Shown: piece by piece, positions 1 through 64,000 of the stretch | Layout: each line of letters opens with the position of its first letter | How positions within the stretch are numbered: position 1 is the stretch's first letter | Assembly (NCBI GenBank): GCA_029948255.1 | Contig: JALIZF010001485.1 | Location: forward strand, 1 to 64,000 | Reading direction: 5' to 3' | Length of the DNA: 64,000 bases | Source of the DNA: Telmatactis stephensoni | Taxonomy: Eukaryota > Cnidaria > Anthozoa > Actiniaria > Isophelliidae | Position numbers and translations under genes: made by a program | The notes under the pieces: generated by a model | Database searches by the model: none | Seen by the model: the letters and a program-made list of their open reading frames with translations, nothing else | Told to the model about the DNA's origin: nothing

Positions 1-302
1 CCATTTGATCCCTGAGCCCTGGCCTCTGATCCCTGATCCTGGCCATAATTTGGGGCTTGATCCCTGATCCCATATACCATGTTATGAGCCTGTAAAGGAC
101 ATGGCGTTTTCAACAGTCAGTTATACAGAAATCGGGAATCGTTGAAGTGTCAACGTTAACATTTGGGGTTCCTGTGGTAGCCCTTTTCCTGGAACAGCTT
201 CAGCTTGAACTGAGCACGAACTAATCAAAACATTCACTTGAAGCAATATTTTGCTGTGTTTTCACAGGGTTCCTGCATCATTTTTCTTCTAATGTTTCAA
301 AA
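1..302 (+). other. upstream region and 5' UTR of the short CLCC1 copy
   Basis: The first part is a short run of repeated CTGATCC-like words (about 10-70). From about 160 the sequence matches the region just upstream of the intact CLCC1 start (about 5010-5150): both have a T-rich tract ending in CAG, then a GGTTC-TGCATCAT stretch leading to the start codon. I read this as a shared leader with a 5'-UTR splice acceptor near 266. No coding sequence is seen. Confidence 0.4.
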
Positions 303-3300
303 ATGAGGTATTGCATTCTTCTGCTGTTTCTTTTGCATTTATTTGCCTCAGTAAAATGCGATGACATCGATGAAGAAATGGTGTACACTGACGCCAAGTC
401 AACGAGTGACTGGATTGATCCACACATCATGGTCGACGAAGAATACTCCACGAAAACAATTACAAAGGTATAAAGTTTAATCTAGATGGAACATTATGTT
501 TTCTGATAAAATGTTGATCTAATAACTGTACAATCATGTCCGAGCCATTACATATAAGTTACAACAAAGAATATGATTCTTGAAGAAACCTAATGGACAG
601 CTATGTGACATTTGACATTTTTTTTATTTACGCAAATATAATTAGGTAATAATTTACTTATGCGGCTATAAGAGAAAGAATATTGATTACTAATTTCAAA
701 TAAATAAATAAATAAGTAGATAAATACAAAATATGAATGAATGAATGAATGAATGAATGAATGAATGAATGAATGAATGAATGAATGAATGAATGAATGA
801 ATGAATGAATGAATGAATGAATGAATGCATGAATGAATGAATGAATGAATGAATGAATGAATGAATGAATGAATGAATGAATGCATGAATGAATGAATTA
901 ATGAATGAATGAATAAATAATAATAATAATAATAATAATATATTTACAGAGGAAGTCCCTATCACCTTAAAGTGCTTTTCAAGAGAGTCCTCATACAATA
1001 TATACATTTTAAAAACTAAAAAACTAAATAAAAAAATAAATAAATAAATTTAAAAAAAAAATCCAAAATCCACAATAAATGAAACGCGTACGTGTGACAG
1101 CCAAAGTAGCTTAAACTTTCGAGTTGGCTGCCACCTTGAAATACAAATTGAATATTGAGTAGTAACGTAGTACGGCTAATATGGCTAGAATAAATAAAGT
1201 AGCATTTAGAAATACTTAATATATATGTGCTACTCGTAATAATTATATTCATAATGATTATAAACTATGGAACTTTCCACAAACCGTTTATCCCTATCGC
1301 TGATAAGTATCGTGCATGGGGTATGCTAGACTGAGGCTGGGACAATAGGAACGGTTTTCCGGCGTCTGTGAAGCCAATCAAATGCCGAGAAAAAAAAGCC
1401 GAAAGTGTTCTTTTTTCATGTACCTTCTCGATCTGAAGAGAACTTGAATTATACTTATTTGGAGTTTTTAAAATACAATTTTGAATAATACTACGTGGAG
1501 CTACTATAAGAGAAGAAATTCATGGATATCTCTAAGGGACATACAGCTTGCTTGTCAGAAAATTATTTACGCTTTTTGAAGCTCGATCGCGTTCTGTTTT
1601 GAAAATGCCTCAAAAATTAAACGTCGTACAATCGAAAAGTTCTTTCAGCCGGACTCAACAAAAAGAGATACACTAGTGACCCGAATGAAGGCGAAGAAGA
1701 CTCAAGTGAGGCTATATACACCAGCTGTAACTGATGAAGACTGTATCATGGTAGAGATTCGTAGCATTGTCACTGCTAGAAGAAGTTCATAAGCTTTATT
1801 TAAGATCATTCTAAACATTGCCAGCGCAGGGGCGTAGCGCCCTGTACGCCATTACGCACGTGCGTAAATAAAAATTTGAAAACAATCTAAATAATAAAAA
1901 AACTAAATAAACAAATAGATGAAAAAAGATGGAATTAAAGTTGGTCGAAACATATTTCGCGTAAATGTAGCTAGAGAATATCATTTTCTCAAAATACAAA
2001 TTTGCAAAAACTTAAGATCAACACGGCTTTTAAGAAATTGTGCGTACCTCTGAGAAACTCCTCGCTACGCCCCTGCAGTGATATCTGCCACTTCTCAACA
2101 TGCACACGTTTAATTTTCTGCCCCGCGACGACTAAAAATCTACCTAAGAAGTACGATGATAACTTAATAACTGTCCACTTTTGTACTGTCACAATCAAGG
2201 GAAATTTTTTTCAATAGCGAGTAATAATGGCTAAAAGTGCGCCCAAAAGCTAGCCCGTTCGTTCAAGATTTAATTTAAATATTCGTATTGGATTAACACT
2301 CAAATCTGTTTTTTATCAGTTAGGAATTGATTAGTACTAAGTTTAATACAGTCTTTTGAATTGAACAAAGTTGTTATCCTGTATTTTTATTCAGATTTAG
2401 CAATTCTCAAGCTAAATGTAAAGAATTATATGCCAGCTGAGCGAAAGAAGGCCTAATGAAAACTCATTTTCGATTCATGAAATTTTCACTTTGGATTAAC
2501 ACTTATATTCTACTTTATTGATCAAAACCACGTACAAATAACCTAAATGTTCTGAAAATGTGATAACTTCGGCTTTGTACATAGTGGAAAATATGAAAAT
2601 ATTTTTGGCAAAAAATCGGGAATATATTCCTTTATACAACAACATCCTTGGAATTCTCACATGGACCATATTTTCACCTTTAGAACCGCTGTATTCACTC
2701 ATCAAGTAGTAAATAATAAGGAAAAAAGGACCAGAAGTGTTTGTGGGTATCCACAACCATCGAATTCACATTAATATAAAACAATACTTCATAGGTAGGT
2801 CTTTTATAGGCACTACAGAAATATTCAGCCAATCAGAACACCTGTAAGATTCGTGATGTCATCTGTGCATGTCTACTGTAATAGTGTACACTCAGTCCTC
2901 ATCCAATCAGAGTGTGAGTATATTTTTATTTTATAATATATTAGTATTAACTTCAGTATCTTGATGTTATTTTTAGGCCGTCTTCGATACAATTACTAGA
3001 TTTATTGCTGAGCCTCTTGAACACATTGCTAATAAAACAAGCAAGAGTTTCCGTGCTTTTTTCCAACATCTTCCTTGGCAATGGCAGCCAATTATGTTTC
3101 TTGGTTGTCCAATAGCTGTCATTATGTGCCTAATTCTCTTAAGTGCAATAAAAAGAAAGATGCAACGAAACGTTGCCATGCAGAATGCTGAACCACAAGC
3201 AACTGAGAATGTCAGAGATGACAACGACAGACATGCAGTCCAGGCAGTTAATGACAGATCGCAAGAACAAAATGGTCAACCGAGAAAAATGAGGTGTCAA

Positions 3301-3513
3301 GAACAAGACGAAAGAGAAATCAAAGATTGTTTTCTTCGGCAAAGACCTGTAGCTGTTGAACACCAAGATGGTTGGGAAGTCAGTGTTCCACCTGGAGCTA
3401 GTGCTATTGCAGAAGAAAGACCACTGAGACACCCTGTTCAAACCTCAGACCCTGACCAAGTCAAGGAAGTAAATCATACATTCCCATCTAATCTGTATAA
3501 TGAAAAATGTTGA
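303..3513 (+). CDS. internally deleted CLCC1-like paralogue (possible pseudogene)
   Basis: Two exons match the first and last exons of the intact CLCC1 gene downstream. Exon 1 is 303-467: a signal-peptide-like start, then the DWIDPHIMVDEE segment, nearly identical to the intact copy. It ends ACAAAG|GTATAA. The last exon is 2977-3513, after TTTTTAG, and keeps the FIAEPLEHIA and HLPWQWQPIMFLG motifs and one membrane span. The middle exon of the intact gene (238 residues, membrane spans 1-2 and the conserved luminal cysteines) is absent. Both junctions are phase 0, so splicing 1 to 3 gives an open 233-residue protein. Relative to the intact last exon there are in-frame deletions (about 29 residues after LLSAI and several smaller ones) yet no stop. 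It could be a young pseudogene or a short secreted or ER-anchored variant. Start choice follows the intact gene. Confidence 0.6.
734..940. repeat. (GAAT)n microsatellite followed by (TAA)n
   Basis: About 180 bases of GAAT tetranucleotide with a few GCAT interruptions, then a short AAT tract, inside the intron of the short CLCC1 copy. Long HSFIHSF-type open frames here are artefacts of the repeat. Confidence 0.95.
1827..2075. mobile_element. non-autonomous hAT-type MITE, 249 bp
   Basis: The termini are inverted: CAGGGGCGTAGCG on the left and CGCTACGCCCCTG on the right. Flanks CAGCG and CAGTG look like a 5-bp target duplication with one change. The terminus resembles that of the autonomous hAT at 41193-45372 (CAGGGGCGGATCC), which also has a 5-bp duplication, so that family could mobilise this one. 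It lies in the intron of the short CLCC1 copy. Confidence 0.75.
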
Positions 3514-3597
3514 ATACTGGTATTCGAACACGTGCACTTTTATTACTGCATGCGGTTTTCGGTATTCTGCGAGAGACCATGCATAATACGTAGAAAC

Positions 3598-3740
3598 CAA
3601 GAGACCATAATATAGTATTATGGTCTCTTGTAGAAACTCAGTATCGATGTCTGTGCGATGTTCGTGGCAGCTTAGGCTATTTTTGTAGTACGTAACTTCG
3701 CCGGGCCGTCGCGCGCGCAAGGCCCCGAGTTCAGACGTCG
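3598..3740. mobile_element. fragment of the CAAGAGACC palindromic MITE
   Basis: The two ends of the MITE that is complete at 60501-60777 are fused here into a 33-bp palindrome (3598-3630, CAAGAGACC...GGTCTCTTG), followed by about 100 bases of the family's internal sequence (CAGTATCGATGTCTGTGCGATG and a GCGCGCGCAAGG motif). It lies just after the short CLCC1 copy. Confidence 0.65.
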
Positions 3741-5152
3741 AACTTTTGCCGTGTCGAATCTAATAGTTGTATTTTGTAGATGAGAAGTGCGACTTCTGAA
3801 CCAAATGAATTTGACAAATTTGATTCAAACTGAATTGTTCAATTTGATACTTAATCAAATCTGTCAAATACAATAGATTGAGAAAGAGACTGAAGAGTAC
3901 TTTTTTGATTCAATAAATGATCAGATCGGACCAACCATAACGATTACACACGTTGCTTTGGAGACAATGCTTGACTTTTAATTAGTTGCACACGCTATTG
4001 TTCTATATGTCTAGATCAATCTGTTTTTCTTTTTAGGATTGATTGGTCTATGTAATAAATATGAAATAATCATGAAGCCAGTTAAAGTGTGGAGCAACGA
4101 TAGATAAAGAAAATATGTCGTTGTATATATGATCATTACGAAGACTTCTCACGAAAGGCGGTATCAATAAATTTATAGTGTGCATTTAAATAATTTATTT
4201 TTGTTATATTATTATTATTATATTTGTTATACTTTTTGGAATGCTAATCCAGAATCCAGAATGCTAATCTAGACTTATTACAGGTGTTCTCAGTGTTCTT
4301 ACTTTCCTTAGTGTTCTTATTCAGGTTTTCTCAGTCTGACTGGTTAAATATAGCTTATGAAGTTTGAGATAACTTGTTTTTTTATTTGGCCTTATGGGGT
4401 AGGGGATTTGATGTTCATTCTTGCACCACTATGTGGGGTATTTACCAACACTTGTACAGCCCGTTTTTCAAATGCCCCACCAATCTCCACCCCGTCCCCA
4501 GTTGGGGGTGGGATGGGGGGGGGGGGGGGGGTTTACTTTGACTAGTGCATATTATTATGGTTAATTTTATTAGCATGATATCTGATTTACTTGTAAGAGT
4601 AGAAAGAGCTAATAAAAATGTCTGTCTGTCTGTCTGTCTGTCATAAAGGTAAGGGGAGTGCCACGGGAAGTCCATCAAAATTTGCTGCGCGACACGTGAT
4701 AACTAACCCAATCCCACCAACCCATTCAACCTTGCTACGACTACTGTTCAGGCTTTTCCTGCCCTACAAGGTATAGATATAGAAAAGAAACAAGAAGATC
4801 ATTGGTGGTCGTGGCTCGGTGGATTGTTTGAAGATTTTTAGCAAAGATGGTTTCGAACTTCTAAAACGTTCACCAAATAGAAACGCCCTTGCAACCGTAT
4901 TTCTTCTAGTGATGGCTGATTTTGAATCGGAGTCATAGCCGTCAAGCCAACCATAGGGCCCCTGCCCAATTTTTCTGGGATCCCTGTGTCCAAATCTGCA
5001 AGCTAAAATTTGGGATTCCTGTGGTAGCCTCCATTTCCTGGAACTACTGTGCACAACAATTTTGCAAAACATTCACTTGAAACGACTTGAAACAATATTT
5101 TTGCTCTGTTTTTTCAGGGTTCTTGCATCATTTCTCTTCTATCGTTTTAAAA
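3741..5152. other. intergenic, AT-rich, with two short simple repeats
   Basis: No convincing gene was seen. The stretch holds a 17-base poly-G run (about 4515-4531) and a (TGTC)n tract at about 4619-4642. The last 150 bases match the leader upstream of the short CLCC1 copy and include a T-rich tract ending CAG at 5117, a likely 5'-UTR splice acceptor for CLCC1. Confidence 0.6.
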
Positions 5153-8100
5153 ATGAAATGTTGCGTTCTTTTGCTGTTTCTTTTGCATTTATTTGCCTCA
5201 GTAAAATGCGATGACATCGATGAAGAAATGGTGTACACTGACGCCAAGTCAACGAGTGACTGGATTGATCCACACAGAATGGTCGACGAAGAATACTCCA
5301 CGAAAACAATTACAAAGGTATAAAGTTTAATCTAGATGGAACATTATGTTTTCTGATAAAATGTTGATGTAATAACATGTACAGAACAATCATCCCCTAG
5401 CCAATATTTGGCATGTAAATTATAATGATCCCAATTATGTTAATTCGAATTAACATAATTGGGATCATTGATATTAACACTAATGGCCAAGTCACTTGTA
5501 TATTTTGATCTTTTGAAAATGACAAAAATTCTAAATTTCACTGCTATACCCTAGCAATATTTTGTATTCTTGCCGTTTTCAAATGAGGAAGTTCCTAGTG
5601 TTTTTCTTAAGAAATTTTGTGATAAGAGTCGATTCCATTAATTATCAACATGCACAGAAAATCATTCTTAGGGACACTTCAACGAATAGCTTCGTGTTCT
5701 TTAATGATAATTTATATGATTAAATAACTGATTGCAATTTTTTCTTGTGTAGAATTCTGGTGATAGTACTGCACTACAGCAGGATCAAGGAAACAAACAC
5801 TCCACACAAAATGTGCTTCATGCAAAGTCTGGCCTTGAAAACTATTTAGCCAAAGCTCCAACGAAAGTAATACAAGCATGTGATTACCCTCACCTCAAGC
5901 ATCTAGTTCGTGTACTGCTAGAAGCTACCAGTGATATTAATCCATATACTGAGATTAAACTGTCTCCTGAGAACCGAGAAATCCTTAAAAGATTCTTGGA
6001 TGATAAGGCCAACATTCACGACCTCACAGAAATCTTGATAGAAAATGTTACAAACAAGACATGGACAGATTCCTTGAAGGAGAACTATTTTCACTCCATA
6101 ATGGAGCACTTTGGTGTTGTTAACTTAGTTCTTGTTGTGATCTTAATGTTACTGATGGCTATGGTGATCATTTTTGAAATGAAAACAAGATTGACAGCTC
6201 GTCAGCAGTTCATCTATCTCCTGATAGTGACTTTTGTTGCAAGCATTCCTTGGGAATGGTGTAGGCTTTACAAGAAGGAGTTTGCTTCTAAACAAAGTAT
6301 GATGATGAAGAATTTAGAGAAGCATTGTCATACTGACCATGAGCTTGGATTTACGGAGTCTGTTCGTCTGTGGTGGTTAAGCTCGTTCACATTTCAAGAC
6401 AGTTCTTGTCGTAAATACCAAGAGTCTTTGTTGGTTGACCCGATATGGGAAGTCCCACCATCAATGGTATTCTTTAAGACTGAAGCCTGAGTTACAAGAC
6501 AATTTTTTAATGGCATGGAACCCTCAGTTCTGGGCATGCAGGTCCATAATTTTTGGCATGGCACCCACAATTGAAGGGTTTCTTGTGAAAGTGACCTAAG
6601 TGACTTTTTGATGGATGTCCAGACATTGATTTATCAGCATAGGAAAGTAAATTATATCATTTTTTATCCCACACCATAGAAAATACAGCCAATCAGAAAG
6701 CAGGAAAGCTGTTGTATATTTGTATATTTGGCGGTATTCAACTGTCTCTTTCCATGATGCATTGCAGTAATTGGCTAATTTTTCTATGGTGTGGGATATA
6801 ATAGTTATACAATGGTTTCTCATGGTATACCGTGGATATCCCACTCGTCATTTGTATTTTCTTTGTATACACACTTGCCTAAAGGCTCATGTATATACTA
6901 GAAAATACAAGTGTCTCGTGGGATATTTCACGGTATTCCACTCGAAACCATTATATAACTAGACAGTATATATCATTGAATAAATATCATCAAAAAGTCA
7001 CTTAGGCCATTTTCAAATGGAACCCTTCAATTATCATTGTCTGAACAGAAAATTTGTTGGCCTTATAGAAGTGCCATACCCAAAATAATTGGTCCATGTG
7101 CCAAAACTTTGGGGTGCCATACCGTGAAAAGGTTGAAATGTAAATTGGACTTTAGATTACATACTGTGTGGTTTCCAAAATACTCATACCCCATCCCTCT
7201 AGAATTCATTGCCAATTTGCTTCCATGTAAACCTTGTAGCTTTGTTCTTCCTCTGACCCCTCCCCCCTCCCTGGGTATTTCTGATTCACTGCTTGGCTGG
7301 GTATGAATGTGGCTCTTTCCTTAGCAACAATGATATTGATATGCTAAATATCATGATCATTCTTTCTAAAGGTTATCACTTAAGAAATTCCATTTTTCCA
7401 TGCATCTCAGTACTCTAATAGATGAACAGATGATGTCAAAATGTGGTGAGGTTCATAAATTAAAGTGTGCAATGAGATGATATCAACTGAATATTCTCAC
7501 CATCGTTTGATGTCTTTTGTGCTGCTATGGAGTACAGACCCATGGAAAAATAAAATTTATTTATTTTATATAATACTCATTGAAAACTTTCAACCAATCA
7601 AAGTGCCTGTGAGATTCAATGATGTCATCTATGCATGCATACTGTAATTGCACTCAGTCCTCAACCAATCAGAGTGAGTATATTATTATTATATTATAAT
7701 CAATTATATTAACTTCAAGTATTTTTATCATATTTTTAGGCTGTCTCAGTTACAATCACTAGATTTATTGCTGAGCCTCTTGAACACATTGCCGATGCGA
7801 CAGGCAAGAGTTTCCGTGCTCTTTTCCAACATCTTCCTTGGCAATGGCAGCCAATTATGTTTCTTGGTTGTCTAATAGTTGTCATTATGTGCTTAATTCT
7901 CTTAAGTGGTATACGTATCAGCACTCCTCTCTTTCAAATTGGCCTTGGAGTGGATCCTGCCATTGCTAATGCAAGCCTTCAGCGACTGGAAAATCAAATG
8001 CATGAAATGATGCAACGAAATGTTGCCATCCAGAATGCTGAACCACAAGCAATTGAGAATGTCAGAGATGACAATGATAGACATGCTCTCGAAGAGCTTC

Positions 8101-8405
8101 TGGGTAGGGTCCAAGCAGTGAATGACAGATCAAAAGAACAATATGGTCAACTGAGAGAAATGATGCAAGCAATTAATAACAGGTCTCAAGAACAAGATGG
8201 CCAACTTGGAGAAATCAAAGAATTTCTTCTTCGACTAAGACCTGTAGCAGAGCAAGCAAGACAAGCAGAGGCTGTTGAACACCAAGATGGCTGGGAAGTT
8301 GTTCCACCTGGAGCTAGTGCTATTGCAGAAGAAAGACCACAACAGAGACACCCTGTTCAAACCTCGGACACTGACCCAGTTGAGGAAATGGAGCATACAT
8401 ACTAA
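5153..8405 (+). CDS. CLCC1: chloride channel CLIC-like protein 1 (CLCC1)
   Basis: Three coding exons: 5153-5317, 5753-6466 and 7740-8405, all phase 0 with GT-AG borders; 514 residues (human about 550). An N-terminal signal peptide is followed by DWIDP, shared with vertebrate CLCC1. Exon 2 ends in the family core: membrane spans near residues 177-198 and 206-224, then a luminal segment with two cysteines (KHCHTDHE and SSCRKYQE) and DPIWEVPPS. Exon 3 begins AVSVTITRFIAEPLEHI, has a third span near 331-350 and a charged coiled-coil tail. In vertebrates this is an ER membrane protein described as an anion channel and, more recently, as a Brl1/Brr6-like factor for nuclear pore assembly and lipid flux. 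Start: the ATG after the T-rich CAG tract, where the signal peptide begins; the upstream ATG at 5087 would cross the probable acceptor. The next gene on the same strand is NDC1. Confidence 0.93.
5424..5469. repeat. 46-bp perfect palindrome
   Basis: AATGATCCCAATTATG and its mirror complement meet at a TTCGAA centre with no loop and no mismatch over 46 bases, in CLCC1 intron 1. It could extrude as a cruciform or be a minimal foldback element. It is absent from the paralogous intron of the short copy. Confidence 0.9.
6569..7032. mobile_element. MITE with AATTGAAGGG termini, in CLCC1 intron 2
   Basis: Inverted ends AATTGAAGGGTT...AACCCTTCAATT continue inward with GACCTAAGTGAC and GTCACTTAGGCC. 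A second palindromic unit (about 6663-6806, ATCCCACACCATAGAAAA arms) is nested inside. A relative with the same arms lies at about 18663-18830 in NDC1. Confidence 0.75.
7524..7690. repeat. dispersed repeat (ACAGACCCATGGAAAAAT ... CCAATCAGAG)
   Basis: The stretch has related copies at about 2770-2940, 27313-27480, 31070-31390, 61085-61210 and 62390-62530. Shared words are GTACAGACSCA-GGAAAAAT, CCAATCAGAGCGC and ATGACGTCATCTATGC. It is a non-coding interspersed repeat of unknown class; the CLCC1 intron and the short-copy intron both carry a version. Confidence 0.5.
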
Positions 8406-9082
8406 TTCAATGGTTGTACTGAAAAATGTTGAATGTTGATATTAAATCATAGTAAGTGAGGATATAAGAATTGGATGTACAGAGAATTTTAATGAGGGAA
8501 TTGGCAGATGAATGGAAATTGTAACACCATTAAGTACTCATTAAGAAAACTAAAATAGAAATCCCCATGCACTAATAGGCATCTTCTGTAAATCAAATAC
8601 AGAATCATTTTAATTTGTTATACCATTTGATAAAAATTATATCTGATATATAATATTTGGATCTGTTCTGTATCTTGTATACAGATACTTGACTTTTGCT
8701 TATATTTGTATAAAATTATCTCAGGCAGAAGTACCACTCATATTATATAGTTTTTATGACAAATGTGGTCATTTGTCTAGACAAACTAATTAAAAGGTTT
8801 TATACTCAAAACGAATGTGAAAACAAGTTTGCCATTCAGTAGCTTGAAAATGGTAGTAAAACCTTTGGAAATAGTCATGTGACAGCCCACACAGATTTTT
8901 AAAGGTGTCTCAGAAAAACTTGGATCTGGATCTGGACCCAGGTGTGCATCCAAAAATGTAAATAAAATAAAAAGGAGTCATGATGAAGCTTCAGGTTGGG
9001 CTGGATGGGAAAATGTTTGGCTCTTGGTCATTCAGCGACTGGGCCTCAAGACAAATTTCTACCCTCCCACTCGGTCAATAAG

Positions 9083-9491
9083 TATATAACCTGGGGGTGA
9101 GTTCCTATATATAAGAGGACGGGGGTGCTCGTCGGAAATTTTGAAAATGATCCCTAAAAGGTACCAGAGTGGGAGTGGCAACAATTCATTTCTACCCCTA
9201 AAAGGTACCAATTCAAAAACAATAATGAAGAATTAAAGTAATGAAACATTTGTTATCAATGTGCTTTGAAGATTCAATTATTCAGATCATCGAAATTGTC
9301 CCTTTCATGCTTATTTTAGGTAGTTTATTTACCCCAAAACAGTCCCTAAAAGGTACCAGCTATGTCTCTGGTAGTCCACTTAAGACTGAGACACTCTAAA
9401 AGGTACCACATTGCAGATTTTGACCCCTAAAAGGTACAACGAGCATCCCCCTCCATTTGTGATCGGAGTCCCCCCACCCCGGGGTATATAA
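9083..9491. mobile_element. MITE with TATATAAC termini and CCTAAAAGGTACC internal repeats
   Basis: The ends TATATAACCTGGGGGTG and CACCCCGGGGTATATA are imperfect inverted repeats. The word CCTAAAAGGTAC occurs at least five times inside, in both half-sites. It sits between CLCC1 and NDC1; apart from this element and the NDC1 promoter I see no gene in 8406-10170. Confidence 0.6.
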
Positions 9492-10071
9492 CATGTTTGT
9501 TATAAAGCATGCAGATGTATATTTGTCTAAATATTGTATTTGTATATTGTGAGTAAGACTATAATGGATGAACGATGTAACAGATCCAATCCATCTGCAC
9601 TTGGGAATAATGGACTCTTACTGCAAATTTATGCTTGATTTTTAGGTACAAGAAAATGCTAGATCTTTGAGCTGAATATATGATAGCTTTAACTTAAAGA
9701 AAATTGTAAAGTGGCATTTAATCAATAAACAGTTTGTGAAAATGACCTCAGCATTTGAAGTGAGTCAGGGCGGTTTGTATCAACAACCACCCCCCACCCT
9801 CCCTCCCCTCCTAAAACAAAAATTAAAAATAACCCCGAGAATATTCTTAGTGAAACCAAAAAACAAAAATACAACAAAAGCATAAAAGTTAAAGTACAAT
9901 AGATCTAATGTGAGACCTGTACGATGGGGGTTTCCAGCAAAATCTCGTCTTTTTGTAAAAACAGCCTAAGTCCCAACCGGGTTTCCTGTGATTTCCCGCC
10001 AAACTCGAAATGAAGTAATGTGATTGGCCAATAATATTACCCATGACATCGCGGGGCCCGTGTACTCAATC

Positions 10072-10082
10072 CAAAATGGCGG
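10072..10082 (+). promoter_or_regulatory. YY1-like motif upstream of NDC1
   Basis: AAAATGGCGGC lies about 95 bases before the NDC1 start codon. It matches the core (ATGGCGGC) of the YY1 site that is typical near transcription starts of housekeeping genes. Its position suggests the NDC1 core promoter; the transcription start itself is not visible. Confidence 0.45.
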
Positions 10083-10170
10083 CTGATTTTGAACGTCTTG
10101 GGCACTAAAGTTCTGACAAAGAGTGAACCATTTTCCAAGCTTTCTATCAGTCTTTGTAGTTCTTTGGATC

Positions 10171-13100
10171 ATGGCTACAAATGGAGTGAATGGAGACGCA
10201 AATGGGCAAAATATCAACATCAAATGGTTTACAGAAGGGGTGAAGTTTGAAATTGTTGGAGACGTGCAATGGCGTTCGATGTTCATTTGCGTTTTCGACT
10301 GGTTTAACCTTGGTTAATACTAATACACTAATTTTTGTATTATTAGGTGTATCTGTGGAAGACAGGAGCTAGTATAACATGGCTGATTTTTTCACTGCCA
10401 TGTGCCTTGTTTGTATTCACAAGTCTCGTATCACTCAACATATTTCATCCTATTACTTGGATATCGGGTAAAGTTAAATCTTAAATAGAATCCAGTATCG
10501 CGAGGTATACGGTTGGAGATGGACGCTTTTTATACAAACTGACACCTCTAAGTCGTACACCACTTTTAGATCATACAAAAAGTATATTACACATATCCAT
10601 AAGTAGCATGGCCACATAAATGATAGTTTTCATTGGATCATTTCGCAATTCTGACCATTGTTGATGATCCGCAAATCCGTTCTTAAAAATATCATTATCC
10701 AAGAATCTGCATGTAAAAGAAGGCTCAATCTGCCGATCTGCAAACCCCCCATGTGTATGAGAAGCAAGGGTGGCCGAGCGGTGAGAGCGCCAGTCTGTCA
10801 CCGCTGTGGTCCCTTGTTCAATCCCCGGACAGGGCATCACATCAATCTAAGCTATGCTCCGTGATCAGACATGAGTCGTATGGTGGCTGCTACGTGTATG
10901 TGTATGTAAATTTGTATGTAAATGTGTGATTGTTCAATTGTCTCGTAATGAAAGCGCCCTTGTAAACCTTCAACTCGATCACGTTGAGCTGCGCCCTTCG
11001 TAATTCAGCACTTGGCTGCGAGGAAGGGTGATGAGCTACCCCAAATTTATTTTATTTATTTATTTATGTCCCCCCTCCATACAGGCAGTTTTACCCCACA
11101 TTCAAAGACATGAACATGTCATAGACTTTTCACAGCTGATTGAAAGCAACCTATTAGTGCTACACCCTTGACCACACATAAAATAATATCTGTCCCCAGA
11201 TTATGTTGATTAAATGTACTTATTGAAGTTTATTTTGATCTCTTTCAGATATTTTGAATATGGTGTTCGCAATGTATTTTTGGTTGATTGTAATACTTTA
11301 TGGTATTCTCACAATGGTTGTTGCCTTGTCAAGCAGTAAATTTAATTCAGGTAATAACATTTACCACAATACTCTCAAACAAAAACCCTTGTATTTGTAC
11401 ATTGTTAAGATCACAAGCATGCAAGAGAGTCATGAAGAAGATTACCGCCATTTTCGATAAAACGCGACTACCTAGACATCAACATTGTAGATAAGATTGC
11501 ACTTTGCATTAGACGTATGTCAATATTCTTTACCTCTCAATAAATGCATATTCTATTAGATACATTGATGGCTATCAATTGCAAAAATTTAAAAGATGCT
11601 TTTTTTTGGAATTTTGGAAGTTACAAAAGGTTTATTTCAGTGGGTTTTGAGTTTTTCAAGAATGATTGACGGCCGTGTAATGCAAAGTGCAGACTACAAT
11701 GTTGATGTCTAGATAGTCACGTTTCATCGAAAATGGCAGTAATAAAGACAATCCCATATTCGAGCTCTGGTATGACTGTCCTTATAAACTGAGATCTGGA
11801 AATACACAGTATCAAATGTCTATTAACACTGAGAGATTTATTAATAAGTTTGTTATTGTCAAGTCAGTTGTAATCATGTCTCAGACCTCCACTTGTAATT
11901 CTGAATCATTCAACTGGATTGAGTGAGAATAAACAAGTTATCTATTTATTTTAAAAAGTTATATATTTACTGATGGTACCTTAACCGTTTTTTCTTTTCC
12001 AGTTAATGATGTTGTCCACAAAAACAGAATATCATATTTGCTATTCCTATTACATCCTTCTCGTCTTCTTCACATGCTACTTTATTGCATGTGTGGAATA
12101 CTTTCTTCTTGGTCCATGTTAAGCATTGTGGGTGGTCCATATGATTCACTGACAACCTTGTCAGAACAGTAAGTACAAAATAGAGTGGTTTTTCATATGA
12201 GTGGGAAACTTACTGTACCGCGTATCGTAACTGTACCAGTATCATAGTTTCTATAATTTAAACATTTGAAATTCCTGCTGTAACCGTATCGTATCGTAAC
12301 CGTACAGTGTTCCCACTCATATGAATACCACTCTATAATATAGATTATTTTTTGAAAATACCAGTTAAAGTACAAATGGTAAAAAAGAAACACTAACAGA
12401 ATTGTATGTGTTGTGGTTCAATTTTATCCTTGGTATAATTTTTATATTCCTTTTTTTTGTATATGCTAGAGTACAAACAGTAAAAGCATGCAACATAAAT
12501 AGTACTAAATAGTGATAAGTTCTGTTAATTCTATTGTTTCTGTTGTATCTTTGAACTTTACTTTAGCTAAATAGGATATAAAAATCAACGAACTGTAGTA
12601 CAACGAACTGTTCACAATGTGCTTACAATCTAGTGTCCTAGTACGCATGTCCATATCCCTTTACACAGGGATCCCAAACGTAAAACTATGTCTATATATA
12701 ACAGTTTCCTATTGTTTAATTGTTTAGAAGGGCTGCACACTTTTAGTGTTTATACTCTATTGTATCATAATGAGTATAAAACAAAGAAAAATACAAATTG
12801 AAACCAAGGGTAAAATTGAACCACGACATATGCAACAAGGGTACACTGTAGTACATGCACCTCTAATAAACTGGACACCCTCAGGACTTTTAGTCAGGTG
12901 CACTTAATAGAGGTGTCTGCTAAATGGAGGTTCAATTGATTTTACAGTGAATGTTAAAAAAATCATCAAAACGTAATCTAGGGTGTTTGTTTAAGTGAGG
13001 GGTCACTTCATTTATAATAGAGGTACCACTTTACTATGTTTATTATCATAAAATACTGTCATAAGATGACAGTTTTTGAAGTCAGGAGAACAATTGAAGA

Positions 13101-16100
13101 CAGTCCTAAAATAATGTAATTGCTCTCTGATCAGAGTATACATTCTCCCAAAAAATCTTGTATTTTCAAAGGAGAATTTAGTGTTCGATCAGAGATCACT
13201 TATGCTATTTCTGCAGGGACCTCTTCAATTGGTGCCATCTGCCCCTACATGTACATGTCCCTATCACTTTTTGCCTAATGTTTTAAGACCTTTCAAGGCT
13301 GTGATCTAGCATCTCTGGGTGCCCTGCCCATGGTAACTAAACTAACCTTTGGTCTTGGAACAATTGAAAATACCGTATGGTATAATAAAGCTGGTGTCGT
13401 AGGGAAGGTTTTGTAGGGAGCCAGTCCAGGGCTCCTTGAGATTTGAGTTGGAGCACAGCTTTGTATTTCTTTCTCTCTGGAGCTTTCTTTTACAATAGCT
13501 GATATAACATTATTACACTCGACGCTGAACATGAAAGGTTTCATGTTGAGACATTCAAGTTGGTTTCAGTAAAGGCCCGGGCACATGGTACAACTTTACC
13601 CGAAACTTTTCCCGGTTTCTTTTGCTGAAACAATGCACGCAACACGGTTGCACGGTTGCACTGTGTGTCCACCACTGAAACATCTCGTGTAATGTTGTGT
13701 GTAACAGTTCTGGACAGTTGTAGAAGTAGAACTCAATCCTACTTCTGCAGCTGTTGAGCACAACGTTTCGTGAAACATTGGAATGGGTGGACACACGCTG
13801 CAACATTGTGTTGCATGCCATGTTTCAGCAAATGTTTCAAGAAATGTTGCACCTTGTGTCTGGGCCTTAAATTTCCTCTACTTTTGTGTTCAGCAGTCTT
13901 GAAATTAAACATCATAGAAGTCATTGAAGGGTTATAGTAATATCATCTATTGTTGTTCTCTAATTAGATCTGAGGATGAATGCTTTCTTAATGAGCATGG
14001 TGTATTTGTTGTCATTTTTGGTGGCTGGATGGTAAGTAAACTAGGTAGAGTATTGTAATGTGTTTCAACCTGTCTCTCTAGCCTTAGTAAACCTGGGTAC
14101 TTTTAGTGGGGGGATGTAGAAGATGGAATATTAAGAGCTCATTTAATGACAACCTAAATCTGGATATGCACACTCATTATTTTTGGCATAGTTCCATAAT
14201 TATCATTATGTGATTTCAGAAAATTTGTTCAACTTTTGAGGTACTGTAGTCCCAAATTTGCCTGCTAGGAGTGCAACACCCCAAGTAATCAGCCTGCATT
14301 CTCTCATTTAAGAGTGTTATAGACCATAAGACGTTGTGTGCATACATCGGAGGTTTCTGGATACATGTACATTTACATAAATATGTAAACTGCAGGCATT
14401 CAATATCCTTTATCTTTATTATTTTACATACAATTTATGTAGCTATGAACAGCATTTTGAAGCATGATAAAGGTTCATATAAATTTTGAAATTATACCTA
14501 TTTTGGATACATAATTTGTAAATAACATTTTTGTTTAATGTTTAAGGGTTTCTATACAAGTCTACAATATTTTGTACAGAAGGAGTTTCTCTTCACCTTT
14601 CCTTTGATACAGGTAATTAATATTTATTTTTTATGTTTTAACAAAGCTAAATTAGGAAACTAAAATATGTCAATTAGATAAAATATGTCATTTCACCATT
14701 CTCACGGCTCTCAACCTCAGCCTCAACAGCATGTAATAATTATTCTGCAGAATTTGACTACAGCCTGTGGAATTTTAAAGTGTTCCAATTGTTTGTTGAT
14801 GTGTGCATTCCTTACATTACCATGGGCTGTAGTCAATTTCTAAAGAATATATTTGATTGATGCTGGCGAGGTTGATGTTGAACGACAAGAACCGTGAAAT
14901 GATCATTTCAGACAATTCTCCCCCAACCCCATCCCCCCACACACCTACTTGCCTACAGGGAGTGGAATATGATGGCCTCCTGGAGCCGTATTGAGCTAAT
15001 CCATACTGAGAGAAATTTGACCACTTTTTATTAGAATGCCTGGGTTGTTGAGGGGCAGGAACTCTTGACTGACATTGACTAAAATAGAATTTGTTCAACA
15101 TCAAAAATAAATTATTATTATTATTATTATTATGATTATTATCATACTGATGATACCCATCATCATTAGTATTCACAATAGCTAACAAAGTTCTCTCTCG
15201 TGCAACTTTCCCTTTCGTTTGTAGCAAAGAAAGTTTTTCCGCATCAAAGCAGCTATTTGGCCAAGTATTTACAAAGCTATTTTACAGGCATTCAAGGTGA
15301 ATACATGGTACTTGGTTAACTGTGTTTCTCTGGGCATAACAGTTTAATCAGGAAAAAGATAATGAGAAGATTTATCATTTTATTTGAATGTCATTTGCTG
15401 TCAATGGTCGTTGGATAATGACCAAAATATTCATTCAAATACAGCCAAAATTGTTGCATCATGACCAGCAAATTACAAATCTTGTTTTGATTTCGGGTTT
15501 TTCTGAGCCGTTAATCAGTTTGGGGGCAGAGCTTCTTTCAAATCAACTAATCACTGAACGGGTTCGTGAAAGCTCCGCCCCTAAGAATGATGGACGGATC
15601 ACAAAAGACCAAAATCTTACCGACGTTGGAGGTCACGATGATTTTCACTGTAAAATGATAATTCTTCTCATTATCCTCTTCCTGAAGGTACTTGGTGGAT
15701 ATGTTGTGATTTGAAATGATTTTCAAATTCATTTTCAAGAGAGGCCAGCTCTAAGAGGGATGTCACTGTATCACCATGGTAACTAGGGTGGTACATTAAT
15801 TCACTGTTTTTCTGACTGTGACATTTTTTCCTAGGCAATCCGTTGGTACTATCCCTTGTATTTTTTATTTGGTAAGTAACACTTGAGACATTAGAGACAT
15901 TAATAATGTTTGTAAGCAAAATGTTTAATGTCCCACATCAAAAATTGGGTTTCCTGTGGCAGTGATACCACAGGTATCCCAACCCTATGATTTCTCAAGA
16001 CGTGCACAATAATTCTGTTTCTTTTTTCTCTCAAACAGTGAATTTCTTTTTGACTGAAGACATTTGAAGTTATTTAAATTCCTTCCATTTGTTCTTTTTT

Positions 16101-19100
16101 TTAGGAAACATTCCCAAGAGAATGCTGGCAGCATTTTTTGTTGCGACACCAAACAGGTTAGTGTGATAGTCAGTAGATTTCTTATAACTGTAAAAACAAT
16201 TCGACTAGGGCACTGCACAGATACCGAAGGAATTATGAATGTTTTTATAGACATCACAGTACTGATAAAGTCACAGCACGGTGCAGTCTGTTTCATACTT
16301 ATACAAAAATTGCTCTAAACAGACAACCTATCTTTAGTAGCAACCCTTGGAGAATTAAGTGGCCTTTAACAGAGGATGGTCATTTTCACTACTCTCTGTC
16401 ACTCCAATGTTGAGTAATATTTAATATTTCCACACTAACTCATATAATTTTCTGCACTGATTGTACCCTTTACAAGGGTGCTATCTAAGAAAAATCCTTA
16501 GGAGCCTTTTGAGCTTCTAAACTTGAATTTAGGAGATGTACCAGTGGCAGATTTAGACATTTTGAAAGGGAGGGTACCATCGAGATCAAAAGAGCCAATT
16601 TTGGGGGTATGAGGATTTTTTTTTTTTTCATTTTTTTTCCGGCCATAATTTTAGAATGACTTTTATCCAGTCTATCGTGCACGTAAGAATGGTTGTTTTT
16701 CCTTCTGAAATAAATTTTCTCAAAAAAAGAAAAAAATCGAGGGATCCAACTGAAAGGAGGGGGCACCAGGCCACTCCACTAGGTCTTCCACTGTGATTCA
16801 TTTTGTTCAGGCTCCTAGAACAAAAATTTAGTCACCCAAGATCATACATGAGGTGCATCTTGCCTTTAGGATGACTGCATGTATCTTTGTTTAGGAATGC
16901 TGTACCAGTAGATTCCTTGGCTGGTTTGATTAATCTGCACATGTTATGGGTGGTGCTTTGCCTTGGTACTTTGTTGTCTTTTATGTGGTTGTTTGGCAAT
17001 GTACTCTATGTCATCTATAATACTCAGGTAAGCATTATTACAAGCATGAAAATGCTACTTTGTTGCACCAAATAAAAGATGCTCTCTCAGCCATGCTCTT
17101 CTCTACTCTGCTCTACTCTACTCTGCTCTACTCTACTCTGCTCTACTCTACTCTGCTCTTCTCTGCTCTGCTCTGTTCTGTTCTGCTCTACTTGCTCTAC
17201 TCTGCTCTACTTTACTCTTCTCTGATCTGCTCTACTCTGCTCTGCTCTTCTCTACTCTACTCTGCTCTTCTCTGCTCTGCTCTACTTGCTCTACTCTGCT
17301 CTACTTTACTCTTCTCTGATCTGCTTTACTCTGGTCTACTTTGCTCTGCTCTTTTCTACTCTGCTCTACTCTGCTCTTCTCTGCTCTACTCTCCTCTGCT
17401 CTACTTTGCTCTGCTCTGCTCTACTTTGCTCTGCTCTGTCCTGTCCTGCCCTGCCCTGCTCTGCTCTAATCTGCTCTGTCCTGCTCTGCTCTGTTTTGAT
17501 CTGTTCTACTCTGCTTTGTTTTAGGTAACCATACCACCATCTCTAATCTCTAAACCAGATATCAATCTAAAGCTGACAGCTCTTTAAGGCTGCCTTATAC
17601 ACAGTGTTCATTTTAGTTCTTGTTATTTGTAACCAGGTTTATCAGATTCCTATTGAATCACTTCTTCATCAAGATAAAGAACAATCTCTTCCAATGGTTA
17701 TCAAGTCCAAAAGTTCTCCATTGTTAAGAGTAAGTGAATAAGATATTGTAATAGAATTTTAATGTGCATAAATTGATGATGATGATGATGATGATGATAT
17801 TGATAAATGATCATGTGATGATGCTGATACAGGGTCATTAGTAAAGACTTGAAATAATATATTAATATTTCTTCATAATTTTATTACCCTGGAAATCCTG
17901 GTGATGATGATGATGATTGCAATTGAATTTTCCAATGATGATGATGATGATGATATTTATTAAAAATAACATTAAAAGTAACATTTAAACTTTTCATTCT
18001 TTAGTATCTTGCCTTTCTGGATCTTTGTCAACTCTCTCAATTCAGCAGCCATAGAAGAAAACAAATTTTCTCCCTAACACAACCAGGTACATAGATATAT
18101 TCTGTGGTCATTATAATGCCATGAATGAAGCCTGAGAAGCAAAAGGGGGGATGCAATTTTCTTGAGATCCTTTCAACACAACAAAAATAGCTCAAAAGTA
18201 GAACTTTAAAGTGATATCATTGACATCATCCCTCAGATGACAGTTCAAAGCCAAAAATCTTGTGGGGGGGGGGGGGGGGGGGCAATCACCCCCATGCTAC
18301 GCCACTGCCCATGAAGGGATGGTAGAGTAAACTTTCTCACAGGTAGACATTCCATTATGGTATGGACATAAATTGGGATACCCAAGAAAGAGGCCTAAGT
18401 GACAATTTTGTTCAGGTCCCATTTGCACAAAGGGGGGATAGCACTATCCATTTGATAAATCCTTAATCAGCACATAACATGATGGCATTCTCCTATTAAG
18501 TTTATCCCCTGGATAAAAATGAATCCAGCAGATAGTGCTAACCACACTTCATGCAAATGGGACCAGGCATAGAATGTCATGATCAAGTGATACTATTTTA
18601 GATCATTTGGTAAACTTTAAACAGTCATCACAGTAGTCTTGTAAGCCATTTTTTATAGACAACTCTTCAATTGAAGGACTTTCAGTGAAAATGGCCTAAA
18701 TGACTTTTTGATGAAGATTACTCAAATGGCCAAAACTGGTATACATCAATAATCTTTCTAAGCCAAATATCAATGTCTGGTCATATTTGAAAATATCACT
18801 TAGGTCATTTTCACTGATAGCCCTTCAATTGCTCTGTGAACCTTCAGATTTCTCACAAGTTTTGAAGAAATGATTGACTCTTACTCACAAGCGTTTGCTA
18901 GTGCATTTTGTTTTTCACTCGCAAATTCTGACAAAGTGCTAGCACTTGCGAATTTGCAAGCATTAATTTTGAGCCCTACTATTGATCCATGTTATTTATG
19001 ATAGTTTCCAGCTAAGGTTTTGGATCTATTTTCTATCATTTAGGAGGACGACCAGCCAACTGGACAGCAATTTGCAAGGAATGTCTGTCAACACTGAGTG

Positions 19101-22100
19101 GTTTTACAGCTAAATTGAATGCATATACAGAATATCAGACTTATCAACAACAACAGAACACAGGACAGTGGATACAAGGAAACACACCAATAAACAGAAG
19201 TATTGGTAGATCAATAGCTGGTATTTCAGTAGATCAATTTAGCTTGCTCAGTGTTTTCAATTTCATTTCCCTTTAGTTAGAAAATAAGATTCGTTGTCTG
19301 AAATCCTTTGATTGGGAAAACATTGTGTGACTGGCTTTGAGAGGGGGAGGGGAGAGAAGGGGAGAGAACTGGCTACACAGGTTAGAGGGAATTTCAAGAG
19401 GACTAAATAAGAATTTCTTTTATGTAATCAGATCTAAAATGTTAAAATTGTTATAATTCAAATTTTCAACCCTGTCTGTGGGTCTTCATCAGGATAAATG
19501 TAAATTTCTAGTCAGTATTTGTTCCTTTTGTCTTTTCTTATTGAAGACAATTGAATGATGAACCCAATGAAATGATTATGTAAAAGAAATTCTTATAAAT
19601 TATAATGACCACAGATTGCCAGAAAACTAGGACTAAAATATGACAAGCTAAATCGGTCTTTTGCAAACCAGTGACTTTGGTTTGATGTCAAGGCATTCAG
19701 GCCATTAAACTCATCACTATTAGATGGGCTTGGGGATGGGTGCAGAAACAGTGGGACTGATATCACCCCTCCAGGCCCCTCTAAGAGGTCACCATGGCAA
19801 CCCTGCCACATTCCATCACCTTACACCCGTCACACTGAGCAAACAGTGGAAATATACCTACCTGGTAGCCCTCCCCAGGTCAAGGGTGGGGCTAGGTGGA
19901 AGACTGTAGAATAATTGAATCTATTCTGCTAGATTTGAATCGATTTTTACTTTAAAACAAAACTTCAAAATTTTCCATTACAATACCATGTGCTCAACAA
20001 TCTCTCACAACGCTCTCGCCACACTCTCACGTGACTAAGTCGTATAATGTTCGGGCTCACTTCGTACAATTTCCGTACAAAGACAAATGATCCATAATGA
20101 TCAGCAATCACAACATGCAGCAAAGCCCAAAATGGCTTGATGTGCAATGACCAGCAAAGAAGGCAAAGATAGACTTGACATAAGTATATATACCCCCTTG
20201 AACATGCCATGAGGGCCCCATATCCACCCACTGTAATAGGAAATACTGCTGGCAAGCAATGTCTCAAGTTTAACCTTGCCTAAATTACATTCAGCCCCAT
20301 AAACTATCTGATATGTTATGCTTTTAAATATTTGAAGAAAATGTAATTTGGGGTTTTTTTATGTAGGGCAACTAAAATCACCACCATTTTCAAATTCACC
20401 TCTAAACACCTTGAACTCAGCCAGTCAGAAACCAAGACTTTGGACCACAGTACAAGGTATAAAAAATTATTTAATGAGGGTATAAACATTATTACTAGTG
20501 ACCCGGTAGTTGACATAATGGCCCTCAAATAAAAATCCCAACTGTCAAGGAGGCAAACCAGTTGGCTATATTACAAGCATGGTCGAGAAACTGAATTTGA
20601 ACTAGGGGTTGCCCGGAACAAATTCAGCCTCAGCTAGTGGCCAAAGCGGGGACTCAAACTCGGGACCACCAGATTGTGAGATGGACGCTCTGACCACTCG
20701 ACCATGCTGCCTCCTTAGGTATGCAAGGTATAACACTGTATCACTTGTTATCATGGCCATAAATACATTGGTGCAGCTTAATGGGCTCAAACCGAAAGCA
20801 TGTGAAGACGCTAGTGGTTGCTGCTATACATCCATGTATGATCCCACACCACAGCTCTTACCATTTCAAAACTAGTTAAAATGAGTTCAAGAGGGAAGAG
20901 AGAAACTACAAGGACCTGGTAAAACCTTGGAGACAGACAGAGTACCAACCAAATCAGCACTCATTTCTTGAATTGAACCTGGTATTCCTTGACTTGTTAG
21001 GCAAACAATTTACCACCATGCAATCTTGACTCCATGTATAAATTACAGTCAAAAGTATTGTACTGCTCATTAGCAGTGCTTGTCTTTTGCTAATGCTCTG
21101 CAGTGATAAGGAAAAGGAGATATGAAATAGTATTTTGTGATTATTTGACATCATTGTCATTCATGTTAAACATAGAAGACAGCAGTGCCAGAAGACGTGT
21201 TCACACCCCAAATGATGCTTCAGGTTATCACACACCTAGCTCTGGTCAAAGATCACCTGAGGTAATTTTGTTTTTATTGTATCATTTTTATCAATATTCG
21301 GGATGGACTGTTTGAAAAGGGATGGTTCACCACATAACCCCATAATAAAATGTATATAGCTATTTCAAAAAAGGTTGATGGGGCAAATGGCAATCGGCAA
21401 TTGGTGATTGCATGACCGAAAAGAAATTTGGGGTAACAAGAATTGCTTCATTTTCATTAATTAAATACCCAAGCAATGCCGGTACGTACCATGCAGTAAA
21501 GACCTTACTGGACAATTAAGTGGTCGATAGGCGATTCATATCTCCACACTGGATAGCGATCTAATAGTGTGACCACAGTTCCTTTCGGTTGTGCAATCGC
21601 CGATCGCCATTCGCTGTTCACCCTGTCAACCTTTTTTGAAATAGCTATATAAGTTCCTGTTTTCTTTTCTTTTTTTTTTCAAGGTCAATGGATCAATAAC
21701 ATGTATGTCATCCCATTACAGTACTCCAAGCACTAGTCCCAAGCCAGCTGAGGTTTGTTTGATTTTACAGGGTTTCAACTTGAACATAATTCAGTTATTA
21801 GCCATTAATTTTGTCATGGTTCGTCATGGTTGGGAATTTCCACATGAGTTGGAAACAGGATTTACTCTGTTGTCACTACTTCAGCATAGTATTATTGATA
21901 AAAAATTACAAATATCTGCAGCAATCTTGCAGTGCTGTTTCCCAGTCATCCGAAACTGCTTTTGTTCACAAGTAATTGTAGGGTACAAAATGAAAACATC
22001 CTATTAAGTGATCCCTTGAATTATTTTTCAAGATTAAAAAAAAATGATTCAAACTAGTTCAAACTGGTATCACTGCATTTCTTTAAGCCTAAATATCAAT

Positions 22101-25100
22101 ACCCTGTGGTGTTTTTTTTGGCAGTAAATGTCAAGAAAGCCTGAAATTCTTGGCTTAAGCAATGGTCTAACCATGACAATGGACCACTGATCCATGAAAG
22201 TTGTTGCTACTGTATTATTCAAATTTTCTCTTCTTGCCTCTTACTGTACTAGTTAATGAAATTAACAGCTTTGAGGTTGTTCTTTCAAAGCAAAACCACA
22301 GCAAATATCTTGTAATTTTTCTTACTTGATCTTGATATTTCTTCAAAACAACAACAACAACAAAAACTGGGCATTGATATTTATGCTCAGACAAATCAAC
22401 TAACACCATTTTAAACCATTTCAAACCAGTATCAAAAAAGTTGAAAAACTGTCCAAAAAGTCACTTAATTAGGACGTTTCATATTGTACCCTACAATTAG
22501 AATAATTATATGTCAGCTAATATAATATCAATGTTTAATTATGTCCTTTTGGTTTGGAAAAAGATTGTTGCTGTCCAGGGGTTTCAATAATAGGCGGCTA
22601 CCGGCAGTATAGCGCCGCCTATTTTACCTCTTACCGCCGGTTATTTTGTGTCTTACTTAATAAATATGAATAATAAATATATCACTCAGACGCTTATTCA
22701 AAAAGATAATGAAACCCCTGGCTGTCATCATTTATTTAATCTAATAGCATTGTCATCCACACTTTGTCTTTTTATAGGTTAATACTTGGCAATGGAAGAT
22801 AAGACAAATTCCACACAATGTATGTACATATTCTATGGAGGGATTTTGTGGCAGCCATGTTTGTGGTCAAAATTATAGACCTTTTGTCCCATGAGAAATG
22901 AAATCTTTTGTCATTCAAAAACTTTCTATTGTACCTGCCCACAAACATGGCTGCCATGAAATCCCTCTATTGAAATTATTGTCCTTCAATTGTTGTTCTG
23001 TATGTAATACAGTCAGGGTGTGTCTTGATTGTTTATATTTGGAGTTAAATGAATTGTACCCATCCCCTTTAATAAATCTGTCAAAGGTTAAATAATTTAT
23101 AACTTGTGTAAAGTTGCTCAAGGTTTTGTTTGATTTTACAGTTTGCAGTATTCTTGAAGGAAAGACCAATCATTGCATATCTATTTAATGAGGTAATAGT
23201 TTATATTATGTATTGATAATACTTTGCTGTTCATTTACTCATTCATCTCATTCTTTCATTATTTTATACTTTCATCCATTTATCCCACTTTGTTTGCATT
23301 TTCTAGATTCCAGGATATCACACAGAAGAGTTGTTTGTAGACTGTCAGCTTAACATATGGGCTTTGCAAGGTACAATGGAGCCTAAAAATTATTAAAGAA
23401 TACACAACCAAGTTGTATTAGTTTAGTCTATGAATGACTAAACTAAGACACAGAGAGTTTCCAAAATTATGGCTTATTTGGTTAGTGTGTGAAGTAAGCA
23501 AGAGGTTTGCAATCATAAAATGATTCACATGTTTGTCATATAAAGTGCTTATAAAATGGAGGGGCTAGACTATGCACTGTCCTTGCCCTGGAAGATCACT
23601 TTTGAGTTAAGGGCATGCACGATAAATACCATTTTTTACCTCTTACTGTGATCATAACTTCTGTCCTCTTTTTTAGGTCTTTGCAGACTTGTGGTGGCTT
23701 CTTTCACTGAGGACACGTTTGGTGTTGTACAGATGGTATGTTAATTAAAAGCATTTGGGATGTCTTCCTACTTTTGAAATAAGCTCCAAGTGTGATGATG
23801 TTTTGACCCCTTCTCTATACCAGAATCCTTTTTAAGTAGCTTTTGTTCACTAATAATTAATTTAATTATTAAAATTATTGTGTTTGTATTCTCGAGGGAA
23901 TTTAAAATTTAATACGAAAGGGTTTTGAAAAGGATTCTGGTGTAGAGAGGGGGTCAAAATGTCATCATGTTTTGGGCTTATTCCATGTTACTGTGCTGCA
24001 TACACAGACACCAATTTTATAATTATTGAAGTGTAATAAAGTCTTCATTTCTTTAAATCAATCTAAACAATCTTAATATAACATCTTGTCTTACTCTCTG
24101 TCCTTAGACACTTCCAGAGATCATGACAACCTTATTCACACTCTTACAGGTAATTCTAATGGGCTTCCTGTGTTTTAGATTACCACAGGAAGCCCACAGA
24201 AACAGTTCAAAATTCTTTGAGAATTACAAAACTGGCTGTTAAAAACAACTGACTGCTTAAAGGGCACATTTGTATAAACTGATCTTTTTTCTAGGCACTT
24301 GATCATTTTGCCAAGTTCCCAACAGCTGGGCAGCGTAGTATTCAACCCAGACCTCCCCGGCCACAAGGCAAAGAGGGGATGAGATATACACTGAGAGCTG
24401 GTAAGTACTGGTGTTGTCATGGTAACCATATTTACCCTACCACCTTTTATAACAGCTGTTGTCATGGTAACAATGTCTATCCACTACCTTTTTATATTGT
24501 TGTCTGAAAATAAAATTTGAAGTTTTTTGGACAAAATTATCCTTCATTCAATTCTTCACTGAAGAAGAAAACATTTAGCTACCTTTCTTAGCAATATTTA
24601 TTGTGAAAGTAAGAGAAAATAAGAAGTTTTTTGAAGCAAAAAGACAAATATCTGAAGAAAAACCTTTGAGTGCACGTGTTCAATGACATGATGCGTAGTC
24701 AGAGCGCGTGCTTTTCTTAAAATTTTGTTTTCAATCAGTGAAATTAGGTGAGTTTTTCCAAAATTTTCTGAATCGCAGTACAAAACTACTGTATTTACTC
24801 GAATAAGCGCCCCGGCGCTTATTAAATTTTTCACGTCTAAAACGGGGCTCTTATTTGGGGGAGGCGCTTATTCGAGGGAGGCGCTTATTCAGCGGGAGGA
24901 AACGCGTACACAGCTGTCAAAGTATGCTTTTGTCTTAATATCAATAATATCAATGTTATACTACTACAAAAGTACTGGTATTAGTATACTATAACGAGGT
25001 GGGAGGCGCTTATTAATTTTTTTTGGCCGAAGGGGGCGCTTATTTGGGGGAGGTGCTTATTCAGGGGAGGCTCTTATTATTTTTTTTTGGCCAAAGGGGG

Positions 25101-26624
25101 CGCTTATTCGGGGGAGGCGCTTATTAATTTTTTTTGGCCAAAGGGGGCGCTTATTTGGGGAGGCGCTTATTCGAGTAAATACGGTAATTGTTATTTTGAG
25201 ACAGAAATACAACAAAATATTGACAGCATTGGGAGGAAATATATTCACGCATAGGGCTCCGTCACTGTGTGACTCCACCCAATATGGAATATAATTTGTC
25301 CCAACCAGCCATCAATATTTTGTGGTATTTCCATGTCAAAATCACAATTAGTTTATATGACTGTCGTCATGGTAACCATATCCACCCACCCCTTTTGTAA
25401 TAATTGTGACTGTGATAACTGTAGAGGTTGTGTCACTGGCTGGGCTCTATGGTCAAAGGCTGGATGCAGATGGAAATCATAGCATAATCTAAATTTATAA
25501 ATATATCCCTTGGACATAGATTTATTTAGCAGATAGCATCTACCCACTCTTATATGTGCAACTTAACCACTTAGGACCTATTATTTTAAACAATATTTCA
25601 CTCAATCTCGTACCCAGAGCCTGCGTTCCTCTTGGTCAGCGTTTCTCTCGTTTCTCGGTCGCTGACCAAGAGGAACGCAGGCTCTGGGTACGAGATTGTA
25701 TTTCACTGCAAAAATACTTGTATCGTGAACGACAACTTTAAACTTTTGGGTGGGTTTTGTGTTTTTCTGATCTATCAATCATGTGAAGGGGGCAGACCTT
25801 ATGCAAATGAAGTCAGTCTATGTTTGCCATCTGCCTTGAGGTCCATTGAGGGCATATACTTAAGCTCTGCCACCTTCACATTTTTGGCAGACCAGAAAAA
25901 AAAACAATGTCCAACTGAAAGTTTGAATAAGGTTGTTGGTTACGATACAAAATAATGTTTTTGCAGTAAAACATTTTAAAACCCCTAGCTGATACCTGTC
26001 CATTGTCTGAAACAATTTGTCTCAATAATCATCACTTCATATTTATTAACTTGTTCAGGTCTAGTGTCATCAATTTATCAAATAACAAAAACATTTGGCC
26101 ATCATTTAGAGTAAGTACAGACTAAGGTGCAGTACAATAAATAAAATAACTGTTTATTTTTAAAAGTGTCCAATGTCCTCTAGCGCTTGCGCACTAATTG
26201 GGGGACACTGTACTCTCACACACACTACCTCTACATTCTAATATTCTATGCATACAACTCTAATTTTAATGAGGGAGGAAACCGGAAAACCTGGAGAAAA
26301 ACTCTCAAAGCAAGGGAAAGAACAAAATAACAAACTAACAAACTCAAGCCACGTGTGATGCTCTGTCTGGGAATTGAACTTGAGACCACAGTGGTGACAG
26401 AGCTGCACTTTTAACTGCTTGGCTACCCTTGCTTTCCCTTGCAGTAAAATTCTTTTGAACACAAAATGTGGTCTGAAAAATATGAATACTGATATTGGGT
26501 TGTACATTGTGATGTTGAAAAATATTGGTGTGATAGGTTTTTGTCATGCTTTTCTAGTGGGATACCATTATCATCAGAGCATCGTGCAAGACTGAAGGGA
26601 TTCATTGAAAATATAGAACACTAG
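10171..26624 (+). CDS. NDC1: nucleoporin NDC1 (transmembrane nucleoporin)
   Basis: Twenty-four phase-consistent exons give 665 aa (human 674): 10171-10290, 10347-10467, 11249-11350, 12003-12168, 13968-14031, 14547-14612, 15225-15296, 15835-15871, 16105-16156, 16895-17027, 17637-17729, 18005-18086, 19044-19205, 20367-20456, 21176-21261, 21684-21752, 22778-22819, 23142-23192, 23307-23370, 23677-23735, 24108-24149, 24295-24400, 26059-26110, 26558-26624. NDC1 anchors the nuclear pore complex in the pore membrane. The N-terminal half is hydrophobic (about six spans). Family matches include LNIFHPITW, GNIPKRMLAAF, YLALQDL-like YLAFLDLCQLSQ, PRLWT, the QLNIWALQGLCRLVVASF block, FGVVQ and the IYQITKTFGHHL tail. 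The exon 1 donor is the least certain border; the others have good GT-AG sites. Its upstream neighbour CLCC1 is also tied to nuclear pore biogenesis. Confidence 0.95.
10764..11065 (+). mobile_element. tRNA-derived SINE
   Basis: A tRNA-like head with A box TGGCCGAGCGG (10771) and a B-box-like TGTTCAATCCCC is followed by a unique body and an AT-rich TTTATTTATTTA tail near 11050. It lies in NDC1 intron 2. Related tRNA-like heads occur at about 48600-48740 and, reversed, 26265-26445 and 31716-31895. Confidence 0.75.
11441..11743. mobile_element. MITE in NDC1 intron 3
   Basis: Inverted arms of about 50-60 bases: ATTACCGCCATTTTCGAT at the left and ATCGAAAATGGCAGTAAT at the right, with GACATCAACATTGTAG and CTACAATGTTGATGTC further in. 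The spacer is AT-rich. No coding capacity. Confidence 0.75.
12181..12335. mobile_element. MITE with TAGAG ends and internal GTACCG/CGTATCG motifs
   Basis: Ends TAGAGTGGTTTTTCATATGA and ATATGAATACCACTCTA are inverted. A related element is at 62740-62889, and similar CCGTG-rich sequence lies at about 27840-28090. It lies in NDC1 intron 4. Confidence 0.7.
13570..13870. mobile_element. MITE with TAAAGGCCCGGGCACA-type termini
   Basis: The left end TAAAGGCCCGGGCACA is complementary to the right end TGTGTCTGGGCCTTAAA, with internal GTTGCAC and GTTTCA words in both orientations. The TTAAGG-CC terminus pattern recurs at 29111-29284, 59309-59544 and 60017-60172, suggesting a loose family. Confidence 0.6.
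17082..17522. repeat. (CTCTG/CTCTA)n pentanucleotide array
   Basis: About 440 bases of CTCTG and CTCTA pentamers with single-base variants (CTCTT, CTGTC), starting about 55 bases after NDC1 exon 10 and ending about 115 bases before exon 11. Its long open frames (repeating Leu-Leu-Tyr-Ser) are artefacts of the repeat. Confidence 0.95.
17776..18283. repeat. GAT trinucleotide tracts and poly-G run
   Basis: Short (GAT)n tracts lie at about 17776-17799, 17902-17918 and 17935-17953, on both sides of sequence before NDC1 exon 12 (18005-18086). A poly-G run of about 20 bases lies at about 18264-18283 in the next intron, followed by CATGCTACGCCACTG, which looks like a lone hAT-type terminus. Confidence 0.8.
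18663..18830. mobile_element. short copy of the AATTGAAGGG MITE
   Basis: CTTCAATTGAAGGACTTTC at the left and AGCCCTTCAATTGC at the right flank GTGAAAATGGCCTAAATGAC and its partner. This matches the arms of the 6569-7032 element in CLCC1. It lies in NDC1 intron 12. Confidence 0.6.
20535..20712 (-). mobile_element. SINE-like repeat with tRNA-like promoter remnants
   Basis: Nearly the same sequence (CAAGGAGGCAAACCAGTTGG, CAGCTAGTGGCCA-AGCGGG, GACTC-AACTCGGG) recurs at 62225-62345. The reverse strand holds GGTCCCGAGTTTGAGTCC, a B-box-like word, so the tRNA-like head is on the minus strand. It lies in NDC1 intron 14. Confidence 0.6.
21353..21652. mobile_element. MITE, 300 bp, TATATAGCTATTTC termini
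   Basis: Termini TATATAGCTATTTCAAAAAA and TTTTTTGAAATAGCTATATA are perfect inverted repeats of over 20 bases that continue into GGTTGA/TCAACC. Inside, short CGATCGCC and GGCAATCGGC words mirror each other. It lies in NDC1 intron 15, upstream of exon 16. Confidence 0.85.
21973..22499. mobile_element. MITE, about 527 bp, TAATTGTAGGGTAC termini
   Basis: TAATTGTAGGGTACAAAATG at the left pairs with GTACCCTACAATTA at the right; arms continue with TCCTATTAAGTGA and TCACTTAATTAGGA. It lies in NDC1 intron 16. Confidence 0.8.
22834..22971. mobile_element. MITE with GCAGCCATGTTTGTGG arms
   Basis: A short, almost fully palindromic element (about 138 bp): GGCAGCCATGTTTGTGG and CCACAAACATGGCTGCC arms with GAGGGATTT-type outer ends. 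A second copy of the family is at about 60427-60840, split by another MITE. It begins 15 bases after NDC1 exon 17. Confidence 0.8.
23775..23988. mobile_element. MITE in NDC1 intron 20
   Basis: Inverted arms AATAAGC...GATGATG-TTTTGACCCC at the left and GGGGTCAAAATGTCATCATG at the right, then ACCAGAATCCTTTT and AAAAGGATTCTGGT. The centre is AT-rich. Confidence 0.75.
24788..25185. mobile_element. MITE, about 398 bp, with GTATTTACTCGAATAAGCGCC ends and an internal minisatellite
   Basis: The left end ACTGTATTTACTCGAATAAG is the inverse of the right end CTTATTCGAGTAAATACGGT. The body repeats GGGGGAGGCGCTTATTC-like units about seven times, giving a GC-rich minisatellite, with two TTTTTTTGGCC spacers. 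It lies in the large NDC1 intron 22. No target duplication could be settled. Confidence 0.8.
25602..25698. mobile_element. 97-bp hairpin MITE with 9-bp target duplication
   Basis: Arms starting CAATCTCGTACCCAGAGCC and ending in the inverse CGAGATTG pair over almost the whole length, with a small loop of CGTTTCTCTCGTTTCTCGG type. The flanks are identical: TATTTCACT at 25593-25601 and again at 25699-25707. This is a clean insertion in NDC1 intron 22. Confidence 0.9.
26265..26445 (-). mobile_element. tRNA-derived SINE, minus strand
   Basis: On the reverse strand the word GGTAGCCAAGCAGTTAAAAG (A-box like) is followed by GTTCAATTCCC (B-box like) and a body ending in the CTCCAGGTTTTCCGGTTTCC motif shared with the copies at 31716-31895 and 61225-61350. 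It lies in NDC1 intron 23. Confidence 0.65.
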
Positions 26625-28391
26625 AACTAGACCTAGTTCAAGTACTTTGTAAAAACCTGAATGGTGATGCCAATGTTTGATAAAAGCTTGCTGTGCAAAT
26701 AGATATAGTATATAGTATAAATTGATAATTTCTTCTAATTCCTTCCTTCCTTCCCTCCCTCCCTCTCTAATCTTCTTTCCTTCCTTCCATACATTCCATC
26801 ACAACGTGGAACTGTAAGATCAGTACTATTGTATGAAGTTGTATGAAATGAAGTAGCTTATAAGTGTGTGTGTAATCTAAGTTTTAAAATATACTTTTGT
26901 ATCGTACTGCCATCGAAACAATTGTTTTGTATTTTTGTATTATTGCTTGGTTTCATCCATACCTTCGGGAATCAAAAGACAAAGAAGTAGTAGCCATGTT
27001 GGATGAACAAACACCGTGACGTCACATGCAACCCAGCAATTGTAGTGGTCTGGTAGGATTTTTCAAACCCTGTATAGTCTGTGTATCTGTGTGAGAGTGG
27101 GACAAGGAACCCTTCTCACTACCTGCCGTCCCTTGCAGCACTATGCAGCACAGGCCTACTTTTCAGGTCCTACTTCGCGGTACAGTACATAACACATATT
27201 TCTACCCTAGTAATAGCAAATACAACTAGGATTTCCTTAACAAATAGACTCGACTTCATCTTGTGGCTTGTTGTTTTGTTCTCACCACATTTTGACGTCA
27301 TCTGTGCATCTATTAGAGTACAGACCCACGGAAAAATGGAATCCATTTGTTCTATATAAAATTCATCAAAACATTTTAACCAATCAGAGCGCGCTTTTAA
27401 AAGTTCAATGACGTCATCTATGCGTGTTTACTATAATCACACGGTTCTCGGCCAATCAGAGCGCGCGTAATATACGAATTATATAAATTGGAATAATTCA
27501 TCTCCCATTATGCTTTGAATAGTTTCCTTTTCTCCCTACCTGGCTCTTGAAATTGTATTTCACAGTTTCTGACCACTTCACAAATAACAGGAGCTAATGA
27601 AATGCTATTACACTTCTTTAAAACCTTTGAACGTATTGCTCTTTTTCTAGAGCTAATTACTCGGGAGTACCGCAGATGACGTCGAGTTGTCACTCGGCGC
27701 GGATATAGCTGTCGGGATCATAATATAAAATGCAGTTTTTTCGTTCGACAAAAACTGTGGACAGCTCTCTACAGTACATGCTCAACCGAGGAAATCGAAA
27801 GTCCGAGTAAACACGCCGTCTTGTTTCAATTATAACGTGAAACGTGAGATACAGCGGTTTACGTAGGGATATGAAACTGACCGTGCCGCGTGATCGTGTC
27901 AGTCCGTGATGTATAAAAATATTCGAAATTCATGACCGTGTCGTGATCGTGTCCCTTTCACAGTCAAAGAGCAGATTTCGTATGAGTGTGAAACGAACCG
28001 CGCCGTGCCGTGGCCGTGTCAGTGTTATGTTCGAAATTCCTGCCGTAACTTTGCCGTGACTGTGTAGTGCCGTTTCACAGTCATACGAAATCTATTTCAA
28101 TTAATGTTATCGGCAAAAGCTTACACGGCTCACCCGAAAGGGAGTATGGGTAGAAATTACTAAAGCCAACCCTTTTTCTAATAGGTGTATAAATGCGCCT
28201 TTTGTCAAAAATACCGGCTAGCGGACTCTAGCAAATGGAAACTAGACTATTCTTTACAGCTTTATTTAGTTCTCATTTTGTACAAGTGTCTAAAACTTCC
28301 AGTTAATATCCACGCTGTAATGCACTGTACAAATTGTAGGCCACCATTTACAACTGTACACTTGATAATGAATATAGGATTTGCGGTGCAT
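26625..28391. other. NDC1 3' region and intergenic repeats
   Basis: It holds a (TTCC/CCCT)n tract at about 26738-26791, a GTGACGTCAC CRE-like site at about 27016, a copy of the CCAATCAGAGCGC dispersed repeat (27313-27480), and a stretch rich in CCGTG and CGTGTC words in both orientations (27840-28090) like the TAGAG MITE family. NDC1 and the creatine kinase gene converge here. No further gene is recognised. Confidence 0.6.
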
Positions 28392-31300
28392 TTATTTGGG
28401 TATCAGATGGTCGATTGGTTTTCCCTTCTCCATGGATTTCTCCATTTCGATCAACAAGTTGACACCGTCGATCACTTTTTGAACCAACTCAACTTCAGAG
28501 AAACCAAGACGATCAGAGTTAGAAATATCGAAGATGCCTCCAACGGCCGCTGTGTCAACTCCTCCCGTCCCGCGTTTTTGAAGGCGAAGCTTGTCCAAGA
28601 TGGTGTCAAGGCGTTTATCCTAGTCAAGATGAAAATGAAATTTTATGTGTGGCATTGACGAAGAGCAAGTTTAATGAGTTTTGGAAATGATTGGAAAAAC
28701 CGATTTTCTTTCTGTAGATAATTCTGAAAATATGACGAACAAACGAACGAACGAAACGAGCGAACGAACGAACGAACGAACGAAACGAGCGAACGAACGA
28801 ACGAACGAACGAACGTTTCTGCAACCCGTCTGGCAATGGCTTTGAGTGAAACAAGCAGCGTGAAGAACCATGCATTGCAGGTTACAGTAACTAGTCTCGA
28901 GTTGCGCGAAATAGGGTATGTTGCAAGCTGGAATGGTTCGTGCAATTGATTTCACAATCAGTGCCATTGCGATACGAGTTGCAGAAAAAATCGGACCGTG
29001 AAACCGCGCCTGCAGCAATTCTGTAAAGTTGCAGAAAGTTTTCTATAGAAGAAAAACTTGATTCTAAACCAGAAACTGTTGCGTGCAACGTTGTTGTTGC
29101 ATTGGTGGACTTAAGGACCGTCACGCAACGCAACGCGCCCGTATGCTCTTAAGAAAAACGTTGAAAAAGCCATGTGATATGATAGCACACATATGAATTT
29201 TGGAAGCTGCCCCCTTTTTCAACGTTTTTCTCAGAGCGTACGGGCGTGTCCATGTCACGCAACGCGTTGTGTGACGGGCCTTAAAAGGGCTGCCAAGGAG
29301 ACTACCATGTGTCCTGCGAGCAGAGGTTAATTACTTTTCTGTTTTCTTCGCGGTGAAAGAGAAGGTAACAGCTGTACACCCGCGAGATGTCCACATCCAC
29401 ATTTCTAGATGTACAGATTATGATCTATTCGAGAAAATTGTAAACTATGGCGCAATACGTCAAGAATTTGGCGCGAAAATGAAGTTGCGCTACCCCGTCA
29501 CGGCGCACGTGCGCTCATCCTAAAGAATTACAGAGGCCGGGTTACTACTTAATGTATGACCCCATGAAATGGCACTATTCAAACGGTTATATTGTAACTC
29601 TACTGAATCTTAGTGTAACTTGAAAAGTGTCACTTGATGGGTTCATGCATCAAGAAATATCCGGAGACCGTCAAGTTTTTCCTTCGCTGGGGTGGCGATG
29701 CGGAGAATCCGAGAAAAACATGTGAAGTACTTGGTGTATACACCAAGTGTATCATCTAAAATATGAGAATCCTTGTACGTTCAGGTAGCCTACGTCAGCA
29801 AAACTAAACGCGATCCAACTTTCAATGCAAAATCATTAAAAAAGGCGTACAGTGGACACTGAAAAAGAATGAATAAATGGACATTTCTCACTGGAAATTG
29901 GACAAGGCGCAAAACTGAAGAAGTCGATCGCAAAAAGTGCAGAAGGCATTTTGGGGTAGAGGCTTGTAACATAACTATTCTAAACTAATTTTTCATGCTG
30001 AATCCGAATATGACTGTTACCAAGACGTATTCTGCAATCTTATACTGTGAATGACGTATTTTGTGAATTGCTACAGTCATTTCATACTAACGGCTTTTTC
30101 ATGTAATTCCAAAAGTTCTCAAACTTAAAAACAATTACCATAGCTGGAAAGAGTATATCAAAATCAGTAAAACTGTGAAGTTTGAAGGATATCAGTTGAA
30201 AAATCAAGGAGATACGAATTTTCCAAAATCGAAATTTGTTTGTATCTCTTGCATAACTGTAAGTGTTTTCATACAAAATTTCGTTTTTTGAAAATTCGTA
30301 TCTCCTTGATTTTTCAACTGATATCCTTCAAACTTCACAGTTTTACTGATTTTGATATACTCTTTCCAGCTATGGTAATTGTTTTTAAGTTTGAGAACTT
30401 TTGGAATTACATGAAAAAGCCGTTAGTATGAAATGACTGTAGCAATTCACAAAATACGTCATTTACACGTATAAGATTAAAGAATACGTCTTGGTAACAG
30501 TCATATTCGCATTCAGCATGAAAAATCAATTTAGAATAGTTATGTTACCAGCCTCTACCCCAAAATGCCTCCAGGTATCTGATTTTTCGAAAATGCGCCT
30601 TTTCTAAATAGCGTACCTTTCCGAGGTGAGGCAGCTTAACGTGGACACCAGCTCTAAGTCCTGTACCAAGGTTACTGGGGCAGGTCAATATGTATCCCAG
30701 ATGCTGATTCCACATGTACTCGTGATTCTTCGTTTTGATCAAACGTTCGACTTCATTGAGTCCTCTGCAGAAGCGATCGAACACAGCGCGCATGTTACCC
30801 CCCTTCTCCATAGAGATAACTCGCGTGTGATCTTCTTCGTTGACCCAAACAAGGAAGTTTTTGTTGCAGTTGTGCCAGATCCCTCGAGCGTCAGGCCAAT
30901 CTCGTGCCATCCCAGCACAGGTGAGTAGAGGAGAGACTGGTTTGTCGAACAGAAAGTGGTCGTCAATAAGTTGCTGTTGTTCTTGTTCTGACATTCCATT
31001 TAGTGGGTAGTATTGTCCAGACAAATCACCTGGTATTGATAACATCATTGTTAGTAATACATTATATAATAATCGGTATATTACACGCCCTGTTATTGGT
31101 CGAGAGCCGTGCGTGGTGACAGCGCACATGCACTGATGACGTCAAAGAATCTTACGCGCGCTGTGATTGGTTGAAATATTTCGATAAATATTGCATATAA
31201 AACTAATAGATTCGATTTTTTGGTGTGTCTGTAATCTAATAGATGCACGGAAGACGTCAAAATATGACGATAACAACAGTACGCCATTCGACTTCGTCTC

Positions 31301-34300
31301 GTGGCGTACTTTTTGTTCTTACTACATTTTGACGTCATCTGTGCATAAGTACAGACGCACAAAAAGGTGGAATCGATTTGTTAAACATATTGTATTGGAA
31401 AGTATCGATGCAGCAAGCATGACTTGGTTAGTGCACAACTTTCTAACTATTAAGCAAGAGGTCCGAGTTCGATTTCCAGCAACATCGCACACTTTCTCTC
31501 TTCTTTCAAGGTTACGCACGTACCTGATATTTTGTCTTAGTTTAGCTTCAAACCAAATCTTTTGGTTTATCCTCGGATTTCAGAGTAACAGCTGCTGATA
31601 TCTCCGAGACTCATTCACACTCGCTAACACTACATTCGATATACTCTACATACAACACTCAACTCACGTTTTTGTTTGTTTGTTTGTTTGTTTGTTTGTT
31701 TTTGTTTGTTTGTTTTTTTGCTGAGGGAGGAAAAACCGGAGAACCCGGACAAAAAGACTCTCGTGACATGGGAGAGAACAACACATCAAACAAACTCAAC
31801 TCACATATGATCCAGCGTCCGAGTCGAGACTCGAACACCGGACCACAGCAGTGAGAGGCGAGTGGCTTAACCACTACGCCACCCATGGCACCAGCCTAGT
31901 TTTGAACCCAGATTTCAAACTTCAATGAGCTATAGATCGGGAATCGAATATCGTTTTCACAGTACGTAAACGACAAAAAAAATCATCATAAGTTATAAAA
32001 ACGTTTAAATTGAAACTTAGAATTGAAAATAACACTTTTCTTCGGTTGTCTGGGAATCCAGTTTACCTAAACATTCTGAAAAATCTATCCTTCACTACTG
32101 TTGTCAACCCCATATCTCAATGTTAAAATTCTAGTTGACTTTCCAAATTAAATTCAACATGTAATATCTCGTGTACAGTTATGTGCTCTCGTTCCCGTAT
32201 TGTATCAATATTTATTGACCGGAGTGAAGTTAGCAGGCTGTTCAGCAGGCTGTTCGGTGAAGTTAGCAGACTTTTCACGGCAACCTGTTACGACATCAAA
32301 AATGAATCCAATGAAAGGAAATTAGACAAGGGATAATTAATCTGTACAATTTGGCCACATTAGATCAATTAGGGTGGAATGGTCAACAGAAAAACGGACT
32401 AAAGGAGTATTTCTTTTTCAACCTTAAAAAGAATCAATAAAAAGACACGTGATGCATAGGATCTTTCACAAATCACTCAGTTCAGGAGACAATGGCCCAC
32501 TGATGCCATCTCACCGAGTCATTGGTCCATCTCACTCAAATCCTTGGAATGACCGACAATGGAATAACGGAATATACCATACCTTCCTCAACTTCTTTCT
32601 TTAATAAAATGTCACGTGATGCATAGGATCTTTCACAAATCACTCAGTTCAGGAGACAATGGCCCACTGATGCCATCTCACCGAGTCATTGGTCCATCTC
32701 ACTCAATTCCTTGGAATGACCGACAATGGAATAACGGAATATACCATACCTTCCTCAACTTCTTTCTTTAATAAAATGTCACGTGATGCATAGGATCTTT
32801 CACAAATCACTCAGTTCAGGAGACAATGGCCCACTGATGCCATCTCACCGAGTCATTGGTCCATCTCACTCAATTCCTTGGAATGACCGACAATGGAATA
32901 ACGGAATATACCATACCTTCCTCAACTTCTTTCTTTAATAAAATGTCACGTGATGCATAGGATCTTTCACAAATCACTCAGTTCAGGAGACAATGGCCCA
33001 CTGATGCCATCTCACCGAGTCATTGGTCCATCTCACTCAATTCCTTGGAATGACCGACAATGGAATAACGGAATATAACACACCTTCCTCAACTTCTTTC
33101 TTTAATAAACAGTCACGTGATGCATAGGATCTTTCACAAATCACTCAGTTCAGGAGAAAGATGAAAGATCCTATGCATCACGTGACTTTTTATTAAAGAA
33201 AGAAGTTGAGGAAGATGTGGTAAATTCCGTTATTCCATTGTCCGTCATTCCAAGGAATTGAGTGAGATGGACCAATGACTCGGTGAGATGGCATCAGTGG
33301 GCCATTGTCTCCTGAACTGAGTGATTTGTGAAAGATCCTATGCATCACGTGACTTTTTATTGACTCTTTTCGAGGTCAAAAAAGAAATACTCCTTTAGTC
33401 CGTTTTTCTGTTGACCATTCCACCCTAATTGATCTAATGTGGCCAAATTGTACAGATTAATTATCCCTTGTCTAATTTCCTTTCATTGGATTCATTTTTG
33501 ATGTCGTAACAGGTTGCCGTGAAAAGTCTGCTAACTTCACCGAACAGCCTGCTGAACAGCCTGCTAACTTCACTCCGGTTATAGATCATATAAAACTCAC
33601 ACGCTGATTGGCTATCGAATCTATCGAGGAGGGAGAATCGGCGTGGAATCACCCACTTAGGGCCGGATTATATAAGTTATATGTTGAAAACTCAAGTCTG
33701 CACTAAACGGTTCTCTGGGTCCGGAAATTAACAAGTTTCCCTCTCTTATTTATGCTCTCTTGATTGTATGTTGTTTATGAAAACCAAATAAAAAGATTTG
33801 AGAAATAAAACCGTGGCTACACGAACAATTTTAGTTTTTGCTCGCCTCGATCTATAAAAACAGCCCCTAAGTGAGCGAAACTCAGCTAGTATTGATGTCT
33901 GTGCGATGTTGGCAACGACTAAGACTATTTTTTGCCATCGCGCGCGCAAGGCTCGATCTTACACAATGGAATTTGATTTTTGACGTGCGCGCGGACGGGA
34001 GCCGCCACGAACATCGCACAGACATCAATACTGAGTTTCGCTCTCTTAGTATTACGGTCTCTTGATAATTTCATAAAATAACAACTTTATTTTCTCGCTG
34101 AAAAGTCGGATCCAATAGTATGATATATGCGACCACATCCCTCAATAATTCTGATGTGTTTTACGCTTTGAGAGACATATTTTTGGGTTAATCTTGAATG
34201 TAGAACTCTTGGCGAAACATTTCGTTCAACGAAAAGCTTACACATTTTTTCACGTTACTATTTTCGTCAGTTATAATTATTATTTAGGTAATAGGTAAAC

Positions 34301-34932
34301 ATAAAGATCGACTTAGTATAGAAATTCTACGCACCTTTCAGTCCATCCAAAGCATCACTCACTATGCGTTCAACTTCCCTCCTCTCAGCTCGCGTGCAAT
34401 GGGGAGGAAGGCTAAATCCTCGGATGGATCGACCAGTTCGCACACGAGATGATAAAACATACTTTTCGTCAAATTTTCCACCTCGGATTTTGGAAGGATC
34501 CAAATCAGTTCTATGCTTATCGCTCTTCTTGAAGCCGCCGTGTCTCTCTTCAATTACAGGGTCAAAGAGATCTGCAAAAACGTCGTACGACTCCTCATCG
34601 CCGGCTACCAACCCTACAGTACTGATAAAGGGATGGCCTGGATTGTCAACTCCTGTTTGAATAGCTTGATCCAGGGAAAACCCAGAGGGAGTGGCCTTAT
34701 CCCGCAACTTGGAATAAACACGCGGGGTAAGGTGCTTGGCCATGAGGTTGTTGTGATGCCTCAAATCTGGATAGTCGGCCATGGCTGAAAATTTTTCATA
34801 TGCTCGCCTGCTTCCATCGCGAGCCGCCACATTATATTTAGTGGCCAGTAACCCAGCTATTGCAGCTGCCCCAACGCCAATCGTAGCAACGGCCGAAAGA
34901 CGAGCACGGCTTAAACCGAAAAATGATGCCAT
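28392..34932 (-). CDS. creatine kinase, mitochondrial type
   Basis: Three exons on the minus strand: 34932-34335, 31029-30617 and 28619-28392, with consistent phases (1, then 0); 412 residues, close to the usual 415-420 of mitochondrial creatine kinase precursors. The enzyme transfers phosphate between ATP and creatine in the mitochondrial intermembrane space. The N-terminus has an uncharged, Ala-rich, Arg-containing targeting peptide, then the typical [17 protein letters not shown]. Catalytic-domain signatures are [44 protein letters not shown] and the active-site CPSNLGTG (Cys about 316), followed by [16 protein letters not shown]. The D-E-E-S-Y loop after [12 protein letters not shown] fits the creatine-type family. 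Only two introns, each filled with a large palindromic repeat. It converges with NDC1. Family assignment is firm; arginine kinase is excluded by length and targeting sequence. Confidence 0.95.
28733..28815. repeat. (CGAA)n microsatellite
   Basis: Tetranucleotide ACGA repeat with two interruptions, in creatine kinase intron 2, 114 bases upstream (genomically to the right) of the last exon. The RSFVRSF-type frames are artefacts. Confidence 0.95.
29111..29284. mobile_element. MITE with TTAAGG-CCGTCACGC termini
   Basis: TTAAGGACCGTCACGCAACG at the left is mirrored by GTGTGACGGGCCTTAA at the right, and CGCCCGTA/TACGGGCG plus AAAACGTTGAAAAA/TTTTTCAACGTTTTT in the arms. It lies in creatine kinase intron 2. 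Confidence 0.75.
29945..30569. mobile_element. 625-bp foldback element in creatine kinase intron 2
   Basis: Two arms of about 290 bases, nearly identical in inverted orientation, surround a spacer of about 35 bases (near 30240-30278). The outer ends are GGCATTTTGGGGTAGAGGC and GCCTCTACCCCAAAATGCC. A 64-residue frame occurs on each strand at mirrored positions because of the symmetry. The right end lies only 47 bases from exon 2 of the gene. Confidence 0.9.
31674..31720. repeat. (TTTG)n microsatellite
   Basis: TTTG tetranucleotide tract immediately beside the SINE at 31716-31895, probably its tail region, in creatine kinase intron 1. Confidence 0.85.
31716..31895 (-). mobile_element. tRNA-derived SINE, minus strand
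   Basis: On the reverse strand: ATGGGTGGCGTAGTGGTTAA (A-box like), GGTGTTCGAGTCTCG (B-box like), then a body ending TTCTCCGGTTTTTCCTCCC and a CAAA-type tail. Same family as 26265-26445, 60183-60260 and 61225-61350. Confidence 0.75.
32219..33578. mobile_element. 1.36-kb palindromic element with 167-bp tandem repeats
   Basis: Terminal arms start CCGGAGTGAAGTTAGCAGGC and end with the inverse, nearly identical for more than 300 bases. Between them a 167-bp unit is repeated head to tail: the CACGTGATGCATAGG landmark falls at 32446, 32613, 32780, 32947 and 33114, exactly 167 bases apart. It then appears inverted in the right arm. The units are almost identical. It lies in creatine kinase intron 1 and carries no protein frame. 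The flanks TTATTGA and TTATAGA are only a weak candidate target duplication. Confidence 0.9.
33868..34064. mobile_element. decayed copy of the CAAGAGACC MITE
   Basis: Contains the family's GAGCGAAACTCAG, GATGTCTGTGCGATG, CGCGCGCGCAAGG and right-hand GGTCTCTTG words; the left terminal 15 bases are lost. It lies in creatine kinase intron 1. Confidence 0.65.
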
Positions 34933-35153
34933 GTTTCTCAGATTGACGCCTCGAGCTGAAGTAATTTACTGATAATTGGGGTAATTATTGTTTGGAATTA
35001 TGACGTCATTCGTTCATTAATTAATATCTTAATTTAATGTTTAATTTCCGCTGGACAAAAGCAATGAAACTAATTAACCTCTAACTTTTACACAATATCA
35101 ATCTAGTACGAATAGTAAGGTATTCTTTTATTCGCCAACAATATTTTGAAATT

Positions 35154-35252
35154 AAGTTTTGAATTCAGAGCTTTCGACTCCCATCCGAGAGTCAATTCAC
35201 GTGACTGACAAAAACTCTGGGATGGGAGTCGAAAGCTCTGAATTCAAAACTT
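35154..35252. mobile_element. 99-bp foldback MITE
   Basis: AAGTTTTGAATTCAGAGCTT and its inverse enclose a short centre; arms of about 33 bases also include TCGACTCCCATCC. It lies about 220 bases upstream of the creatine kinase start codon. Confidence 0.85.
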
Positions 35253-35589
35253 TCAAAAGATTTTATGTGTGGTGCTGATCGGAACCCAATATCGTCTCTC
35301 TTAAAGTTCCACCACCAAGGAGTTATGTGTCGATATGTGGATGATATATAGAACTTTCGGTTACTTTCTCAAAATGATCAGACCTCGTTTACGGCTCAGT
35401 CGGTCTTCGATTTCTCAGCTCTACTCAAGGCGAAATGTCGTGAATTATAAGCCCCAAAACGGCGAAATTTCGTAAATTATAAGCCCAAAAACGTATATAT
35501 AGTATCTAGAAAGATTTGCAAATTTGAAAATCTGCAATTTGCAATTACAATCAACGTTATTAGCGCGTCGTAGTAAAGGGCTCTAAATC

Positions 35590-36250
35590 CCGTTGGATTC
35601 CAGTTACTTCTGGCGTCCACCAGCTAGGGGACGATCTTGGGTCCCGTGTTATTTAACGTATTCATCAACGACATCATCGAAGGGATCGACCCTGACATCT
35701 ACCTATTTGCCGATAATTGCGTCTGCTATAGGCCCATCCGGTGCACACAGGACTGTGATAAACTTCAGGAGGACATTTCTCGTCTTGGAAATTGGGCAAA
35801 AAGGTGGAACATGAAATTTGAAGTCTCCAAATGTAAAATTATGCGAATTACGAGAAAAACACGCAATAAAATCAAGCATCTCTACACAATGAACGAAATT
35901 CCTCTGGACTCTGTAGCACATACTAAGTACCCAGGAGTTACTATAACTGAAGATCTGCGGTAGGACCGTCACATGACCGATATAACTTGCCGAGCAAATA
36001 AGCTTCTTGGCCTCCTTAGACGCAATTTATCTTCATGCAACCGAGATGTCAAGGAAGCAGCTTACGTTGGCCTCGTACGACCACTTCTCGAGTATGCTAG
36101 CCAGGCATGAGACCCCTACACTTATAATCTAATTGACGAACTGGAAAAAGTGCAGAGGCGTGCAGCAACAAGAAACGCGCGTCCCTTAAGCTACGTCTCA
36201 AGGCCTCTAGTGCCCAGGCTTTTAGTTGCGCGGAATTTCGCTTGAGCCTT
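35590..36250 (+). pseudogene. non-LTR retrotransposon reverse transcriptase fragment
   Basis: A reverse transcriptase palm-to-thumb fragment of CR1/Jockey-like type: GPVLFNVFINDI, then a degenerate FADN in place of the catalytic Y/FADD, the WNMKFEVSKCKIMR region, YPGVTI and the later LVRPLLEYAS motif. Stop codons at about 35961 and 36108 and the mutated catalytic motif show it is dead. Both ends are truncated. Confidence 0.85.
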
Positions 36251-36259
36251 CGAATTTCG

Positions 36260-37029
36260 AACGAAGAAATGGTACGTATGCATACCAAATGTAAACATGC
36301 CAAATTGAAATATAATATGTGCAGGGAAACACAAAATAGTATTGGTCTCTCTAATAGTCAATTAATCAATTTGTAAAAATAAAATAAAAAATAAAAATTA
36401 GATTGGTACAAACTAGTGCTGTAATTCAAATGTAGCTGCTTTATCGCTGATTAATTACCCGATTATTCCACGTATGCGTATCGTAAATTTGATGGGCTCG
36501 AAAAAAATGTTCTACTGATCTCTTATAGAATAGAACAGAGCGGAACAGAAAAGAACAGAACAGAATAAAAATGGGATGAAATGCAATGAAAGATAGGAAA
36601 GGAAAGGAGAAGTGAGGAGAGGATCGCGCTCTTTCTGTGCAGGTTTTCAAAAACACAATCGCGACATTAAATTTGTGAGCGTTTTCATTCAAATCACGGG
36701 TGAAAACGTTAAAAATGCAATTCGGAATATTTTCGGAACTTTGGAGCGATAAAGTGATATTTGCAAATCACACCAGCCTTCTCCCGCAAAGTGTCTTTTT
36801 AGCCAAATTTAATCGGAGGATGTATTATAAAATATCTCTCCACGAGAACAAATTGAAGTATGAAAAGTATGAAAAAGGTTACGATTGAGAACGTAATATT
36901 TTTTCAATGAGACCTCTGGAAGTGCGTTTTTCACCAAATGATTCAAGTGTGTGAGCTATTTGACGTTTTCTTAACAAAAGCGTAAAACAATAAAATGAAA
37001 TGTTATTTTATTGACATTATCATATTATC
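36260..37029. other. no recognised feature
   Basis: AT-rich sequence with an AGAACAGA-type purine-rich stretch at about 36530-36620. Short frames exist but nothing resembles a known protein. Confidence 0.5.
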
Positions 37030-37692
37030 CAGGGGCGTATCCAGGATTTTTCATAGGGGGGTCCTTACATACCAAATTGTCACAATGACGTCATAGCAAT
37101 CTATTATTTTAGCGCAAAGGATCATGGTCGATAGAGGGGGACAGAACCGTACACCAACTGAAACAAAAATCGTTCTGTGCATTGCCATATATGGAACGTT
37201 TTGATCAGGAAGCCCAATGCATAATTTCGATTTGAAACGAAACGAAAAGACGACTCAGAGAGGCGCGAAAACTGATTTCCTTAAGTTAACGCCCAGTGTG
37301 AAAGGATGACAACCGTTTAATAACATATCATTTTAGTCTAAATAAATCCTCACACTCTGCATCTCCGGTCAGATTTGTTCTTTTTTACACTTTTTGGCTT
37401 AGAAAGGGTGGTCACGGGCACCCTGTGACCCTCCCAAGCGCCCTGGACCCTGGTAGAGGTTATTTCGCGAGCTTCAGAACGACATTTCGCATCAAAACGT
37501 CCCGTTATTAGGGCTAGATAAAGGTTAGGTTTAGGGCTAGGGACTTGGATAGGGTCTACCCCTAACCTAGCCCTAAACCTAACCCTAAAACCTAAAATCT
37601 AGCTCTAATAATGGGGTCCTTTGACGCGAAATGTCGTTCTGGAGCTCGCGAAATAACCTCTACCCTGGACCCTCCCCTGGATACGCCCATTT
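37030..37692. mobile_element. non-autonomous hAT-type element with internal foldback
   Basis: The left end CAGGGGCGTATCCAGGA matches the right end CCTGGATACGCCC in inverse, with the last bases of the right end mutated. Inside, arms of about 45 bases (GAGGTTATTTCGCGAGCT... and its inverse, 37455-37500 and 37620-37668) enclose a TAGGGCTAGGG / CCCTAACCTAG centre. Termini are close to those of the autonomous hAT at 41193. Confidence 0.75.
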
Positions 37693-37698
37693 TTTTTT

Positions 37699-37727
37699 CC
37701 TAATATGGATAGGCTATCCATATTAGG
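37699..37727. repeat. short perfect palindrome
   Basis: CCTAATATGGATAG and its inverse meet around GCTA, just outside the hAT-type element. Confidence 0.7.
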
Positions 37728-37752
37728 AATTAGCACATGCAACCCGTCAGAT

Positions 37753-37777
37753 TCAAGATGGCGGCCACTATGGCGAA
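37753..37777 (+). promoter_or_regulatory. YY1-like site and possible first exon
   Basis: AAGATGGCGGCC is the classic YY1 element of promoters. The same bases could start a frame (Met-Ala-Ala-Thr-Met-Ala-Lys) that meets a good donor, AAAG|GTGAGA, at 37777. No continuing coding exon was found; it may be a 5' exon of the gene that starts coding at 46863, with the nested transposons in its first intron. Confidence 0.35.
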
Positions 37778-38421
37778 AGGTGAGATCGTCTTGTATACTT
37801 TATTTAGCTTTTTCTGCAAAAACACTCGATAGTATTATATAATTCCACAATCTCTTGTTTTATTAATCCAATCAGCAATCGAGTTTTCAAATTATTCTTG
37901 TTTTGAATGTTCAAATCTTCGTTTTAAAAATGAAAGTTCAAATTGAAGAATGGAATCAAATTTTCAAAAATATACTCAATAATGGACTCTAGCGGGGCAC
38001 GCTTGACGTGGTTTGACTGTAAGCCATGAGCTTATCAAATTCCCATTTGTCTTGGATAGTACTGCTACAAAGGAAGAAATATTTTATATATTTACTTATA
38101 ATCAGTTCATTAATAATGCTTTGTGTAAGCCTGTTTGAAAACAATATCCCTTATTATATGATTGAGTCTGTTTTCTTTGTTATTCATAGTACTTTATATC
38201 ACTAAATTCACGATGATTATATATTCAAGGTTGTATATAGAGCTTCTCCGGGATGTATCTGTATAAATCACTTGAATTTATAATTCCCAGGATTTATCTA
38301 GATACATCACTTGAATTTATAATTTGTCCCATACTTCCTTAGATGATTTATGTGTGGACACCAACTGACTTAGAGATTTTCTTAGAAATATACTAAGTAG
38401 CGATTTTTGGTGGAAAAAAAG

Positions 38422-38508
38422 TCTTTGATAAATGACTGAGATTTGAACCCGAGACATTCTGCACTCCTATACCCGCTTTTAACCACTATACTACTGAGCT
38501 AACTGATG
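38422..38508 (-). mobile_element. tRNA-like SINE remnant
   Basis: On the reverse strand TTAGCTCAGTAGTATAGTGG (A-box like) is followed at a tRNA-like distance by GGGTTCAAATCTC (B-box like). The acceptor stem does not pair well, so this is a SINE or tRNA pseudogene rather than a working tRNA. Confidence 0.5.
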
Positions 38509-38686
38509 GAATACTCTCGACAAAAAAATCTTTTGTGTGTTATCATGAAATTCGTTAGTGTTTCTCTGAATAGAATTGAAAAACAATTATTTAAGGTTTC
38601 CTTCTGGGAATTCGGTAACAATGGTCTAATTAGTGATTGTATTTTTGAATCGCTTTTGTGTGAAAACCTCCTCAATCATATAATAA

Positions 38687-38796
38687 GGCAGATAAATACC
38701 TCGAAGCTCGGCTTTTATCCATATACATCCCTCGGGCCTACGGCCCTCGGGATGTATATGGCTAAAAGCCTCACTTCTCGGTATTTATCCCTTCCA
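38687..38796. mobile_element. palindromic MITE
   Basis: Nested inverse arms: GATAAATACC/GGTATTTATC outside and CCATATACATCCCTCGGG / CCCTCGGGATGTATATGG inside, with only CCTACGG-type bases between. Confidence 0.8.
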
Positions 38797-39019
38797 TAAA
38801 CCTTCCAGGTAGCTTGAACTTGAGAAAAGCTAACATTGCAAACCAAATGCATTTGAAATGTTTTCAAGCAGCTTGAACATACACATATGATGAGATGAGG
38901 GACTGGTCATTATTTACAGGGAGGGGGGCTGGTGAAAATGAAAAAGGTAACCTTATATATTATAATGTTTAATTGATATCTACACTAGTAGACTTTGAGT
39001 GATTATTGTGATCTCATCT

Positions 39020-41192
39020 ATAGAGTTCCTTTTAAAGCCAGTTTGTAAAATTGATCGGCTGTCATTTTTTGTTCTTTTAAGACTTTGTGTTCAAGATTTT
39101 CATATGGTCTTCCTGTTTTTGTATATTTATCATCATTAAATAGGAGTTGTTTTGATTTATCCATATTAGATCGTCTAGCGACATGAGCTAAGTATCTTGC
39201 TTGCAGTGTTGCTATATAACTCTGTTATCTATGTTGTTTTACAGATGCGTAGTAGGTCAATGTTTGTATATCTAAATTCAGTGTCTTGGTCGTCATCATC
39301 AGCTGTTTTGTGTTCTTTTCCATCTTTTCTAGCGAATCCATTCTTGATCATTCTCCGGAGCATACCATAATAACAGCTATTAACTTTTCTTGCTTGGGTG
39401 ATGTTTAGATTCCAGGTTTGTGCCGCTGTATGTAAGACGGCTTCTTACAAATGCATTTAGAAATAGCATACGTATTGGCAGGCTAATGTTCAAGTTCAGA
39501 AGCTTTGATTTTAGTTCTTGGAATTTAGCTTCTGCAAAGTTCATACGAAGAGTGATTTCTGCATTGCCTGTTGTTGGTTCATCATATCTAATGTCACTTC
39601 CTAAGTACCTGAAGATCTCTACATTCATGATATCTACATTATGAAGCTTGACAATAGAGGTTGGGTAAGGATCTGTGCTCAGGAGATATTTATAGTTAAA
39701 TATCATAGATTTGGTCTTTTTTACATTGATCGTTAGGTTAAATCGATCTAGAGTTTTGTTAAGTAGATTGAAGGCTGCTTGTAGAGTGTCCTTACTTGGG
39801 GCAAATAATGCTATGTCATCAGCATATCCAACCCAACTATTTTTATTCGTTCCCATGTATGTCTTTTGACCTCTTGATTCCCTGGCAGAAGCAGTTGATC
39901 TCACTCTGTATTTAAATTCAACATTCAGGTTTGCTTTCCTACACTCATCAATGTAGATTCGCATCACAAAGTCCATCATCAAGTTAAAAAGGAATGGACT
40001 TTCTGGACCACCTTGTCTCACTCCAGAAGTGGTTATAAATTTGTCATCTGGTATTTCAGATAGGCTTTTGTTGTATCTTCATATATGGCTTCATGACTGT
40101 ATGCACTCAGTCGTGCTTAAATCATCTGGAATCGCATATAAAGTATTGGAATAATAACCATCTTCTGAAACATGATCAAATGCCGAGCTCAGATCGACAA
40201 CAGTACAAATATTGTTACTTGCTTCGATCTGAGATTTGCTGTACCTCTTTATATGTAGATCCATCATTCAGTGTTGTGTCCTTGTCTGAACCTTTTGTGA
40301 TCTAGAGCTGCAGTTATACCATTCTTTCAATCTGGATAGAAATTCTTATTACGATGATTTTGCATAAGGTTGAACCGATCTGTAATCCTCTGTAGATCCT
40401 GGAGTCTTTAGCTGGTCCTTTTGCAGTACCTTTCCATAATACGACTAGTCTACTGTGGCTAAAACTATCTGGTGTTGTCTTTGTTTTCCAAATTATATCA
40501 ATTAGTTGTTTAATTCTTGCACTAATTTGGGTGATTCAGCTGCGTACTTTATCAATTCAGCATTTATAACATTGGCAGCTTTTTTATTCTTCATTGACTT
40601 TATAGTTTCGTTTATTTCATTAGGTTGTATGGTGAGCTCATTATTGATCTCTATATCATCAGTTATGTCTTTTGGAGGGTTCTGTAATAACCCTTGTGAT
40701 GTGTTAGTTCCCATTAGGTTCACATATTGGTACTTTAGGGTTAAAGTCCACGGTGGTATTTGAAAAATGTTGTCAGCTTAGTTGGTGAGCAATTTCAGTG
40801 TGGACTTTGTGTTCTTAAAGATGGTGTTATCCTTTAGGTTGCACTGAAAAGGATCTTCAATTTCACGTTTTGCTGCAAAACTGATTGATGTGGCAAAACT
40901 TCTAATTTTTAGACGCTCTACATTATTTAAATAATTGATACGTTTTTTAATTTTCTTTGTTATTCTCTTAGTATTCTTTAGAATCTCTTGGCCATTGTGA
41001 CTGAGCTCTTTGATCTAGGAGAGTATTTAATTCTGTATCGTTCTTATACAGGGCATTATGTTTTGTGTGCTTTTTATTTTTTTTGTAGTAACAGCTTTTC
41101 AGATGTTTCTTTGAGAGTTTTAATCAGACAGTCCGTTATATCTTGTGCTATGGGCAGAGTTGATGTTAATTCCAGTTTAGAGTTGACCTGTC
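39020..41192 (-). pseudogene. LINE reverse transcriptase region, decayed
   Basis: On the minus strand, below the hAT insertion. The longest open piece (40021-39380) has the RT palm: RQGGPESPFLFNLMMD, the catalytic GYADDIALFA and a downstream thumb ending RSRLTYSGTNLE. Upstream, 40723-40502 is a fragment with MKNKKAANVINAELIKY, the typical template-grip motif. Frameshifts and stops separate the parts. It is the continuation of the endonuclease frame at 45373-46428, from which it is split by the hAT. Confidence 0.85.
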
Positions 41193-41274
41193 CAGGGGCG
41201 GATCCAGGATTTTTTTTAGGGGGGTGACTTTTGATTTTGTAAGAGTTAACATATTTACCTTAAAAGTTACTTCC

Positions 41275-44200
41275 TTATAAAATAAAAGACTCCGTCATCC
41301 TTCTTGGATGCTTTGCCATAAATGTACGACAAATTTCCTGTTTGTCATTGTTCACCCATGAATCGTTCATTGCTATCACAGCTAAATCTATTAGTCTGTC
41401 CGTTGTCATGCTAGACCTAAGCCATGTGTGCAGTCTTCTAAGGCATGAAAACGAACGTTCAGCTTCAGTGCTACCAATCGGTAAAATGGCCAGTATTATA
41501 AGCAGTTCTCGAATATTAGGAAAAAATATATCATCTGCATGGTTGGCAACAATGGATGTGATTGATTCATCGTTTCTGTTTTCCCGTCTTTTCCAATAGC
41601 ATGCCCACCTGAAAAGCTCACCTTCAAAGCATGCAGGGAGTGGAAGCAGATGCTTCCATTTCTCTTTCAGTACTTGCATCAGATTTGTCAATTCGTCATC
41701 TGACTTTGCACAAATAACAGAGGGAACCAGTGCACAAAGTTCGTAATGTGCACGTTTATCCTTGCTGAAACGGGATGTAAGCTCCGATGATATGGTATCT
41801 AAAAAGGGGATTACAACAACTCGCTTCCAGTACGTCTTGACTGTTTCTGCAGGTACATTTTCTCTGTTGGTTTGTCGTCGATTGGTACGTGGCTGCTGTT
41901 CTTCTGAACCCACTAACGTCGCCAGAGCGAGAACCTTGAGATACATTCTGTCATAACATGTATCAATGTTGCGGCGAATCTCGTTATAAACATGTGTGAC
42001 CTCTTCTATCTTCTGGAAGCCAAAATACACTTCAACTAAACGACCTTGTAAAGAGCTGACAATAGGATGCATGGGCTCCAGCAATTCCATACAGCAAACA
42101 AATGTTACGATGTGTGAAAAACTTTTCATTGTTTGTCTTAGGCCATTAGCCAAAGTTCTTGTGTTTGCGTCCCAAGCCCAGGAATCTTCTTCTGGACACT
42201 TAAATCGCTCATCATCTGAAGGGTCGTATATTTCATCCAAAGCCATTACTATGTAATGGTAGAGATCAAATATAGTCTGAAATGTTGTATGCCGCTCAAC
42301 CCATCTTGTTTTGCACAAATTTTTGAGCCATCGTTTTTTCGTTTCACCTTGTGCCAAAACATCAATTACCATATTCAAAAGTGCCTGTCTTTTTGGTGAA
42401 TTATCAAAGAAGCTGTAAAGCTCCCGACAGGTGTCTAGCATATTTTGAATGGATCTCATTTCGCAAGCATGGCATATGGCTAAGTTCAAAGAATGGAGGC
42501 AGCATCCTTGGTAGTCAGCGTCGGGTGCGTGTCTAAGAATTTCAGCTTGGACGCCTTTACTGCTTGAGCTCATAGATGACGTAGTGTCATAGGATTGTCC
42601 TCGACAATCAGTAATGTTAATAGAATGCTCATTAAGACTTTGTAAAAGGGCCGTTGCTATTGACTTTCCCGTTGTTCTAGTTAAATCACACAAATCAATC
42701 AAAACTTCACGTTTTACTGGTTGACTGGGATCAGAAATAAAATCTAAAAATCTTAAGCAAACAGATAGAATCTCACGTCCGTGAGATGTGGTTTCATCTG
42801 CGATTAATGAAAAATGACTGCATTTTGCAAGACAGTCTCGGATTTTCTTACGACTGAGCTCAGCTATCACCTCTATTATTTCATTTTGTATGGTCTTGCT
42901 TGTATAGAGCGCATTTTTTGGACCACACTGTAGATGCTCTTTAAGGGTAGGATTACTCAGTGATAACAGACGGATGATAGCTATGAAATTCCCTTCATTG
43001 TATACAGGAGCTTCGGCAAATTGAATCTTATCATCTCTATGGCCACGTAAAGGAATTTGCTGTTTAGCACATAGATTCACAACATCGACAATATTTGGAA
43101 GTATTGCTTCGTTTTTTCTAACATTCTGGTTTACGATCTCATCAAGTTGTACATCAATTCTTTTATTGATGTTTTGCATTTGAGCTTTAAGAAGCGTCGC
43201 TCTTTCTTGCGCTTTTTTGTGATAGCCACTTGATTCATGTCCACATATCTTTTCTTTCGATTTCTTGTAATTTTTGAATGCCGTTTTAACAAAAGCTCCT
43301 AAAGATAGTTTCTCTTTTTTTGTTAAAAACAAAAGACAAATGGTGCACCAACCGCCGCAGCATGATGGATTAGCACTGTAGGACAGCCATTTATACTGGT
43401 CCAACCATTTTATTTGAAATTTAACTGTTTTGTTTTTTGGTACTCTTTGTTTATCGAGGACACATTCTGAAGATGGTCGCCAGCATTTTTCAAGAAACTC
43501 CAGTTTTTCATTATCTGATAATTTTTCAACAAATTCGTAGGATGTTAACTTACTGACATCGAATACTGACACAGCCGATTCGCCTTGGGTTTCTTCTTGG
43601 TCGTGATGGATAACATTGTCTAGGAAATGGATAATGGGGGCGTTAACATGGTATATAGCATGGATAAAAAAGAAAAGTAGAGGGTTACGTAATACAAAAA
43701 CGCAAATGGTTACACAAGCATTTAATAAAATTCTGTGCTATGTTTATTACAACATGCTTTTATTCATATCCGTCAAATGTAAGAAACTTCAATTCTCGTT
43801 TCAGGTCCTCCCACTCTTCCATATTGTGGTTTACTGATATAACTAGTTTATTTAGATAGGGGAGAATTTCCGCCAGGTTACGAACAGACTGTAAACTATA
43901 GGATCCAACATGAGCAATATTCAGCTCTTCCAGGCACTGGCGATTGAATACGACTTCAATTATGTCTAATTCAGTTAACTGGTAACAACACCTCAAATTC
44001 AACTTTTTTAAGCGAGGACAAACATTCTCAAGTGAAAATATAGATCTAGCAGCAGAGGCTTCTACATAAATACACCATTCTAATGATAACTCCTCTAGGA
44101 AATGCATGTTAACAAGAAATGATATATCAACCATTTGAAAATTTGAAGTTAAGTCGAGCGAAATAATATTGCAGCACATAGAAAGAGAATTAGAAATATA

Positions 44201-45052
44201 ATCCGTTGACATTTCTGAGAAAGAAAAATCCCCATTAAAATAGAGGTGTCTAAAAGACTTTGCATGGCTGAATATATTCTCAAATGTTCTTTTATCATAG
44301 CGAATGCTTGGAAAATCTTCTAAACTGCCAAATGACTTCCAAAGATAACCATCATTCACTAAATCTCTAAATCGTCTACAAATAGGTGAAACATTGATAA
44401 TTAAATCCCTTAACGGGATATTGCTTAGGATAACCAATAGAACCTCGTCTGGCAGGGAAAGAATATTTATTTCTGGGAAGTCACCTGAGCTGTCTTTATC
44501 TTGCTTTGAGTCAGTTTGTGTACTGTTGGGATCGCTGCGTATTTCAGTCAATGTCTCGAGAGAGCCACGAAATTCTGAGGAGTCCTCACTCGAATAATCT
44601 GCAATCACATTAATACTACACTTAGTTGAAGTTCAGTTTACGCTTTTTTTGGAAAAATGAAATTTCGGCTATATTTTTGACTGATGAGGTGTGCAAAAAT
44701 GAACCAATTCAGTAGATTCATATGAAATTGATATCCCAATCGATTTGCTACTGTTAAAATATCGTGATAGTTAAAGGCACTATACCGCTGAGTCATTGAA
44801 TCCCTAAACACTTGATTAATTAATCAGTAAGAAGTATTAATAATTATGAAGTTAAATATTTACTTTAATACCTTTTGATCTAGCAAGTCGTTTTGGTAAC
44901 GGTGATCGATGTGAATTATCTTCGTTATTGCTGTTAAAAAAAAACATTTATACTATCTTAAAATCTTCGCTGGGAATGTAGCCTAATAGTTCTAATAAAT
45001 ATATAATCTCTTACCTTCTCTTCCTAACAAAAAAGCTTTCTATCTTCTTCAT
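41275..45052 (-). CDS. hAT transposase with TTF-type zinc finger (ZMYM1-like)
   Basis: Three exons: 45052-45015, 44930-44872 and 43619-41275; 813 residues with no stop. Leader MKKIESFFVRKR, then a basic PKRLARSK stretch. The TTF-type zinc finger has Cys near 119-127 (CCGGWCTIC) and a His pair (GHESSGYH) near 160-166. The RNase-H-like catalytic core shows DETTS (Asp about 307) and GQSYDTTSSM (Asp about 377), then KTRWVERH. The C-terminal hAT dimerisation region has ILPIGSTEAERSFSCLRRL. The enzyme would cut and rejoin the element's CAGGGG ends. The third exon is reached by splicing over the F-box exon; its acceptor is CCATTTCCTAG. Related genes are often labelled zinc finger MYM-type 1-like in invertebrates. 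Confidence 0.92.
43760..45052 (-). CDS. F-box/leucine-rich-repeat protein encoded inside the hAT element
   Basis: Exons 45052-45015 and 44930-44872 are those of the transposase; the third is an alternative terminal exon, 44598-43760, with acceptor GATTGCAG in the same phase. Predicted 311 residues. After the 32-residue leader comes an acidic Ser-rich linker, then an F-box at about 79-121 (LSLPDEVLLVILSNIPLRDL...CRRFRDLVNDGYLW) and LRR-like repeats from about 165 to 280 (LEELSLEWC, LKKLNLRCCYQLTELDI, LEELNIAHVGS). F-box proteins of this type bind SKP1 and bring substrates to SCF ubiquitin ligase. AATAAA overlaps the stop codon and another lies just beyond, so the exon has its own polyadenylation signals. 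It lies wholly between the transposon ends, 143 bases from the transposase exon. Substrate unknown; a captured host FBXL gene is the likely origin. Confidence 0.85.
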
Positions 45053-45372
45053 ATTGAAGTGTGAGGAAAGACAGGTAACGTCGACCATACGTTGTTCTCT
45101 GACTGGGGGCAACGCGCGTTCGCAAAAGTTTCCATCGGGCGGGAAATTTTCCTGCCAAATGAACCAAAGCTCCGCGAATGCATGTGCGTTCTTTAGATGC
45201 CCGAGATGCTAAAAAGTGTTAGTCCTTTTGAAAAGTGTTGTTTATCAAAATATCAACCAATTATTTTCCTATTTCCTTGATATGAATATTTTTATATAAT
45301 ATTATATTCAATTTATCCAGGAAAAAGGGGGGTGAACGTTCACCCAGTTCACCCTCCCTGTATCCGCCCCTG

Positions 45373-46428
45373 CTGTCGTGTATATTCATCTTGGATCTTT
45401 GGAAGTAGTAATGATTTGAGATCGATTTTCTTATTGCTACTCAGTGGAGTTTTGCGATGTTTATATCTTGCAGCTCTGTTACATGGTGTTGTTAAGGTTG
45501 CAACTAGTAGTTTGTGGTCTGTGGCGAAATCATATCCACGTCGTATTCTACAGTCTGTCATACATTTTTGTAGATGTTTATCTGTTAGGATATAGTCAAG
45601 GACCTTTCTTACTCCAGTGCCTGAGTACCAGCTGTAACGATGGATAGGTCGATGTTTAAAGAATGTGTTGCTTATACACAGACTGTGTGTTTTGCAATAG
45701 TTGATAAGTCTCTCTCCATTATCATTGCTGATGTGATTGATATAATTGCAATTTATGTCACCTCCATCAAATCTTGAATTTCTTAGAGCTATGTCAGTTG
45801 TCGCATTCATATCAGCCAGGATCACAAGCTTTTGGTGTTTATTGTCTCGTACAGTGCATTTATAAAGATCATCGTAGAAGATGTTCTTTTGGTGTGTTCT
45901 CGTTGCTGGTTCATTTTCACAGTTGGGAGGGGCATATGCAATAATAATCTTAAGTCGGTAGCCATAGTACGTAATGGCAGCAGTTAGAAGTCTAGCGTTA
46001 ATGTAATTAACTTCTTCAATAACTATTTCCTTGCATATCCGAATCAGTATGCCTACACCAGCTTCTCGTTTTTTGGTGTATCCTGACCAGTGGAGTTCAT
46101 ACTTGTTGTCCTTGTGTTTAATGACAGCTGCAATAGAGTCAAAACTTATTTTACCAGTGTCAAATTTAGCTAGTAAACGCTTGAATTCATTTAGGTTATT
46201 TGCTGCTGATTCCTTGCTAGATAAACTGTTCCAGGCTATTGCTCCTCTATATCGTATGGAGTTCCTGGTAAAATTCGTTTCTGGTCTTGGAAGGATGATG
46301 TCTCCATTTCGTCTACTTTCGCGGCTTGAGTTCCTCTGTACAAATAAGTCCTTGAATTCTGGAACGGTGTAACCCTTTAAGCATTTGAAAACAAACTCTG
46401 TCAATCGCATCTTGTATATTGTTTCCAA
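45373..46428 (-). pseudogene. chimeric LINE frame: RT C-terminal piece joined to an APE endonuclease
   Basis: The first 90 residues look like the C-terminal end of a CR1/Jockey reverse transcriptase (FVFKCLKGYTVPEFKDLF, PRPETNFTRNSIRYRGAIAWNSL). From about residue 95 the frame becomes an APE-type endonuclease lacking its N-terminus (SGYTKKREAGVGILI, IIAYAPPN, LILADMNA-like VILADMNATT, a YSWYSGTG motif and a terminal DHKLLVATL). The order RT-end then endonuclease is reversed relative to a normal LINE, so the joint at about 46158 is a rearrangement that happens to be in frame. The open frame runs on into the hAT end to a stop at 45349. Without the insertion it continues at 41187 downward. Confidence 0.8.
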
Positions 46429-46862
46429 ACCGTCCCATTTTGTATGCGTTAAGACGTCTTTGGCACTAGTGTCCCATGGTAGACCGTATACAATACTATT
46501 TGCACCAGCCCCCCTCCCTGTAAATAATGTCTGGTCCCTGAAATTAAAACAACATCATGACCTTTGATATTGATAACAGCTACATGTATATCAGTCGCCT
46601 TCCTTGTGATTTGAAAGTCTGAGCCAATCATTTGATGCCACATTTTTCTATTACATGCATTTTGCTGCACAGGAAAAATTCTACTAATTAGAAAATAAGA
46701 TATATCGAATATATAGATTGCACTTGAAAATTTTCTCAGTTCATTTTGTTTACCTACAATATGTATTATGAGTCTCAAGAGGCTAACTGATTAAACCCTT
46801 TCTATTACAGGTCAAAAGTAAAATATAGTCTCTGTGGGTACACGATTGTTTCAGTCTGAAAC

Positions 46863-49800
46863 ATGTATACACTCCAGAACCATATCTTCAGAATTCGAAA
46901 TGCAGTGCTGAAAAGGCCTATCACAAAGGTGATTACTGTAAGAAGGTGGAGAAAAATAGCTGGTGTCCAAGAAACCATGCATATCACAAGTGTCACCAGT
47001 GATGAAGGAGAACCATCAGAACAGAATGGGCAAATGGTATCTGGGCGGAAACCAGTGCAAAACCAGTCCTATTTGATTGATGCTGGTACACTGAAGCCCA
47101 GAAATACATTTTTGCCCATTCACAATGAAAGGATACAGAACGTGACAGTTCCAAGTGATGCTAATTTAGGGCATGATGGTGAACTACAAAACTGTCAAAG
47201 TGAGTTAATGATATTACAAATGTTATATGTTAATGTACATGTAAATTGTTAGTGCTTACAGTTAACCAGAATGCTTCAGTCAGTCATTGCAACTATATTT
47301 CTAGCTATCTGTGGCAGTAGAATTAATTAACTTTATTCTGAGGTCTATCAATTTCACTAGATCCTTATGAGATTTTAGGAATATTAAGTCTGCATGAGTA
47401 TTGGTTTGAAGACTTACACCTTCCAGCTATTTTCTACTAGCTTTTTTGGTAAAAAATCAAAATTGACCCTCCTAAGGTAACACAGATCAAGCATAACTTG
47501 ACACCATGTAAGACTTTCATCTATTAGCTTGCTAACTGGAGTAAAAAGGCATTTTGATCCCTCTGTGATAAGCCTATTATATCATAAGATAAAAAGTGGA
47601 GGTGTGCTCACTGGGAAACTATTTTGAGCCATCATAAATTAAAATATAATTCAAGTATAAAAAAGGATCTACATGTATAGCAAAAACATTGAAGTGTATT
47701 CAAGCCAAGTGCACACATGTACCTATTTCAATAAATGTTGTTGACAAAAGATTATGCGACTCACCCGAAGGGAAGCATGGGTAAATATTGCTAAAGCTAT
47801 AAAACCACACAAATTAATCCACACCATAATTCAACTTCAGCTTGCTAAGACCTAATACATCAAAGAGCTTCATTTGCTGATTGTTAGACTTTCTCAAAGT
47901 CGTCAGCCCCTCGTGCGTAAAAAAAAATCGAAGAATAATGATTGAAATAAAGATTAAATAAGAGAGGACGACTTGTGGCAAGTCTAGCTGATTGTGAAAT
48001 CACGACAATTTAAAAAAAGAGAGGGAAATTTTGCAACTCCCTTTTGGTCTAGTTGCATAGGCCTGAGACCTCTCATACAGCAACCGTTTTTGAAATAGGT
48101 GTATACAAGTGCTTTTAGGAACAGTTTTAAATACTGAAAGCTAGCTAGGTTTAAATGTATGAAAAGGGTATGTTTTTGCCAACATTTGGTTAATAAAAAG
48201 AGTCTGGTTAGTGCATCCCAGCACAATGCTCTAATTAAGAGTGCTCTACATGTAGCTTCCATTAACACAAAATACATCCTGTATTTAAAATTTAATCAAG
48301 ACATATTAAATTCTTTTGCAGAAGATCCGCTAAAGAAAATACAAGACATAAGAAACTTCAGATTGGAGGTACAGTATGTACCGGTACATACTAAACTGAT
48401 TGGCTTGTTTGTTTTATGTGATTTAATTTGGAGTTATTGTTATTTAAACCTGCGATTTTGACTTCAGATTTTGTACACGGTTTGTGGTTTTGGGAATTTT
48501 GACGATTTGTGTTTTTCAATTTTGTTTGAGGTTTTGCAGTTTCCATACCCCCTCCTCCCCTCCCCCTTTCCCCCTTACAACCCATGCTTTTTTGGGAAGT
48601 AAGGGTGGCCGTCAGCGGTGAGAATGCCAGTCTGTCACTGCTGCTGGTCCCTCGTTTGATTCCAGGACAGAGCATCACATGTGGCTTGAGTTTCTTGTTC
48701 ATTCTCTCCCTTGCTTCGAGGGTTCAAATTGGGAAATTGGGAAAACCTGAGTCATGTGGTAGCTATGGGAGATCCAATTACCTAGTTTTGCATTTTCCTT
48801 GGCAAAATGCTCACAAATGGAAGGTTATTTTCACAGGTCAATAATTATCCTTTAAAGACTCATTTAAAGTAATTCCAATGGTTGATCTAACTTGTATTTG
48901 CTGTGTGCTTTTGCTGATTTTTATACCGAAAACTAAGTAAGTAAACTTTTGTTCTTACCTTCTCTTTATCCATCATAGTATTTCCCTGATGCTACTTCAT
49001 CATTTAATGATGGATCACAAAAACAAAACTCTGTCAATGTTAAGGGACTAAATGAACCTGATGATGGAGATGAAGATGAGATCAGTGATCAAGGTGAGTT
49101 ATTTAAATGATTGGTTAATTAAGCCTATATGTGGATCGAAACATACCTGTACACATCAATATACCCTTTTGTCTCAATGATTATTCATTTAAAGTACATA
49201 ATATCATTCTTTCTGAATTATTTTGGGTAGTATGTGGTGCAAAGATAACTAAAGGTGTGAAACCCTGTGATGATATTCATGTTATGCACTTTGGTTATAA
49301 TACAAAGCCTGGTTTTACAAGCAGCAGAAGCAGACAGGAATTAAGCATAAGATGGTTTTCCATCATTGTGAAAATCAAAAAATGGAGATGGAAGTGGCCC
49401 ACAAGCATGATAGTCAAGCAGAAACAGAAGAATCTGATTGATTCCATTTTCTTATGCTTGCATTCTGCTTCTGTTGCTTTAATGTCAATCTGAAAACATG
49501 AACAATGTAAGCAGATCAGGAGGCATTGAAAATGTGCTGCTTGAGGTGGGCATTAGTCTCCTTCGCAGCCATTATTAGTCTAGCTCCCATAATTCCCCTA
49601 GCTGTGGTCCACTCAGTGGATCGCAGGGGAATGGGAGCTAGACTAATAATGGCTGCGAAGGAGACTAGGTGGGCATTTAATCATGCCTTGTATTTGCCCT
49701 TCTTCACCATGCAGGCTATAATTATATTATATAGTTAGTATTATGTATTGACATAATATCATTATAATGACAATTGACAATTAAAGCTCCTATCACCCAT

Positions 49801-52800
49801 ATTTTTTTATTTTCAAACTTAGTTCTGTTTAGAGAGCATAGTGAAGATATTTTTATCCTGGTTTTCCTTACCCCGTTCTGAGATATGAAGGTTTCAAATG
49901 TCAAAATGCAAATTTAGTGACGTCAGAGGAGGCAACACTGCAAACTTCTCATGGGTTACAAAAAGAGGACTTCAATTTGAGAGCTAGAATTTTTACCAAC
50001 AACAGGCTTTACCAATGGAAATGAGTTACAAATGGAAAAATACAAGTAATTTCAATTATCTTGTTTTTGTATAATAAATGATCACTCCTCTTACATCATC
50101 ACATTTGCATTTTGACATTTGAAACCTTTATATCTCAAAAAATAGTGAGGAAAAACAAAGAATCCCCAAATGGTTTCTTAATTAACAATATGTTTATATT
50201 GAGCTTAAATCTAGTGGTGCTCAAATTTTCACATCGATACTGACCTATGCAACCTACTGCTCACACAGTGCAGTGCTTCTAACACTGCAGGATTTTCTGG
50301 TGTTATTAGGTATAGGTTTAGTACACATTTCTTGTCAAAATCATTTTATTTTTTCCTTTTACTTCTTTTATAGCTCTGTATTGCAATTATGATGGCACTG
50401 TTCCATCACTTGATGAAGGTGATCATGATGAGCTGACAGGTAGGGATAATGAACTTCTCAAAAAATTCTTGAAATCCCAATCAGGAAATCCATCTTTTTT
50501 TTTTCTTTTTTGCAAGAACTATTCAGTGTGGTTGGTGTGTGACAAGAGAATGAAAACCTAATGTCGAATATTTGTTTTGAAATTTTGTATATATTTAATT
50601 TGATCATTGCAAATCTGTGTATGCATGCAAGCATCAGTAGTGTTAATGTTGTGGAAACATATTTCCTACAGTTTAGACACCCAGGTAACAAAGCAACAGA
50701 AGAATTATCTGGAAGCATTTCCTCATTTAGCCAGGACCTTGATTTGAAACGGTTTTAACTTTTTTTCTCTCTAAAATATCTAGAAAGAAAGAAGAAAGAA
50801 GGAAGGAAAAAAATGAACCAGAGGTATATACATATGATAGCATTTTCACAATACGTGTAATTTTTCTATGGTTTCACTCTGAGCATCACTTTATAAAGCT
50901 TGATTTGTTTTGCTCCTTGTTATATAAGGCTGGTACACAGAGGGAGCTTGTATTTTCCTTGGCAAAAATGCTCACAAATGGAAGGTTATTTTCACAGGTC
51001 AATAATAACTACTTATTATATGGCTACGATAGTATGCACACTCTGATTGGCTGATTTCCGGTCTGAGATTTTCCCATCTCAGGATTGAAAAACACAGGGC
51101 GTGTTATCTGAATTAGGACGAATTGTCCAACAAAGTTTGGGCGAGTTGGTCTGAGCAAGTTGTCTTCGGGGCGAGTTGTCTGGCAACCCAGACCGGTTAC
51201 CATGACAATTGGTATCAGATTTGCGACTTTGTTACAATTTTCACGACGCGAAATTTGAGATTTTCCCTTGATAAATAAGAAATTTATAAACAGACGACGA
51301 AGAGGACCATTCTCCGAGCAAATTATATTACACTGACGAGTTTGAATTGGAGGAATCAACAACAAACGAGCTCGAAGTGGACATACAAAATGAAAACCAA
51401 CAAGATGAAAACACAGCTCCTAACAGTCAAGAACAGATTGAAAACTTTGTTACAAACCAGAAAGCTAAAAACACGATTAGAAAGACCAAGTCGGACATGA
51501 ACATACTCCATAAATTTAACAAATTGAAGATGGTTTTGAGTTGTCTGTCCTCTTATTGACACACTCTTGACGTCATAAAATGTTCAAAACTCAAGTGGAA
51601 TCACGAGTGCAGTAAAGTTCTTAACAAAATTGATCAAAAGCGAAAGGCGGACACAGGCGTAAAATCAAAGAAGATTGATCTATCTCATGTGAGGAAATAA
51701 ATATAAATTCAGAGAACTTGCAACCTTTGTGAAAAGGCAAGCGCCCAAATACGAATAAAGAAATAATCAATGTTGAGGTGAGAAAAGTCTCCCACCCTGG
51801 AATCTTACCAGTAGACAACATTGTTTAGGGGGCGAAAAAGTCACAATTCATAAATGTAGAATTTTTACCATTTTTTTGAAAGTGTGTCAATTGAAATTGG
51901 CACGGATTGTAGTTCATCAAAAATACTTGGGTTGCAGTCAGGCATATTTAAAACATAAAATAAAAAAGTTGACACTGCATGACCTAAAATTTAAAAATTG
52001 GACATTTCGGTTTTGTCTGAAACCTTATCAGCAGATGTAAAATGTAACTGGTGCTACTGAACATTATTTAGACCCTATAAATGTTCGGCACGTGAATATG
52101 TTCGTTAATAGACTTCTTGTTCTTAATAGAATGCCAAGCTTCCAAAAACGAACGTTTGAACGTTTATAGGGTCTTAAGTAATGTTCAGTAGCACAAGGAC
52201 TCCATTTACATTTTACATCTGCTGATGAAGGCTTCAGACGAAACCGAAACATTCAATTTTTTAATTTTAGGTCAGTGTCAACTTTAAAATATCTTATGTT
52301 TTATTTGTAGTTCATCAGTTAATGAAGAATCACAGAGCAATGTAAAGGGCCTTAAAGGGCCTGCAGAAGGAAACAAAGAGGAGACATACATGTACAGTGA
52401 TCAAGGTGAGTTTAAAGTACATAGTATCATTCTTTCTGAATGATTTTGGGTAGTATGTGGTGCAAAGATGAGGTGTGAAATTCTGTGATGATATTCATGT
52501 TATGCACTTTGATTATAATACAAAGCCTGGTTTTACAAGCAGCAGAAGCAGACAGGAAGCATAAGATGGTTTTCCATCATTGTGAAAATCAAACAATGGA
52601 GATGGGAGTGGTGCACAAGCATGATAGAAGCAGAAACAGAAGAATCTGATTGATTCCATTTTCTTATGCTTCCATTCTGCTTCTGTTGCTTTAATGTCAA
52701 TCTGAAAACATGAACAATGTAAGCTAGCAGATCAGGAGGCATTGAAAATGTACTACTTGAGGTGGGCATTAGTCTCCTTCGCAGCCATTATTAGTCTAGC

Positions 52801-55800
52801 TCCCATAATTCCCCTAGCTGTGGTCCACTCAGTGGATTGCAGGGGAATGGGAGCTAGACTAATAATGGCTGCGAAGGAGACTAGGTGGGCATTTAATCAT
52901 GCCTTGTATTTGCCCTTCTTCACCATGCAGGCTATACATTATATAGTTAGCATTATGTATTGACATAATATCATTTTAATGTTTATGATAATTTCAGTAA
53001 ATGTTTGTAGGCCGTGTTAAGATTCATAACTCAAGATTTTGCTTCATCAGCCTTGCATTTTTAATAACCAAGCTTTCGAGCAACTTGCTCTTCATCAGGG
53101 TAGACGATTGTGACAAAATACAAGAAATCATGCAAGCAAATACACTGCGCGCGCTTCTAAGACGTTAAACACAATCCGCGCGCTGTATAAGTAAAATTGC
53201 ACGCGCTTTAATTACAATCAGTGAACAAGCTGCGATAACTATCTGGTAAAGTCCTGCAACTGTCTCTGTTAAATAATACGTTTGATCCATGCTTAGCAAT
53301 TTGCCACTGAATGAATGTCACTGAGAGAATTTCGCGCATATTCTCATCTTACAACATCAAGACATACATGAAGCCTAATCAGACGTTGCGCCAAATTCTC
53401 TCCAAACCAAATGACCGGGTTGAAAAGATTCATCAAAGAGGAGTGGTTAATTCCATTCCTTGCCAAGTCATCATCATCATCATTGTTCTCCCTCTTTAGG
53501 AAGATTATCTTCCCAATGGTGTGTCTACTAGGTCCAGTAGACACTGAAGACTTGATTTATTCATCATCATCATTCTCCTGATCTGCTGGGTCTCCAATCC
53601 CAATTCTCTCTCCGGCCAATTTCGTCCATCTTAACGAATTTTCATCAAATAGAGTCTCTTTCCTTAGATCATCATTACCCATTCTACAAATGTGTGCAAG
53701 ATATTTTAGTTGTTGTTGAAGACAGAACACCCTGATTGGCTACGTACCAGTAGTGCTACGTAAATCTGTGTTAGATATTTTAAATCACCATCCCTGGTCA
53801 TTGTCAACCTCATCTCTATCCTGCTTCTCTCTTCGATATCCTCCCTTAACCATCCTTCTCAGTAATCCATGCCATACCACCTCGATCTTAGCTTGTTCTT
53901 TACAAGACAATCTGTACACTATACAGAACCCTGGATCTAACACACGCAGTAAGAAACTTTGCTCTGGTAGACGTGTATATGGTGATCTGTAAGCACATGT
54001 TTGAGCTCGTTCCATTTCTCAAACGCAGATCCAGTGTTTTCATGCTCTCGCAGATGTTTGTGACAGTGTAGCCTAGATACTGGAAGCTTCTCATGTTCTT
54101 TATTTGGGTTCCGTTTACTTTACGTCATCGTCGACATTGAAGGCCATTGTTTCTGTTTTTGAGTAAGACATTTTCAGTCCAAAACTAGACGCACATAGTG
54201 CGTTTACTCGTGCCCAAGTGGAATTCAGTCTGGCATGAAAATAAATCTGTTTTTAAAGCCAGTTTGGTCACGTTTTGAGTTCGGTACTGAACGGCGGAAT
54301 ATTTGTCTGCTTTGCCGGCAAGCTGATTTGAACTCATGAAGGTATCGGTCTCGATCCTAAATTTCCAATTAAAAATTAAGGCATTTAGATATGAGCTGCC
54401 TTTATGCCTGATATTTATTTAATTTTATAGCTGCTAGGGTAACAGCGGTTCACATGTTGACAAATGCCTGTACGGCATGATGTTGCAGACTCATTGTATC
54501 GTCACGAAAGCACACCGTCTTGTTTGGGTGACCTGTTTGACCTCGGTCTATTTTCTTTGATATTTTCAAGTAGCGGTTGCTTTGTAATCATTGACTTTCT
54601 AATAGTATGTATTTTAGTTTGTACGCCAAAAAATGTCAGCCATACCATTTAATTACAGAGAACATTGAAATACATAATGTTTTTAATCGTTCCTTTTATC
54701 CTGAAAACGTGCAGTCAATGATAAGAAATTCTCAAATTTCTCCTGAGCCAGACAAGCTGTCGCTTGAGTCAAAATATATTGGAAATTAAATCAAATTAAA
54801 AAACAGCTTAAAATGCTTCAAAACCAGAAAAAAGCATACAAAAAAAAATGAAAAGATAATATTTATTACATAGTAAGGCGAAAAAACGTCCCGTTTGCTT
54901 TATACGTACGCTGCTCTAAATGATTGCCTGGGGTGCCTGTGGCTTGCCTCGTTTTCATGGCACATTCTCGACTACGACGATAGACTTATAGATAGACTGA
55001 TAGATAGAAGACGCAAACCTAGACTCGTGCCGGCCTAAAGGCCTGGGCACGAGTAACGAGTAAATGCGTGATCATAGATTTTGAGGATGGTTTGCAGTTC
55101 CTCAGTTGACTCAGCGAAAATGGCTTGGTCGTCAACATATAGAAGTTCTGTTATCCTGTTCTCCCCTCTGGCTCTAGCATTCTTCCGGAGTTCCCATCTC
55201 TGGGTATAACTTATTCAATTCATGTCGAGCAGTCCTAACCACAAGATCCATATAGATGTTAAAGAAAGTCGGAGACTCCAGGGCATCTTGTCTACATCCG
55301 ACTTGGGTGTCAAACAGCTTGGTGGAACCTTTGATGTACGCACTTGTGTTAGTATATAGAGCGCTGAGGACCGCTACAATCTGAGGGCATTTCAGTCTGA
55401 TTTCAAGACACTTAATTAAAGCTTCGCGTGGTATCCAATCATATGCAGCTTTCAAATCAATGAATGCAATGAACAGAAGGACTCTTGGATTTCTTGGACT
55501 TCTCAAGCACGTAAGAATGTGATGTCAAGTACATTGGAGAGACAAAAAGAGCGCTAGGCACGAGAGAAAACGAACACCAAGCCGCTCTGCGACGAAACCA
55601 CCCAAAACAGTCAGCTCTGGCTGAACACGCCATACAAACTGGCCATAACATTGATTGGGAGAAATCTAAAGTTATTTACAAGGAGGAACGGTGGCATCAG
55701 AGAAAGTGGCTAGAGGCCTGGCAAATTGCTAAGCATGGGTCAAAGTCAAACGTATTATTTAACAGAGACAGTGGCAAGACTTTACCAGATAGTTATCGCA

Positions 55801-58798
55801 GCTTGTTTACTGATTATAATTAAAACACGTGCAATTTTACTTATACAGCACGCGGATTGTGTTTAACGTCTTAGAAGCGCGCGCAGTGTATTTGCTTGCA
55901 TGATTTCTTGTATTTTGTCACAATCGTCTACCCTGATGAAGAGCAAGTTGCTCGAAAGCTTGGTTATTAAAAATGCAAGGCTGATGAAGCAAAATCTTGA
56001 GTTATGAATGATAATTTCTTTAAAAAATTGTTTCTATTATAAAAGATTTCTGTCACTATTCTCAAAATGATATTTTTCTGTGTGATAAATGGTATGCCTT
56101 TTTGTACTCATGGAATTCCCATATTGGTATTGAGATCCGCTTCACATAATCAAGTAAGATTTCAATTCTCATAAAAGTGTCATTTCATTTCTTCCCAAAC
56201 TTTGGAGATATGAAAGAATCCCCAAATGGTTTCTTAACAATATGTATATATTTGTTTAAGCTAGAAATCTAGCTAGTAATGCTCACATTTTCACATCTAC
56301 TGACCTGTGCAACCTACTGTTCACACAGTTCACTTGCTTTTAACACTGCAGGATTTTCTGGTGTTATTAAGTAGGCTTGCTCAAAAAAAACCTTGAAATC
56401 CCAATCAGGAATTCCATGATTTTTGTTTTTGGCAAGGACTTTTATAATTCAGTGTTGTCTGTGTGTGACAAGAGAATGAAAACCTGATGTGGAATGTTTT
56501 GAAATTTTGTTTATATACAATGTATATTTAATTTGATCGTCACAAATCTGTCCGTACAGTTTAGACACCCAGGCAACAATGAAACAGAAAAATTATCTGG
56601 AAGCATTTCCTCATTTAGCCAGGACCTTGATTTGAAACGGTTTTAACCTTTTTTTTCTCTAAAATATCTAGAAAGAAAGAAGAAAGAAGGAAGGGGAAAA
56701 AATGAACCAGAGGTATATACATATTATAGCATTTTCACAATGTAATTTTTCTATGGTTTCACTCTGAGCATCACTATATAAAGCTTGATTTGTTTTGCTC
56801 CTTTTTACACTTAATTATTTCAAAAAACGTTGTCACAGTTCAGGGCAACAAGCGTCAAGCCAAGACCGAAATGAATTGGACACTTAAATAAACAGTTATT
56901 TATTTATTTTATTTATTTTATTTTTTAGAACCTACGTCTAATACCACTGACTAGCGTCTCAATCGTTGCAATCAAACGTATTAAAAGAAAGGTGCTCATT
57001 CATTCATTCTCTCTCTCTTTCTTAATCTTTCATTCATTTTTCCATTTATTTGTTTCATTCCCTTAGATACATGTAAATGATGAGTTAAAAGAGGAACTGC
57101 TGAAATATCGAGACAAAATCATCGATGTTCCTATTAACCACACAAACATCTCAGAGTTCGCTCTGTTAGTATTAGATGGCTGGTATGGTCCCTATAAACA
57201 CATTGCCTTGGTACTCTCAAAATGTAATGATGAAATTAGAGTTTTTGAGTACAATTCTATACCACGGTCAGAGTTTGCTGAGGTACTGCCGGCATTGATT
57301 CTGGGGGGAAAGCCCTTTGGAGCCTTGACAAAAGCACAGATCAACACCTACACATACAAGGAGCTACAAAGTAGAAATGTAAGTATTTCCAATTTAAGAG
57401 TTTGTTTATACATGTCCCTTCACTAGCTTGGTTGTTTATAACCTGTGAAGGAGGGGAGGGGGGGACGTGCAGTTTTAGTGATGGGGGCTATTTTACAATT
57501 TTCATTTATTTGATTTTTTTCTGGGAGGGAGTCATTGCCTTGTTTACAGTGCTAAAGAGGAGTCTTTTTTCTTTTTAACTCGTGGATTGAAAATCCCCGA
57601 GTTATAGTGAGGACTCGAATGTGCAAATGAGTCACTCACTCACTCACTCACTCACTCACTCACTCACTTTAATTGGAAATAGTATTCTCAACAATGTTTT
57701 GAATAAATCGGCGAATTGATTAGCTGCTTAAATTCCGTTATATGTTATTAAAAATTAAAAGTTAAAATAACTATTAGTACTATAAATAGTAGTGTAGTAT
57801 ACAATCATTTGCTTAAAATTACTATTTATACTATAATACATAACGGAACGTAAGCAACTAATCAATTCCGTTATGTGTATAAGATTAATTAAAAAATATG
57901 TATTTATAAAACGCGCGCGCATGTCTCTGTACTGTGATATAAACACGATGGAAGATGTAGAGCAAGAGAAAAGCAAGCTTAGGAACACGAGGCGTAGCCG
58001 AGTGTTTCTCTTGCTTTTCGAGTGCTCTACATCTTCCAGAGCAATCGTTTTATATTGCTTTTATAGAATATTTTCGACGTTTTTTGAGCGAGCCATGTCT
58101 CTGTCCTCTGATATAAACATGGTAGCCAGCCAATTATCGCGCGCGTTATATCTCAAATATTTTATAAAGCGCATTTCACAACGTCTCAATGCGCTTTACA
58201 ATGCAGAAGTCCTTACTCTCGCTTTAAACATGGCCTCAATGAGGTATAAATTCACATTTCTTTGTATTCTCGTTTAACTTATGATGGATTTAATAAGGAG
58301 TTTACAGGTGCGACGCAAATAATCCAACAAAAACAAAAATGTAATATTTGAAAAGAGCACACCAAACTTTTGAAGTAGTCTCTATGAATAGCAACGAAGT
58401 TATGGGTTGCTGCTTGGGCAACAGCTTGCCCTACATCGAACATTCTATTAGAAAAAGAGCAAATTTGACTGTCGCTTTTCATCAAATTACTTCAAAATTT
58501 CAGTTTTTACTAACTCCCTTTTGCAAACTCCCCATTAGTTCTTAAGATAGGGAGGAAAATCACTCAGAATGCATCATTGTATTTGTTTCAGGCCAACATC
58601 AGGGTATTTCCACTTGAACTGGAAAGGCACAAGCTGGATCCCAATCAAATCAGAGCCAAAGTTGACGAAAGGCTGGCTGAACCACCTGGCCAATACCGAG
58701 TGACTACCAATAACTGCGAACATCTGGTTATGGACTGCTTATTTGGTAAACCCCTCTGTTATCAGCAAATAGGTCTGCATGATATTTTACAGGCCTGA
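46863..58798 (+). CDS. protein with C-terminal LRAT-like (NCEH) domain
   Basis: Nine exons with consistent phases: 46863-47199, 48322-48368, 48979-49093, 50374-50439, 50784-50823, 52311-52405, 56672-56712, 57067-57378, 58592-58798; 419 residues. The N-terminal 112 residues are basic and unrecognised. The middle is low-complexity, with acidic EPDDGDEDE and Lys-rich KKKEGRKK segments repeated by tandem exon duplication. The last two exons form the recognisable part: GWYGPYKHIALVLS (His about 292) and YRVTTNNCEHLVMDCLFG (Cys about 393). This is the His/NCEH pattern of the LRAT/NlpC-P60 fold, whose members are thiol acyltransferases or phospholipases; the activity here is unproved. An in-frame TGA two codons upstream supports the start at 46863; untranslated upstream exons are likely. 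The middle exons are supported only by splice sites and phase. Confidence 0.75.
48600..48740 (+). mobile_element. tRNA-derived SINE fragment
   Basis: AAGGGTGGCCGTCAGCGGTG and CTCGTTTGATTCCAGGACAG correspond to the A- and B-box regions of the 10764 copy (damaged by an insertion of TCA). It lies in an intron of the LRAT-like gene. Confidence 0.65.
49554..49667. mobile_element. 114-bp palindromic MITE with 9-bp duplication (unit 1)
   Basis: Ends TAGTCTCCTTCGCAGCC and GGCTGCGAAGGAGACTA; flanks GGTGGGCAT at 49545-49553 and 49668-49676. The arms meet near TGGTCCACTCAGTGGA. Confidence 0.9.
51347..51559 (+). pseudogene. fragment resembling the N-terminus of a tyrosine-recombinase-like (Crypton-type) protein
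   Basis: A 70-residue frame with QKAKNTIRKTKSDMNILHKF, a pattern I associate with the start of DUF3504/Crypton-derived proteins (K-T-x-S-D-x-x-x-x-x-x-F). It ends in a stop soon after. It lies in the insertion at about 51018-52291 that is absent from unit 1. Weak evidence only. Confidence 0.35.
51955..52291. mobile_element. palindromic terminal remnant with CTGATGAAGG motif
   Basis: Arms of about 120 bases: GACCTAAAATTTAAAAATTG ... and its inverse AATTTTAGGTCAGTGTCAA; inside, CAGCAGATGTAAAATG and CATTTTACATCTGCTG; the centre holds AACGTTTATAGGGTC in both orientations. On the plus strand CTGATGAAGGCTTCAGACGAAACC resembles termini of Penelope-like elements. It ends 19 bases before exon 52311. 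Confidence 0.6.
52770..52883. mobile_element. 114-bp palindromic MITE with 9-bp duplication (unit 2)
   Basis: Same element and same GGTGGGCAT flanks (52761-52769, 52884-52892) as at 49554-49667. It was therefore inserted before the tandem duplication. Confidence 0.9.
53308..53474 (+). pseudogene. Penelope-like RT C-terminal fragment
   Basis: Frame with ERISRIFSSYNIKTYMKP, LRQILSKPNDRVEK and GVVNSIPCQ, the linker that precedes the GIY-YIG domain in Penelope-like proteins. It stops being Penelope-like at CCAAG, where a (TCA)n tract begins, the tail of the inserted LINE. Confidence 0.8.
53475..55510 (-). pseudogene. LINE reverse transcriptase inserted in the Penelope-like element
   Basis: Minus-strand RT fragments: FIDLKAAYDWIPREAL, a QVGCRQDALESPTFFNIYMDL block, then ELLYVDDQAIFAES (55174-55070, catalytic YVDD), and after an interruption GLKMSYSKTETMAFNV and SFQYLGYTVTN (about 54190-54000). 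Stops and frameshifts are frequent. The (ATC)n tract at about 53471-53487 is its 3' tail, so the LINE landed in the Penelope-like frame. Confidence 0.82.
54200..55068. mobile_element. unclassified insert with ACTCGTGCCC inverted ends
   Basis: ACTCGTGCCCA (54206) and TGGGCACGAGT (55044-55054) face each other, extended by related TTTACTCG / CGAGTAAA words. It interrupts the LINE RT just after the YVDD region. A 62-residue frame (54464-54652) has no recognised similarity. It is the fourth level of nesting here. Confidence 0.6.
55511..55822 (+). pseudogene. GIY-YIG endonuclease domain of the Penelope-like element
   Basis: Frame CDVKYIGETKRALGTRENEH, then a QSALAEHAIQTGHNIDW block and a terminal VLFNRDSGKTLPDSY, ending in a stop at 55820-55822. 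The YIGET and R...EH features are those of the Penelope-type GIY-YIG nuclease, used to nick target DNA. The domain looks intact but is cut off from its RT by the LINE insertion. Confidence 0.85.
55933..55957 (+). ncRNA. hammerhead-like motif in the Penelope pseudo-LTR
   Basis: CTGATGA, a GAGCA-AGT-TGCTC hairpin, then GAAA. This is the layout of a hammerhead catalytic core, known from pseudo-LTRs of Penelope-like elements. An extra A between CTGATGA and the stem, and no clear cleavage-site helix, make activity doubtful. The inverse copy is at about 53073-53097 on the minus strand. Confidence 0.35.
57631..57668. repeat. (TCAC)n microsatellite
   Basis: About nine TCAC units in the last intron of the LRAT-like gene. 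Confidence 0.95.
57714..57867. mobile_element. MITE with AATTGATTAG termini
   Basis: AATTGATTAGCTGCTTA and TAAGCAACTAATCAATT are inverse, as are TTCCGTTAT and ATAACGGAA further in. AT-rich body. Confidence 0.75.
57949..58037. mobile_element. 89-bp foldback sequence
   Basis: GGAAGATGTAGAGCAAGAGA and its inverse, with CAAGCTTAGGAACACG / CGAGTGTTTCTC near the centre. It lies in the last intron of the LRAT-like gene. Confidence 0.75.
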
Positions 58799-59308
58799 TC
58801 TCGTGCCATATTTACCTTTAGTCAGTAGGTTACGTACTAGCATGCATAGCTGACGCTGCTATGGAAGGGGACTTGGGAGACAAGGAGTAGGTAACGCTGA
58901 CACTGGTGAGAAACGTCTGCGCATACGTATAGAGGATATTACATGGGCGCGCGGAGATACGGATTTTATCTTCGAGTGTTGATGAGATCTCTCACGAGTG
59001 AGCGCAGCGAAGAGATTATCAACACGAGAAGTTGAAATTCACATCTACAAGCGCACATGTATTATTCTGTTTAATATATAATCAACGATGAACTAGAATG
59101 TGCCGTCCCGAAAAACGTAGCTATGGCAACAGTGTTATCTTCACATGTGAAATAACGTAATCTTTCGAAACAGAGAAAAATAGATAATTCATCGATGATT
59201 ATATATTAAATTGCAATAATAAAGACATTATGTGAATACTGGCCCAAAGTTCCAAGAATCATGGCCTAAGTTTTGACATTTTGTGAAAACCATTGTTGAA
59301 GGCAAGCT

Positions 59309-59544
59309 TAAGGGTGATGTTACACGGATCGATATGCAACAACGATTTTCCGCGCAACACTTGACAAATTAATAATTTTGCCTTAAAAGTTTTTAAAATT
59401 CATATCGAACATTTGCAACTTTTTCACTAAGCAAAAATATTGCTAAAAATAGTTGCGTTTTGTATTTTCCACGGCATAAACTTTACGGGCAACATTTGTT
59501 GCGCGGAAAATCGTTGTTGCGAATCGACCCGTGCAACACCTTAA
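59309..59544. mobile_element. MITE with TTAAGGGTG-TGTTACACGG termini
   Basis: TAAGGGTGATGTTACACGG and CCGTGCAACACCTTAA are inverse; AACAACGATTTTCCGCGCAAC and GTTGCGCGGAAAATCGTTGTT follow inside. Same terminus style as 13570 and 29111. Confidence 0.75.
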
Positions 59545-60016
59545 AAGCAAAATTTGCACAAGTTTCCAAAAGCACGAAGACCTGACTTCGAGCATGCCCA
59601 GACGTTTTTCACTAGTGTTTGTTGCAATGTTCACTCACTTAATCCTCTAGGAAATAAGATTTCTGTTTGAGATGAGCTTTCTTTCATGTATTGAGTGGAC
59701 ATTGAACCAAGCTAAGTGAGATCGAGGCCCCATCCACATGGAAACGTTTTCGTTTTCGCTCAAATGTTTTGCTAAAAAACAACTGCTAGTGCTTGCTAAG
59801 GAAAGCTGATGTCCCTATATAGGGGCTTAGACAGAAAAAGAGTTTTAGTCTGCCGATAATTCCTTTCGGCGTTGTGAGTTACGTAGGGATGATCGCATGA
59901 GGCCGTTTACCTGACATCATTTTCTGGAGTAGGTGTATGAAGGAGTTACAGTTGTGGTTGACCATTCACATCCAACGTTCTTTGCGTTGTGAGTTCAAAA
60001 ATAAATTACCAATTGG

Positions 60017-60172
60017 TAAAGGGCGGTTCACACACCGCATAAGCATAAGCATACGCAAACTCAATAGCGTACTGCTCATTAGAAGTTTTCGTTGTTTCTC
60101 ACCTGAGTAATAAGTGAGTCTGCGTATGTTGCTTGCGCTTATGCTTATGTTGCTAGTGTGAACCGGCCCTAA
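60017..60172. mobile_element. MITE with TTCACAC termini and CATAAGCATAAGC arms
   Basis: TAAAGGGCGGTTCACAC and GTGTGAACCGGCCCTAAG are inverse, followed by GCATAAGCATAAGC and GCTTATGCTTATG. Confidence 0.8.
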
Positions 60173-60182
60173 GGGGTGGCAT

Positions 60183-60260
60183 GCATGGGTGGTGTAGTTG
60201 TTAAGTCACTCGCCTCTCACCGCTGTGGTCCGGGGTTCCAGTCCCAGCTCCGGCGTTTAT
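60183..60260 (+). mobile_element. tRNA-like SINE head
   Basis: ATGGGTGGTGTAGTTGTTAA (A-box like) and GGGGTTCCAGTCCC (B-box like) at tRNA-like spacing. It is the 5' part only, interrupted by the next palindrome. Confidence 0.6.
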
Positions 60261-60288
60261 GTACACTGACTTTTAGAGCAATTTAGAC

Positions 60289-60371
60289 ACAGGTAGCCCA
60301 GGCTGTATATTTGTATACTATATGAAATCTCATAGATTTCATATACAAATGCACAGCTTGGGCTACCTGTG
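60289..60371. mobile_element. 83-bp palindromic MITE
   Basis: CACAGGTAGCCCAGGCTGT and ACAGCTTGGGCTACCTGTG with TTTGTATA and GAAATC words mirrored around a TCATAGA centre. Confidence 0.85.
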
Positions 60372-60426
60372 ATTTAGATATTAGATGCTTGACATAGTTT
60401 TAGTGATCATTAGCTTATCTAATCTA

Positions 60427-60840
60427 TAGAGGGATTTCACGGCAGCCATGTTTGTGGTCAAAATAATAGAGCTTTTTTCCCAAGAAAAATGTAATATTTT
60501 CAAGAGACCATAATACTAAGAGAGCGAAACTCAGTATTGATGTTTGTGCGATGTTCGTGGCGGCTAAGGCTATTTTTAGTAACTTCGCCATCGCGCGCAA
60601 GGCTCTCAAACAATAGAATTCAAATGGTCCCGTCCGCGCGCACGTCAGAAATCAAATTCTATTTGTTGAGGGCCTTGCGCGCGCGATGGCGAAGTTACTA
60701 AAAATAGCCTTAGCCGCCACGAACATCGCACAGACATCAAATACTGAGTTTCGCTCTCTTAGTATTATGGTCTCTTGATATTTTCTAATTCAAAAACTTT
60801 CTATTGTACTTGCCCACAAACATGGCTGCCATAAAATCCT
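60427..60840. mobile_element. GCAGCCATGTTTGTGG MITE split by a second MITE
   Basis: Outer arms (GGGATTTCACGGCAGCCATG and CATGGCTGCCATAAAATCC) match the complete copy at 22834-22971. The middle is displaced by the 60501-60777 element. Confidence 0.85.
60501..60777. mobile_element. CAAGAGACC palindromic MITE, complete copy
   Basis: Ends CAAGAGACCATAATACTAAG and the inverse; arms pair almost throughout, including GATGTTCGTGGCGGCTAAGG. Flanked by ATATTTT on both sides (60494-60500 and 60778-60784). Other copies: 33868-34064 and 3598-3740. Confidence 0.92.
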
Positions 60841-61224
60841 CTATTCTAAAACAAATTGATTGTGTTTCCAGTCTTTTGTAATGTTTGTTGTAACGATTGT
60901 TTGCATGAAAACCATAAGGTTACTTAGTTTCTCCTAGACGTCAGTTATTATTATTTAAACTTAATTATAAATATTTGTGTTGTCATCTAACTACAACGTC
61001 CTTTGTTATTACAATATTGATTAGGTGAATAAAGACGCACCCGCTGTCGTGGGAATATACTCCTGTAAGTCTGTCTAACAATATTTGGTATATTACGCGC
61101 GCTCTGATTGGTCGACAACCATGTTTGATTCACACACATATGGCGTCATTAAATCTTACGTGCGCTCTGACTGGTTGAAATGTTATGATAAAGTATTATA
61201 TAAAACTAACAATAAAATGAATGC

Positions 61225-61350
61225 TTCGTTCATGATCACCGCTGGGTTCGAGTCCCGGCTCGGGCATCGGATCATATGTGATGTTTGATGTGTTATTCTC
61301 TACATGCCACGGGTTTTTTTTCTCCGGTTTTTCCTCCCTCATCAAAAATC
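61225..61350 (+). mobile_element. SINE fragment
   Basis: GGGTTCGAGTCCCGGCTCGG (B-box like) then ATCATATGTGATG and a CTCCGGTTTTTCCTCCCTC 3' motif shared with the 26265 and 31716 copies. Confidence 0.65.
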
Positions 61351-61386
61351 AGCATGTGAGTTGAGCGATGTATGCAAAATATTTAA

Positions 61387-61531
61387 TAGAGTGATGGCAC
61401 TTAATCCGTGAAATAGGTATTAGTCTAACAGACATTAGTAGACACTATTTCCATTGTTTTCTTTTGTTTTGATTAGACTATTAGACATAAACTATTAGAT
61501 TTTGTTTCACGGATTAAGTGCCATCACTCTA
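61387..61531. mobile_element. TAGAGYGATRRCACT MITE, copy 1
   Basis: TAGAGTGATGGCACTTAATCC and its inverse at both ends, then CGTGAAA/TTTCACG. Starts and ends with TA, suggesting a TA-targeting (mariner-like) family. Confidence 0.8.
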
Positions 61532-61544
61532 ACAATAAAAATAA

Positions 61545-61695
61545 TAGAACGATAGCACTAAAACCGTGAAACAAGTACTAACTAAAAAGTACAAATAGTA
61601 CTAATGAAACAATAGAAAACAAAGGGTTTTGCTACTATTTGTCTCTATTTAGTTGCTAAGTTATTTCACGGTTTTTAATTAGTGTTATCGCTCTA
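61545..61695. mobile_element. TAGAGYGATRRCACT MITE, copy 2
   Basis: TAGAACGATAGCACTAAAACC at the left; TAGTGTTATCGCTCTA-type inverse at the right. It begins 13 bases after copy 1. Confidence 0.8.
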
Positions 61696-61771
61696 GTGAA
61701 AAGAAGAGCACTGCTAATGAGCAGTATATTACTGAGTCTGTGTATGTTGCTTGTGCTTATGCTTATGTCAC

Positions 61772-61902
61772 TAGAGCGATAACACTAAAACCGTGAAACC
61801 AGTACTAACTAAAAAGTACAAATAGTATTAATGAAACAATAGAAAACAAAGGGTTTTGCTTTAGTTACTAAGTTATTTCACGGCTTAAGTGTTATCGCTC
61901 TA
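61772..61902. mobile_element. TAGAGYGATRRCACT MITE, copy 3
   Basis: TAGAGCGATAACACTAAAACC and AAGTGTTATCGCTCTA; the body is closely similar to copy 2 (CAAATAGTATTAATGAAACA). Confidence 0.8.
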
Positions 61903-61995
61903 TAGTCTCTTAAAAACGCATAACTAACTGACTTCTATTTAATATAGAGGTCGTGAGTGTGAGTGCCAGCAGAAGAAATTATCGGCATTTGTTCA

Positions 61996-62105
61996 TTTGT
62001 TTGTTTGTTTGTTTGTTTGTTTGTTTGTTTGTTCATTTGTTTGTTTGTTTGTTTGTTCATTTGTTTGTTTGTTTGTTTGTTTGTTTGTTTGTTTGTTTGT
62101 TTGTT

Positions 62106-62148
<43 letters not shown>

Positions 62149-62150
62149 CC
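61996..62150. repeat. (GTTT)n-(CTAT)n-(TTTC)n compound microsatellite
   Basis: GTTT units with occasional GTTCATTT, then about seven ATCT units, then TTTC units. Frames reading CLFVCLFV are artefacts. Confidence 0.95.
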
Positions 62151-62224
62151 AGCTAGTTTCCAGGCACTCCACTGAAATAATCACAACCAATTAATAATGT
62201 AAATGTAACATAAAGCGTTTACGA

Positions 62225-62345
62225 ATCCCAACTGGCAAGGAGGCAAACCAGTTGGCTATTTACAAGCATGGTCAAGAAACTGAGTCTCAGCTAGTGGCCA
62301 GAGCGGGACTCGAACTCGGGGGTCACCCCCCACCGGATTCCAAGT
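62225..62345 (-). mobile_element. SINE-like repeat copy
   Basis: Same sequence as 20535-20712 (GGCAAGGAGGCAAACCAGTT, AGCTAGTGGCCAGAGCGGGA, CTCGAACTCGGG). Confidence 0.65.
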
Positions 62346-62739
62346 CCGACGCTAAAAACAAATAGAAATCTATTTTTCTGTGGGTCTGCATTGTACTCTA
62401 GACGCACAGATAAAATGTGGCGAGACAATAGTTACGCAACTCGACTTCATCTCATGGCATACTTTTTGTTCTCATCACATTTTGACATTATAATACAGAC
62501 GCACGGAAAAATGGAATGATAAATGATTTATATTCGATTGAGAGGGGTAGCGAATTAGAATATGTGAATAAGTAGTTGCTAAAGTAGGTGCCATTTTGTA
62601 GAAACCAGTACAAAACAATACCGTCTGTAAATACTGAAGATTCATTGATTGATCGATCGATTGATTGATTAATTGATAGCTGTTTGTTTAATTGATTGGT
62701 TGTTGTTGTTAATTGCGAAAACAGTTGGACGTACCACGG

Positions 62740-62889
62740 TAGAGTCAATTTCGTATCACTGGAAAAACGGCACGGTCACCGTGCGGCACTGTTACGGCAG
62801 AATTTTTCGAATGTTCTAATAGACATTACGGCACTGACACGGTCGAAGTACGGCGCGGTAAGTTTCCAACTCATAAGAAAACCGCTCTA
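62740..62889. mobile_element. TAGAG MITE related to 12181-12335
   Basis: TAGAGTCAATTTCGTATCAC and the inverse of AAGAAAACCGCTCTA at the ends; the body is rich in CGGCAC and CACGG words. Confidence 0.6.
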
Positions 62890-64000
62890 GCCAGCTAGCA
62901 AGCGTGTAGCGTACCCTGCATTGAGTGGTTCATACATTCAGACCATTTGTGGAAAAAATTCCAGGACTTCTCAAAGACTTTTTTTAGGGTAGTTATGGTC
63001 CGTCTAAGAAGTGTAGTACTCAGGGGCAGATCTAGCCTCCTCTGCATAGGCAACACCGTATTGTTTTCGGAACTGAAAAGCCGCTGTTGGGGCTTCCTGT
63101 GTTGCGAATTAGTCTCCGAGCGCGAAAAAATGTAACAAATAAAAATACAACTTCATTGATGGGATTGTCGTAAATTTTCCACATTTTTACTATACTCTGG
63201 ACACGATTTCGGAGCGCTAATAGCCAGGGTAGGAATTTGATTCTAGAATGCCCTTATAATCATATTTGCAGCTCGTCAAACAAAACATACGATTAAAACT
63301 GCTAGATAAACCTCAGATCAGAACTTTTCCGGAAAATTTTGTTCGTCATTCTTCAGACCATATGGATTACGTACATTTCGAAAAAAATCGCGGCTATAAT
63401 TATTGAAAATATCGTACCACCTTTTACGACATCTTGTAGCTCAGAAACCAATACGGTGACCCCCTCTTTTTTTCTCGGGTTTCAGTTTGACTTGCCAAAC
63501 AAACATCTTTAATTAAATGACAGGATTTTAAAGGAAATTCATTGATGAAATCTAAGGCTCCGGAACTACCTTTAAGTGTGGACTTATATGACTTATGGAC
63601 TGATGTATGTACGCTGAACACGTCCCTCCCAGGTTCATGTCACACAACTGAGCTAAGTAGTTTCATTTCTCGAAACCTAAAGGCTCAAACGCCGGTGAGA
63701 GAAATAAAAACTTCACAGAAAAATTCAAAAATTTTATTCCAAAAAGCGGCCAGAGCGAGAATCCATTTTGGCTCTTGTCTCCTTTGTTATCAACGGAGTT
63801 TTTGTGAAAAACTACTTGGACCACGCCCATTGCCATAGGCCAGGCTTCCTGTGGTAAGCGGTTAGTCAGAAATCCTCTCCTTTTTTTATTGATCTCTTTG
63901 ATTTGCACTATATTTTGGTAATCTTGTCTGTTTAGTTGAAGGCTTTTCACCTGGCTAACAGAAAAATGTATCATGATATATTATATTGTTCGCAGCATAT
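62890..64000. other. no recognised gene
   Basis: A lone hAT-type terminus (CAGGGGCAGATCTAGCC) lies at about 63021. Otherwise I see only short unrelated frames and no clear repeat. Confidence 0.5.

Follow-up and report, generated by a model that had tools for sequence, protein, structure and literature searches.

A 4.18-kb DNA transposon in Telmatactis stephensoni carries, alongside a hAT transposase gene, a gene for an F-box/leucine-rich-repeat (LRR) protein, and this F-box exon is almost certainly a functional, selected part of the transposons in which it occurs. The element spans positions 41193-45372 of the window, by which we mean the whole 64,000-nucleotide stretch of contig JALIZF010001485.1 that was analyzed. 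CAGGGGCGGATCCAGG-type ends bound it, and a 5-bp CTGTC duplication lies directly outside both. An initial annotation, made from the letters of the window, had described transposon ends flanked by CTGTC on both sides and two same-strand products between them; the ends proved to be 16-nt inverted repeats with 94% complementarity, and both products, a transposase and an F-box/LRR protein, were borne out by open reading frames (ORFs) and Pfam matches. Its broader proposal, that some hAT elements possess their own F-box/LRR gene, gained support from other copies, other families, a second species, and purifying selection. The parts of the element are listed below.

41188..41192, no strand: left target-site duplication CTGTC, read from the sequence
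41193..41208, plus strand: left terminal inverted repeat CAGGGGCGGATCCAGG, 16 nt, 94% complementary to the right end
41275..43619, minus strand: predicted transposase exon with DUF4371 and Dimer_Tnp_hAT; acceptor TTCCTAG before 43619, phase 1
43743..43764, minus strand: two AATAAA signals (43764-43759 and 43748-43743), at and after the F-box stop and before the transposase acceptor
43760..44598, minus strand: predicted F-box/LRR terminal exon; acceptor TTGCAG before 44598, phase 1; stop 43762-43760
44872..44930, minus strand: predicted leader exon 2; donor AAAAG/GTATTAAA, phase 1; layout matched in family B
45015..45052, minus strand: predicted leader exon 1, MKKIESFFVRKR; donor GTAAGAG, phase 2; PIP-like IxxFF without the Q
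45357..45372, minus strand: right terminal inverted repeat, complementary to the left end
45373..45377, no strand: right target-site duplication CTGTC, read from the sequence

The F-box ORF (44632-43760, minus strand, 290 aa, its first part being translated intron) matched the Pfam families F-box-like PF12937 (E=3.1e-11; 43.3 bits against a cut-off of 24.3) and F-box PF00646 (E=2.6e-7), with LRR_4 at 25.9 bits, just below the 27-bit cut-off. Its profile matched FBXL2 (1.2e-28), FBXL17, and SKP2, including their LRRs. The fold model of this protein was weak (pLDDT 57.5); its top Foldseek rows were FBXL2 and SKP2, and no match in that search fell below E 0.001. On the same minus strand, with the F-box ORF on the 5' side and 26 nt between the two ORFs, the transposase ORF (43737-41275, 820 aa) contains DUF4371 (E=5.6e-15) and the hAT dimerization region Dimer_Tnp_hAT PF05699 (E=6.7e-5; 23.0 bits against a cut-off of 21.4). 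Among the matches listed, the named relatives of this transposase are animal proteins, from Porites, Myxine, Nymphon, and Antedon for example, and a search of viral contigs with the window F-box returned no relatives. The duplication at the window element measures 5 bp, a length given as the mark of hAT5 in PMC12730594, rather than the usual 8; the dimerization region and the short matched ends beginning with CAG are further hAT5 features of the element.

In the 483-Mb genome, the F-box search returned 71 rows. Manual merging reduced these to 62 loci, nine of them represented twice (at C1022 by rows 6 kb apart), and repeat retrievals of L021, L022, L023, and L035 were counted once each; flanks of ~1.3-5 kb were read at 39 loci with E<=1e-5 and 23 loci with E<=1e-3. 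Copies of the window family share 97.7-99.8% nucleotide identity over the stretches compared, save for two 93% pieces in one copy. Those read to both ends are flanked by the duplications CTGTC, GTTGG, CACTG, CTACT, and CTGTC again, and one more copy is without its left end. Because other copies match at this level and three other sites have perfect 5-bp duplications of their own, the element is not a product of chance, and the differing flanks and duplications of the copies rule out an assembly artifact. The second CTGTC copy (C433), the flanks of which match those of the window, is internally deleted and appears to be either a duplicated locus or a second haplotype. All 12 loci with a window-type transposase (95-100% identity) carry the F-box, none being a copy without the exon of the kind that the initial annotation had set against its own claim, and so do all six loci with a sister-type transposase (55-60%: two on C906, and C837, C700, C240, and C38). 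These counts come from a transposase search in which 55 of 337 candidates were scored, and partial matches at C296, C232, C236, C113, C917, C1017, and C179 (45-71%) were left out of them. Across many copies and families the F-box exon recurs between the same ends, which rules out a single host-gene insertion or a nested element.

A transposase-like partner gene lies just downstream, on the same strand, at 46 of the 62 F-box loci (36 of the 39 at E<=1e-5 and 10 of the 23 at E<=1e-3); 38 of these partners are of the DUF4371 kind, in six families, and 8 are of a second kind. The other 16 loci showed no partner within the 1.3-5 kb read; 13 of them are short matches (<130 aa), and C212, C316:489k, and C203:710k are longer. 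Closed units with matched ends and duplications of 5-6 bp were found in five families. Family B (L024-L034 and L062, 12 loci) is ~40% identical to the window in the F-box and 28% in the transposase. Its F-box is intact and its copies are nearly identical, 9 of 10 matching L024 at 99% or more in the best piece; the ends CATGGACGGCGGAA...TTCCGCCGTCCATG are flanked by the duplications AGTAG and GACTC in two of the three copies checked and by none in the third. Closed units were also present at L048 (ends CAGGGCCGTAAC, 6-bp duplication TTGATA), at C906:108922-113305 (ends CAGGGGCGGATCTAGG, duplication CAAAC), and at L041 (ends CAGGGGCGTGCACAG, duplication TGTAT), where the F-box gene is a remnant consisting of the LRR part only. 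The sixth DUF4371 family comprises L039 and L046.

The second kind of partner, found beside the F-box in L040/L045, L044/L057/L058, and L037, shows a sub-threshold BED-like finger and, at its C-terminus, a weak likeness to hAT. A phmmer comparison with 133 proteins gave no match, and hhalign aligned only the C-terminal hAT-like stretch (probability 36%, E 0.0004), so that this partner is best described as transposase-like and weakly tied to hAT, and it was counted separately. A reading by eye of the same partner as a "BED-type hAT" found no support in Pfam, NCBIfam, or PDB. The OTU ORF of L040 (1-711) was not assigned to the F-box element: the two are separated by a CAGGGTCC motif at 1126, although no matching far end was found. 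As a control, the upstream side was read at eight transposase loci, with an F-box at two (C906:39k and C38) and none at six, one of which, C67, showed no transposase in the stretch read either. Because at least five DUF4371 transposase loci in the same genome show no F-box upstream, the F-box is dispensable for hATs as such and is a feature of some hAT lineages, not all.

Neither ORF of the window has an early methionine. The first Met is residue 141 in the F-box ORF, behind the F-box (residues 57-100), and residue 187 in the transposase ORF, inside DUF4371, so that each ORF requires exons upstream of it. A predicted pair of exons (45052-45015 and 44930-44872, phases 2 and 1) fits both ORFs in frame and remains open, giving predicted products of 311 aa when joined to the F-box exon (44598) and 813 aa when joined to the transposase exon (43619). 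The leader fits both exons in family B as well, with the same two-exon plan, equal phases, and different letters (MQRSIKTFFQ...), the products being 270 and 776 aa. The F-box thus looks like an alternative terminal exon within the transposase's intron. All 8 intervals between an F-box stop and its partner gene contain AATAAA or ATTAAA, where 4.3 would be expected to. The leader resembles a PIP motif (QxxI/L/MxxFF or FY), which binds PCNA. The complete form QxxI/LxxFF is present in the leaders of family B, L047, L048, and Porites; the form is incomplete in the window (MKKIESFF, with M at the place of Q), and the leader of L036 reads QTKIKWFL. A first-exon pattern, [I/L/M/V]xx[F/Y][F/Y/L] with a phase-2 donor, which was defined only after the first examples were known, matched 6 of the 12 upstream regions, from five families, where shuffles gave an expectation of ~0.16 matches, and was absent from the other six; on both strands of the window it has a single match, which is exon 1. 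Loosely similar motifs also stand at the start of transposases such as P0018, P0020, and P0026, and for that reason the leader may originally have been the transposase's own N-terminus.

A second species provided a further case. The protein P0083, from a Porites lobata record, starts with MPKEKQSSLNSFFSKKR and continues with an F-box, LRRs, and a DUF4371 region 60% identical to that of the window over 295 aa; it is the only F-box carrier among the 120 listed of 238 proteins found. The chain ends inside DUF4371 and is possibly a real fused product or possibly a gene-model error. A profile search of proteins with the F-box gave 13 matches, including P0001 (95% to the window) and P0002, a metagenome fragment 59% identical to the L048 F-box; the remaining matches look like general F-box/LRR proteins.

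The trees of the two genes conflict. The transposases of the window, L047, and Porites group together as a clade (100/100), and their F-boxes fall into three lineages, a common clade being rejected (p-AU 4e-35) for a test group that was set from the transposases after the pairwise identities had already been seen. Between the window and L047, the transposases are 55.6% identical and the F-boxes 26%. The F-boxes of L044 and L047 are sisters (100/99) with partner proteins that do not match, and a clade of the L040, L045, and L044 F-boxes was rejected (p-AU 2e-106). Between L040 and L045, identity reaches 98.5% across 2.25 kb of the partner gene but drops to 77% in that gene's first 0.46 kb and to 75% in the F-box. 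The F-box tree had 12 rows, without L039 (a near-copy of L036), and the transposase tree 8 rows, without the non-aligning L040 kind; the Porites chain was split at residue 262 by eye. The tree program issued a long-branch warning; the plain identities (55.6% vs 26%) agree with the tree result. By analogy with the TET/JBP genes of fungal transposons, the F-box can be regarded as a swapped accessory cassette, with three lineages beside three sister transposases. Exchange with a second transposase class is the weaker claim, and the weight of the argument lies with the DUF4371 trio.

The simplest reading of the element would be a transposon-encoded receptor of the SCF ubiquitin ligase. In one splice form the two short leader exons (MKKIESFFVRKR...) would join the F-box exon, which has a stop and poly(A)-like signals of its own; in the other they would skip that exon and join the transposase exon. 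Bound to SKP1, the F-box protein would then serve as substrate receptor of the host SCF ligase. The PIP-like leader, shared by both products, points to a role at DNA undergoing replication or repair: there it would take the F-box protein to PCNA, and the transposase would work at the same place. The LRR part would tag a host factor that either keeps the element in check or directs how its excision sites are repaired. We see an even chance that the window element is an autonomous hAT5 transposon with the F-box/LRR as an alternative terminal exon inside the transposase gene, this estimate applying jointly to the layout and to the SCF, PCNA, and host-target steps. The wider proposal is more tentative and falls somewhat short of that: a class of animal hATs would encode its own SCF receptor, held at PCNA by an alternatively spliced shared N-terminus, and would trade such receptors as counter-defense cassettes, each LRR lineage indicating a host factor that limits or directs transposition.

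The F-box exon could instead limit the transposase, by diverting splicing and polyadenylation, by competing with it through the leader common to both products, or by directing the transposase itself to the proteasome. The shared leader and alternative terminal exon are consistent with such self-regulation, as are, weakly given the 4.3 expected, the poly(A)-like signals in all eight intervals. However, an LRR part that reads the transposase should track the transposase tree, and the rejected F-box clade (p-AU 4e-35) and the 55.6% and 26% identities contradict this, which makes self-regulation unlikely as the principal role, although its splice-competition part may act in addition to host targeting. 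Of the two roles suggested in the initial annotation, degradation of a host restriction or repair factor and tuning of the transposase, the reshuffling of receptors and transposases favors the first: the LRR part would more probably recognize a host protein than the transposase. We consider it improbable that the element makes one fused F-box/LRR-transposase protein, in which the F-box would tune the transposase or take it to the SCF ligase: P0083 of Porites lobata is such a chain, but it stops within DUF4371 and may be a gene-model error, and the F-box ORF has its own stop before the transposase acceptor in both the window and family B.

Selection weighs against the view that the F-box is a captured host gene and a functionless passenger. 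Two F-box pairs with measurable dS gave dN/dS values of 0.15 (L040-L045: dN 0.183, dS 1.19) and 0.22 (L036-L046: dN 0.275, dS 1.26), in a sample where some F-box copies come from broken elements. In six other pairs, synonymous sites were saturated and second positions differed by 0.24-0.43. The L040-L045 partner genes (dN 0.152, dS 0.339) are under weaker constraint than the F-box. Transposons can capture host DNA, and many copies here are broken, as a passenger would predict; against this stand the ratios well under 1, the place, strand, and order common to six DUF4371 families, the intact F-box among the nearly identical copies of family B, and the occurrence in a second species, and the passenger reading is scarcely credible to us.

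If SCF receptors of this kind degrade host factors, proteomics could identify their substrates, which would be proteins that restrain DNA transposons or repair excision sites. The different receptors beside sister transposases look like the mark of an arms race and offer natural variants for tests. That related transposons carry and swap F-box genes hints that mobile DNA exploits the protein-disposal machinery of the cell. Some viruses and injected bacterial effectors are known to use SCF ligases. Our search of open-licence papers found no cut-and-paste transposon described with its own SCF receptor and no published hAT element with an F-box, of which the initial annotation likewise knew none. 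The shared leader, the alternative-exon layout, and the module swapping are new in this analysis.

By profile match, the protein appears to share with SKP2, FBXL2, and FBXL17 the arrangement of an F-box followed by LRRs; unlike these FBXL proteins, it is transposon-borne and has a short LRR part and a PIP-like leader. OTU proteases act on ubiquitin, and the hAT transposases P0045 and P0057, of the same DUF4371/hAT kind, likewise have a ubiquitin-system domain in front, although in them an OTU domain is fused in one chain and there is no F-box. Caenorhabditis F-box genes with a Mariner helix-turn-helix (PMC12062965) also join an F-box to a transposon part, but that case runs the opposite way, host genes having captured a transposon domain. 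The passing of accessory genes between DNA transposon lineages is already known: according to Kojima 2025 (PMC12730594), a TET/JBP dioxygenase gene is carried by several transposon lineages in fungi, hAT included, with inter-lineage transmission indicated by phylogeny. Our elements resemble that account in having an accessory gene in several lineages and an accessory-gene tree that conflicts with the transposase tree; the TET/JBP product described there is an enzyme against DNA methylation in fungi, whereas the product considered here is a putative ubiquitin-ligase receptor, its gene apparently having an alternative terminal exon and a leader in common with the transposase. There is also a structural likeness to hAT5/hAT6 (Kapitonov and Jurka 2007, as cited in PMC12730594), with 5-bp duplications in the window, family B, L041, and C906, a 6-bp duplication in L048, a hAT transposase with its dimerization region, and short CAG-type ends; unlike the hAT5/hAT6 elements described there, those reported here add an F-box/LRR gene that apparently uses the leader exons of the transposase.

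At the element's own locus, a counterpart of window positions 41095-45472 on another contig of the same genome (L016, C433) shared both the insertion site and the target duplication, with flanks approximately 99% identical, and carried an internally deleted element of which 2.2 kb remained. Judged from sequence, this counterpart is either a duplicated locus or the second haplotype of the window site. The hAT element is adjoined by an ORF that, by eye, resembles a non-LTR retrotransposon's endonuclease region:

Window 45349-46554, minus strand: 401-aa ORF

Genome-wide, the end motif CAGGGGCGGATCNAG occurred 5888 times forward and 6084 times in reverse with up to two mismatches, compared with 184 and 167 for its backward control, and some end pairs were spaced just ~160-180 bp apart (loci L002 and L005). 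These counts, together with the close pairs, indicate that short, putatively non-autonomous elements with window-type ends are very numerous in this genome.

Several F-box ORFs (204-339 aa) had no hAT partner within the stretch read, making them candidates for adopted or host genes; one is followed 3' by another ORF, for which a Pfam search returned no match above the cut-off:

L073, C316:489397-489924: F-box ORF
L074, C203:710711-711130: F-box ORF
L036, C212: F-box ORF, no nearby transposase
L036:2-901, minus strand: 300-aa ORF, 3' of the L036 F-box ORF
L079, C238: F-box ORF

At L040 and L045, where the F-box gene adjoins a different, transposase-like partner, the partner genes were 98.5% identical across 2.25 kb and the F-box and 5' parts only 75-77% identical, a pattern that would fit replacement of the 5' half. 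One further ORF lies 5' of the F-box:

L040:1-711: OTU/otubain-like ORF

Among the 120 relatives of the window transposase listed, of 238 found, at least two (P0045 and P0057) were OTU fusions, bearing an N-terminal OTU domain (PF02338) in the same chain as DUF4371 and the hAT dimerisation region. Ubiquitin-system parts may have been gained repeatedly by hATs of the DUF4371 kind.
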